A program made the translations under genes and the position numbers. Below, in pieces: positions 1-39,330 of a stretch of DNA of 39,330 nucleotides. The stretch is from an uncultured Bacteroidales bacterium (lineage in GTDB: Bacteria; Bacteroidota; Bacteroidia; Bacteroidales; Paludibacteraceae): positions 1-39,330 of the forward strand of contig ONUF01000030.1 in assembly GCA_900321005.1 (NCBI GenBank). Direction: 5' to 3'. Below the pieces are notes generated by a model that made no database searches, had not been told where the DNA came from, and saw nothing but the letters and a program-made list of their open reading frames with translations. Positions within the stretch are counted from its first letter, which is position 1. Every line of letters starts with the position of its first letter.

Positions 1-1
1 T

Positions 2-364
2 GCCGGTATCGACAGCGTATCCGGAGCACTCGCCAAACCGACCAAATCCGGTCATCACAACTGTGAGAAAATGCTCCTGGGCACGCACCGCGTAGCGGCC
101 ACCACGAGCGACACCTGTAACCGCGTGTATATCCGCCGCAAGGTACAGCGTTCGACGATGCCGAAGGCGAAAGAGCTCGCAGCTCGCTCGCGCTTCACGG
201 AAGTCGCAGCAGCAGTGCGCCAGCGCAGCAAGGACCTGATGCAAATCAGTTCCGACCAGGCAGCCTTCCTCGCTCAGAAGAACACTGCCGGGGGTATCAA
301 GACCATGCGCGCGTACTACTGGCACATCTGCGGCGAGGAGTACGACCAGCAGCACGGAGCGTAA
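2..364 (+). CDS. Hypothetical protein, 5' end cut by the window
   Basis: The reading frame is open from base 2 and runs 120 codons to the stop at 362-364, so the true start lies outside the window; the internal ATG at 71 is probably not the start. The visible protein is small and basic, with no signal peptide or membrane segment. It carries a Thr-His-Arg-Val-Ala stretch, a central Arg/Ala-rich part likely to be helical, and a C-terminal segment with Lys-Thr-Met-Arg and Trp-His. I recall small Bacteroidales proteins of this general look but cannot assign a family or function. Its layout (short basic N-terminus, an RST or NPR turn, then a helical Ala/Gln-rich part) loosely resembles the protein at 21223-21711, without clear identity. 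A strong terminator follows at once. Confidence 0.6.
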   Translation, partial: AGIDSVSGALAKPTKSGHHNCEKMLLGTHRVAATTSDTCNRVYIRRKVQRSTMPKAKELAARSRFTEVAAAVRQRSKDLMQISSDQAAFLAQKNTAGGIKTMRAYYWHICGEEYDQQHGA

Positions 365-379
365 GCTCCGCATGGCAAG

Positions 380-407
380 AGAGATCTCTTCGGAGGTCTC
401 TTTTTTT
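380..407 (+). terminator. Rho-independent terminator
   Basis: A 9-bp stem (380-388 with 393-401, one G-U pair) closes a TTCG tetraloop at 389-392 and is followed by a run of seven T. It ends the partial gene at 2-364 and isolates it from pdxJ. Confidence 0.9.
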
Positions 408-511
408 GTAAAATACAAAAAATATTTGCATATATAAAAAAGCAGTAACTTCGGCACGCCCCTTCCCCTACGGGGCGGGTTCCCTCCGAACTTACGTTCG
501 CGTTCTGCGGA

Positions 512-674
512 ATATATGCAAGGTAGAGCGATAAATTTTAGCAGGGCTGTGCCCTATGTTCCGTGCCTGTTTACGCCCTCTGTGTGCAAGCCCCCGAGTG
601 CGCAACCATACCCGTAACAATAGAATAAAATTCTATTTTGCTAAAATTTATTGCTCAAAAACTTGCATATATGC
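512..674. repeat. Inverted repeat, MITE-like, upstream of pdxJ
   Basis: The left arm 512-543 and right arm 639-672 are inverted copies: both contain TGCTAAAATTTAT, then GCTC, a 4-6 base variable gap, and TTGCATATAT. They enclose about 95 bases that hold a smaller perfect hairpin (619-626 with 630-637) and a GGGC/GCCC hairpin near 545-553. The right arm supplies the -33 element of the pdxJ promoter. No target-site duplication is visible. This may be a small non-autonomous element or an inverted duplication of a promoter region. The rest of 408-511 holds a GC-rich stretch and nothing I can name. Confidence 0.55.
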
Positions 675-693
675 AATTTTTGTAGTAATTTTG
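663..693 (+). promoter_or_regulatory. pdxJ promoter (Bacteroidota -33/-7)
   Basis: TTG at 663-665, 20 bases, then TAATTTTG at 686-693 match the Bacteroidota sigma-factor consensus TTTG/TAnnTTTG. The -33 element sits inside a perfect 14-bp palindrome, TTGCATATATGCAA (663-676). The expected transcript start near 697 leaves a leader of about 20 nt before the pdxJ ATG at 717. Confidence 0.8.
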
Positions 694-716
694 CACCCGG
701 TTTAGAAACAAACATC

Positions 717-1430
717 ATGACCAAGCTAAGTGTAAACATTAACAAGGTAGCGACGCTGCGCAATGCACGCGGCGGCAATATGCCAGATGTACAGCGTTTT
801 GCGGTGGATTGCGAGTTGTTCGGCGCGCAAGGAATAACCGTTCATCCGCGCCCCGATGAGCGTCATATCCGCAAGGAAGATGTGTATCAATTGAAGTCGA
901 TGGTGACGACGGAGTTGAACGTAGAGGGCAACCCGACGGATGAGTTCCTGGCGCTCGTGACGGATATCCGTCCGACGCAGGTGACGCTCGTGCCCGACGA
1001 CCCGAACCAGTTGACCTCTAATCACGGCTGGGACACACGCCGGAACCTCGATTTTCTCAAGGGCGTAGTGAACCAGCTTCACGCTTATCGTATGCGTGTG
1101 AGCATCTTCGTCGATCCGGATCCGGTGATGGTGGAGTATGCGTTGCGCACCGGTGCAGACCGTGTGGAGCTCTATACGGGGCCTTATGCGGAGCTATTTG
1201 AGAGCGATCCGAAACGTGCTATCGAGAAATACCGCTCTGCGGCAGAGAAAGCGCATGAACTGGGCCTCGGTATGAACGCCGGTCATGACCTCAACCTCAA
1301 GAACCTCAAGCCCTTCATCAATGCTTTCCCTTGGACCGCAGAAGTAAGTATCGGACACGCGATCATTTGCGACGCGCTGTACCTCGGCATCCAGGAAACC
1401 ATTCAAGAATACTTGGACTTACTGAAGTAA
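717..1430 (+). CDS. pdxJ: Pyridoxine 5'-phosphate synthase PdxJ
   Basis: PdxJ condenses 1-deoxy-D-xylulose 5-phosphate with 3-amino-2-oxopropyl phosphate to give pyridoxine 5'-phosphate, the ring-closing step of the DXP-dependent vitamin B6 pathway in the cytosol. The 237-residue product is full length for the family. Its N-terminus ([17 protein letters not shown]), the [12 protein letters not shown] segment and the C-terminal GHAIICDAL segment are PdxJ hallmarks of this TIM-barrel enzyme. The open frame extends upstream to 651, but that part contains the promoter, so the ATG at 717 is the start. The DXP substrate is made by dxs, also in this window. An array of 7-bp repeats separates it from exbB. 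Confidence 0.96.
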
Positions 1431-1434
1431 ATCA

Positions 1435-1462
1435 ATTGATGATTGATAATTGATAATTGATA
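1435..1462. repeat. 7-bp tandem array, pdxJ-exbB gap
   Basis: Four successive heptamers, ATTGATG then three ATTGATA, fill most of the 42-base gap between the pdxJ stop and the exbB start. One of a family of similar arrays in this window. Confidence 0.85.
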
Positions 1463-1472
1463 ATTTTTATAT

Positions 1473-2165
1473 ATGTTATTTCAAATTGACACAACAGCTT
1501 TCGTAGAAGAGCTGATCACCCCGGCGGAGGAGCCGATTCAGGAGTCTATTAACTTATGGGAAATGGCGCAGTATGGCGGATGGATCATGATCATCCTGGC
1601 TATCTTGTTAGCTGCGGCATGTTATATCTTCATCGCCCGCCTGGTAGTCATCAAGCAGGCTACGCGCGAGGATAAGTCGTTCATGGATCGCATCCGCGAT
1701 TATATCCATGACGGCAAGATCGACTCGGCGCTCAACCTCTGCAAGCAGACGGACACCCCGTCGGCACACATGATCGAGAAAGGTATCACGCGTATCGGTC
1801 GCCCGATGCAGGACGTGCAGGTGGCCGTAGAGAACGTCGGTAACCTCGAGGTAGGCAAACTCGAGAAAGGACTCGTCATCATGGCGACCATCGCCGGAGG
1901 TGCTCCGATGCTCGGATTCCTCGGTACCGTCATTGGTATGGTGCAGACGTTCTACAACATGGCGCAGACCTCAGGCGGCCTCATTGAGATGAGTGCTCTC
2001 TCCACAGGTATGTACCAGGCGATGGTGACGACCATCGGCGGTCTGATCGTAGGTATTCTTGCGATGTTCGCATACAACTACCTCGTAGCGCGTATTGACC
2101 GCGTCGTACGGCTGTTGGAGTCGCGCACACTCGAATTCATGGATCTTCTTAACGAACCGGCGTAA
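1473..2165 (+). CDS. exbB: MotA/TolQ/ExbB proton channel protein
   Basis: An inner-membrane proton-channel subunit that uses the proton-motive force with ExbD to energise TonB (or a Tol-like system). The 230-residue protein has three predicted membrane segments: one after residue 30 (GGWIMIILAILLAAACYIF), one in the conserved core around 130-160 (IAGGAPMLGFLGTVIGMV), and one near 185-205. The core motif GxxAPxLGxLGTVxGM is diagnostic of the MotA/TolQ/ExbB family. Its TAA overlaps the exbD ATG by one base, implying translational coupling. ExbB and TolQ cannot be told apart from sequence alone; the TonB-like gene two positions on favours ExbB. Confidence 0.93.
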   Translation: MLFQIDTTAFVEELITPAEEPIQESINLWEMAQYGGWIMIILAILLAAACYIFIARLVVIKQATREDKSFMDRIRDYIHDGKIDSALNLCKQTDTPSAHMIEKGITRIGRPMQDVQVAVENVGNLEVGKLEKGLVIMATIAGGAPMLGFLGTVIGMVQTFYNMAQTSGGLIEMSALSTGMYQAMVTTIGGLIVGILAMFAYNYLVARIDRVVRLLESRTLEFMDLLNEPA

Positions 2166-2572
2166 TGGCATTAAAGAGACGTAATAGGGTAGAAGCGACC
2201 TTCGCGATGAGTTCGATGACGGACCTGGTGTTCCTGTTACTCCTGTTCTTCGTCATGGCTTCGACGATGTCGTCCCCGAATGATATCAAGATCAACCTGC
2301 CGACCTCGCGGGCACAGAAAGTGTCGCGGCCGCAGGTGGCGAAAGTGTCCATCGACAACCTCGGCAACTATTTCGTGGCGCTGGGCAAGGACAAACCCGT
2401 GCAGGTCGATCCGGAGAGTCTGGAGGCTTACCTGAGTACCATCCAGGCGTCCGACACGACGATGTATATCGCGCTGCATGCCGACGAAGATGTAGCGTAC
2501 AAAGAAGTGGTACGCGTACTCGATATCGCGAACGAGCATAAGATGAAGTTGGTGGTAGCCACCAAGAGGTAA
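2165..2572 (+). CDS. exbD: Biopolymer transport protein ExbD/TolR
   Basis: Partner of ExbB in the proton channel. The 135-residue protein has a short basic N-terminus, one membrane segment near residues 17-34 (MTDLVFLLLLFFVMAST) containing the conserved Asp that carries protons (in SSMTDLVF), and a periplasmic ExbD/TolR domain to the C-terminus. Length and architecture are standard. The start overlaps the exbB stop by one base. Its last codons (Lys-Arg-stop) form the first unit of a heptamer array that runs on into the start codon of the next gene. Confidence 0.94.
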   Translation: MALKRRNRVEATFAMSSMTDLVFLLLLFFVMASTMSSPNDIKINLPTSRAQKVSRPQVAKVSIDNLGNYFVALGKDKPVQVDPESLEAYLSTIQASDTTMYIALHADEDVAYKEVVRVLDIANEHKMKLVVATKR

Positions 2573-2598
2573 GAGCTAAGAGCTAAGAGTTAAGAGTG
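2564..2598. repeat. 7-bp tandem array bridging exbD stop and tonB start
   Basis: Five heptamers in register: AAGAGGT, AAGAGCT, AAGAGCT, AAGAGTT, AAGAGTG. The first holds the last Lys-Arg codons of exbD and the T of its stop codon; the last holds the GTG start of the TonB-like gene. The purine-rich AAGAG units may also serve as ribosome-binding sequence. Confidence 0.9.
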
Positions 2599-3357
2599 AC
2601 TAAGAAACAACAACGACATATCATCGCTTCGGTAGGTACGGTGCTATTCCTGCTGCTGGTGTTCCTCATCCTTTGGTTTTGTTACCTGACGGCGGTAGCG
2701 CCGGAGCAGGAAGAAGGCGTGGAGGTGGAGTTCGCCGAGATAGAGGAGTTGGACGAACCGGAAGAACCCTCGCTGTCGGCTTATGCCGAAGAACCCTCGG
2801 AGGCAGCACCTGCTGCTCCTGCGTCTCCCGCAGTAGTGGCCACCGACCCGAAACCCGCTTCGCCTCCTGAGCATATCGTCTCCGAAGAAGAGACCTTGGC
2901 GCTCGAGCGGGCACGTAAGGAGAAAGAGGAGCGCGAGGCTGCCGAGCGGGCACGTAAGAAGAAAGAAGCGGAGGCTATCGCCAAAGCCCAACAAATGGGC
3001 AATCTGTTCGGCAAGACCGACGGTACCAGCGTCGGCGGAGGTGACACGAAGGGCGAAGGACAGAAAGGCAACCCGGTGGGACACGGTTCCAGCGGTACGG
3101 GTTCGTGGAAACTCGACGGGCGAGGTCTCAAAGGTAACCTGCCGGCTCCGTCCAAAGACTTCAAACAGGAAGGAAAAGTGGTGGTGCAGATCCGCGTGAA
3201 TGCTGCCGGACAAGTCGTCAGCGCTGCGGTCACCGGTGGTGACGTATCGGACAAAACGACCCAACAACTCGCACTCGATGCGGCCAAAAGGGCTAAGTTC
3301 ACCGAGGGCGAACATGATCAGATCGGAACAATTACCTATATATTTAAGTTAAATTAG
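2596..3357 (+). CDS. TonB-like energy transducer
   Basis: Couples the ExbB/ExbD channel to outer-membrane receptors. The 253-residue protein begins with a basic N-terminus and one membrane anchor (about residues 9-31). An acidic Glu/Pro-rich stretch follows, then a Pro/Ala segment, then a highly charged Arg/Lys/Glu helix (about 95-135) of TolA-like character. A Gly-rich linker leads to a C-terminal TonB domain (about 170-253) with the VQIRVNAAGQV strand and a final TYIFKL strand. The start is GTG at 2596; there is no in-frame ATG at a sensible place. Low-complexity middle regions are usual for TonB/TolA. It follows exbD by 23 bases and belongs to the same operon. Confidence 0.88.
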   Translation: MTKKQQRHIIASVGTVLFLLLVFLILWFCYLTAVAPEQEEGVEVEFAEIEELDEPEEPSLSAYAEEPSEAAPAAPASPAVVATDPKPASPPEHIVSEEETLALERARKEKEEREAAERARKKKEAEAIAKAQQMGNLFGKTDGTSVGGGDTKGEGQKGNPVGHGSSGTGSWKLDGRGLKGNLPAPSKDFKQEGKVVVQIRVNAAGQVVSAAVTGGDVSDKTTQQLALDAAKRAKFTEGEHDQIGTITYIFKLN

Positions 3358-3366
3358 AAATTTAAC

Positions 3367-3394
3367 ATTTGTCATTTGTAATTTGTAATTTTTT
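3367..3394. repeat. 7-bp tandem array before the DJ-1 gene
   Basis: Units ATTTGTC, ATTTGTA, ATTTGTA and a degenerate ATTTTTT run directly up to the ATG at 3395, filling the 37-base gap after the TonB-like gene. Confidence 0.85.
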
Positions 3395-3922
3395 ATGAAC
3401 TACTTATTTTTAGACAACGGTTTCGAAGAAATCGAAGCAATCACGACAATTGACTTACTCCGCCGCGCGAATATCGCGTTGACGACTGTCTCTATCACCG
3501 GCAATCCGATGGTGCTGGGCGCACATAATATCGCGGTGGAGGCCGACGGACTCATCGAGCGTATTGACTTCTCGGATGCAGAGATGTTGATCCTTCCCGG
3601 TGGACAGACGAAGTTAGGCGACTGTTCCGCTTTGTGCGAGTTATTGATCGACCATAACAATGCCGGCAAACTGATTGCAGCAATCTGCGCAGCGCCGGCG
3701 GTGCTTGGTAAACTCGGTATCCTGAAGGGCAAACAAGCTACCTGCTATCCCGGTTTCCAGGATGCGTTAGGCGAGAGTTACGTAGGTGGTCTGGTGGTAG
3801 AATCGAAGAATATCATCACGGCGAAAGGACCCGGTCTGAGTTCCGACTTCGCCTTTTGTATCATCGAGCGCTTAGTCGGCAGCGAAGCGGCTGATGCGGT
3901 CTATGATGCTGCTCAATACTGA
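3395..3922 (+). CDS. DJ-1/PfpI family protein
   Basis: A cytosolic protein of the DJ-1/ThiJ/YajL branch, a group linked to protection against reactive carbonyls and oxidative stress; the exact reaction is debated for the family. The 175-residue length is typical. Family marks are the N-terminal glutamate region (LDNGFEEIEA), the LILPGG loop, and the nucleophile elbow AAICAAP with the conserved reactive cysteine near residue 101. It lies 37 bases after the TonB-like gene and may be the last gene of that operon. Its 3' end overlaps the convergent coaE gene by 51 bases. Confidence 0.92.
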   Translation: MNYLFLDNGFEEIEAITTIDLLRRANIALTTVSITGNPMVLGAHNIAVEADGLIERIDFSDAEMLILPGGQTKLGDCSALCELLIDHNNAGKLIAAICAAPAVLGKLGILKGKQATCYPGFQDALGESYVGGLVVESKNIITAKGPGLSSDFAFCIIERLVGSEAADAVYDAAQY

Positions 3923-4483
3923 TGCATCGTCATTGATGACGGTAAGAATACGTCCCTGCGGTACTTCGGTGCTCGCAGGGATTTCTTTTTGCGCGTGTAT
4001 GCGTGCACGTACCTTATTTATATTCTCAGGGGTAGCCTCCCCCTGATAGTCCCGCGCAATCGTCCGGGCGATGCGCGTCTCTTCGGGCGCAGTAACCACG
4101 ACAATCTTGTCGCATAACACGTCGAATCCCGACTCGAAGAGGATAGCCGACTCTATGAATAAAGGAGAATGGTGAGAAGGGAAAGAGGAAAGGATGTCCG
4201 CTTTGACCGCCGGATGAACAATCTTATTAAGTTTGTTTAATAACTTCGGATCTGCAAAGACGCGCTTGGCGACATACTCCGTATTATAGATGATAGATGA
4301 TTGATGATAGATGAAGGCTTCTTCGCCGAGCAGGTCGATGATGGCTGCTTGTACCTCTTTATTCTCCGCGATGATACGTTTGGCCTCGCGGTCGCAGTCA
4401 TAGACGGCATACCCGCGTTGAGCGAGTGCCTGAGCGATATAACTCTTACCGCTGCCTATTCCACCTGTGAGACCAATGATCAT
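3872..4483 (-). CDS. coaE: Dephospho-CoA kinase
   Basis: Phosphorylates the 3'-hydroxyl of dephospho-CoA, the last step of coenzyme A synthesis. The 203-residue protein starts with the P-loop IGLTGGIGSGKS; the family DxD region is seen as YDCDREAKR, and HPAVK and the FIESAILFESGF segment are also typical. The longer frame up to 4522 adds 13 residues with no family match, so ATG at 4483 is preferred. A 7-bp repeat array (4286-4313) lies in frame between GEEAF and EYVAKRVF and produces the odd stretch YHQSSIIYN; relatives carry a slightly shorter loop there. Last gene of the dxs-trkA-trkH-SGNH-MBOAT series, 59 bases after MBOAT, and converging on the DJ-1 gene. Confidence 0.94.
   Translation of the reverse strand: MIIGLTGGIGSGKSYIAQALAQRGYAVYDCDREAKRIIAENKEVQAAIIDLLGEEAFIYHQSSIIYNTEYVAKRVFADPKLLNKLNKIVHPAVKADILSSFPSHHSPLFIESAILFESGFDVLCDKIVVVTAPEETRIARTIARDYQGEATPENINKVRARIHAQKEIPASTEVPQGRILTVINDDASVLSSIIDRISRFAAD
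4286..4313. repeat. 7-bp tandem array inside coaE
   Basis: Four heptamers ATAGATG, ATAGATG, ATTGATG, ATAGATG (plus-strand reading) lie inside the coaE frame. Since 28 is not a multiple of three, the array must have arisen with compensating edges or replaced native sequence; the gene stays open. Confidence 0.85.
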
Positions 4484-4510
4484 CTTATAACTTACAACTA
4501 GACGACTTCT

Positions 4511-4538
4511 TTCAACTTTCAACTTTCAACTCTCAACT
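4511..4538. repeat. 7-bp tandem array, MBOAT-coaE gap
   Basis: Three TTCAACT units and one CTCAACT (plus-strand reading) fill most of the gap between the MBOAT stop (4543) and the coaE start (4483). The reverse strand reads AGTTGAA, the same unit found at 25411-25456. Confidence 0.88.
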
Positions 4539-4542
4539 ATTT

Positions 4543-6486
4543 TCAGAATTGGAAGTAGATGAATGGTTGCATATCGGCGGTGACGAACTGGTAGATGAGG
4601 ACGATAGCAAGGCATACAACGATCACGATCAGCCACAACGGCATCGCCGAGAAGAGCAGACGGTACCGGCGTTTCCAGTTGGTAGGCAACCAGTGAATGA
4701 CCATTCCGGCAACGAACATCGCGACTACCCAGCGGTATTCCACCAGGAAAGGACCGATGACGGCATTCGTCCATGCCCCGCCGATCTGGTTCACCATATT
4801 CTTCGCTGTCTCCCATGCCACCTCGTTGGCGGTCGCCGGGTCGAGGTTACTGCTCGAACGGAAGAACAGACGCGTGAAGGTAATAAACGTAAAAGTCTGC
4901 AAAACAGCCCAGGCTGTACCTAAAGCCTTCGTGAACTTTGTCTCCGCCCCCTCGCATAGGAAATAGATGTATCTTACGGCAGTAACCACCCAGATGATAG
5001 CCGCCCACACCGCGAAGAGTCGCCATACGGGCAGGTTCGTCAGATAGTCTGCGATACAAAGCCCGCCCGTTAGAAGCGTCATGGTCGTAAAGCGGATATG
5101 CCAATTCATCTCACGCCAGATTTTCTCCACAATCATTCCAATACCGTTGATACCACCCCAAATGATGAAGTTCCAACTCGCGCCGTGCCATAAACCGCCG
5201 AGTACCTGCGTGATGAACGAGTTGAGGTTGGCGTATAGCAGTTTGCGCTGATTGCTGATTGCTGATTTCTGATTGCTGATTTGGATCTTATTCCAAATCG
5301 CTACCGCTACGATGAACACGCCGAAAGGTATCAATATCCACCACCAACCTGTGAGGGCGGCAGAGACGAAGGCAATGAGCGTCCACCAGAAATAGGTTCC
5401 AAACCCGATCTTGCGGTTTCCGCCCAGCGGGATATACAGATAGGTCTTGAGCCATCGTCCCAGCGACATGTGCCAACGACGCCAGAACTCCTGGGGACTC
5501 TGCGACTTATACGGCGAGTTGAAGTTCATCGGCAGATAAAATCCCATCAGCATCGCTACGCCGATCGCTATATCCGTGTAACCCGAGAAGTCGGCATAGA
5601 CCTGCAGCGAGTAGGCAAAGAGTGCGAACAGGTTCTCGAAGCCCGAGAACAGCAACGGGTTGTCGAACACGCGGTCGATGAGGTTGACGGCCAGGTAATC
5701 CGACATAATGATCTTCTTCGCCAAGCCGTTGATGATCCAGAACACCGCAATGCCGAAGGCCCTTCGACTGAGATGGAAGGGCTTGTATAACTGCGGCACA
5801 AACTCTTCGGCACGCACGATAGGACCTGCCACCAGTTGCGGGAAGAAGCTGACGTAGAAACCGAAGTCCAAGATGTTCTTCACCGGTTGTATTCGTCCTC
5901 GGAAGACATCCGCCGTATATGAGATGACCTGGAAGATATAGAACGAGATACCTACCGGTAGCACGATCGTGTCCACGCTAAACCGCCCTGCTTGTGAGAA
6001 ACCATTTCCGATATACGCGAAGATATCGAATACCCGGAAACCTGTTCCGAACAGGTCGTTGATCATGTTCGTAAAGAAATACGCGTACTTGAAATAGGCG
6101 AGTAAGCCCAAATCTATTGTCACCGAAAGCGCCAATAGGATTTTGGCGTGTAGCGGACTAGCGTCCTGTTTAGCGGCCTGCGGCCTGTTTAGCGCTGCGC
6201 TGTTTAGATGTTTATGCACCTGCGCAGCGATGAGCCATTCGGAGAGGGTGATGAACGCGAGTATCAGCAGGAACAGACCGCTCGTTTTGTAGTAGAAGAA
6301 CCAACTGACGAACAGCAGATAGACGTTGCGAAGATGCAGTTTCTTGTTGCCGAGTCGGTTGGGCACGGCTTCCATGATCAGCGCAAAGAGCGCATATACC
6401 AATGCAAAGAACGCCCAGAAGTAAAACTGGGTGAAGAGCAGCGGGCTGTCTGCGTTAAATCCTAATATGTGGCGGATAAAATCCAT
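4543..6486 (-). CDS. MBOAT family O-acyltransferase (AlgI-like)
   Basis: A multi-pass inner-membrane enzyme expected to move acyl (often acetyl) groups across the membrane onto a glycan, as AlgI does for alginate or PatA for peptidoglycan. The 647-residue protein has about a dozen hydrophobic segments. Family signatures are EFWRRWHMSLGRWLK (residues 334-348), YIPLGGNRK, and the catalytic-histidine segment LGGLWHGASWNFIIWGG with His at about 435. Between LGGNRK and that segment lies an extra part (about 360-415) with one or two further hydrophobic helices and a heptamer-encoded peptide. Another low-complexity stretch is at residues 94-115. Its 5' end overlaps the SGNH hydrolase gene by 25 bases; the two probably act as a pair. 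The acceptor glycan is unknown. Confidence 0.92.
   Translation of the reverse strand: MDFIRHILGFNADSPLLFTQFYFWAFFALVYALFALIMEAVPNRLGNKKLHLRNVYLLFVSWFFYYKTSGLFLLILAFITLSEWLIAAQVHKHLNSAALNRPQAAKQDASPLHAKILLALSVTIDLGLLAYFKYAYFFTNMINDLFGTGFRVFDIFAYIGNGFSQAGRFSVDTIVLPVGISFYIFQVISYTADVFRGRIQPVKNILDFGFYVSFFPQLVAGPIVRAEEFVPQLYKPFHLSRRAFGIAVFWIINGLAKKIIMSDYLAVNLIDRVFDNPLLFSGFENLFALFAYSLQVYADFSGYTDIAIGVAMLMGFYLPMNFNSPYKSQSPQEFWRRWHMSLGRWLKTYLYIPLGGNRKIGFGTYFWWTLIAFVSAALTGWWWILIPFGVFIVAVAIWNKIQISNQKSAISNQRKLLYANLNSFITQVLGGLWHGASWNFIIWGGINGIGMIVEKIWREMNWHIRFTTMTLLTGGLCIADYLTNLPVWRLFAVWAAIIWVVTAVRYIYFLCEGAETKFTKALGTAWAVLQTFTFITFTRLFFRSSSNLDPATANEVAWETAKNMVNQIGGAWTNAVIGPFLVEYRWVVAMFVAGMVIHWLPTNWKRRYRLLFSAMPLWLIVIVVCLAIVLIYQFVTADMQPFIYFQF
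5250..5284. repeat. 7-bp tandem array inside the MBOAT gene
   Basis: Five heptamers: GATTGCT, GATTGCT, GATTTCT, GATTGCT, GATTTGG (plus-strand reading). On the coding strand they encode the hydrophilic peptide QISNQKSAISNQ (residues 402-413), between hydrophobic helices. The core AATCAG-type unit is also seen at 28791-28818. Confidence 0.9.
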
Positions 6487-7766
6487 TCTGCTACTGCATT
6501 TCCTGCTTTGCGGGCACCGCTACGGGTGAAGTGTACTCCGTCATGGCCGGCCAGACCTACTTCCTGCCAGCGCATCATACTGCCGCTACCGCCCATCCAG
6601 GAGTACAGACTGAAATAGGCGATGTTCTCTTCGAGTGCCATCTTGCGCAACAACCGATCCATATACGGCACCATCGGATAGGTCTGCCATTCTCCGTCTA
6701 TCTGCGTGAGCATATCGCTCGGTCCGATAAACAATATCGAGGCTTCGGGCGCGAGTTCGCGAAGATAGCGCACTTGTTCGCGCAGTCCTTTGACGATGCC
6801 GGATATCGTACCCGGGTTTCTGTTGGACGGTATCGCATTGCCGCCGAACTGCATGATGATGAGTCGCACATTCTGATGGCGGTAGAAGGTGGCAAGTTGG
6901 GTGCTGTCCATCTTGGTGAACACCAGTCCGAGGCATCCGCGCATAGGGATGTTATCGACGATGACGCCCGTCTCACTCTCTTGCGAGAGGGCATATACAT
7001 CTCCGCGACCGCTCAGCCGAACGGTGTCGCCGGAGGTGGTATAGGATATCGCGGTGTCCGCGAAGATCTTCCATTGCGAGTACGGCCGCTCTTTGCTCTG
7101 CGGCGTACAAACCGCCATGAGACTTTCGCTGCCTTTCACCAACTCGTCGTTCATCACCGACATCTGGCCCATCGGTCCGTATAGTCCGTCGGTGCGCTGA
7201 TCGCGCTTGAAACCATAGACGAAATAGCGGCGAGGTCCTTGAGCAGGTGTGATAGAACGACCGCCCATATGGAGTTGCTGCTTGACGGTAAGCGTAGGAA
7301 TGGTCTGCACGAGCGGCATCATACCTACACCTGCGCCTCCGTAGCGCGCCTGCAAGGCCTCGCGTATCTGTTGCGTCATACGGTCCTCTTCTATCTGACT
7401 GTCGCCGTAGTGGAGAACACGCACCATCCGCTCCGAACTCTGCTCCAGCGAAGCATAGAAAGCATGCAGGAACATCCGGCTGTCCGCCGTGGAGTCCACC
7501 ACAACTTTTGGAATGACGGGTGCCGGCTCGGGCGCCTCTTCTATCAGGCTATCCGGCGCTACCGGAAACTCCTCGGGGATAGCTATAGAATCTTCGGAAT
7601 ACTCGGAATACTCCGAATACTCAGAATTTTCTCCGAAGACTTCGGCTAAGGTTGGCCATCTTAATTCTTGTTCACCCCATACAACACGATCCGGGAGCAC
7701 CATACACAGTACACCCAGACACGCAAGCACGCAGGCAATGAAAATCAGAACTTTATACGGCCGCAT
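6462..7766 (-). CDS. Membrane-anchored SGNH/GDSL-type hydrolase
   Basis: A likely periplasmic esterase or acyltransferase working with the adjacent MBOAT protein, as AlgJ/AlgX or PatB work with AlgI or PatA. The 434-residue protein has an N-terminal signal anchor (residues 5-25), then a low-complexity Ser-Glu-Tyr stretch (about 50-60) and a Pro/Glu linker. The SGNH domain follows: block I HYGDSQIEED with the Ser nucleophile (about 120), block III QFGGNAIPSN (about 305), and block V GHDGVHFTRSGA with the Asp/His pair (about 410). All four catalytic positions are present. It starts 3 bases after the trkH stop and overlaps the MBOAT start by 25 bases. Confidence 0.85.
   Translation of the reverse strand: MRPYKVLIFIACVLACLGVLCMVLPDRVVWGEQELRWPTLAEVFGENSEYSEYSEYSEDSIAIPEEFPVAPDSLIEEAPEPAPVIPKVVVDSTADSRMFLHAFYASLEQSSERMVRVLHYGDSQIEEDRMTQQIREALQARYGGAGVGMMPLVQTIPTLTVKQQLHMGGRSITPAQGPRRYFVYGFKRDQRTDGLYGPMGQMSVMNDELVKGSESLMAVCTPQSKERPYSQWKIFADTAISYTTSGDTVRLSGRGDVYALSQESETGVIVDNIPMRGCLGLVFTKMDSTQLATFYRHQNVRLIIMQFGGNAIPSNRNPGTISGIVKGLREQVRYLRELAPEASILFIGPSDMLTQIDGEWQTYPMVPYMDRLLRKMALEENIAYFSLYSWMGGSGSMMRWQEVGLAGHDGVHFTRSGARKAGNAVAEWILSATY
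7594..7629. repeat. 9-bp tandem array inside the SGNH gene
   Basis: About four units of TCGGAATAC-type sequence (plus-strand reading) encode Ser-Glu-Tyr triplets between the membrane anchor and the catalytic domain. Confidence 0.88.
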
Positions 7767-7769
7767 AGT

Positions 7770-9218
7770 TTACTTCTTCCAAAGCGCTCTACTGAAGAGC
7801 AACAGCACCGTGAATATCTCGAGACGACCGATAAGCATCACAAAGGTCGCCACCCATTTCGCTGCGGCCGGTAGGGCAGCGTAGCATCCGCTCGATCCCC
7901 ACTGTCCGATAGACACGCCGACATTTCCGATCATCGAAGCGGCGATACCGAACGACTCGTCGAAACCGATACCGCAGCCGCAGAACCAGAGCGTCGCCAG
8001 CAGGATGATGACGATGTAGAAGAACATAAACGCCATCACATTACTCGTCGTCTGCTCGCGCAGCGTCTGGCCGTTGAAGCGAACCGGAATGACTGCATTC
8101 GGATGGATGCGACGCTTGATTTCCGCCAAAGCAGACTTGGCAAAGATAGCGATGCGCACCCATTTCATACCTCCGGAAGTCGAACCCGACGCACCGCCGG
8201 TGAACATCATAAAGAAGACAAGCACCCAGAGGACGGACGGCCATATCATATAGTCGGCAGCCACAAATCCCGTACTGGTGATCATCGCGATGGAGGTGAA
8301 GAATCCAATACGGATACTGGACCACATGCCGGAATAGATGAACAACCCGATCGCGAGTATCAGTCCTCCTGCTATACATGCGCCTACGTACCAATGCGTC
8401 TCTTCGTCATGGAGTACACGCTGGGGCTTGCCGCGGAAGAGGTAGATGAGTTGCGTGAAGTTGATACCCGAGAGAAGCATGAAGAGCATGATGATCCATT
8501 GGATGGCGGGACTGTAACCGATGACGCTGTCGTTGTGCGTCGCAAAACCGCCGGTGGAGATTGTCGCCATCGAATGGCATATAGCGTCGAAGCGACCCAT
8601 ACCAAAGAGCCATAACAGCAGTCCTTCGGCGATGGTCAGACCGATATACGTCAACCACATATGCTTGGCCGTGTCGGCGATACGCGGACTGAGTTTCTCG
8701 TAACTCACGCCCGTCACTTCGGCGCTGTAGAGCTGCATGCCGCCCAGACCGAACATAGGCAAGATCGCCACACTCAGCACGATGATACCCATACCTCCGA
8801 TCCATTGCGTGAGCGCGCGCCATAAGAGCACGGAATGCGTCTGAGCAGTGATGTCCGTGAAGACGGTCGAACCGGTGGTGGTGAATCCCGCCATAGTCTC
8901 GTACCACGCGTCGGTGATTGTCGGTAGGGCGCCACTCAGCCAGTAGGGTAACATGCCGAAGAGTGAATAGACGAGCCATACGGCGGCGACAATCACATAG
9001 CCTTCGCGCTCGCCCACACGTTTCTCCGCCTTCCGTCCTGCGCCTAACAACCACCAGCAGTTGATCCATGTGATGACGCTCGAGACCAGCCATGCGCCGA
9101 GATCCGCCTCGTGGTACCACCATGCGACGAACGTAGGCACCAACATGAAGATGGCCTCCAGCAGGGTGAGCACACCCATCGTCTTAAAGACTATGCGCCA
9201 GTTGAAGGTTCGTGTCAT
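7770..9218 (-). CDS. trkH: Trk/Ktr potassium uptake membrane subunit TrkH
   Basis: The pore-forming subunit of a K+ uptake system, gated by the cytosolic TrkA ring. The 482-residue protein has many membrane segments and the four pore loops expected of the TrkH/KtrB/HKT family: FTTTGSTVF (about 112), TISTGGFATH (about 220), ITSTGFVAAD (about 310) and the final GNVGVSI (about 440), each with the selectivity-filter glycine. Its ATG overlaps the trkA TGA by four bases (ATGA), so the two subunits are translationally coupled. Length is normal for the family. Confidence 0.95.
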   Translation of the reverse strand: MTRTFNWRIVFKTMGVLTLLEAIFMLVPTFVAWWYHEADLGAWLVSSVITWINCWWLLGAGRKAEKRVGEREGYVIVAAVWLVYSLFGMLPYWLSGALPTITDAWYETMAGFTTTGSTVFTDITAQTHSVLLWRALTQWIGGMGIIVLSVAILPMFGLGGMQLYSAEVTGVSYEKLSPRIADTAKHMWLTYIGLTIAEGLLLWLFGMGRFDAICHSMATISTGGFATHNDSVIGYSPAIQWIIMLFMLLSGINFTQLIYLFRGKPQRVLHDEETHWYVGACIAGGLILAIGLFIYSGMWSSIRIGFFTSIAMITSTGFVAADYMIWPSVLWVLVFFMMFTGGASGSTSGGMKWVRIAIFAKSALAEIKRRIHPNAVIPVRFNGQTLREQTTSNVMAFMFFYIVIILLATLWFCGCGIGFDESFGIAASMIGNVGVSIGQWGSSGCYAALPAAAKWVATFVMLIGRLEIFTVLLLFSRALWKK

Positions 9219-10549
9219 TTGAAGAAACGCTCTAAGGTTCGTATTACATGACTCTTGCAGAAGACAACGACCAGGTCTCCGGCAATCACTTGGGTATCGC
9301 CGTTAACGAGTATTCCCTCGCCGGCTCGCACGATACCGCCGATATTCGCCTCTTCCGGCAAGTTGAGATGTTTGACCTGACGGCGAGTGATCGTGCTGCC
9401 TTCCTTCGCGTAGAACTCGACGATCTCCGCGTCTGCGCTTGTCAGGTTATGCACGCCGCGTACACTCGCATCAAGGAGCATTTGGTAGATATAACTCGCG
9501 GCGATGGTTTTCTTGTTGAGCACGGTGCCGATATCCAGTCCTTCGGCCATGGGTATATAATCGAGGTTCTCCACCTCGGCGATGGTCTTACGGACACCAA
9601 AACGCTTGGCAGCCAGACACGCGAAGATATTCGCTTCGCTGCTATCCGTCACGGCTACGAAAGCGTCCGCATCCTGGATACCTTCTTCTTTGAGCACGTC
9701 CATATCGGAGCCGTCGGCATTGATGATGAGCGCGTTCGGCACTTTCTCGCTCAGGATATTACACAGTTCGCGGTCTTTCTCGATGATCTTGATATTCATC
9801 TCGTCCGTCAGTTCGGTCGCTGCCTTGCGGGTGATGCGGTCGCCGCCGAAGAAGATGACGTTCTTGATCTCGCGTTTGGATTTGCCGAGTTCCTCGCGCA
9901 TGAACTCCATGTCCTCTTTTGGACATACGCAATAGACCATATCGTTCTCCATCACCATGTCTTGTCCGCGCGGGATGATAGTCTCCTGATCGCGCTTGAT
10001 GGCTACGATGCGATATTTGCCGTGGTTATAGACGCCGGAGGCGAACTCCTGACCGATGATCTTCGCGGCCGAACGCACTTTGACGATGCACAGCTCCAGT
10101 GCGCCTTGACAGAGGTGCAGGTGGTATCGCATCCAGTTGGTGCGCAGACTCTCTTCGATCTCATTGGCCGCCAGCACCTCCGGATAGATGAGGTGGTTCA
10201 GACCCATGTTCTCAAAGAACTTCTTGTTCTCCGGCAACAGATACTCGTAATTATCGATACGCGCGAGTGTTCGTTTGGCACCCAGGCTGTTGGCGATCAG
10301 ACAGGCTGTCATGTTCTCCGTCTCGTGGGGAGTTACGGAGATGAACAGGTCGCAGTCTTTGACACCGATCTCCCGTAGATCATGGATAGAAGTGGGGCTA
10401 CCCACTTTCGTGAGCATGTCGTAGTTGGCGCTCAGGTCACCTAACCGCTCCCGGCTCTCGTCGAGCAGACTGATCTCCATGTCTTCGCGGCTCAGCAGTT
10501 TTGCCAAGTGCGTGCCTACTTCTCCGGCACCAGCGATAACAATTCGCAT
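9215..10549 (-). CDS. trkA: Trk potassium uptake regulatory protein TrkA
   Basis: Cytosolic, nucleotide-binding gating subunit for TrkH. The 444-residue protein contains two RCK units, each an NAD-binding Rossmann (TrkA-N) domain plus a TrkA-C domain. The first begins [17 protein letters not shown] with acidic ribose-binding residues in LLDES; the second begins near residue 230 ([12 protein letters not shown]), with a less canonical glycine pattern. Two-domain TrkA is the usual form. It overlaps the end of dxs by 34 bases and the start of trkH by 4. A long antisense frame (9248-10378) is only a codon-bias shadow. Confidence 0.95.
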
Positions 10550-12450
10550 AATAATCCCTCCTTGTCTAATTTAAGCATATGATACAGCTCTTTGGTCGAG
10601 CCGTGTTCAACAAACTGATCTTTTACGCCGAGACGTATCACGCGGGGCGTATAGCCGTGGTCGGCCATCCATTCCAGCACCGCACTTCCCAGACCTCCGG
10701 CTATCATGCCGTCTTCGGCGGTGACGATGGTCTTGAATTTCTTGCCCACTTCATGAAGTATCTCCTCGTCCATAGGCTTGAGCCATCGCATGTCGTAATG
10801 CGCAAATGATAAGGGTGAATGGCTAATGGTTATTGGCGAATGTCCGTTAGCCTCTAACCTTTCGCCTTTAGCCATCTCGATCGCCTCGCTCATGGCGTTT
10901 CCGATAGAGCCGATAGTGAGTACGGCGATATCTTTTCCGTCTCGGAGTTTGACGCCCTTGCCGTATTTCACCATTTCACCATTAAGCGAAGCGTCACCAT
11001 TTGCATCATTCTCCATCGGCGTCCTTCCCCTCGGATAGCGGATAGCAATCGGTCCTTCGAGTTTCTCCGCGAGCGTCAACATTTCCCGCAGGTCATCGCC
11101 TGTACGCGGGGCGCAAATCTGCATGTTAGGTATGGGACGCAGATACGCCAGGTCGAGCAGTCCGTGGTGGGTGGCTCCATCGTTGCCGACGATACCTGCG
11201 CGGTCGATACAGAAGACGACATGCAGGTTCTGCAGCGCTACGTCATGTACGATATTGTCATACGCGCGTTGCAGGAAGGTGGAGTAGATATTGCAATAGG
11301 GCAGCATACCCGCCTTCGCGAGTCCGGCGCTGAAGGTCACGGCGTGTCCTTCGGCGATACCGACGTCATAGACGCGATCGGGCAACTCTTTCTGCATGAT
11401 ACTCATCGAGCAACCCGACGGCATGGCGGGCGTGATACCCACGATCTTCTCGTTGCGTCTCGCCAAGTCCAACAGCGTGTTACCAAACACTTCCTGCCAT
11501 AAGGGCGTCGTGTCGCCATTCGCCATTAACCGTTCGCCATTCGCCACATTGAATTCTCCCGGCGCATGCCAAACCGTTTGGTCGTTCTCTGCGGGCGCGT
11601 AGCCTTTACCTTTCTTGGTGATGATATGCAGCACTTTCGGTCCGCGGTGGTTCTTGATCTCACTCAAGATACGCACCAGCCCTACCACGTCATGTCCGTC
11701 CGTAGGACCGAAATAACGGATGTTCAGACCCGTGAAGATATTGCTCTTCTGCTTGCTCAGCGCCGCTTTCCAGTTGTTGTTACGACGCAGAATGCGCTTG
11801 CGTTTCTCATCGTTCATCAGGTGCAATTTCACCGCCAATTGATAGAACCGCCAGCGCCACTTGTTATACGCCGCACTGGTGGTCAGGTCCACGAGATATT
11901 GGGTAAATCCGCCTTTGAGCGGGTCGATTGCCATGTGGTTGTCGTTCAGCACGATGAGCAGATTGTTCTTGTCCATCGAGGTGTTGTTCAGTCCCTCGAA
12001 CGCCAAACCGCCCGTCATGGCGCCGTCGCCGATGATAGCTACGACATTATGCCCGTCAGCAATATCCAGACCGAGCGCCGCCGAGATAGAATTGCTCGCA
12101 TGTCCGGCGATAAACGCATCGTACTCGCTCTCCGCGGGATTCGTGAAGGGCGACAGACCTTTGAACTGCCTATTGGTATGAAAGCGGTCGCGACGACCGG
12201 TGAGAATCTTATGCGCGTAAGCCTGATGACCTACGTCCCACACTAACTTATCGTTCGGCGTGTCGAACACATAATGTAAGGCTACCGTCAACTCGATAGC
12301 ACCCAAAGAGGATGCCAGGTGACCGGGGTTCTTACTTAATGCCTCGATGATAAACTGCCTCAACTCCGCACACACGGCGGGCAACTCCTCCATCTTCAAC
12401 TGCTTCAAATCCGCCGGCGAATCAATCTTATTGATGTATTGATATTCCAT
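10516..12450 (-). CDS. dxs: 1-deoxy-D-xylulose-5-phosphate synthase
   Basis: A thiamine-diphosphate enzyme that joins pyruvate and glyceraldehyde 3-phosphate to give DXP, first step of the MEP isoprenoid pathway and precursor for vitamin B6 through PdxJ. The 644-residue protein shows [38 protein letters not shown], the ThDP/Mg motif [16 protein letters not shown] and the late [12 protein letters not shown] region. Two 7-bp arrays lie in frame: one (11514-11548) gives [13 protein letters not shown] just after the HAPGEFN region, the other (10815-10877) gives [11 protein letters not shown] followed by [10 protein letters not shown] in the transketolase C-terminal part. First gene of the operon, with its own promoter at 12529-12559 and a roughly 75-nt leader containing small hairpins. 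Confidence 0.96.
10815..10877. repeat. Heptameric array inside dxs, C-terminal copy
   Basis: Nine 7-base units (63 bases, 21 codons): GTGAATG, GCTAATG, GTTATTG, GCGAATG, then TCCGTTA, GCCTCTA, ACCTTTC, GCCTTTA, GCCATCT. The first half and second half run in opposite orientations, making an imperfect inverted pair. The coding strand gives [11 protein letters not shown] then [11 protein letters not shown] few shorter CCATT-type repeats occur near 10971-10990. Confidence 0.8.
11514..11548. repeat. Heptameric array inside dxs, middle copy
   Basis: Five units: CGCCATT, CGCCATT, AACCGTT, CGCCATT, CGCCACA (plus-strand reading). The coding strand yields [11 protein letters not shown], nearly the peptide given by the other dxs array. 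Confidence 0.85.
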
Positions 12451-12528
12451 ATCTTGCGCACATGCACTAGGTGTTTCCGTTAAGCGGAAAAACCGCTACA
12501 GGGAAAAGGCCCATAACCTTTGCGGGCG

Positions 12529-12559
12529 CAAAGGTACTGCTTTTCTCGCACATATGCAA
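12529..12559 (-). promoter_or_regulatory. dxs operon promoter with -7 dyad
   Basis: On the minus strand, TTG (12559-12557), 20 bases, then TACCTTTG (12536-12529); the extended -33 reads TTGCATAT. The -7 lies in a perfect inverted repeat of ACCTTTGC and GCAAAGGT (12516-12523 and 12528-12535) with a 4-base centre, so the transcript should begin within or just before GCAAAGGT. It would drive dxs-trkA-trkH-SGNH-MBOAT, and possibly coaE. Confidence 0.85.
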
Positions 12560-12585
12560 GTTTTTGTGTGTTTTTTCATTTTTAT

Positions 12586-12616
12586 TTGCATATATCAGCA
12601 AAAAATCGTATCTTTG
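12586..12616 (+). promoter_or_regulatory. addAB promoter
   Basis: TTG at 12586-12588, 20 bases, TATCTTTG at 12609-12616; the extended -33 reads TTGCATAT. It is divergent from the dxs promoter, with the two -33 elements only about 26 bases apart. The predicted transcript start near 12620 leaves only about 10 nt before the first ATG. Confidence 0.85.
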
Positions 12617-12630
12617 CACGCATTTTTATT

Positions 12631-15600
12631 ATGAACACGCGTATTGACATGCATCATCCGGTGACGGTTTGCAAAGCGTCCGCCGGAACAGGCAAGACCT
12701 TCACCCTCGCGGCCTATTATATAGGCCTGCTGATGAGCGGTGAGGATTACCGTGCGATCCTTGCCATCACCTTCACCAACAAAGCCACGGCGGAGATGAG
12801 CGAGCGTATCTTGAAGTACCTCTACGAGATTTGGCACGGCACGGCTGACCCGAATTTTGTGGAATCCGTGCGGTCGTTCATGTTCCGCAACCGCGACAAA
12901 GACGAAGCGTGGATGCAAGCCCGTGCCGAGGGATGCTTTAAGCAGATGCTGGTGGATTTCGACAACGTGAAGATCCAGACCATCGACTCTTTCCTGCAGA
13001 CCCTGCTCAGCGGCCTCGCGGGCATGTTGCACCAGAGCGCAGGTATGAACACCGAACTGGATAGCGATCGCGTGATTAACGAAGCGGTGGACCAGTTGTT
13101 GACCACTGAGATGACGGAGCAAGATCTCATCATCATGCGCGATTTCCTGTATGTGCGTCTCGAGCAAGAAGGAACGATCTATATCAAGAAGAGCCTCGTC
13201 GCACTGGCCAAAGAACTGTATAATGAGTCGGTGCAGCTCTTGGACTCGCGCGGCGAGATCGTCTTCGACGCGCAGAAAATCACGGAGCGCCGCGAACGCC
13301 TTGCCGCTAAACGGGAGAGTTCGCCGGAGATCATCCGTCTTCGCGAGGAACTTGAGGCGCGCTGGAAAGACCTGAGTGACGAACCGCTGGATAAGTCCTA
13401 CGGCGGACATGCCGTCAATGCGATCAACGATGCCCTGGCGAATATCCGCACGAGTCTCGACCAGCCCGAAGAACTGAAGAAAGACTATCGTTTTCGCGGA
13501 CTGACGGAAGGGGCGTATCAGAGCGCCGTGAACCGCGAAGGCCGATGGGCAAAGATGCCGCCTTTTATCGCCGACAAGGCCATCGCGCTGACCGATGCGG
13601 CGCATGCTTGCCGGGCGTTCTATGACACGATAGACCTGTCGCTTGCCCTCAGTTATGAGATGCAACTGATGACTTCGTTGCAGCGTATTATCCAGCGCAA
13701 CCTGACTGAAGCGAACTGCGCGCTGCTGAGTCGCACGGCGAGTATCTTGGATAACGCCCTGCGCGGCGGGGATGCGGATTTTATCTTGGAGAAAGTAGGT
13801 ATCCGCTACCACCACGTGCTTATGGACGAGTTTCAGGACACGAGCAAACTGCAGTGGAGCGTGATTGAGAAACTGCTACGGGAACTCGTTGCAGGCGAAG
13901 GTAACTCGCTGCTCATAGTAGGCGATATCAAGCAGTCTATCTACCGTTGGCGAAACGGCGACTGGCATATCATGGACGGGTTGACGAACGAAAGCACGAA
14001 CGCGTTAACGAAAGACCGACTCAATCCGCTCTTCACGTCCCTGCAGCAGAATTTCCGCAGCAGCGAAGAAGTGGTGCGGTTCAACCTGTCGTTCTTCCAA
14101 TACGTCATGGACCATTATGCGGACTTCCATCAAGGGCTGCGGGAGGACGAACCGGCACTTATCCGTCGTATCTACGATGAGCATTTCCGGCCGGAACTGT
14201 TGGATCAGTTCTATCAGTCAAAGAAGAAACGCGGCGGGTATGTGCGCTTTAGCGCACCGGAGACCAAGGACGAATGTCTCACGCAACTCTTCGATACGAT
14301 GGAGCAACTGTTGCCCGATATCGACCCGTCGCAGATGATGGTGCTCGTGCGTGGCGCGGCGGATGCCCAACTCATCACGGACGCGCATGCCTATCTCGAC
14401 CCTGAGCAATACCCGAACCTCAGCAAAGCCGCCTTTGTCTCGGCCTCGAGTTTTCAACTCGATGCGTCGGAAGCGGTCAATACCTTGATCGCTGCGCTTC
14501 GGTGGGTGACCAACAAACAAGACGATGTGTCTGCGCACCAGGTCGAACTGGCGGTAGGTCAACCCGATATTTTGGAAATCATCCGCCAACAGGTCACCGT
14601 TCGCACGCCTTTGTACGAAGCCGTTTGCGAACTGGTGAAGATCCTGCTGACGAACGAGCACGGTCAGTACTGCGGTTCCGAGACGGCGTATATCAATAAC
14701 CTGCTCGACCGCACGCGGGATTATGTGTCTGCCTACGGCAGCGACATCAAGCAGTTCCTGCAATACTGGGACGAGACGATGCACGAGAAACCCATTCCTT
14801 CTTCGGCCGTCGGGGCGATACGCATCATGACCATCCATAAGAGTAAAGGACTCCAAGCACAGACACTCTTCATCCCCTTCTGCAACTGGGCGATGGACGA
14901 AGGCAAAGCGTCGTCGAAGATATGGTGCCCGATAGCGCCGATGTTGGAAGAAGGCCGCGATTATATCCCTATCCCGAACCACTCTGAGATGGCGGATTCG
15001 GCATACAGCGAGCACTATGTCGAGGAGCACATGAACCTGCGCGTGGACAGTCTGAACATGTTGTATGTGGCCCTCACCCGCGCCGAGGACAACCTCTTTG
15101 TGTTCACCGACTATAAGCTCACCAAAGACGGCAAAGCACCCAAGCATGTGGGTGCCTACCTCGTGGCGTTCCAAGGCACGGACTACGAACAGGGACAAGT
15201 GGTCATCAAGCCCATCCAGACCGAACCCGCGGCGCAGCAGGTAGCGGAACTCTGGGCGAACAGCGACCAGGTGCGTTTCATTCAGTCGCAGGAGGGTGCG
15301 CTCTATACCGAGAACGGCAACGAGGCTTACCGCCGCGTGGCGCGGATGGAAGAAGGTACGCTCTGTCATGAGATCTTCGCGAACATCCAAAAAGCGGAGG
15401 ATCTGGACGCCGTGCTCGATCAGTTCGAGACGCGCGGCGAGATACGCGATAAGGCGCAGCGGGAAGAGTTGCGAAACCTCATTTCGTCCGCTTGGAATGG
15501 CAATGCTGAGATGCGCAGTTGGTTCGTCGATCCCTGGGAACTGAAGCTCGAGAAGGGTATCATGCAGGAGTTTAAGGAGATTCGCCCGGACCGCGTGATG

Positions 15601-15786
15601 ATCGACAAACATACGAATGATGCGATCGTGCTCGATTATAAGTTCGGGCGGTGGAACGACCATTATATCACGCAGGTGCGCCAGTACATGGATGCGCTGC
15701 TCAGTCTCGGCCACCCGCACGTACGCGGATTCTTATGGTACGCACGGGAGAACCGGCTCGTAGAAGTGAAAGGAGGGAAGGCATGA
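12631..15786 (+). CDS. addA: AddA-like UvrD-type helicase with C-terminal nuclease
   Basis: One half of the AddAB/RecBCD-type machine that unwinds and resects double-strand breaks for RecA loading. The 1051-residue protein has Walker A ASAGTGKT (about 16-23), motif II MDEFQDTS (about 396), VGDIKQSIYRWR (about 432), the motif V region TIHKSKGLQ (about 734) and motif VI YVALTRAEDNLF (about 812). At the C-terminus is a RecB-like PD-(D/E)XK nuclease with IVLDYKFG (about 1000). The open frame reaches back to 12520, but that part holds the promoter, so ATG at 12631 is taken; ATG at 12649 is possible. The stop overlaps the addB ATG (ATGA). Confidence 0.92.
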   Translation: MNTRIDMHHPVTVCKASAGTGKTFTLAAYYIGLLMSGEDYRAILAITFTNKATAEMSERILKYLYEIWHGTADPNFVESVRSFMFRNRDKDEAWMQARAEGCFKQMLVDFDNVKIQTIDSFLQTLLSGLAGMLHQSAGMNTELDSDRVINEAVDQLLTTEMTEQDLIIMRDFLYVRLEQEGTIYIKKSLVALAKELYNESVQLLDSRGEIVFDAQKITERRERLAAKRESSPEIIRLREELEARWKDLSDEPLDKSYGGHAVNAINDALANIRTSLDQPEELKKDYRFRGLTEGAYQSAVNREGRWAKMPPFIADKAIALTDAAHACRAFYDTIDLSLALSYEMQLMTSLQRIIQRNLTEANCALLSRTASILDNALRGGDADFILEKVGIRYHHVLMDEFQDTSKLQWSVIEKLLRELVAGEGNSLLIVGDIKQSIYRWRNGDWHIMDGLTNESTNALTKDRLNPLFTSLQQNFRSSEEVVRFNLSFFQYVMDHYADFHQGLREDEPALIRRIYDEHFRPELLDQFYQSKKKRGGYVRFSAPETKDECLTQLFDTMEQLLPDIDPSQMMVLVRGAADAQLITDAHAYLDPEQYPNLSKAAFVSASSFQLDASEAVNTLIAALRWVTNKQDDVSAHQVELAVGQPDILEIIRQQVTVRTPLYEAVCELVKILLTNEHGQYCGSETAYINNLLDRTRDYVSAYGSDIKQFLQYWDETMHEKPIPSSAVGAIRIMTIHKSKGLQAQTLFIPFCNWAMDEGKASSKIWCPIAPMLEEGRDYIPIPNHSEMADSAYSEHYVEEHMNLRVDSLNMLYVALTRAEDNLFVFTDYKLTKDGKAPKHVGAYLVAFQGTDYEQGQVVIKPIQTEPAAQQVAELWANSDQVRFIQSQEGALYTENGNEAYRRVARMEEGTLCHEIFANIQKAEDLDAVLDQFETRGEIRDKAQREELRNLISSAWNGNAEMRSWFVDPWELKLEKGIMQEFKEIRPDRVMIDKHTNDAIVLDYKFGRWNDHYITQVRQYMDALLSLGHPHVRGFLWYARENRLVEVKGGKA

Positions 15787-18521
15787 GATCATTCTTACAA
15801 CAAACCGCGCAATCCATCATCGCGCATATCGAATGGAGTCAGTTGAGTAACACCACGCTCGTGTTGCCGTCCCACCGCGCCGGATTAGTGCTGAAAAACG
15901 AACTGATGCGCTTGCAGCAGGAGCAAAACCGCAAGGCTATCTGGTCGCCCGATGTGAAGACGCTCACCCAACTGCAGGACGCCCTCAGTCCGCTCTATAC
16001 CGAAGACGAACTCTTTACCGTCGTGCGTCTCTACCGCCATTACCGCCGCCTCAACGAAGGCGACACGGACCTCATGCCGCTCGATATGTTCTACGGATGG
16101 GGACGCCAGATGATTGCCGACTTCACCAATGTCGATGCGTCCATGCCCGCGGAGCAGGTGGCCAATTTCTTCGACAACGCCATCGCTGCGAATACCTTGG
16201 AACAACTGCAACTCGATGCGGACACCCGCGAACGACTCAACAGCCTCGTTAACCCCAACGCGCAGCACGGCGCCGATTCGATATACAGCCGCTATGCCGT
16301 CATCTGGGATCAACTCTATGCGTTGTACCAGGCGCTGCATGACGAACTCGCGGCGGAGCAGAAAGGCTACGCCGGAATGCGCCAACGGGCGGTTATCGAG
16401 CATTGGGATGAGGACTCGGTGCAGAAACAGATAGCAGGCCGTACGTATATCTTTGTGGGCTTTAACTACCTGCTGCCCGTGGAGCGCGAACTGATGGAGA
16501 AACTCAAAGCGAACGGTCAAGCAATGTTTTATTGGGACTTTGTGCCGGATTTCCGGACCAACAACAAAGCCTTCCATTTCGCCCGACTCAACAGCAGTAT
16601 CTTGGGTAATAGCGCACCCGAGACCGCTGCGTTCTCGCAGGCTCAATTCCCGAAAGACATTACCGTCATGGCTTGCCCTTCGCGCGAGTCACAAGCGCAG
16701 TTTGTGCACCAATGGTTACTGGCCAACTACACGGCGCATGGGCAGAAAGTGGGAGTCGTCATCTGCGACGAGTCGATGCTTGAATCTGTTATCTACACCA
16801 TTCCGGCAATCACGCTGGAAGGCGAGACCGAACCCGAACCCGTCAATATCACGAAGGGTTTTCCGCTGCGAAACACCGCCGTCTATGCCCGCACGCTCGC
16901 GTGGTTGTATGACAAGAAAAACGGTCAGGCCGAAGACCTTGTCGCGCCGGAGGTAATTGATGGTTTATTGGAGGCGCTTTTCCCGGAAAATCCGGAGAAT
17001 CCGGACACTCCGGAAACTCCGGACTCCTCGGATTCCTCCGATACAATGAACTGGAAGGACCTGCTGATCTTGGAGTCCGAGTACCAGGTGCGCAAGATCG
17101 CAAACCAGATGCGCTTGCTCATCACGAACGGCCTGGGCGATGTGCCGTTCACGCTCAAACTGCTGCGGCTGTTGATGCGCCGCACGATGGAGAATGTCAC
17201 CATGCCTTTCCACGGCGAACCCATCACGGATATCCAGATTATGGGTGTGCTCGAGACGCGTATGCTGGACTTCGATAAGTTGCTGATTCTCAATGCCGAC
17301 GAGGGTGTCATCCCGCAGCATCAGACGGATAACAGTTTCATCCCGTACTACTTGCGCAAAGCGTACTCGATGCAGACGCCCGACGAGAAAGCGACGATAT
17401 ACGCCTATAACTTCTTCCGTCTCATCAGCCGCACCGGACATGCTACCGTGCTATACACCACGACCGAAGGGGCGGAGAACAGCAAAGGAATGTCGCGGTT
17501 TGTGATGCAGATGCTCTACTCGCCGGAATTTAACGTGCAGAAACAGAGCCTGCAAGAACCGAATATCTTGCCCGATATCGACGATGCACGGCTGGGCACA
17601 AGCGGCAAGACCTTCGCGTCTATTCATCCGAACCATCTCTCGCCCAGCGCCATCAATACCTATATCGAATGCCCGCGGAAGTTCTGCCTGCAATATATCC
17701 AAGGTCTGAAAGGCGAAGAGAAAGAAGACGTGCAATTCACGCCGGCGGAGTTGGGTACCTATGTCCACGCCTCGATGGAGTATCTGTACAAGCACTATCT
17801 GGGTTGCGACAACACGCACCCCGTGCGCGTCACGCCCGAACAGATAGCGGCTATCAGCGACAGCGCGCACTTGGAGGAAGCTTTGCTTCATGCCTATGAA
17901 CAAGTCGGCAAACACGTGCCTGTAGAACACTTGAGCGAGAACGAGATCATCATGCGCTTTGTGCTCAACATCCTCGAGCGCGACCAAGCGGATGCGGCAA
18001 TAGGTTTGCAGATCTACCTGCTCGAAGCCCCGCGCTATTTCCAAATGGACGTGGAAGGAATAGGACCGCTGCGTATAGGCGGTATCATCGACCGGCTGGA
18101 TATCTACGGTCCGGAAGGACAAGAGAAAATACGCGTAGTGGACTATAAATCAGGCGGTTACAACGCCGTACGGCTCGCCGCTTCGACGGAACAATGGATG
18201 GAGCAACCGGAGAAGAACTATGTGCGTCAGACGCTGATGTACAGTCATGCCGTGATGGTGAACGAAGCCTTGGATCTGCCGATCGAGCCGAACCTCTTTT
18301 TCTGCAGTCATAAACTGACCGACTTGCCTACGACGGTGAAGGTCGATAAGGCGGAAGTGACGAACTACCGTGACATCCAAGACACTTTCTTGCCGGCATT
18401 GCAGGCCAAGATCCAAGAGATCGCTACCGTTGCCGAATTCCCGCCCTGCGAGGAGAGTAAGTGCAAGAGTTTCTGTCCCTTCCTCACCCTCTGCCGCCGC
18501 TCTGTCCGTCCGATGGATTAA
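15783..18521 (+). CDS. addB: AddB-like PD-(D/E)XK nuclease subunit
   Basis: Second half of the helicase-nuclease complex. The 912-residue protein has a weak helicase-like N-terminal part (LPSHRAGLVLKNEL replaces a true P-loop, as in Bacteroidota AddB-like proteins). Its C-terminal nuclease carries the IDRLDIYG and VVDYKSGG motifs (about 785). Cysteines in IECPRKFC (about 627) and in CKSFCPFLTLC near the end fit the 4Fe-4S staple known from AddB. A 9-bp array (16982-17044) encodes a Pro/Glu/Asp/Ser/Thr-rich insert at about 400-420. The start overlaps the addA stop; the longer frame beginning at 15651 is not used. Confidence 0.88.
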   Translation: MRSFLQQTAQSIIAHIEWSQLSNTTLVLPSHRAGLVLKNELMRLQQEQNRKAIWSPDVKTLTQLQDALSPLYTEDELFTVVRLYRHYRRLNEGDTDLMPLDMFYGWGRQMIADFTNVDASMPAEQVANFFDNAIAANTLEQLQLDADTRERLNSLVNPNAQHGADSIYSRYAVIWDQLYALYQALHDELAAEQKGYAGMRQRAVIEHWDEDSVQKQIAGRTYIFVGFNYLLPVERELMEKLKANGQAMFYWDFVPDFRTNNKAFHFARLNSSILGNSAPETAAFSQAQFPKDITVMACPSRESQAQFVHQWLLANYTAHGQKVGVVICDESMLESVIYTIPAITLEGETEPEPVNITKGFPLRNTAVYARTLAWLYDKKNGQAEDLVAPEVIDGLLEALFPENPENPDTPETPDSSDSSDTMNWKDLLILESEYQVRKIANQMRLLITNGLGDVPFTLKLLRLLMRRTMENVTMPFHGEPITDIQIMGVLETRMLDFDKLLILNADEGVIPQHQTDNSFIPYYLRKAYSMQTPDEKATIYAYNFFRLISRTGHATVLYTTTEGAENSKGMSRFVMQMLYSPEFNVQKQSLQEPNILPDIDDARLGTSGKTFASIHPNHLSPSAINTYIECPRKFCLQYIQGLKGEEKEDVQFTPAELGTYVHASMEYLYKHYLGCDNTHPVRVTPEQIAAISDSAHLEEALLHAYEQVGKHVPVEHLSENEIIMRFVLNILERDQADAAIGLQIYLLEAPRYFQMDVEGIGPLRIGGIIDRLDIYGPEGQEKIRVVDYKSGGYNAVRLAASTEQWMEQPEKNYVRQTLMYSHAVMVNEALDLPIEPNLFFCSHKLTDLPTTVKVDKAEVTNYRDIQDTFLPALQAKIQEIATVAEFPPCEESKCKSFCPFLTLCRRSVRPMD
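16982..17044. repeat. 9-bp tandem array inside addB
   Basis: Seven 9-base units of TCCGGANAN type (63 bases, 21 codons) encode triplets such as Pro-Glu-Asn, Pro-Asp-Thr and Ser-Asp-Ser. The reading frame is kept because the unit is a multiple of three. Confidence 0.9.
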
Positions 18522-18588
18522 CACAGAGTAGTTATTTTTCGCTTTGTTGTTTGGGGGACTCGCGGTGTAGGCGGTTTACCGCTTCGTT

Positions 18589-18719
18589 GTCCTCGCTCTG
18601 CGCGAGGACGAGTTATCCCGTATCGTCCCTCGTCTTTGTAAACACAAACGCCGAGGGCCCGCCCGATACGGATAAAGGCGGAGCCTTCTTCTGTTCATTT
18701 CAGGGCGATTTAATCGCCC
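18589..18719. other. Cluster of strong hairpins after addB
   Basis: Three hairpins in 131 bases: 18589-18595 with 18603-18609 (7 bp); a composite one with outer stem 18618-18625/18664-18671 (8 bp), middle stem 18627-18632/18652-18657 (6 bp) and inner stem 18635-18639/18644-18648 (5 bp); and 18703-18708 with 18714-18719 around a short loop. None has a clear T-run right after it. They may protect or end the addAB message, or form an RNA of their own. Confidence 0.65.
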
Positions 18720-18743
18720 GCTTAATCTTTTTTTCGCATATAT

Positions 18744-18774
18744 TTGCATATTCCAATTATTTTTTGTACCTTTG
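18744..18774 (+). promoter_or_regulatory. Promoter of the 18.8-kb RNA, with -7 dyad
   Basis: TTG at 18744-18746, 20 bases, TACCTTTG at 18767-18774; the extended -33 reads TTGCATAT. The -7 is part of an inverted repeat, ACCTTTGC (18768-18775) and GCAAAGGT (18780-18787), with a 4-base centre, as at dxs. Confidence 0.85.
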
Positions 18775-18779
18775 CAGCC

Positions 18780-19078
18780 GCAAAGGTTTTTAATAACCTT
18801 CGTCGTCAGCTGCCCAAGACGTAAAATAGGGTGACATTATTAAAGGCGTTTATTGACGCTTGTTTTGGAAACCTGGAATCCTGCAAAATTTCACACCCCG
18901 AAACAAGATAGTGCAATAAACGTTCTCGTGGATATGTTATATTCAGTTCCCGCCAGTATGAGGGTGGGAAGGTGATACATATCGGGCGTGGACGTTATTG
19001 TTTATTCTTGGTTGTAGGGTCTTGCAGGAACCTCAGGTTTAGGAATAAGCGTGGATAACATTCACGCTTTTTATTTTG
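18780..19078 (+). ncRNA. Structured RNA candidate, about 300 nt
   Basis: The region has a clear promoter, a terminator and no convincing reading frame, but extensive pairing. An outer stem joins 18869-18875 to 19034-19040 and 18879-18886 to 19022-19029. Inside is a long hairpin: 18915-18921 with 19000-19006, 18931-18937 with 18977-18983, and 18947-18954 with 18963-18970, capped by an 8-base loop. A first small hairpin is at 18783-18800. An alternative stem of CTTGTTT (18859-18865) with AAACAAG (18901-18907) competes with the outer one. It lacks tmRNA, RNase P and SRP hallmarks. Size and the long bulged hairpin would suit a 6S-like or Bacteroidales-specific RNA, but I cannot confirm an identity. 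Confidence 0.65.
19047..19078 (+). terminator. Terminator of the structured RNA
   Basis: AAGCGTG (19047-19053) pairs with CACGCTT (19063-19069) around a 9-base loop, followed by a T-rich tail. The 151 bases from 19079 to the next gene are AT-rich with one small hairpin; I find no canonical promoter in them. Confidence 0.75.
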
Positions 19079-19229
19079 TATGTGTGCCATTTGGCAAGGT
19101 ATTGCCTTCGAGATTACCACGAGATTACCCTTATTTGCTCCCGATAAGTGTTTTGTAATTTGCTTTAAATCATGCATTTATAGAAGAAAAATAATAACCA
19201 ATAATATTAACTTCTAAAATCAAATTATT

Positions 19230-20933
19230 ATGAGAAATTTTACCCTTAGAATTAATCTTGCCCTTGAGGCTAAGATGAAATTATTTATTCTTTTCCTTGC
19301 GCTTGTAGCAAGCATAGGAACCAATGTTGCTTCTGATACCAAAGTAGGTAGCATTTGGTATATTTTTGATAGCAGCACCAAAACAGCATCTGTCACTTAC
19401 CGAGGCTCTGCTTCCAACTCCTATATAGGTGAATATAGCGGTTCCCTAACAATTCCATCTACTGTTATGTACAACTCCGTCACTTATAGTGTTACAAGCA
19501 TTGGAGATGATGCTTTCTCGGCTTGCTCCGGTCTGACCTCTGTGACTATTCCCAACAGCGTCACAAGTATTGGAGATTATGCTTTTTATGGTTGCTCCGG
19601 TCTAACGAGCATATCCCTTCCAAATAGCATCAAAAGTATTGGCCATCAAGCATTTATGGGTTGTGAATCACTCTCCTCATTTGATATTCCTGAGAGTGTT
19701 AACGCATTAGGCAATGCTGTTTGGGCAGGTTGTCTTTCCCTAAAAACACTATTCGTTCCAAAATCGGTTAATACTACTATCATTCAAGATACTCATGGAT
19801 TCTCCCTTTCTGTTTCCCCATTTAGAGGTATAACCATTAGTTCAAAAGAAGGCGCGATGCCTTCAGAAGGCGCTTTTACTGCTTTTATAGTGGATCCGGA
19901 AAATCCTATTTATACGGCTATAGATGGTGTGCTGTATGATAAAAACATGACCAAACTTTTGCAATTTCCTGGTGCAAAAAAGGATGTATATACTATCCCG
20001 GAAAGCGTTATTTATATTGAAGATTATGCCTTTTATGGAAATCTAATATTAACCGAACTTAATCTTCCGCGAAATGTAAGAGTGATTGGAGATAGAGCAT
20101 TTGCTTACATGGTGAATCTTAAAACGCTTCATTTGCCGGAAGAATTGGTTAAAATAGGAGAAGGAGGCTTTTTGGGATGCTCCAACATAGAGGAACTTAC
20201 ATTTGGCAGTAAACTACAATCTATCAGCAGTAACGCATTTACATTGAATATTAATAAATGTAAAAGCATCACGTGCTTCGCGAACCAAGTGCCTACATTG
20301 GAAAAAAACTATGCTCCTGCCATTATGGTTGGAAAATCTACTGGAAACATATGGGATAACTGGGAAAATGTACCACCCTCGGCTTTAACCGTTTATGTCC
20401 CTCAGGAAAGTATAGGTGATTATATAATGGATGAAAACTGGGGTCAATTTACCATTCTTCCTATAACAGCCCAGCAGACGAATGTCGAAGACCTCATAGT
20501 TGTACCATCTACCAACACTGTAGATTGCTCTTGGCCTGCTGTTTCCGGCGCTGCAACCTACGAGTTGGTTATTAAGGACAAGAGTGGAAACCTTATTTGT
20601 ACCTTGATCTTCAATGCACAAGGTCAATTGACACAATTAGCCTTTAGCGCTCCTGCACGCGACAATGCACCCGAGCAAACCCAATCTGCCGGCTTCCATT
20701 TCACTGTCACCGGTTTAAATAGTGGTACGGGCTATGATTTGTCCCTCACTGCCAAGAATGAGAGTGGACAGGAAATAGACAAGAAGAATGTTTCCTTCCA
20801 TACTAATATAGCGACATCCATCGAAGACGTCCTTGTCAATTCTGACAAATCTGTCAAAGTTCTTCACGACGGTCAGATTTACATCCTCCGTGGCGACCAC
20901 ATCTTCGACGCTCAAGGAAAGATGATAAAGTAG
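19230..20933 (+). CDS. Secreted BspA-like leucine-rich repeat protein
   Basis: A likely surface or secreted adhesion-type protein. The 567-residue product has a hydrophobic signal segment at about residues 16-34; translation could begin at Met1 or Met16 (19275). LRR_5 (BspA, Treponema pallidum-type) repeats fill about 85-180 and 265-340, with the pattern SIGDxAFxxCSGLTSVxIPxSV. A fibronectin-III-like domain follows (about 425-525). The final 40 residues (TSIEDV...GQIYILRG...DAQGKMIK) resemble the short C-terminal sorting tails of type IX secretion cargo. Codon use is visibly AT-richer than in the neighbouring genes, hinting at transfer or a variable locus. No obvious partner genes; it follows the RNA region. 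Confidence 0.85.
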   Translation: MRNFTLRINLALEAKMKLFILFLALVASIGTNVASDTKVGSIWYIFDSSTKTASVTYRGSASNSYIGEYSGSLTIPSTVMYNSVTYSVTSIGDDAFSACSGLTSVTIPNSVTSIGDYAFYGCSGLTSISLPNSIKSIGHQAFMGCESLSSFDIPESVNALGNAVWAGCLSLKTLFVPKSVNTTIIQDTHGFSLSVSPFRGITISSKEGAMPSEGAFTAFIVDPENPIYTAIDGVLYDKNMTKLLQFPGAKKDVYTIPESVIYIEDYAFYGNLILTELNLPRNVRVIGDRAFAYMVNLKTLHLPEELVKIGEGGFLGCSNIEELTFGSKLQSISSNAFTLNINKCKSITCFANQVPTLEKNYAPAIMVGKSTGNIWDNWENVPPSALTVYVPQESIGDYIMDENWGQFTILPITAQQTNVEDLIVVPSTNTVDCSWPAVSGAATYELVIKDKSGNLICTLIFNAQGQLTQLAFSAPARDNAPEQTQSAGFHFTVTGLNSGTGYDLSLTAKNESGQEIDKKNVSFHTNIATSIEDVLVNSDKSVKVLHDGQIYILRGDHIFDAQGKMIK

Positions 20934-20949
20934 AATCCCTTTTAGTGCA

Positions 20950-20985
20950 AAAAATGGCATACAAATTTGCGTATGTCATTTTTTT
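20950..20985. terminator. Terminator after the LRR gene, possibly bidirectional
   Basis: A 13-bp stem, AAAAATG (20950-20956) and CATAC (20958-20962) with GTATG (20971-20975) and CATTTTT (20977-20983), one G-T pair and an 8-base loop. Flanked by A and T runs. It overlaps the -33 element of the next promoter. Confidence 0.8.
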
Positions 20986-20997
20986 GTTGTACCTTTG
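20967..20997 (+). promoter_or_regulatory. Promoter of a possible small RNA
   Basis: TTG at 20967-20969, 20 bases, TACCTTTG at 20990-20997; the extended -33 reads TTGCGTAT. Transcription should start near 21001. Confidence 0.8.
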
Positions 20998-21001
20998 CAG
21001 C

Positions 21002-21106
21002 TGAATTGAGAAATGAAATCCCCTCATCTCAATTGACACATTGCTGACATTAGATTGCCCTTGCCGGGCACAACGAAATTCCCTCGATGCAAAATCGAGG
21101 TTTTAT
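21002..21106 (+). ncRNA. Possible small RNA, about 105 nt
   Basis: Right after a canonical promoter come three hairpins: AATTGAG/CTCAATT (21004-21010 with 21028-21034), TGCCC/GGGCA (21056-21060 with 21066-21070), and CCTCGAT/ATCGAGG (21082-21088 with 21094-21100) followed by TTTT, which looks like a terminator. There is no reading frame of note. It could instead be a structured or attenuating leader of the gene at 21223. Nothing else is seen in 21107-21222. Confidence 0.5.
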
Positions 21107-21222
21107 CGACCCAAAATGCATAGTAAAGGGGGTGATTTCAGGGTGATTTCGGTGTCGTTTCTGTGTGATTAGGATGATATTCAGCCCGGATGACCACAAG
21201 GTTTGCACGAGAAACTGCCAAT

Positions 21223-21711
21223 ATGACCAAAATTAAGTTTTATGCCCCGGTAAAAGAAATGAACGGGGAATTCGAAAAAGGAAGCGGTATTATTATGCGA
21301 AAAAAGAGGTACCGCGCACCCAACGGAGCAGTCCTTAAAGAGGGCGTTCAAGAGTCCTATAAGATCGTTAATCCCCGCGATTACGAGAAGAATCCGCCCA
21401 AAGGAGCCGAATTGGCAAACATCCAGCTCTTTGCTCAAACCAAACAACTCTCCTCTGCCATCATCAACTCCGCCAAAATCACAGACGAAGAACTCTCAGC
21501 GATGAGCGCCGAAAAGCGTGCGCACGTTATGAACCTGCGCGCCGACTTAGAGGATTACCGCAAGCGCTTCTACGCCCAATTCAAGCGCCCCGATCCGGAA
21601 GCGCCCTTTGAGAAGAACTTGCGCCCTGGAGCCAGCGTCCTCCGGCGCAAGCAATATGCAAAATTGGACAACTTCATCCAAGCCATCATCCGCGAGAAAC
21701 AGAAAAAATAA
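21223..21711 (+). CDS. Hypothetical basic protein
   Basis: A 162-residue, strongly charged cytosolic protein, not recognised. It has no signal peptide or membrane segment. The N-terminus (MTKIKFYAPVKEMNGEFEK) leads to a Lys/Arg-rich part with an NPRDYEKNPPKGAEL stretch, then helices rich in Glu, Arg and Ala, and a basic C-terminus (IIREKQKK). The alternative ATG at 21190 adds 11 residues. The layout loosely recalls the truncated protein at 2-364; a nucleic-acid-binding or phage-derived role is possible but unsupported. It may share transcription with the small RNA promoter upstream. Confidence 0.7.
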   Translation: MTKIKFYAPVKEMNGEFEKGSGIIMRKKRYRAPNGAVLKEGVQESYKIVNPRDYEKNPPKGAELANIQLFAQTKQLSSAIINSAKITDEELSAMSAEKRAHVMNLRADLEDYRKRFYAQFKRPDPEAPFEKNLRPGASVLRRKQYAKLDNFIQAIIREKQKK

Positions 21712-21721
21712 TACCTAACTC

Positions 21722-21752
21722 TTGCACATGTCAGAAAAAAGCAGTACTTTTG
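21722..21752 (+). promoter_or_regulatory. Promoter of the glucosaminidase-mutS2 operon, with -7 dyad
   Basis: TTG at 21722-21724, 20 bases, TACTTTTG at 21745-21752; the extended -33 reads TTGCACAT. ACTTTTGC (21746-21753) is mirrored by GCAAAAGT (21758-21765) around a 4-base centre. The leader to the ATG at 21773 is about 16 nt. Confidence 0.85.
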
Positions 21753-21772
21753 CGGTCGCAAAAGTGTTGAAT

Positions 21773-22867
21773 ATGAAAAAGAGTATATTTTTTGCCGCAT
21801 TGTGCGTCTCGATGACGCTGGCGGCGCAGAAACCGAATGAGGCCTATCTGGCTTATATCGAGCAATGGAAAGAGACGGCTATCCAACAGCAGATTGACTA
21901 CGGTGTACCTGCCGCTATCACTATGGCGCAGGCGCTGCTCGAATCCGGAGCCGGAAAGAGCGAGTTGGCCGTAAACGCCAAGAACCATTTCGGCATCAAG
22001 TGTACGAGTGACTGGTTTGGCGGCGTGTATTATCACGACGACGAGACGGCCGGAGAGTGTTTCCGTCAATACTACGACGCTGCGGAGTCGTTCAAGGACC
22101 ATTCCCTTTTCTTAAAACGTCCGCGATATGCTACGTGCTTTGAGATAGCTCCGCAGGACTATGAGGCATGGGCCTATCGCCTGCGCGACTGCGGGTATGC
22201 GACCGACTACCTCTATGCACCGAAACTGGTGAAGATCATCGAGACCTATCATCTGGATGCGTTGACGGAGGCTGCGTTGCAGTCCGATCGTCCCAAGAGT
22301 CCGGAGGTGATAGCTGCGGAACAGGAAAAAGCAGCCGCCGCGGCACATCCGAAGAAGCGTCCGCTGAAAGCGACGGTCGTCAAGAAGTCGGAGCCGATCA
22401 TGGTCGTTCATAATGATCCGGAGCCTGAGTACGTGAAGCCTTTGACCGCCAAGCAGGAGCGCGACAGTTTTTATCTGAAGCACCCCAAGCATAAATGCAA
22501 CGGCCTTACCTACGTGGTAGCTCGCGAAGAGGACACATATCCCAACGTAGCTTTCCGCTTGAACATGCGCGAGCGCGACCTGCGTGAGTACAACGATGCC
22601 CTGGGACGCGATTTGCAGAAGGGCGACCGTATCTATCTCTTTGCCAAGAAAAGAGCAGGGGACAAAGAATTCGTCTGGTCTCACACCGGTCTCTCGCTGT
22701 GGGAGTTGAGTCAGAACGAAGGAGTGACCATCGCTGCTATACAGAAACTGAACGGACTGGATCCGACGATCCGCGTTTTCCGCACGCGTCAGAAGATTTA
22801 CCTGAAGAAAGTCAAAGAAGGCTCGAAAGCCGTTGCCGGTGGTTTGGGTGTAGGAGAAGAGAAGTGA
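21773..22867 (+). CDS. Glucosaminidase with LysM domains
   Basis: A secreted peptidoglycan hydrolase of the FlgJ/endo-beta-N-acetylglucosaminidase family. The 364-residue protein has a signal peptide (MKKSIFFAALCVSMTLAAQ). A glucosaminidase domain follows (about 20-165) with AITMAQALLESGAGKSELA, which carries the catalytic Glu, and NHFGIKC. After an Ala/Lys/Glu linker come two LysM-like domains (about 245-295 and 305-350) for glycan binding. ATG at 21773 is preferred over 21722 because the promoter lies between them. Its stop overlaps the next GTG start. A role in cell-wall turnover or division is inferred from the family. Confidence 0.9.
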   Translation: MKKSIFFAALCVSMTLAAQKPNEAYLAYIEQWKETAIQQQIDYGVPAAITMAQALLESGAGKSELAVNAKNHFGIKCTSDWFGGVYYHDDETAGECFRQYYDAAESFKDHSLFLKRPRYATCFEIAPQDYEAWAYRLRDCGYATDYLYAPKLVKIIETYHLDALTEAALQSDRPKSPEVIAAEQEKAAAAAHPKKRPLKATVVKKSEPIMVVHNDPEPEYVKPLTAKQERDSFYLKHPKHKCNGLTYVVAREEDTYPNVAFRLNMRERDLREYNDALGRDLQKGDRIYLFAKKRAGDKEFVWSHTGLSLWELSQNEGVTIAAIQKLNGLDPTIRVFRTRQKIYLKKVKEGSKAVAGGLGVGEEK

Positions 22868-23151
22868 AAAACGGAGCGGACATATCGGAAGCGTTGGTCG
22901 ATTTTCTGCGTGAGAGCGGCCTGGAGCAGTCTGTGATGGATGTGCAGATTGAAGAAGTGTGGCCGCGCGTGATGGGAGAGACCGTCAAGAAACTGACACG
23001 CAGCATCGAGGTGCGCGAGGGCGTGCTATATGTACATGTCAACTCCGCCGCACTCAAGACCCAACTCTTCGAGAACCGCTTCGAACTCATCCGCAAACTC
23101 AACGAGGCTGTCGGCGCGCCGGCGCTTAAGGATTGCCGAATTTTGGGGTGA
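22864..23151 (+). CDS. DUF721 (DciA-like) protein
   Basis: A 95-residue protein of the DUF721 family, whose best-known member DciA helps load the replicative helicase in bacteria lacking DnaC; whether this short form does so is inference. The core VWPRVMGETVKKLTRSIEVREGVLYVHVNSAALKTQL matches the family: a W near the start, then beta strands ending in a helix with Leu. The start is taken as GTG at 22864, overlapping the previous stop (GTGA); a longer frame from 22699 would run inside the LysM region and lacks family support. Confidence 0.85.
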   Translation: MKNGADISEALVDFLRESGLEQSVMDVQIEEVWPRVMGETVKKLTRSIEVREGVLYVHVNSAALKTQLFENRFELIRKLNEAVGAPALKDCRILG

Positions 23152-25412
23152 TTTATCCAACCAACATAGAGCAGAAGATTGACTTCACGGTGATCCGTGA
23201 GGAGTTGCTTCGTCGTTGTGCTTCGCCTTTAGGGCGCGAGCGCGTAGAGGCGATGCAGATGGAGACGGATTTTGCGAAGGTGCAGCATCTGCTGTGCCTG
23301 ACGGACCAGATGCGCATGGCGCAGTCCGATCCCATGCTCACCTTCCCCCGAGGCACGATCCATGACATGCGCGAGTCTATCGCCCGTATCCGCATCGCGG
23401 GATTGTTTCTCGACGAGGCGGAGTTGGACGACCTGCGTAAGACCCTGTCCTTTGCCGCCGACTTAGAGACTTTCTTCGCTTCGCTCGACGAACAGCGCTA
23501 TCCGCTGTTGCGCGAACTTCCGAATAATCAGAATAATTCGAGTACGCTGAATAACATCGTCAGCGAGATTGACCGGATCCTGGACCGCTACGGCAAGTTA
23601 GCAGACCATGCTTCGCCGGAACTGGCGCAGATACGTCGTGAGTTGACGAACGCACAAGGCAGCGTCAGCCGTACGCTCGCCGCCATCCTTCGTCAGGCCA
23701 AAGCGGATGGATTGGTGGATGCCGACGCCGCGCCGACGCTGCGCGAAGGACGATTGGTGATACCTGTTCCGCCCGGATACAAGCGTAAGATAGGCGGTAT
23801 CGTGCACGATGAGTCGGCGACCGGAAAGACGGTCTATATCGAACCCCAACAGGTGGTAGATGCCAACAACCGCATTCGTGAGTTAGAGGGCGCAGAGCGC
23901 CGCGAACGCGTACGGATTTTGCAAGCCGTCACGGACAAACTGCGTCCGCAGACAGACCTGATACTCGCCAACCAACGGATGTTAGCGGAAGTGGATTTTC
24001 TGAGCGCCAAAGTGTCGCTCGCCGAGACCCTGCATGCCATCCGCCCGGAATTGCATGATGCGCCCCTGATAGACTGGAGCGATGCCCGTCATCCGGTGTT
24101 GTGGCTCCATTATACGCCGCAGAACAAACCGGTGGTTCCTCTCTCGGTGCGCTTGCAAGCCGGCGAGAACCGCGTGTTGGTCATCAGTGGACCGAACGCC
24201 GGAGGTAAGTCGGTTTGTCTCAAGACCGTCGCGCTGCTCCAATACATGCTGCAATGCGGTTTGTTAGTGCCGGTGGCGGAGCAGAGTAGGGCGGGACTGT
24301 TTGAGCAACTGATGATAGACATCGGCGATGAGCAGTCAATACAAGACGAACTGTCCACCTACTCGTCGCATCTGAGGAACATGAAGTATTTCCTGCGCAA
24401 CGCGAACGAGAAGACCTTGTTCCTGATTGACGAGATGGGTTCCGGCACCGAGCCCTTGATCGGCGGTGCGTTAGCGGAGTCGATGTTGCGCGAGTTGGTA
24501 GGCAAAGGCGCTTTCGGACTCGTCACAACGCACTATACCAACCTCAAGCATTTTGCGGAACAGACGCATGGCGTGGTGAACGGCGCGATGCTGTACGACC
24601 GCGGTGCGATGCGTCCGCTCTTTCAGTTATCCATCGGTCAAGCCGGCAGTTCGTTCGCTATCGAGATAGCGCGCCAGACGGGACTCGGGGAGTCGATTAT
24701 TCAATATGCGACCGACTTGGTAGGCGAAGAGCATATCGACTACGACAAGCAGTTACAGGATATCGCGCGGGACAAGCGCTATTGGGAGAACAAGCGGCAG
24801 GCGATTCGTCAGAAAGAGAAAGACTTAGAGGCCAAGATAGCCGATTATGAAGAGCGCCTGTCGGGTGTCAAGCAGCAGAAGAAAGCCATCCTCGACGAGG
24901 CGCGTGAACAAGCGGCGGAGTTGTTGCAACAATCGAACGCGACCATTGAAAGAACTATCCGCGAGATCAAAGAGGCCAAGGCTGACAAACAGAAGACCAA
25001 AGAGGCGCGCGCCAAGGTGGAGGCGATGAAAGAGCAAGTCGGAAAACCGAAAGCCCTCAAGGACTTCAAAGATCTGAAGGTGCTGAAGAACGCCGTTCCT
25101 GCCGCTCCGTCTTCTACCGCGTCTATCGTTCGTCAGCGGACCTTGTCTTTCTCCCGTACCTTAGACTTGCGGGGCTATCGGGCCGATGAAGCATTGGAAA
25201 AACTGATCGCCTACATGGACGACGCGCTGATGGTCGGAGCCGGCGAGGTGACAATCCTGCACGGCACAGGCACCGGTGCGCTGAAACAACTGACGCGCGA
25301 CTACCTCAACGACCTGAACCGCCGGCGTCGCAAGCGCGGACAAATAGCCCTCGACTTCGGAGACGGAGACGTGAACCACGGAGGAGCGGGATTGACGGTG
25401 GTGAGATTATAG
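23148..25412 (+). CDS. mutS2: Endonuclease MutS2
   Basis: A MutS-family ATPase with a C-terminal Smr nuclease domain, linked in other bacteria to limiting recombination or rescuing collided ribosomes. The 754-residue protein has the MutS core and clamp, Walker A ISGPNAGGKS (about 345), Walker B LFLIDEMGSGTEP (about 424), a long charged coiled coil (about 530-640) and the Smr domain LDLRGYRADEAL...HGTGTGALK (about 672-750). GTG at 23148 is preferred because it repeats the GTGA overlap of the previous pair; an upstream TTG at 23133 is possible. A Lys-rich LKDFKDLKVLKN stretch at about 630-640 derives from a loose 9-bp repeat. Confidence 0.93.
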   Translation: MIYPTNIEQKIDFTVIREELLRRCASPLGRERVEAMQMETDFAKVQHLLCLTDQMRMAQSDPMLTFPRGTIHDMRESIARIRIAGLFLDEAELDDLRKTLSFAADLETFFASLDEQRYPLLRELPNNQNNSSTLNNIVSEIDRILDRYGKLADHASPELAQIRRELTNAQGSVSRTLAAILRQAKADGLVDADAAPTLREGRLVIPVPPGYKRKIGGIVHDESATGKTVYIEPQQVVDANNRIRELEGAERRERVRILQAVTDKLRPQTDLILANQRMLAEVDFLSAKVSLAETLHAIRPELHDAPLIDWSDARHPVLWLHYTPQNKPVVPLSVRLQAGENRVLVISGPNAGGKSVCLKTVALLQYMLQCGLLVPVAEQSRAGLFEQLMIDIGDEQSIQDELSTYSSHLRNMKYFLRNANEKTLFLIDEMGSGTEPLIGGALAESMLRELVGKGAFGLVTTHYTNLKHFAEQTHGVVNGAMLYDRGAMRPLFQLSIGQAGSSFAIEIARQTGLGESIIQYATDLVGEEHIDYDKQLQDIARDKRYWENKRQAIRQKEKDLEAKIADYEERLSGVKQQKKAILDEAREQAAELLQQSNATIERTIREIKEAKADKQKTKEARAKVEAMKEQVGKPKALKDFKDLKVLKNAVPAAPSSTASIVRQRTLSFSRTLDLRGYRADEALEKLIAYMDDALMVGAGEVTILHGTGTGALKQLTRDYLNDLNRRRRKRGQIALDFGDGDVNHGGAGLTVVRL

Positions 25413-25456
25413 TTGAAAGTTGAAAGTTGAAAGAAGTTAGAAAGTTGAAAGTTTAA
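25411..25456. repeat. 7-bp tandem array after mutS2
   Basis: AGTTGAA three times from within the mutS2 stop codon, then AGAAGTT, and after a slip AGTTGAA and AGTTTAA, reaching almost to the ATG at 25461. The same unit in reverse complement forms the MBOAT-coaE array. Confidence 0.85.
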
Positions 25457-25460
25457 AGAT

Positions 25461-26171
25461 ATGAGAAAAATTTTATTCCTGTTATTGGTACTATGTCCGT
25501 TGGGACTGATGGCGGCCAATCCGGGTTTCGGAGACCGCAAGTACAGTCTGTCGGGCATGGTAGAGTACAGTTACAACAAGACGTGGGGACATCATGCGAA
25601 TTTTGACATTCAGTCCCTGATGCCGATTAACGCGCATTTCGAGATGGAGGCGCGCTTGCAGTTTTCCACCGCGAACGTCCATTCGGGTGCGTTGCAGATT
25701 CGTCCGAAATTCGAGTTGCCGGTAGGTGAACTCTTCGTGGAGACGGATGTTTATTACCGCGCTATCGCGCGCAACCGCATCGGCGACATCACCGCGGCAC
25801 TGGGTGTGGGCTATCGCATGGACTATGTATCTATCACCTTAGGCGTGTTCAGTCGCGTGATAGACGATTGGGACCGCTCGTGGTACAACGACGAGAGTTT
25901 TGTGTGCGAACCGTTCAACCTGCTCTACCGCATTGAGGTGTTCTGCCGCCCGCAGAATAACAACTGGAACCTGTCCTTTATGTTCAGTAATATCGATGAC
26001 TACCAGATGGAGCGTATGTGGCAGCCGCTCTTCGGCATCGGCGCCTGGTACGACATCAACGAGCACTGGCGCTTGAACTTCATGGCGCAATGCAAGCCTA
26101 CGGGTATGTTCCATCTCGATGCTACATTCTACGGCGCTACCGGCCGTGTTGGTTTCACCTATAGATTCTAA
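25461..26171 (+). CDS. Outer-membrane beta-barrel protein, unknown function
   Basis: A 236-residue protein with a clear signal peptide (about 1-18, ending LMAA). The rest has alternating hydrophobic and polar strands rich in Tyr, Trp and Phe, ending in an aromatic GRVGFTYRF strand, as expected for an outer-membrane barrel of about 8-10 strands. No specific family is recognised. It lies 5 bases before a lipoprotein phosphoesterase gene, so the two are likely co-transcribed. Confidence 0.75.
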   Translation: MRKILFLLLVLCPLGLMAANPGFGDRKYSLSGMVEYSYNKTWGHHANFDIQSLMPINAHFEMEARLQFSTANVHSGALQIRPKFELPVGELFVETDVYYRAIARNRIGDITAALGVGYRMDYVSITLGVFSRVIDDWDRSWYNDESFVCEPFNLLYRIEVFCRPQNNNWNLSFMFSNIDDYQMERMWQPLFGIGAWYDINEHWRLNFMAQCKPTGMFHLDATFYGATGRVGFTYRF

Positions 26172-26176
26172 GCGAT

Positions 26177-27061
26177 ATGAAAAAGAGTTTTTGCATCATA
26201 GTTTCCGTGCTTCTGCTCGCCGCCTGTGCGAATGAAAACAGCACACTGGATATGAAGGGTATGTTCTCGCCGAACGGTCCTACAATCGACACCCGTTTTG
26301 CGCAGTCCTTGGCGTATAACGCGACGCGCGGGGAGATACACATGGACATGCAGTCCGACGACTATACGATCTATCTCTGCTCCGACAGTCATATCACCCG
26401 TACGACCCATCGGAACTTGGATTATTTCGTAGCGCAATACAGAGCCGCTGCGGCTCCGAAGATTGCGATGCATTTAGGCGACGTGATTGATGCACAAAAG
26501 AACTTCCCTTGCGCCGACAGCATTCTGCATTTCGAAGGTCAGACCATCGCCGACACCTTGTTCTGCACACCCGGCAACCACGATATCTACTTCAAGCAAT
26601 GGGATATCTACCGCGATTTCTTCAAGACTTCCGTCTATTGGTTCGACACCCGCAACGGCGATAAGAAACTCGACCTGTTCATTTGTTTAGACAGCGCCGA
26701 AGGAGAATTGGGCGTTGCGCAGATGAATTGGTTGCGGTCAGTATTGGACACAAAGTCGAAAGAAGGCTACCGCCGTATCATCGTCTTCACGCATACCCAT
26801 CTATGGAAACTCGATGCGTCGCAAGGGCATACCTCGAACATGGCCTTGGAGGCTACATACGAGTTTACGTCGTTGTTAGGACAATACGGGGTGGAATACT
26901 ACTGGTGCGGTCACCAACATGCGCGTCAAGTGGTACGCTTCAAAGGCGTGACATACATGGTTCTCAATGCCACCAAGGATAGCGAAAACGGTCAGTCGTA
27001 CATGATTGCCCATATGGGCGAGAACGTCTCGTACGACTATATCGACTACCCGAAAGAGTGA
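26177..27061 (+). CDS. Calcineurin-like metallophosphoesterase lipoprotein
   Basis: An exported lipoprotein expected to hydrolyse phosphoesters using two metal ions; the substrate is unknown. The 294-residue protein has a signal peptide with lipobox LLAAC (Cys17). The metal ligands appear in order: SDSH (about 73-76), HLGDVID (about 101), GNHD (about 136), FTHTH (about 205) and GHQHARQ (about 245). Length is complete. It follows the barrel gene by 5 bases and ends directly against the convergent LRR gene at 27062. Confidence 0.88.
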   Translation: MKKSFCIIVSVLLLAACANENSTLDMKGMFSPNGPTIDTRFAQSLAYNATRGEIHMDMQSDDYTIYLCSDSHITRTTHRNLDYFVAQYRAAAAPKIAMHLGDVIDAQKNFPCADSILHFEGQTIADTLFCTPGNHDIYFKQWDIYRDFFKTSVYWFDTRNGDKKLDLFICLDSAEGELGVAQMNWLRSVLDTKSKEGYRRIIVFTHTHLWKLDASQGHTSNMALEATYEFTSLLGQYGVEYYWCGHQHARQVVRFKGVTYMVLNATKDSENGQSYMIAHMGENVSYDYIDYPKE

Positions 27062-28777
27062 TCAGGGCTTGGTGCCTTTGAACGCATTCTTGTCGATCTC
27101 CACTGACGGGGGAAAGGCAGGAGCTCGCATATTGGAGCAGTCGCGGAAAGCGCCTGCTCCGATTTTTTGTATCGTAACAGGGAAAGAGGCTCGGCGCAGA
27201 CTGCGACATTCAGCAAAAGCTTCTTCACCGATGGTCTTTACGGAGTCAGGTACGATAATCTCGCGCAAACTCGTGCAATGATAGAATGCGTAAGGACAGA
27301 TTTCTTTGAGTGGCGTAGGAAGGGTTATTTGATCCAATAGTTTACATTCTGCAAAAGCCCCTTCTTCAATCATATGTATATGATCCACCAGCGCGATAGA
27401 ACGCAGTTGCTGGCAGTTGCGAAAGGCATGAGCTCCGATGCGGAAAGTGCTCTTAGGAATGTTAATCTTTTCCAGGGCCAGACAGCCGTCAAAGGCTTCA
27501 TCGCCAACAGCGTATATACCTTCGGGCAAAGTAACGCGGTATAGATGTGTACAGCCTTGACACAACTGTTTGGGCAATGAGTTGACGCGCGCAGGAATAA
27601 GCAGTTCGCGTATAGTGGAACATCCCGCGAAAGCGGTCTCACCGATGAAGGTGAGTGTTTCCGGCAGTTTGATTTGCTCTATACCTGAACAGCCGGCAAA
27701 GGCGCCATTGTCAATGCGGCGTAGGTGCGACGGAAAATGTAATTGCTTGATGCTGCGGCAAGCGTAGAAAACTCCTTGTGCCAACACTTCAAGGTCTTCG
27801 CCTAATACCTGTTCGCGTAGATTAATACATTCGTAGAATGCACCCATGCCGAGCGACTTGAGATTAGATGGCAGCGTAGCCGTTTTTAGCAAGGTACATT
27901 TATAAAAAGCGAAATTCCCGACCTCCTTGACGGTGGCAGGAATGATTACTTCCATCAAGTTCTCGCACTGATAAAAAGCCGCGGTAGGAATGGCAGTGAC
28001 GGTCTCGGGAATAGTAACAGACTTCAGCGTTTTTCTGTTAGCAAAAGCCCGCTCGGCAATCAGACGAATAGGGATCTTGTTTTTGAAAACATACTTTGCC
28101 GGCAAGTCATTATTCGTCGCTACCAGGCAATCGTCGATGATGAGGGCGCCTTTCTTCCATTTCTTCTCATTCGTATAAATACCGCTTCCTGTAAATGCTT
28201 CTTCACCAATAGAAGTAACGGTAGTGGGAATAATTATCTTCTGCAGGTTCTTGCAGTCCCGGAATGTCTCATGGTCGATGCGGGTGACGGATGATGGCAG
28301 TTCGATGCGTTGGAGCGTCTTATTACCTTGGAAGGCTCCGGCAGCGATAATACGTGTTCCCTCGGGAACTACGAAACGCGGTTTGATACTCTTATTGGTA
28401 GCAATGAGGATGGAGTCTATCCATAAACAGCCATCCTTCCAGTTTGTTTTGTTGAGTAGGATTCCGGTGCCGTCGAAGGCGGAGCGATAGACCCGTTGCA
28501 GCGTCTTTGGTAACACGATAGCTGTCAATCCTTTGCAACCTTTGAAAGCGCGGTCGCCGATAGCAATGACCGTATAGGTGTGTTGTCCGGCTACGATATG
28601 CTCGGGGATGAAGACCTCACCCGTCGCACGAGGGTTGAGCGTCACTTCCGCGGTCAGGTAGTTCTCGTCTATGGTATAACGAATGTCCTGATACAGTGCA
28701 TCGCCTGCGTTAACGCGCCATGCGACGACCAGTAGCGTCATACACAGCGCCACTCGCTTCAATAAACAGTTTTCCAT
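27062..28777 (-). CDS. Secreted BspA-like leucine-rich repeat protein
   Basis: A 571-residue secreted protein. It has a signal peptide (MENCLLKRVALCMTLLVVAWRVNA) followed by tandem LRR_5 repeats over nearly the whole length (pattern IGExAFxxCxxLxxIxIP), about 20 units. It ends in the last repeats (VEIDKNAFKGTKP) without the C-terminal tail seen in its neighbour. The start overlaps the pectate-lyase gene by 68 bases, an unusually long overlap; Met13 (28741) would shorten it but would cost the basic part of the signal. Third gene of the GT2-PL9-LRR operon. A surface-binding role is inferred from the BspA family. Confidence 0.87.
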   Translation of the reverse strand: MENCLLKRVALCMTLLVVAWRVNAGDALYQDIRYTIDENYLTAEVTLNPRATGEVFIPEHIVAGQHTYTVIAIGDRAFKGCKGLTAIVLPKTLQRVYRSAFDGTGILLNKTNWKDGCLWIDSILIATNKSIKPRFVVPEGTRIIAAGAFQGNKTLQRIELPSSVTRIDHETFRDCKNLQKIIIPTTVTSIGEEAFTGSGIYTNEKKWKKGALIIDDCLVATNNDLPAKYVFKNKIPIRLIAERAFANRKTLKSVTIPETVTAIPTAAFYQCENLMEVIIPATVKEVGNFAFYKCTLLKTATLPSNLKSLGMGAFYECINLREQVLGEDLEVLAQGVFYACRSIKQLHFPSHLRRIDNGAFAGCSGIEQIKLPETLTFIGETAFAGCSTIRELLIPARVNSLPKQLCQGCTHLYRVTLPEGIYAVGDEAFDGCLALEKINIPKSTFRIGAHAFRNCQQLRSIALVDHIHMIEEGAFAECKLLDQITLPTPLKEICPYAFYHCTSLREIIVPDSVKTIGEEAFAECRSLRRASFPVTIQKIGAGAFRDCSNMRAPAFPPSVEIDKNAFKGTKP

Positions 28778-30842
28778 GTTGGATATATTTGTGGTTTGTG
28801 ATTTGTGATTTCTGATTTTCGACGCCTGTCGGTATATCTATGTCGAGCAGGTAGAGAATCGCATTCTCGATGAGTTGCATGCCCTCTTGCGTGAGGTCGG
28901 TTGTGGAGTACTCCGACACGCCGATCATCACCATGCGTTGGGGAAGGATGGTTCCGTTACAATTGGTCCCGGCCGGAAAGTCTGCGATGGAGGTAGAGCC
29001 GGGCTGCGAGACGGGAGTGCCGAGCAGTTCAAAGCCCGCGGTGTTCGTCCATTCCGAGATAGCCGTCACGGCATTGGTGGTGCATTTCGAGAACAGCGGT
29101 AACTCGTTATTGGTGATGGTCAGTCCTCGAAAAAGCGGGTGTTCCGGTGCGGTAACGTGGACACTCAAGTCTGCGGTATTTACTGCTGTTCCCCAGTTCC
29201 ATACATTGGCTTTCAGCAGCCAGGGCTTGAGTAATACGATTGGTTTGTTATAGCCTTTGAGGGCTGTAAATCCAGCGGCTGAAGAACTTGGTTTGCAACC
29301 CAACACCAGTACTTCATAGTTGCTGTAGTCCACCGACACATCGGTAGCGTCGGTCTCCACCACCCAAAGTTTGTCGTTCGTCCGCAGCTGTTTGAGCAGC
29401 GGTTTGTCTTCCGACGCACCGATGAGGGTGACAAACGCTACGGCGTGCGTACCTTCCGGTTGCACCGCAGGAATAGTGTCTTCCTCTTCGGGCTGATGTT
29501 CCTCGCCCGGCACCTCATAGCAACCGAGATCCGGTGCGTCACCGTTGAATCCAAGGTTCACATCAATACCCGCATCGATGAGTGCGGAACCTTCGGCTAA
29601 ATGTAGGCAATCACCTTCGTTGAGTTCGCTGTTGCCGTTACGCGGCGCGAGGATCTGAGTGGTATCCAACGAAACGAAATCGGCATTCTTCACCGAGAAA
29701 CCATTCCAACTGTTATGGTTGATAGCTACGACATTTTGTGCCTTATAACTGTCGTTGTTCTGCGTCTTGTAGGTGAGACAGTTCTGGATGGTATTCGTGC
29801 CGTATTTGGTGGTGAAACCGTAGTTGGTGTTGTTGGCATAGGCGGTGTTGTTATACAGCCACATCGTTCCGCCGTTGTTGTTTTGGTCGAATCCGCGGGC
29901 GTAATTGCCTACCGCCAGGCAGTGGTGAATAAGTATTTTATGGTCTGTAAATTGTCCGCCCATCTTAAAGCCGTTTCCGTTTCCCTGACACGGGTATTTC
30001 TTGAGCGTGATAGTGATGGTGTTACCATAGCGATCGACGACCTGCGTACCCACTTTGCTGTCGAACCAAGCCTTATCAACACCCAGCGCACGCGGATGTT
30101 GGCTCATGTCGTAGTACGGTGCACCGTTTTGGTAACAGATACAATGCTCGATGACGGTGTTGGAGTTGCTGACGCGCTGGAAGAAATCCCAGCCGTCATC
30201 GCTGTTGTTCCATGCGCGGCAACCGATATAGTGGTTTCCCGCTCCGGTGAACTGTTTGTCGGCAAAACCGTCGGCGTTGCCGCCGAAATTAGCCGTCGTG
30301 CCGGACATGGTCTCGTAGTCAAAATTATCGTGCGAATCGACATTCTTGATGATGTTATTGCCGCCTACCTTCATTTGGCATCCGGTGTCCGCGGAACCGT
30401 AGATGTCGAGGTTCTCAAACAGGCAGTACGAACCTTCGTTGTAGAGGTTGTTCTTTCCGGAATAGCGAAGCGTGAGGTTCTTGATATGCAGGTAGGTGCA
30501 GGAGTTCTTGATCTGCAATCCGCGTGTGCCGTACGGGGTGGAACGGAAATCGAGAATCGCCGCGTAGGTGCCGCCGCGAGTGATACCTTCGTAACCGGAT
30601 ATGACGATGCGCTTGGACGCGGTGCCGTTCAGTTTCTGGATGGCGGTATTGCCCAGGTCATATTGCCCGCTGAAGAGATACAGCGTGTCGCCGGCATTCG
30701 TCAGTTTCTTCAGTCCGTCTGCGAAGGACGCGGGTTTGCTGAACGAACCATCGCCTTTGCCGTCCGGCGAGGCATAGTAGGTGGCAGCACTCAGGCTGAC
30801 GGTCAACAGCGTTGTTGCGATAAAAAGAAATGAACGTTTCAT
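28710..30842 (-). CDS. PL9-like pectate lyase with C-terminal secretion tail
   Basis: A secreted right-handed parallel beta-helix enzyme. The 710-residue protein has a signal peptide (MKRSFLFIATTLLTVSLSA). Its beta helix (about 20-430) carries the marks of polysaccharide lyase family 9: NADGFAD (about 192), NNSDDGWDFF (about 215-223) for calcium, and the likely catalytic Lys in GNGFKMGG (about 292), as known from Erwinia Pel9A. A flavodoxin/GATase-like domain follows (about 480-670). The last residues (GKLFIEASGAVYDATGRRMAR) form a sorting tail like that of the 19230 LRR protein; the linker before it is built from heptamer repeats. ATG at 30842 is preferred (ATGA overlap with GT2). Substrate may be pectin or another uronic polymer. 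Confidence 0.85.
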   Translation of the reverse strand: MKRSFLFIATTLLTVSLSAATYYASPDGKGDGSFSKPASFADGLKKLTNAGDTLYLFSGQYDLGNTAIQKLNGTASKRIVISGYEGITRGGTYAAILDFRSTPYGTRGLQIKNSCTYLHIKNLTLRYSGKNNLYNEGSYCLFENLDIYGSADTGCQMKVGGNNIIKNVDSHDNFDYETMSGTTANFGGNADGFADKQFTGAGNHYIGCRAWNNSDDGWDFFQRVSNSNTVIEHCICYQNGAPYYDMSQHPRALGVDKAWFDSKVGTQVVDRYGNTITITLKKYPCQGNGNGFKMGGQFTDHKILIHHCLAVGNYARGFDQNNNGGTMWLYNNTAYANNTNYGFTTKYGTNTIQNCLTYKTQNNDSYKAQNVVAINHNSWNGFSVKNADFVSLDTTQILAPRNGNSELNEGDCLHLAEGSALIDAGIDVNLGFNGDAPDLGCYEVPGEEHQPEEEDTIPAVQPEGTHAVAFVTLIGASEDKPLLKQLRTNDKLWVVETDATDVSVDYSNYEVLVLGCKPSSSAAGFTALKGYNKPIVLLKPWLLKANVWNWGTAVNTADLSVHVTAPEHPLFRGLTITNNELPLFSKCTTNAVTAISEWTNTAGFELLGTPVSQPGSTSIADFPAGTNCNGTILPQRMVMIGVSEYSTTDLTQEGMQLIENAILYLLDIDIPTGVENQKSQITNHKYIQHGKLFIEASGAVYDATGRRMAR
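28791..28818. repeat. 7-bp tandem array in the PL9 tail linker and LRR leader
   Basis: Four units, GTGGTTT, GTGATTT, GTGATTT, CTGATTT (plus-strand reading). On the coding strand they encode part of ENQKSQITNHK just before the sorting tail and also lie 14-41 bases upstream of the overlapping LRR start codon. Confidence 0.85.
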
Positions 30843-31555
30843 CGTAGTATAAAATGACATTGTAAACGAATAATGGTGTACCATAGAATCAACTTGCCTC
30901 TAAGGTTCGCTCCTTTGGCTTTCTCCCGTAGCGTGTGTATCACCGCTTTGCGTGCCTCCGGATGCGGCACAGAGGTTGTACTGTTCGGATTGAGGGTATA
31001 TATATATCCGGCATAGTCGATGCGTCGGCATTTCGCTCCACTCAACCACAGGTCAGCCGAGAAGAGTATATCTTCATAGATGAACCCCGGCGCAAACTGC
31101 TGTTTGGCAATCGTCTCGCGGCGATACAGACGCATGCAAGGCGAGGTGAATTGATAGGGATGGCATGGAAGCTTCCCGTGGGGCAGTTTGTTCTGCGCCG
31201 GAATACCCCGTTTATAGCCGCTCTGGACATAGTCCACGCCGTTGACAGCCGCCATGTGCCGTTCACACCAATCGGGCTCTAACTGATCGTCTGCGTCCAC
31301 GAAGGCGATATATTCGCCGTGGCTCTTGGCCATCCCTACGTTGCGCGCTACAGACTGCCCTGCGTGCGGTTGTTGCAGCACGACCACACGCTTGTCTTGC
31401 TTGGCAAAGGCTTGCGCGATCGCCAAACTGCCGTCTGTGCTGCTGTCGTCCACTAAGACAATCTCGATGTCCGGATAGGTCTGCGCCAACAGACTCTCCA
31501 CACATGCCTTGAGGTAGTGGTCGGCGTTAAAGATGGGTACAATAATACTAATCAT
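30839..31555 (-). CDS. Glycosyltransferase family 2
   Basis: A cytosolic or membrane-associated GT-A glycosyltransferase that transfers a sugar from a nucleotide donor, probably to a surface glycan. The 238-residue protein begins ISIIVPIFNADHYLKACVESLL, has VDDSSTDGS and the metal-binding AFVDADD (about 88-94), and a later FIYEDILFS segment with the acidic residue typical of GT2. It is short, without membrane anchors. ATG at 31555 is chosen: the longer frame to 31627 would start upstream of the promoter. It overlaps the PL9 gene by ATGA. Confidence 0.88.
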   Translation of the reverse strand: MISIIVPIFNADHYLKACVESLLAQTYPDIEIVLVDDSSTDGSLAIAQAFAKQDKRVVVLQQPHAGQSVARNVGMAKSHGEYIAFVDADDQLEPDWCERHMAAVNGVDYVQSGYKRGIPAQNKLPHGKLPCHPYQFTSPCMRLYRRETIAKQQFAPGFIYEDILFSADLWLSGAKCRRIDYAGYIYTLNPNSTTSVPHPEARKAVIHTLREKAKGANLRGKLILWYTIIRLQCHFILR

Positions 31556-31572
31556 AGTGCCTTTTTGCGCAG

Positions 31573-31603
31573 CAAAAGTACAACATTTTTTTAATATATA
31601 CAA
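31573..31603 (-). promoter_or_regulatory. GT2 operon promoter
   Basis: On the minus strand, TTG (31603-31601), 20 bases, TACTTTTG (31580-31573); the extended -33 reads TTGTATAT. The downstream GCAAAAAG makes an imperfect -7 dyad. Divergent from the ATP-grasp promoter. Confidence 0.82.
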
Positions 31604-31641
31604 ATTTTTCGAACAAAAACTATGCAATTCTTCAATAAAAT

Positions 31642-31672
31642 TTGTGTATATGCAAAAAAAACACTACTTTTG
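31642..31672 (+). promoter_or_regulatory. ATP-grasp operon promoter
   Basis: TTG at 31642-31644, 20 bases, TACTTTTG at 31665-31672; the extended -33 reads TTGTGTAT. The predicted transcript start (about 31676-31678) coincides with the ATG at 31677, suggesting a leaderless message. Confidence 0.82.
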
Positions 31673-31676
31673 CAGC

Positions 31677-32720
31677 ATGAATATACTTTTGACAGGAGTC
31701 GGGGCACCCGGCGTGCAAGGTACAATTTATGCGTTGCGTGCGCTTCAGGGACGTATCATCGGCACAGACGCCGATGAGATGGCGGTCGGTCAATACCTCT
31801 GTGACGAATTCTTTCCTATCGCAAAGGCGAAGGAGACGGAGAGGTATCTGAGTGATCTGATGTCTCTGTGCAAAGAAAAGCAGATTGATTGCATCGTTCC
31901 GCAGAATACGGCAGAATTATCCGTTCTTGCCGAGCACAAAAGCGCGTTCGAGCAGATTGGCACGAAAATCCTTGTGTCGGACCAACAAAGTATTGCCGAT
32001 GCCAATAACAAGTATCGCTTGCTATGCAAGGCACAAGAATTGGCTATTCCGACAGGTTCCTTCTCTCTCTGTTCTGACTTCGGACAACTCGCCGATCAGG
32101 TTGCTTGGCGTCGCGAGGCGGGATTGTTGACGGTCGTCAAGCCGCCGTGCGGCAACGGATCGCGCGGCGTGCGGGTGATCATTGCGGGCGAGGGGAGGAA
32201 CCGCAAGGAGGATTTTTATAATTCCAAGCCTTCTTCGCTGTACTGTACCTTAGAGGAGTTGCATGCTATTTTGGGCGATCAGTTTCCGGAATTGCTTGTA
32301 ATGGACTATTTGCCGGGAGAGGAATATACGGTCGATGTGTTGCGTACCAATCGGCAGTTTGTGGCGTTGCCCCGTAAGCGGGAGGCGATGCGGAGCGGTA
32401 TCACATTTAGGGCTTCTTTAGAAAAAAACGAAGCGATTATGGATGCCGTAGAAAAACTGAGCGAGGCATTGGATTTGCGTTATTGTTTCGGCTTCCAGTT
32501 CAAGAAGGATGCAGACGGAAAACCGGTGTTGCTGGAGTGCAACCCGCGTGTGCAAGGCACGATGGTCATGTCGGCAATGGCCGGGGCCAATATCATTGCG
32601 GCAGCAGTTCGGGATTGTCTGCAACTGCCGTCGGAACCTATGCAGATTGATTGGAACACGCGCCTGATACGGTATTGGGGAGCTATCGGAGTCAATGAGG
32701 CAGGAGTGGTCAAAATATAA
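31677..32720 (+). CDS. ATP-grasp domain protein
   Basis: An ATP-dependent ligase-type enzyme related to the carbamoyl-phosphate synthase large subunit and PylC-like proteins; the substrates are unknown, with an amino acid or small acid being the usual kind. The 347-residue protein has an N-terminal Rossmann-like pre-ATP-grasp domain (MNILLTGVGAPGVQG), the P-loop-like VVKPPCGNGSRGV (about 158), MDYLPGEEYTVDVL (about 210), and the metal-binding end LLECNPRVQGTM (about 285). The start at 31677 is set by the promoter; the frame reaches 31533 but overlaps GT2. It overlaps the HAD gene by 26 bases. Confidence 0.87.
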   Translation: MNILLTGVGAPGVQGTIYALRALQGRIIGTDADEMAVGQYLCDEFFPIAKAKETERYLSDLMSLCKEKQIDCIVPQNTAELSVLAEHKSAFEQIGTKILVSDQQSIADANNKYRLLCKAQELAIPTGSFSLCSDFGQLADQVAWRREAGLLTVVKPPCGNGSRGVRVIIAGEGRNRKEDFYNSKPSSLYCTLEELHAILGDQFPELLVMDYLPGEEYTVDVLRTNRQFVALPRKREAMRSGITFRASLEKNEAIMDAVEKLSEALDLRYCFGFQFKKDADGKPVLLECNPRVQGTMVMSAMAGANIIAAAVRDCLQLPSEPMQIDWNTRLIRYWGAIGVNEAGVVKI

Positions 32721-33279
32721 GTTAGTGGTCTTCGACCTCGATAACACGCTGTATCGCGAGACGGATTATTTGTTTGCTGCCTATCGCCGCATTGCGGAAA
32801 GGTGCGCTGCTGACCCTCCAACCGCAGAGGAGTATTATTCGTATCTGTGTACTTCTTTTGCTCGGGAGGGCAGAACGGATTTATTCCAACGGTTCAAAGA
32901 CCGATATGCGGTCGCGCTAAGCATTCCGCAGATGCTCGAAATACTGCGAACAACCGAATGTGCGCTCCCCCTCTATCCGGCGAAGAAAGACCAGATAGCG
33001 CAGCTGCTTGAGAATGGCAAAAAAGTCGCGATCCTGACCAACGGAAACAGTCAGCAGCAACGGCAGAAAATAGCTAACTTGCAGATAAAGGAGTTGTTCC
33101 CGCAGCTGACTGTAGTCTATGCCTCGGAGATTGAGAGCAAGCCTTCGCCTCGCGCGTTGCAGCGACTCATGGAGCAGGCAGGTGTCCGGCCGGAGGAAAC
33201 GCTCTTCGTAGGAGACGGCGAAACGGATTGCCGGACGGCAGCGAACGCAGGAGTGGATTTTGTATATACAACCGAATAA
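32695..33279 (+). CDS. HAD-superfamily hydrolase
   Basis: A cytosolic phosphatase of the haloacid dehalogenase superfamily, probably acting on a small phosphorylated metabolite. The 194-residue protein has motif I VFDLDNTLY (Asp nucleophile near 14), motif II ILTNGNS (about 103), motif III Lys in ESKPSPRAL (about 147), and motif IV VGDGETDC (about 172), with a helical cap between I and II. It overlaps the ATP-grasp gene by 26 bases and precedes the PIG-L gene by 8, so the three are very likely one operon. The substrate is not deducible. Confidence 0.9.
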   Translation: MRQEWSKYKLVVFDLDNTLYRETDYLFAAYRRIAERCAADPPTAEEYYSYLCTSFAREGRTDLFQRFKDRYAVALSIPQMLEILRTTECALPLYPAKKDQIAQLLENGKKVAILTNGNSQQQRQKIANLQIKELFPQLTVVYASEIESKPSPRALQRLMEQAGVRPEETLFVGDGETDCRTAANAGVDFVYTTE

Positions 33280-33287
33280 AAACAGAT

Positions 33288-33926
33288 ATGTTATTCAAAG
33301 AAATTAAACGAGTGTTAGTGCTCGCTCCGCATACTGATGATGGAGAATTAGGTATGGGCGGAACCATTCATAAGTTGTTAAAGGAAGGCAAGCAGGTGAC
33401 CTATGTGGCCTTTTCTACGGCTTCCAAGTCGCTGCCTGCAGGTATGCCGGCAGACACCTTGAAGAATGAAGTGAGGAATGCGACGCGTGCGCTCGGTATC
33501 CAGCCGCAAAACCTGGTTATATACGACTATGAAGTGCGCGAACTCAATTATGTCCGTCAGCAGATTCTGGAGAAACTGATCGAGTTGCGCGAGCAGCTTC
33601 ATCCGGATATCGTGTTTATCCCGAGTACGCACGACGTGCATCAGGATCATCAGACGATTGCACAGGAAGCGATTCGCGCCTTTAAGAACACAACGCTCTT
33701 AGGCTACGAATTGATTTGGAATAATCTGACCTTCAACACGCAGTGTTTTGTGGAACTGAGTGAGGACGACCTGTCGGCGAAACATCAAGCGCTCGCCGAG
33801 TATCACTCACAAAAGGGAAAGAGTTACATGTCCGAGGACTTCATTCGTTCGCAAGCCCTCACACGGGGTGTGCAAGCAGGACTGCCGTTCGCGGAAGTGT
33901 TTGAAGTGACGCGCCTATTTTTGTAA
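33288..33926 (+). CDS. PIG-L family deacetylase
   Basis: A metal-dependent deacetylase of the PIG-L/LmbE family, which removes N-acetyl groups from sugars such as GlcNAc derivatives. The 212-residue protein has the zinc-binding motif as LAPHTDDGELGMGGT (about 12-26), a variant of the usual PHPDDE, and the second motif STHDVHQDH (about 112-120). ATG at 33288 is used; the longer frame overlaps the HAD gene. Last gene of the ATP-grasp operon. Its end overlaps the convergent GT4 gene by 12 bases. The substrate is likely a sugar intermediate of the nearby glycan locus. Confidence 0.88.
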   Translation: MLFKEIKRVLVLAPHTDDGELGMGGTIHKLLKEGKQVTYVAFSTASKSLPAGMPADTLKNEVRNATRALGIQPQNLVIYDYEVRELNYVRQQILEKLIELREQLHPDIVFIPSTHDVHQDHQTIAQEAIRAFKNTTLLGYELIWNNLTFNTQCFVELSEDDLSAKHQALAEYHSQKGKSYMSEDFIRSQALTRGVQAGLPFAEVFEVTRLFL

Positions 33927-35117
33927 ACGCAAGAAGATCTGCTCCCATAACTCCGCCTGATATTGGCGGGAATAAAGCGCTTTCTTCTCTCGTACGACAG
34001 CCTGACGGGTACATCCGTTCTTTTGCCATTCGGCATATTTGTCCAGGATAAACGCAACGACTTCTTCTGCGGTCGTAGCGGAGAGGCCCGCGTTGGTCTC
34101 TTTTATTACCTGTGCTAGGCATTCCTCGTCGCTGGTGACGCACAGCACCGGTTTTTCAACACCCAAAGCTTCAAAGAATTTGGTGGTCATCTTGCCGTGA
34201 CCGCTTTCTTTGCCTGCCCGATTGGTGAGAACAAGGCTCATAGAGGCATGCTGCAAGGTGGGCGCGATGCGCTCCTGCGGGATGATGCCGTGATAGTGCA
34301 TGTACGCTTCGACGCCTTCTTGCTGCGCCAAAGAGCGGATGAGTTGTTCGCTTGCCGGATCGGTGTACCAACTGACAGAAAGTTCTTTGGGCGATAGGGA
34401 TAATTGTTTGAGCGCTTGGAACAGCAAAATCGGGTCTTGTTGCGGGGCCGGAAAGACTTTACCGGTATATACGATGTCAAAGATCTTTGTCGGAATGTTT
34501 TCCGGCACAAAGACCTGACTGTCATAGCCGTTGTACACCAACGAACAGGGCTTGGGCGTGATCGAGCGAATCAGTTCAACATGCCAAGGAGAGACGGAAG
34601 TGATGGCGTCGGCTCGTTGGAGTTCTTTGTTCCGGCGGCGAATGTTCTGCCGGATATACAGTTTGGCAAAAGGTTTCAACCAAGGCTTGTGATGACTCAG
34701 ATACAGCATTTGATTGGCCGGCGCCTGCTCTACCATGTCTCTTAAATCCACCACACAAGGAATATGAAGTTTTCGGGCTATCCGGTTCGCCGTGCGGAGA
34801 GGAAAGGTGTGGAACGAGGTGCAGAAGACCAAATCGTATTTCTGCTCACGGATAATGTGTTTTACCTCGCGTTCGAAGGTCCGTTCTTTCCAGTTGAACA
34901 GCATCGTTCCTATATTCTTGATGGTCCAATCGGCAAAGCCGGCCTTATACAGAGACACCTCATCGATCGGGTATTCATGCGCAAAGGTGATAGGATCCGC
35001 CTTTTCACATATCACGCGGACAACATGTCCCTTTTGCGTTAAGTATTCGCACAATAACCGCAGACGCGGCTTGTATGCCGGGGCTGAGAATCCGTCCGAT
35101 AAGATGAGTATGTTCAT
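33915..35117 (-). CDS. Glycosyltransferase family 4 (GT-B fold)
   Basis: A cytosolic GT-B transferase for surface-glycan assembly. The 400-residue protein has an N-terminal acceptor domain (MNILILSDGFSAPAYKPR), a middle VSPWHVELI and YNGYDSQVF region, and a donor-binding C-terminal domain with IVYTGKVF (about 214) and the KFFEALGVEKPVL segment (about 318) that carries the conserved E-x7-E-like part. No membrane helices. Start overlaps the upstream deacetylase-like gene by ATGA. Third gene of the ABC-F operon as laid out here. Confidence 0.87.
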   Translation of the reverse strand: MNILILSDGFSAPAYKPRLRLLCEYLTQKGHVVRVICEKADPITFAHEYPIDEVSLYKAGFADWTIKNIGTMLFNWKERTFEREVKHIIREQKYDLVFCTSFHTFPLRTANRIARKLHIPCVVDLRDMVEQAPANQMLYLSHHKPWLKPFAKLYIRQNIRRRNKELQRADAITSVSPWHVELIRSITPKPCSLVYNGYDSQVFVPENIPTKIFDIVYTGKVFPAPQQDPILLFQALKQLSLSPKELSVSWYTDPASEQLIRSLAQQEGVEAYMHYHGIIPQERIAPTLQHASMSLVLTNRAGKESGHGKMTTKFFEALGVEKPVLCVTSDEECLAQVIKETNAGLSATTAEEVVAFILDKYAEWQKNGCTRQAVVREKKALYSRQYQAELWEQIFLRLQK

Positions 35118-36280
35118 GCCAAAAGAGAGATGATTTTGCTGTATAATGAAGCGTGATAGGTGGTAGGCAACAGATTGCTGTTATGCCATAAGATGCAGAG
35201 GTCGCCATGATGCATTCGCACTTTCTCTATCAATTGCTCGCACAGGAAATACGCCTCGTCTTCCGTTAGGTTCATGTAGTTCGGATTACTGAGCGTGGTG
35301 TCCATAATCATCAGCGGGTGCAGCGTGAGGTTTGTCAGTTGGTACGAAGCGGGGTTGATCCACCGTACGGCACGGGTGGTCTGCAAGCGGAAACCGGCTT
35401 CGTCGGCAAAACCCGTTGTGAAATCATCCGTATAACCGGCTTTCACGAGTTGTTGGAGTTGTCGGAGCGATGTACGCAAGTAGTGGGTGCGGAACATGCG
35501 GCTGTATTCAATCTTCGGGATGTCGCCGTAATAACTGCCATGTACACCCATATACACATTGTTGTGCCGCAACATGTGTTTCAATTGCTTGAAATCGCGT
35601 CCATAGCGCGGGTATTGCGGGGCATCGTATCCGAGTCCCCGGGTGCGCTTGACGAAATAAACGACGTCTGCCTGCTTCACTTTCGCGTCTTGCTCGATGA
35701 ACCAAGGGAAGGTATAATACGGGTCGTTATGGATGTCGCGCAAAGCCGCCCATACTTGTTTCCCCTCTCCGCGCTTGAGTCCGCCGAAAAAGCCGCGCAG
35801 CGAGCGATACTTGGAAATAGTATCGATGTCGTGCGTCAGGTAGATGTGCTCGAATCCCGGAGAAGGAAGCGGGCAATTCAAGAGTTTGAGTAGTTGGCGT
35901 GCATATTCATCCAATAACGGCACTTGCAATCGACCATTGTGACCCAGGATGGAGAACCGGGCGGCAAAACGATCGTGTTCATCCCGCTCGGTATTATAAC
36001 TCTCTTCGGCACGCGAGATGAAGAAAAACGCGTTGTACACGATATCCGTACGGATGATCGCTTTCCCTTTTGCGGGTTGCTCCACTTGCACCTTTCCCAT
36101 GTCGGGCAACACGATATAATTACCGAATTTCCCGTTTGGCACAATAATCACATCGTGGTCTTCCAGCGCTTTCTCGTCTGCGGTATAGGCTACACGCGCA
36201 GCAGCTTCGCTGTCTCCGTAGCAAAGCCAAGTGATGATGTACTCAATCACTTCGTCTAACTTTCGCTTAGTAGTTCCCAT
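35114..36280 (-). CDS. Polysaccharide-deacetylase-like protein with DUF7033-type N-terminus
   Basis: The 388-residue protein is of a kind often found in Bacteroidota glycan clusters. The N-terminal part (about 1-140) fits a DUF7033-like domain (recognised only by general look), and the C-terminal part a polysaccharide deacetylase fold, with YLTHDID (about 147-153), MGVHGSYY (about 240) and the late LCILWHNSNL (about 370) as candidate metal or catalytic residues. No signal peptide, so it may act in the cytosol. It overlaps ABC-F by 25 bases upstream and GT4 by 4 bases downstream. Its exact reaction is not established. Confidence 0.75.
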   Translation of the reverse strand: MGTTKRKLDEVIEYIITWLCYGDSEAAARVAYTADEKALEDHDVIIVPNGKFGNYIVLPDMGKVQVEQPAKGKAIIRTDIVYNAFFFISRAEESYNTERDEHDRFAARFSILGHNGRLQVPLLDEYARQLLKLLNCPLPSPGFEHIYLTHDIDTISKYRSLRGFFGGLKRGEGKQVWAALRDIHNDPYYTFPWFIEQDAKVKQADVVYFVKRTRGLGYDAPQYPRYGRDFKQLKHMLRHNNVYMGVHGSYYGDIPKIEYSRMFRTHYLRTSLRQLQQLVKAGYTDDFTTGFADEAGFRLQTTRAVRWINPASYQLTNLTLHPLMIMDTTLSNPNYMNLTEDEAYFLCEQLIEKVRMHHGDLCILWHNSNLLPTTYHASLYSKIISLLA

Positions 36281-38085
36281 TCGTATAGTTTTTGTTCTAT
36301 CTGGTGTTTGACGGTTTCGTATTTCCGGAAGTTCTCCTGCGTTTGGTTTTCCGGCAGGGAGAGGAGTTGTTCCATCTCTGCCTGTTGGGCTTCCAAGGCT
36401 GCGATAGCTTCTTCGGTCTCGGCTATCTGCCGCTCTTTCTTTCGTTTCTCCGCCGCTGCGGCTTTTTGTGAGGCATAATCCAAGGCTCCAGAGAAGCCTG
36501 ACGTTGGCTTTGACTGTCGGTTGACCGTCGGTTGACCGTCGGTATTCTGAGTGTTTTGGGTGCTCTGAGTGCTTGGATTCTTTTTCTCCAACTCCTGCAG
36601 GTTGGTTATTTTCTTCGTGCGGAGGAAGTCGTAGATACCACCGAGGTGTTCGCGCACATGTCCGCCGCCAAACTCATACACTTTGGTGACAAGTCCGTTG
36701 AGGAAATCGCGGTCATGGCTGACGCATATGAGTGTGCCGTCGAAGGCCTGTAGTGCAGCTTTGAGTACATCTTTGGATTGCATGTCGAGGTGGTTAGTCG
36801 GCTCGTCGAGGATGAGCAGGTTGCATGGCTCGAGCAGCAGACGAATCATCGCCAAGCGGCTTCGTTCGCCGCCGGAGAGCACTTTGACTTTCTTGTCGGA
36901 CGCTTCGCCGCCGAACATAAAGGCGCCGAGGATGTCGCGAATCTTTGTGCGGATATCTCCTACTGCCACATAGTCGATCGTTTCAAAGACGGTCTTGTTT
37001 TCGTCCAGCAGCGCCGCTTGGTTTTGGGCGAAATAGCCGATCTTGACGTTGTGACCGATCTTGAGGTTACCCAAGTAGTCGAGTTGGCCCATGATACACT
37101 TGACGAGCGTCGTTTTTCCTTCGCCGTTCTTGCCGACGAAGGCCACTTTCTCGCCGCGACGGATGGTGAAATTCACATCATGGAAGACGTTGTGCGAACC
37201 GAAATCCTTGCGCAAGTCTTCGATGATGAGCGGGAAGTCTCCGCTGCGCGGGGCAGGCGGAAAACGGAGGTTAAGACGTGAGGTGTCTTCGAGGTCCACT
37301 TCCAGTCGTTCGAGTTTCTCGAGTTGCTTGATACGACTCTGCACTTGTACGGCTTTGGTCGCTTTGTAGCGGAAACGCTCGATGAACTCTTCGGTGTCCT
37401 GAATCATCTTCTGCTGGTTCTGGTACGCCCTCACTTGTTGTTCGTGCCTTTCTTTACGTAACGCCACAAAACGAGTATAATTAACATTGTAATCATATAT
37501 TCGTCCGAGTGTTATTTCGATGGTTCGACCGCACACGTTGTCGATGAACGCGCGGTCGTGACTGACCATGAGTACGGCCGACGGACTCGCTTTGAGGAAG
37601 TCCTCCAACCATTGGATAGACTCGATATCGAGGTGGTTGGTTGGCTCGTCGAGGAGCAATAAGTCCGGATGACGCAAGAGAATCTTGGCTAACTCTATAC
37701 GCATTCGCCATCCGCCGGAGAATTCGGAGCAGGGTCTTTCAAAGTCTTTGCGCTCGAAGCCAAGACCGATGATTGTTCTGTCCATCTCGGCAATAAACCG
37801 CGCCTCGTCTTCGCCCGCGAAAACAGTCATCACTTCTTCGCGCAGCGTCCGGTCATCGTGGAAAAGCATGACTTGCGGCAGATAGCCGATCGTCATGTCG
37901 GCTTCGCGGGCAATGCGTCCGCTGGTCGGTTGGTACTCCCCTGCGATGAGTCGCAGAAGGGTCGTTTTGCCCGCTCCGTTCTTGCCCACCAGCGCTACAC
38001 GTTCCTTACGGTTGATAAGGAAAGTGATGTCGTCCAGCACGGGACGCGCCGAGAACTCCATACTTACGTGATCAATGGTCAGCAT
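36256..38085 (-). CDS. ABC-F family ATPase
   Basis: A soluble twin-ATPase protein of the ABC-F group, members of which act on ribosomes. The 609-residue protein has two nucleotide-binding domains: Walker A GKNGAGKTT (about 37) with signature SEFSGGWRMR and Walker B LLLLDEPTNHLD (about 165); then GKNGEGKTT (about 346) with VLSGGERSRLA and LLILDEPTNHLD (about 455). The interdomain linker (about 235-290) is charged. A C-terminal coiled coil (about 550-605) is preceded by a repeat-encoded Thr/Gln/Asn stretch. ATG at 38085 is chosen over 38271, whose extra 62 residues come from the IS region. Uup/YheS-like; resistance function not indicated. Confidence 0.92.
   Translation of the reverse strand: MLTIDHVSMEFSARPVLDDITFLINRKERVALVGKNGAGKTTLLRLIAGEYQPTSGRIAREADMTIGYLPQVMLFHDDRTLREEVMTVFAGEDEARFIAEMDRTIIGLGFERKDFERPCSEFSGGWRMRIELAKILLRHPDLLLLDEPTNHLDIESIQWLEDFLKASPSAVLMVSHDRAFIDNVCGRTIEITLGRIYDYNVNYTRFVALRKERHEQQVRAYQNQQKMIQDTEEFIERFRYKATKAVQVQSRIKQLEKLERLEVDLEDTSRLNLRFPPAPRSGDFPLIIEDLRKDFGSHNVFHDVNFTIRRGEKVAFVGKNGEGKTTLVKCIMGQLDYLGNLKIGHNVKIGYFAQNQAALLDENKTVFETIDYVAVGDIRTKIRDILGAFMFGGEASDKKVKVLSGGERSRLAMIRLLLEPCNLLILDEPTNHLDMQSKDVLKAALQAFDGTLICVSHDRDFLNGLVTKVYEFGGGHVREHLGGIYDFLRTKKITNLQELEKKNPSTQSTQNTQNTDGQPTVNRQSKPTSGFSGALDYASQKAAAAEKRKKERQIAETEEAIAALEAQQAEMEQLLSLPENQTQENFRKYETVKHQIEQKLYEWELLSES
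36512..36580. repeat. 11-bp and 9-bp tandem arrays inside the ABC-F gene
   Basis: Three 11-base units, GACTGTCGGTT, GACCGTCGGTT, GACCGTCGGTA (36512-36544), abut four 9-base units of TTCTGAGTG type (36545-36580). On the coding strand they encode NPSTQSTQNTQNT and then DGQPTVNRQSK, a polar linker before the C-terminal coiled coil. Both blocks keep the frame (33 and 36 bases). Confidence 0.9.
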
Positions 38086-38105
38086 GCGCACGAACGATTT
38101 GACGG

Positions 38106-38136
38106 TTGTATATTTAAAATATTTTTTGTATCTTTG
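38106..38136 (+). promoter_or_regulatory. Promoter upstream of the IS110 bridge RNA and recombinase
   Basis: TTG at 38106-38108, 20 bases, TATCTTTG at 38129-38136; the extended -33 reads TTGTATAT. Transcription should start near 38140, just before the first bridge-RNA stem. Whether it belongs to the IS or to flanking DNA cannot be told here. Confidence 0.75.
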
Positions 38137-38139
38137 CAC

Positions 38140-38300
38140 CCGATTTACATCTAAAGTATGGATTAAGACCGATTGAGGGGTGGTGATAACACCGTAATTA
38201 ACGTTCCGTCCCCATACTTTATACATCCAAAAACTGGATAGTTCATTGGGCTTTTGACCCCGCATTCGCAACGATAGTGTTCAGATGTATCAGATGTTAA
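38140..38300 (+). ncRNA. Candidate IS110 bridge RNA
   Basis: IS110 elements carry a bridge RNA in the non-coding end before the recombinase; its loops pair with target and donor DNA. Here the outer stem TACATCT (38146-38152) pairs with AGATGTA (38283-38289). Alternatively, the last T joins a 10-bp stem, 38152-38161 with 38212-38221, whose large internal loop (38162-38211) contains a GGTG/CACC hairpin (38182-38185 with 38190-38193). A second hairpin, ATCCA/TGGAT (38225-38229 with 38235-38239), and a GGG/CCC hairpin (38248-38260) follow. Two stem-loops with internal loops fit the target- and donor-binding layout; which loop does which is not resolved. Confidence 0.6.
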
Positions 38301-38326
38301 TCGTGCACAACTTAAAGTTTAATGTT

Positions 38327-39295
38327 ATGACCTACATTGGTATTGACGTAAGCAAGGATTCGTTCGTGGCAGCTTATCCGACTAAAAGTGGTTACACCAC
38401 CAAGACATTCCCTAACACCACTACTGGTGTGCGCAAGTTCGTTAACTCGCTACCGGCGGATTGCCATTGTGTGATGGAAGCGACCGGCAACTACAGCATG
38501 CTTCTCCTCTATCTACTCCAACAGGCTAATATTATCGTTAGCATGGAGAATCCGCAGAAAATTAAGCATTTTGCACGCGCAATGCTGTCCACTACTAAGA
38601 CAGACGAGATTGATGCAAAACTGATTGCTACGTATGGCGAGAAGATGACTCCTGTGCCCTACAAGATTCCCACGGAAAGTATTATTCTGCTTAAGCAGAA
38701 ACGTACTGTTCTTAGGCAACTTAAGAAGCAACTTACTGCTACGATCAATCTCCAACAATCGTTAGCAGTGTTGCCCAAGCAAGATCCTGCAAGTAAAGTA
38801 GCCATAGAGCAAACTGTTAAATTCTTGCGCAAACAGATCTCTAAAATGGAAGAGGAGATAACTAACCTTTCCACTAAAGAGTTTGGACGTCAAGTTAAAC
38901 TATTAACCTCTATTAAAGGTATAAGTGTTACTATCGCGTCTGCGCTCATTTTAGCTACCGGAGGATTTACCTACTTTAGCAATGCCAAGCAAATATCCCG
39001 ATTCCTCGGTCTTTGCCCTACCTACCAACAATCCGGTACATCAGTCAATTTCAAAGGTCATATTAATCGCAATGGAGATACACATCTGCGCAGTCAAATG
39101 TATGTCGCTGCTTTCGCGTCTATTAGGTGTAATGCTGCTTGCAAAGAAACTTACGAACGTTTGCGTGCGAGAGGTAAATCTGGCAAACTTGCCGTTGTAG
39201 CAGTCGCTAACAAACTTATCCGTCAAGCATTCGCTATTGTCACTAACAATCAACCTTATATAGAAGGATTTGTATCATCTTATGCGAAAAATTAA
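38327..39295 (+). CDS. IS110-family recombinase
   Basis: An RNA-guided DEDD recombinase that moves the element. The 322-residue protein starts YIGIDVSKDSF with the first catalytic Asp, followed by MEATGNY (about 49) and TDEIDAKLIA (about 90-99) for the remaining acidic residues of the RuvC-like domain. A coiled coil (about 120-190) leads to the C-terminal Transposase_20 domain, with SIKGISVTIASALILATGG and the segment RFLGLCPTYQQSG, which holds the likely nucleophilic serine. Intact and of normal length. ATG at 38327 is chosen; the frame reaches 38285 but that part lies in the RNA. Codon use is AT-richer than in the host genes. Confidence 0.93.
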   Translation: MTYIGIDVSKDSFVAAYPTKSGYTTKTFPNTTTGVRKFVNSLPADCHCVMEATGNYSMLLLYLLQQANIIVSMENPQKIKHFARAMLSTTKTDEIDAKLIATYGEKMTPVPYKIPTESIILLKQKRTVLRQLKKQLTATINLQQSLAVLPKQDPASKVAIEQTVKFLRKQISKMEEEITNLSTKEFGRQVKLLTSIKGISVTIASALILATGGFTYFSNAKQISRFLGLCPTYQQSGTSVNFKGHINRNGDTHLRSQMYVAAFASIRCNAACKETYERLRARGKSGKLAVVAVANKLIRQAFAIVTNNQPYIEGFVSSYAKN

Positions 39296-39330
39296 TTTTT
39301 TTACTAAATTTTTATTATAGTTCGTTAATA

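Follow-up and report, generated by a model that had tools for sequence, protein, structure and literature searches.

The question raised by this locus is why two separate loops of one enzyme should be encoded by short repeated DNA that spells nearly the same peptide twice. The window (the whole 39,330-nt stretch of DNA that was analysed) is contig 29 of a genome, 2.12 Mb in size and 78% complete, from an uncultured member of the Paludibacteraceae, and the gene concerned is dxs, which belongs to the isoprenoid pathway. The best solved relative of its product is 2o1s_A (E 2.9e-146), solved DXP synthases align to it across almost its full length, and its named relatives belong to metagenome-assembled genomes of Paludibacteraceae and Bacteroidales, the samples being mostly rumen or other ruminant gut. 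The features on which the question turns are these:

10516–12450, minus strand: dxs, 1-deoxy-D-xylulose-5-phosphate synthase, an intact open frame of 644 aa
11513–11546, minus strand: array 1 (site 1), GGCGAAT/GGCGAAC/GGTTAAT heptamers within the stretch encoding an 11-residue peptide, after WHAPGEF
10843–10875, minus strand: gene-strand half of array 2 (site 2), GGCTAAA GGCGAAA GGTTAGA GGCTAAC GGA, encoding 11 residues
10814–10842, plus strand: reversed half of array 2, the heptamer family of the gene-strand half on the opposite strand, giving 10 residues in the gene frame
10965–10983, minus strand: short 8-nt repeat ATTTCACC (as read on the plus strand), found by TRF at dxs site B, where other species have period-7 arrays

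Both arrays are built of degenerate GGYKAAW heptamers lying in frame within dxs, each spelling a similar 11-residue peptide, and the initial annotation was right that the open frame holds both. Array 1 (TRF score 47, period-7 score 13.2) adjoins WHAPGEF at a position which we take to be the linker between Dxs domains I and II. Array 2 is absent as a tandem array from both the TRF list and the period-7 filter list. It had been described as nine 7-mers that keep the frame, but in fact 10814–10875 comprises 33 nt of gene-strand heptamers and a further 29 nt in which members of that family run the other way. It is the net gain, divisible by three, that preserves the reading frame: the site-2 loop is 75 nt long in the window and 21 nt in many array-free loops of relatives. 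Two relatives, L056 and L088, have a closely matching gene-strand half; L056 lacks the reversed sequence, and its alignment with the window shows that part as a single 21-nt gap. The oppositely oriented half is thus real, matching GGYKAAW at 10814–10836 with 0–1 mismatches. The inverted arms lie at 10826–10840 and 10861–10875, and a 67-nt segment round the array has a predicted RNA fold of −19.5 kcal/mol (z −2.95; 3 of 200 shuffles fold equally well), indicating that the sequence can form a hairpin. Such a form is unusual: an inverted 9-mer partner within 70 nt was found for 2 of 56 sampled arrays as against 0.7 in controls, and a palindromic mobile element was rejected as the general form of the arrays because inverted partners are this rare. 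Rickettsia palindromic elements are likewise short repeats in frame within protein genes, but they are longer palindromes, and the inverted repeats that would mark such an element or a MITE are generally lacking here, although array 2 does have inverted arms. Array 2 resembles a GGYKAAW array at 9199–9234 of L145, which has reversed units a short way downstream.

The two similar peptides had been read as a sign of one sequence inserted twice, or copied between sites. Seven is not divisible by three, so a heptamer array, whichever frame is read, is translated into a single cycle of seven residues; stop-free GGYKAAW arrays read (G E R/W L/R M/K A/V N/K)n in all three, and every stop-free reading, in three frames, of random six-unit GGYKAAW arrays contains GE[RW]. 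The agreement is forced by the unit and is therefore not evidence for one insertion copied twice. What survives of the claim is that both arrays belong to one repeat family, which recurs elsewhere in the genome (11 places, including the two in dxs). The peptide had also been expected to be missing from Dxs proteins whose genes lack such repeats, and this is half correct: the full GERLxAN occurs in none of 7 distant array-free relatives, but GER occurs in 5 of them. At site 1, GER is found in 62 of 88 distinct loops, those 5 included, and GERLxAN in 11 of 88, all of them over 7-periodic DNA (scores 9.2–17.8). On this distribution GER at site 1 is ancestral, so that array 1 overlies old TGER codons. 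A mobile sequence that entered dxs twice, or moved from site to site, would explain why both sites have one heptamer family and a similar peptide, and why array 2, half of which is reversed, folds into a hairpin; but the peptide is forced, GER stood at site 1 already, the GGYKAAW family occurs at nine further places in the genome, the same sites in relatives each carry their own and often different family, and the alleles compared at both sites share no longer non-heptamer stretch. We rejected a single insertion as the source of both arrays on the ground that the peptide is forced, and we regard the twice-inserted sequence as very unlikely.

The arrays are better viewed against the rest of the genome. 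In 300,462 bases of it, drawn from contigs with GGYKAAW matches and so not a random sample, a middle threshold yielded 46 period-7 arrays versus 11 of period 8, 7 of period 11 and at most 4 at each remaining period that is not a multiple of 7. The strict threshold gave 32 period-7 arrays against 6, with none in simulated sequence, and the loosest gave 56, of which 29 lie within ORFs by a rough call (the greedy ORFs on which the coding and intergenic calls depend label 96% of bases as coding). In the window there are 8 strict period-7 runs, the dxs arrays not among them, versus none in 20 simulated sequences. Further period-7 arrays of the window, with script consensus units, are 1435–1465 (AATTATC), 2564–2597 (AAGAGCT), 3351–3396 (AAATTAC), 4283–4314 (AGATGAT), 4509–4538 (AAAGTTG), 5247–5281 (AATCAGC), 25404–25458 (AGATGAT) and 28788–28818 (AAATCAC); some of these eight are within ORFs. 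The window also has an 11-nt tandem repeat, TTGACCGTCGG, of 3.1 copies at 36510–36543. Of four genomes of the genus, three had period-7 densities of 13.0, 15.3 and 17.9 per 100 kb and one a density of 9.8, as compared with 6 arrays in 400 kb (0–5 per 100 kb) in ten other genomes of the phylum, a comparison in which 6 kb of the genome G182 was counted twice and neither side is random: each of the ten had at least one AATCANY array, and most stretches of G182 and its close relative G183 lie round or adjoin AATCANY matches.

The initial annotation had proposed a search for such arrays in the genome and its relatives, and they are indeed there. Allowing one mismatch, GGYKAAW has 21 matches at the 11 places in the source genome; because the same pattern read backwards, as a control, has 12, single weak matches prove little. 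As an exact threefold repeat it has 11 matches there versus 3 in the control, and 13 of the 118 phylum genomes, the source genome among them, contain it, although in G071 and G076 the backwards control matches at least as often as the pattern. A second family, AATCANY, has 99 matches of its threefold form in the source genome versus 5 for the backwards control; among the 118 phylum genomes 26 have it and 16 the control, and it is found in 37 of 61 genomes of the genus, the source genome being included in both.

Units are shared between loci. In the source genome 25 of the 46 arrays have exactly the unit of another array, where random genome heptamers give a mean of 2.0 and permuted letters a mean of 4.7; in 2000 draws the count never came to 25. 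When one mismatch is allowed, partners exist for 43 of 46 arrays versus a permuted mean of 36.4 and maximum of 43, so the sharing is clear for exact units only and the contrast is weak at one mismatch. In a second genome 3 of 13 arrays share an exact unit, which 7 and 3 of 2000 draws reach in the two controls. Preferred units also differ between congeneric species: for AATCANY, G044 has AATCACC at 7 of 7 kept loci, G035 and G049 have AATCATT (7 of 8 and 4 of 4) and G046 has AATCATC (20 of 29). Across the 105 loci of 24 genomes, unit agreement was 52% for pairs within a genome and 21% for pairs across genomes (0 of 5000 shuffles), in a table compiled by hand, among the matches listed, for 24 of the 37 genomes of the genus in which AATCANY occurs and omitting loci with mixed units only. 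Without G046 and the source genome the figures were 73% and 34% (0 of 5000 shuffles); with G035 and G049 also left out they were 69% and 49%, an association that 34 of 5000 shuffles reach. Species-specific units are not predicted by independent local slippage.

One could envision an enzyme that imposes such units, namely a telomerase-like reverse transcriptase (as DRT10) that copies an RNA template into heptamer arrays at breaks. Enzymes of this kind make tandem-repeat DNA (PMC12632851), and species-specific units would fit a template. The source genome, which is richest in AATCANY arrays, has a single RVT_1 match (G000 contig 27, 55920–56456), and that a weak one (32.6 bits, cut-off 29.6). 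But RVT_1 was found in only 15 of 61 genus genomes, the source genome included, and several unit families coexist in one genome. DRT10 is a weak rival because RVT_1 is missing from the array-bearing G035, G044, G046 and G049, which are 92–98% complete and have 13, 8, 57 and 5 AATCANY matches. We consequently rejected a reverse transcriptase as the array writer; from these domain counts it is unlikely that one is needed for the arrays, and writing from an RNA template is an explanation to which we give almost no weight.

How such arrays behave over time can be followed in dxs itself, for which 110 genes, less 6 incomplete and 17 duplicates, left 87 distinct ones. In these, 114 of 115 period-7 arrays fall within four short segments. 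A labelled repeat is present at site 1 in 58 of 87 genes and at site 2 in 49 of 83, more than 10 repeat families occur at these two sites, and of the 107 labelled loops 87 have 7 as their best period; the regex family labels lump some arrays, as with a CAATGGA array in L035 labelled ACAAAGT. Elsewhere in the gene, other species have period-7 arrays at site A (near window residue 129; 18 of 63 genes, the site not being located in 24 of 87) and at site B (near window residue 480; 18 of 76 genes, not located in 11 of 87), with VESRKSKVER and TMDNGQ among the peptides at these sites; the window dxs has no array at site A and only the short 8-nt repeat at site B. In the model of the window protein (mean pLDDT 69, with 159 residues below 50 in at least 11 stretches) site 1 is predicted to be mostly coil and site B coil; site 2 ends in coil that follows a predicted helix, and site A is flanked by helices. 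The model quality is modest, so that these placements are weak, and little can be read from its low confidence at the loops. The same dxs loops hold two palindromic families that are not heptamers, labelled hpCTCCC (CTCCC...GGGAGG; L036, L039, L057, L066 and L114) and hpGTCCGAAGGAC (GTCCGAAGGAC; L035, L067, L075 and L091).

Families replace one another at these loops. On the tree, at least 42 changes are needed at site 1 (87 genes) and at least 40 at site 2 (83 genes), as compared with means of 53.7 and 47.0 and minima of 48 and 44 in 20 shuffles of the labels, so that the families carry some tree signal, though a modest one. The close pair L052 and L054 has a GTACAAA array versus an array-free loop at site 2; L036, L080 and L069 have three different families there; and L055 and L114 differ wholly at site 1 between flanks that are identical at 146 of 150 and 149 of 150 positions. 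This turnover bears on whether the loops and their peptides are selected for function. In its favour, arrays are retained in frame, and for CstA (described below) relatives have similar 7-residue cycles over DNA that is not periodic. Against it, families with unrelated peptides replace one another at the same loop, and 29 of 87 genes have no labelled repeat at site 1 and 34 of 83 none at site 2. We saw no sign of function in the peptide, and selection for function is a highly improbable account of the arrays.

Some loops are identical in species whose dxs genes are only about 75% identical, which invites explanation by ordinary recombination, with old and rarely made array alleles swapped among co-resident species. 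Loop runs of at least 45 nt are identical in 14 of 1901 pairs at 70–80% identity and such runs outside the loops in 121 of 1901, the loops making up 8.8% of the gene; dxs is thus mosaic, but since long identical runs are about equally common per base elsewhere in it, the recombination is not loop-specific, and we make no claim for transfer of micro-tracts confined to loops. L039, L083, L101 and L089 share an identical left edge, GCCGCTGTGGAA, at site B; it is followed by the same array in three of them and by a different sequence in L089.

Finer resolution is offered by G182 and G183, which align over 127,171 bases at 94.9% identity. Of their 36 array sites, 17 have an array in one genome only, 4 more do so by threshold although the sequence is conserved, 11 have the same units, 3 have diverged and 1 shows a length difference of exactly 7 nt. 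A score of at least 14.8 is reached by eleven one-only arrays; the other six score 11–13, near the threshold, where other periods also give matches (period 9: 8). At one further one-only site the sister allele is diverged rather than foreign sequence. Near an array (within 10 columns) lie 21 of 75 indels of at least 4 nt. Two of the replaced loops belong to genes that we take, from their sequences, to be CstA and HisRS. In CstA AGLKTMQFSGHM stands against CPLSTFNFQLST with length unchanged (score 22.7), and in HisRS LIEATEVKL stands against ELEIVQCTL, again with length unchanged (score 12.2, near threshold). The HisRS array is probably derived, because the window's genome and G183 share the non-array form, and it was likely imported by recombination, since array forms like it recur in other species (L188 and L190) and the flanks are 64/75 and 71/75 identical. 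In CstA, several relatives have a similar 7-residue cycle over non-periodic DNA, and this resembles an array that has decayed. Of the 32 rows for each gene, the loop could not be located in 6 for HisRS and 2 for CstA. Mean flank identity is 89.6% at one-only sites, 94% in random windows and 96% at shared arrays, and some of the one-only changes are probably recombination imports, others being confined to the loop. Of 13 one-only sites for which we tried to polarise the change, only dxs could be placed. The one-only arrays are already mixed in their units, the sister alleles show by eye at most a weak local seed, in six cases, and in the L056 and G182/G183 alignments the loop sequence is replaced with no target-site duplication visible by eye.

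These data weigh on both remaining processes when either is taken by itself. Recombination would account for identical loops in otherwise divergent genes, the long identical runs elsewhere in dxs, the recurrence of ELEIVxCTL-type HisRS alleles in several species, the one-only flanks that are more diverged than average and the modest tree signal of the loop families. Some replacements, however, have near-identical flanks on both sides (L055/L114; one one-only site with 73/75 and 73/75), and the genome-wide period of 7 and the species-specific units are left unexplained, so exchange of old alleles is decidedly unlikely as the whole explanation. Purely local replication slippage with a 7-nt preference, a proposal attributed to Mrazek 2007, fits the dominance of period 7, the one exact 7-nt length change and the overlap of array 1 with the old GER codons. 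It does not explain exact units common to separate loci, units specific to species, or the replacement of the CstA and HisRS loops at constant length. Slippage alone fails because units are shared, one-only arrays are already mixed, two replacements involve no net change in length and seeds look weak at most; as a complete account we consider it unlikely.

Period preference, unit sharing, confinement to a few dxs segments and family replacement are direct observations. The reading that we favour, with some confidence though by no means with certainty, is that the dxs arrays belong to a genome-wide population of heptamer repeats in rumen Paludibacteraceae, tolerated in loops, turning over fast, and spread by slipped synthesis, unit copying and recombination together. 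Under such circumstances, arrays would start and lengthen through slipped or template-switched DNA synthesis in 7-nt steps, the seed being either local sequence (as for array 1 over the old G-E-R codons) or a unit from other arrays in the cell; the step that copies units between loci would call for a putative donor and enzyme. Array alleles could then pass between related strains by recombination, while selection would purge those that break the frame, add stops or disturb the fold, so that the survivors would be loop arrays oriented without a stop in their reading. A bolder alternative, which we hold tentatively and think doubtful, is an active sequence-writing process that works in 7-nt steps and overwrites short stretches with degenerate heptamer arrays, each species having its own preferred unit and the length sometimes being kept; the loops of essential enzymes would then record 7-residue cycles that can outlast the DNA repeat.

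Several parts of this picture have precedents. Long heptanucleotide simple sequence repeats are over-represented in bacterial genomes, and slippage has been suggested as the cause (Mrazek et al. 2007, as cited in PMC4679880 and PMC4692102). The arrays here resemble them in having tandem 7-nt units in excess over other unit lengths, and differ in that they also occupy coding loops of conserved enzymes and have units that are shared between loci and specific to species. TAACTGA direct repeats, as outlined in PMC4679880, occur in Beggiatoaceae, cyanobacteria and five Bacteroidetes, with some in ORFs (MurG, PurC) for which a repeating peptide is given; they too form many heptamer loci, patchy across phyla and partly within ORFs, but they have one unit and, in that outline, are mostly intergenic, whereas here there are many units and about half of the arrays lie within ORFs (29 of 56 by the rough call). 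Neither TAACTGA nor its complement is the dxs unit, which is GGYKAAW. The GGGAATC and GGGGAYT repeats of Xanthomonas and Nostoc are likewise degenerate heptamers that vary in length and sequence between relatives and have some inverted parts, but their units are of G-quadruplex type and the relevant section of PMC4692102 describes them as intergenic. The closest parallel in behaviour is the P6b stem of the Nostoc trnL intron, where, on the evidence summarised in PMC4476775, one of two heptamer classes (class I TDNGATT, class II NNTGAGT) has repeatedly replaced the other in close relatives at a fixed site; there the site is a structural RNA stem with two classes, and here it is a set of protein loops with more than 10 families. 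Heptamer repeats in bacteria, their occurrence in ORFs and class replacement at a fixed site are thus already known, as far as these accounts go (PMC4679880, PMC4476775), and our searches, which did not take in most subscription papers, returned no paper on heptamer-array families replacing each other in protein loops of Bacteroidales.

For annotators and modellers of these proteins, cycles such as GERLxANG, VESQKSKVES and LKIQNSKLKI are most simply regarded as the translation of DNA repeats, and homology should not be argued from equal peptides at two sites. The cause of the 7-nt repeat excess in many bacterial genomes is unsettled, polymerase slippage having been proposed (as cited in PMC4679880). 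In the rumen Paludibacteraceae and their kin, the same dxs loops in 87 distinct relatives preserve a natural history of arrays being gained, replaced and perhaps decaying, and this record, taken with the units common to separate loci, makes the origin of the arrays testable.
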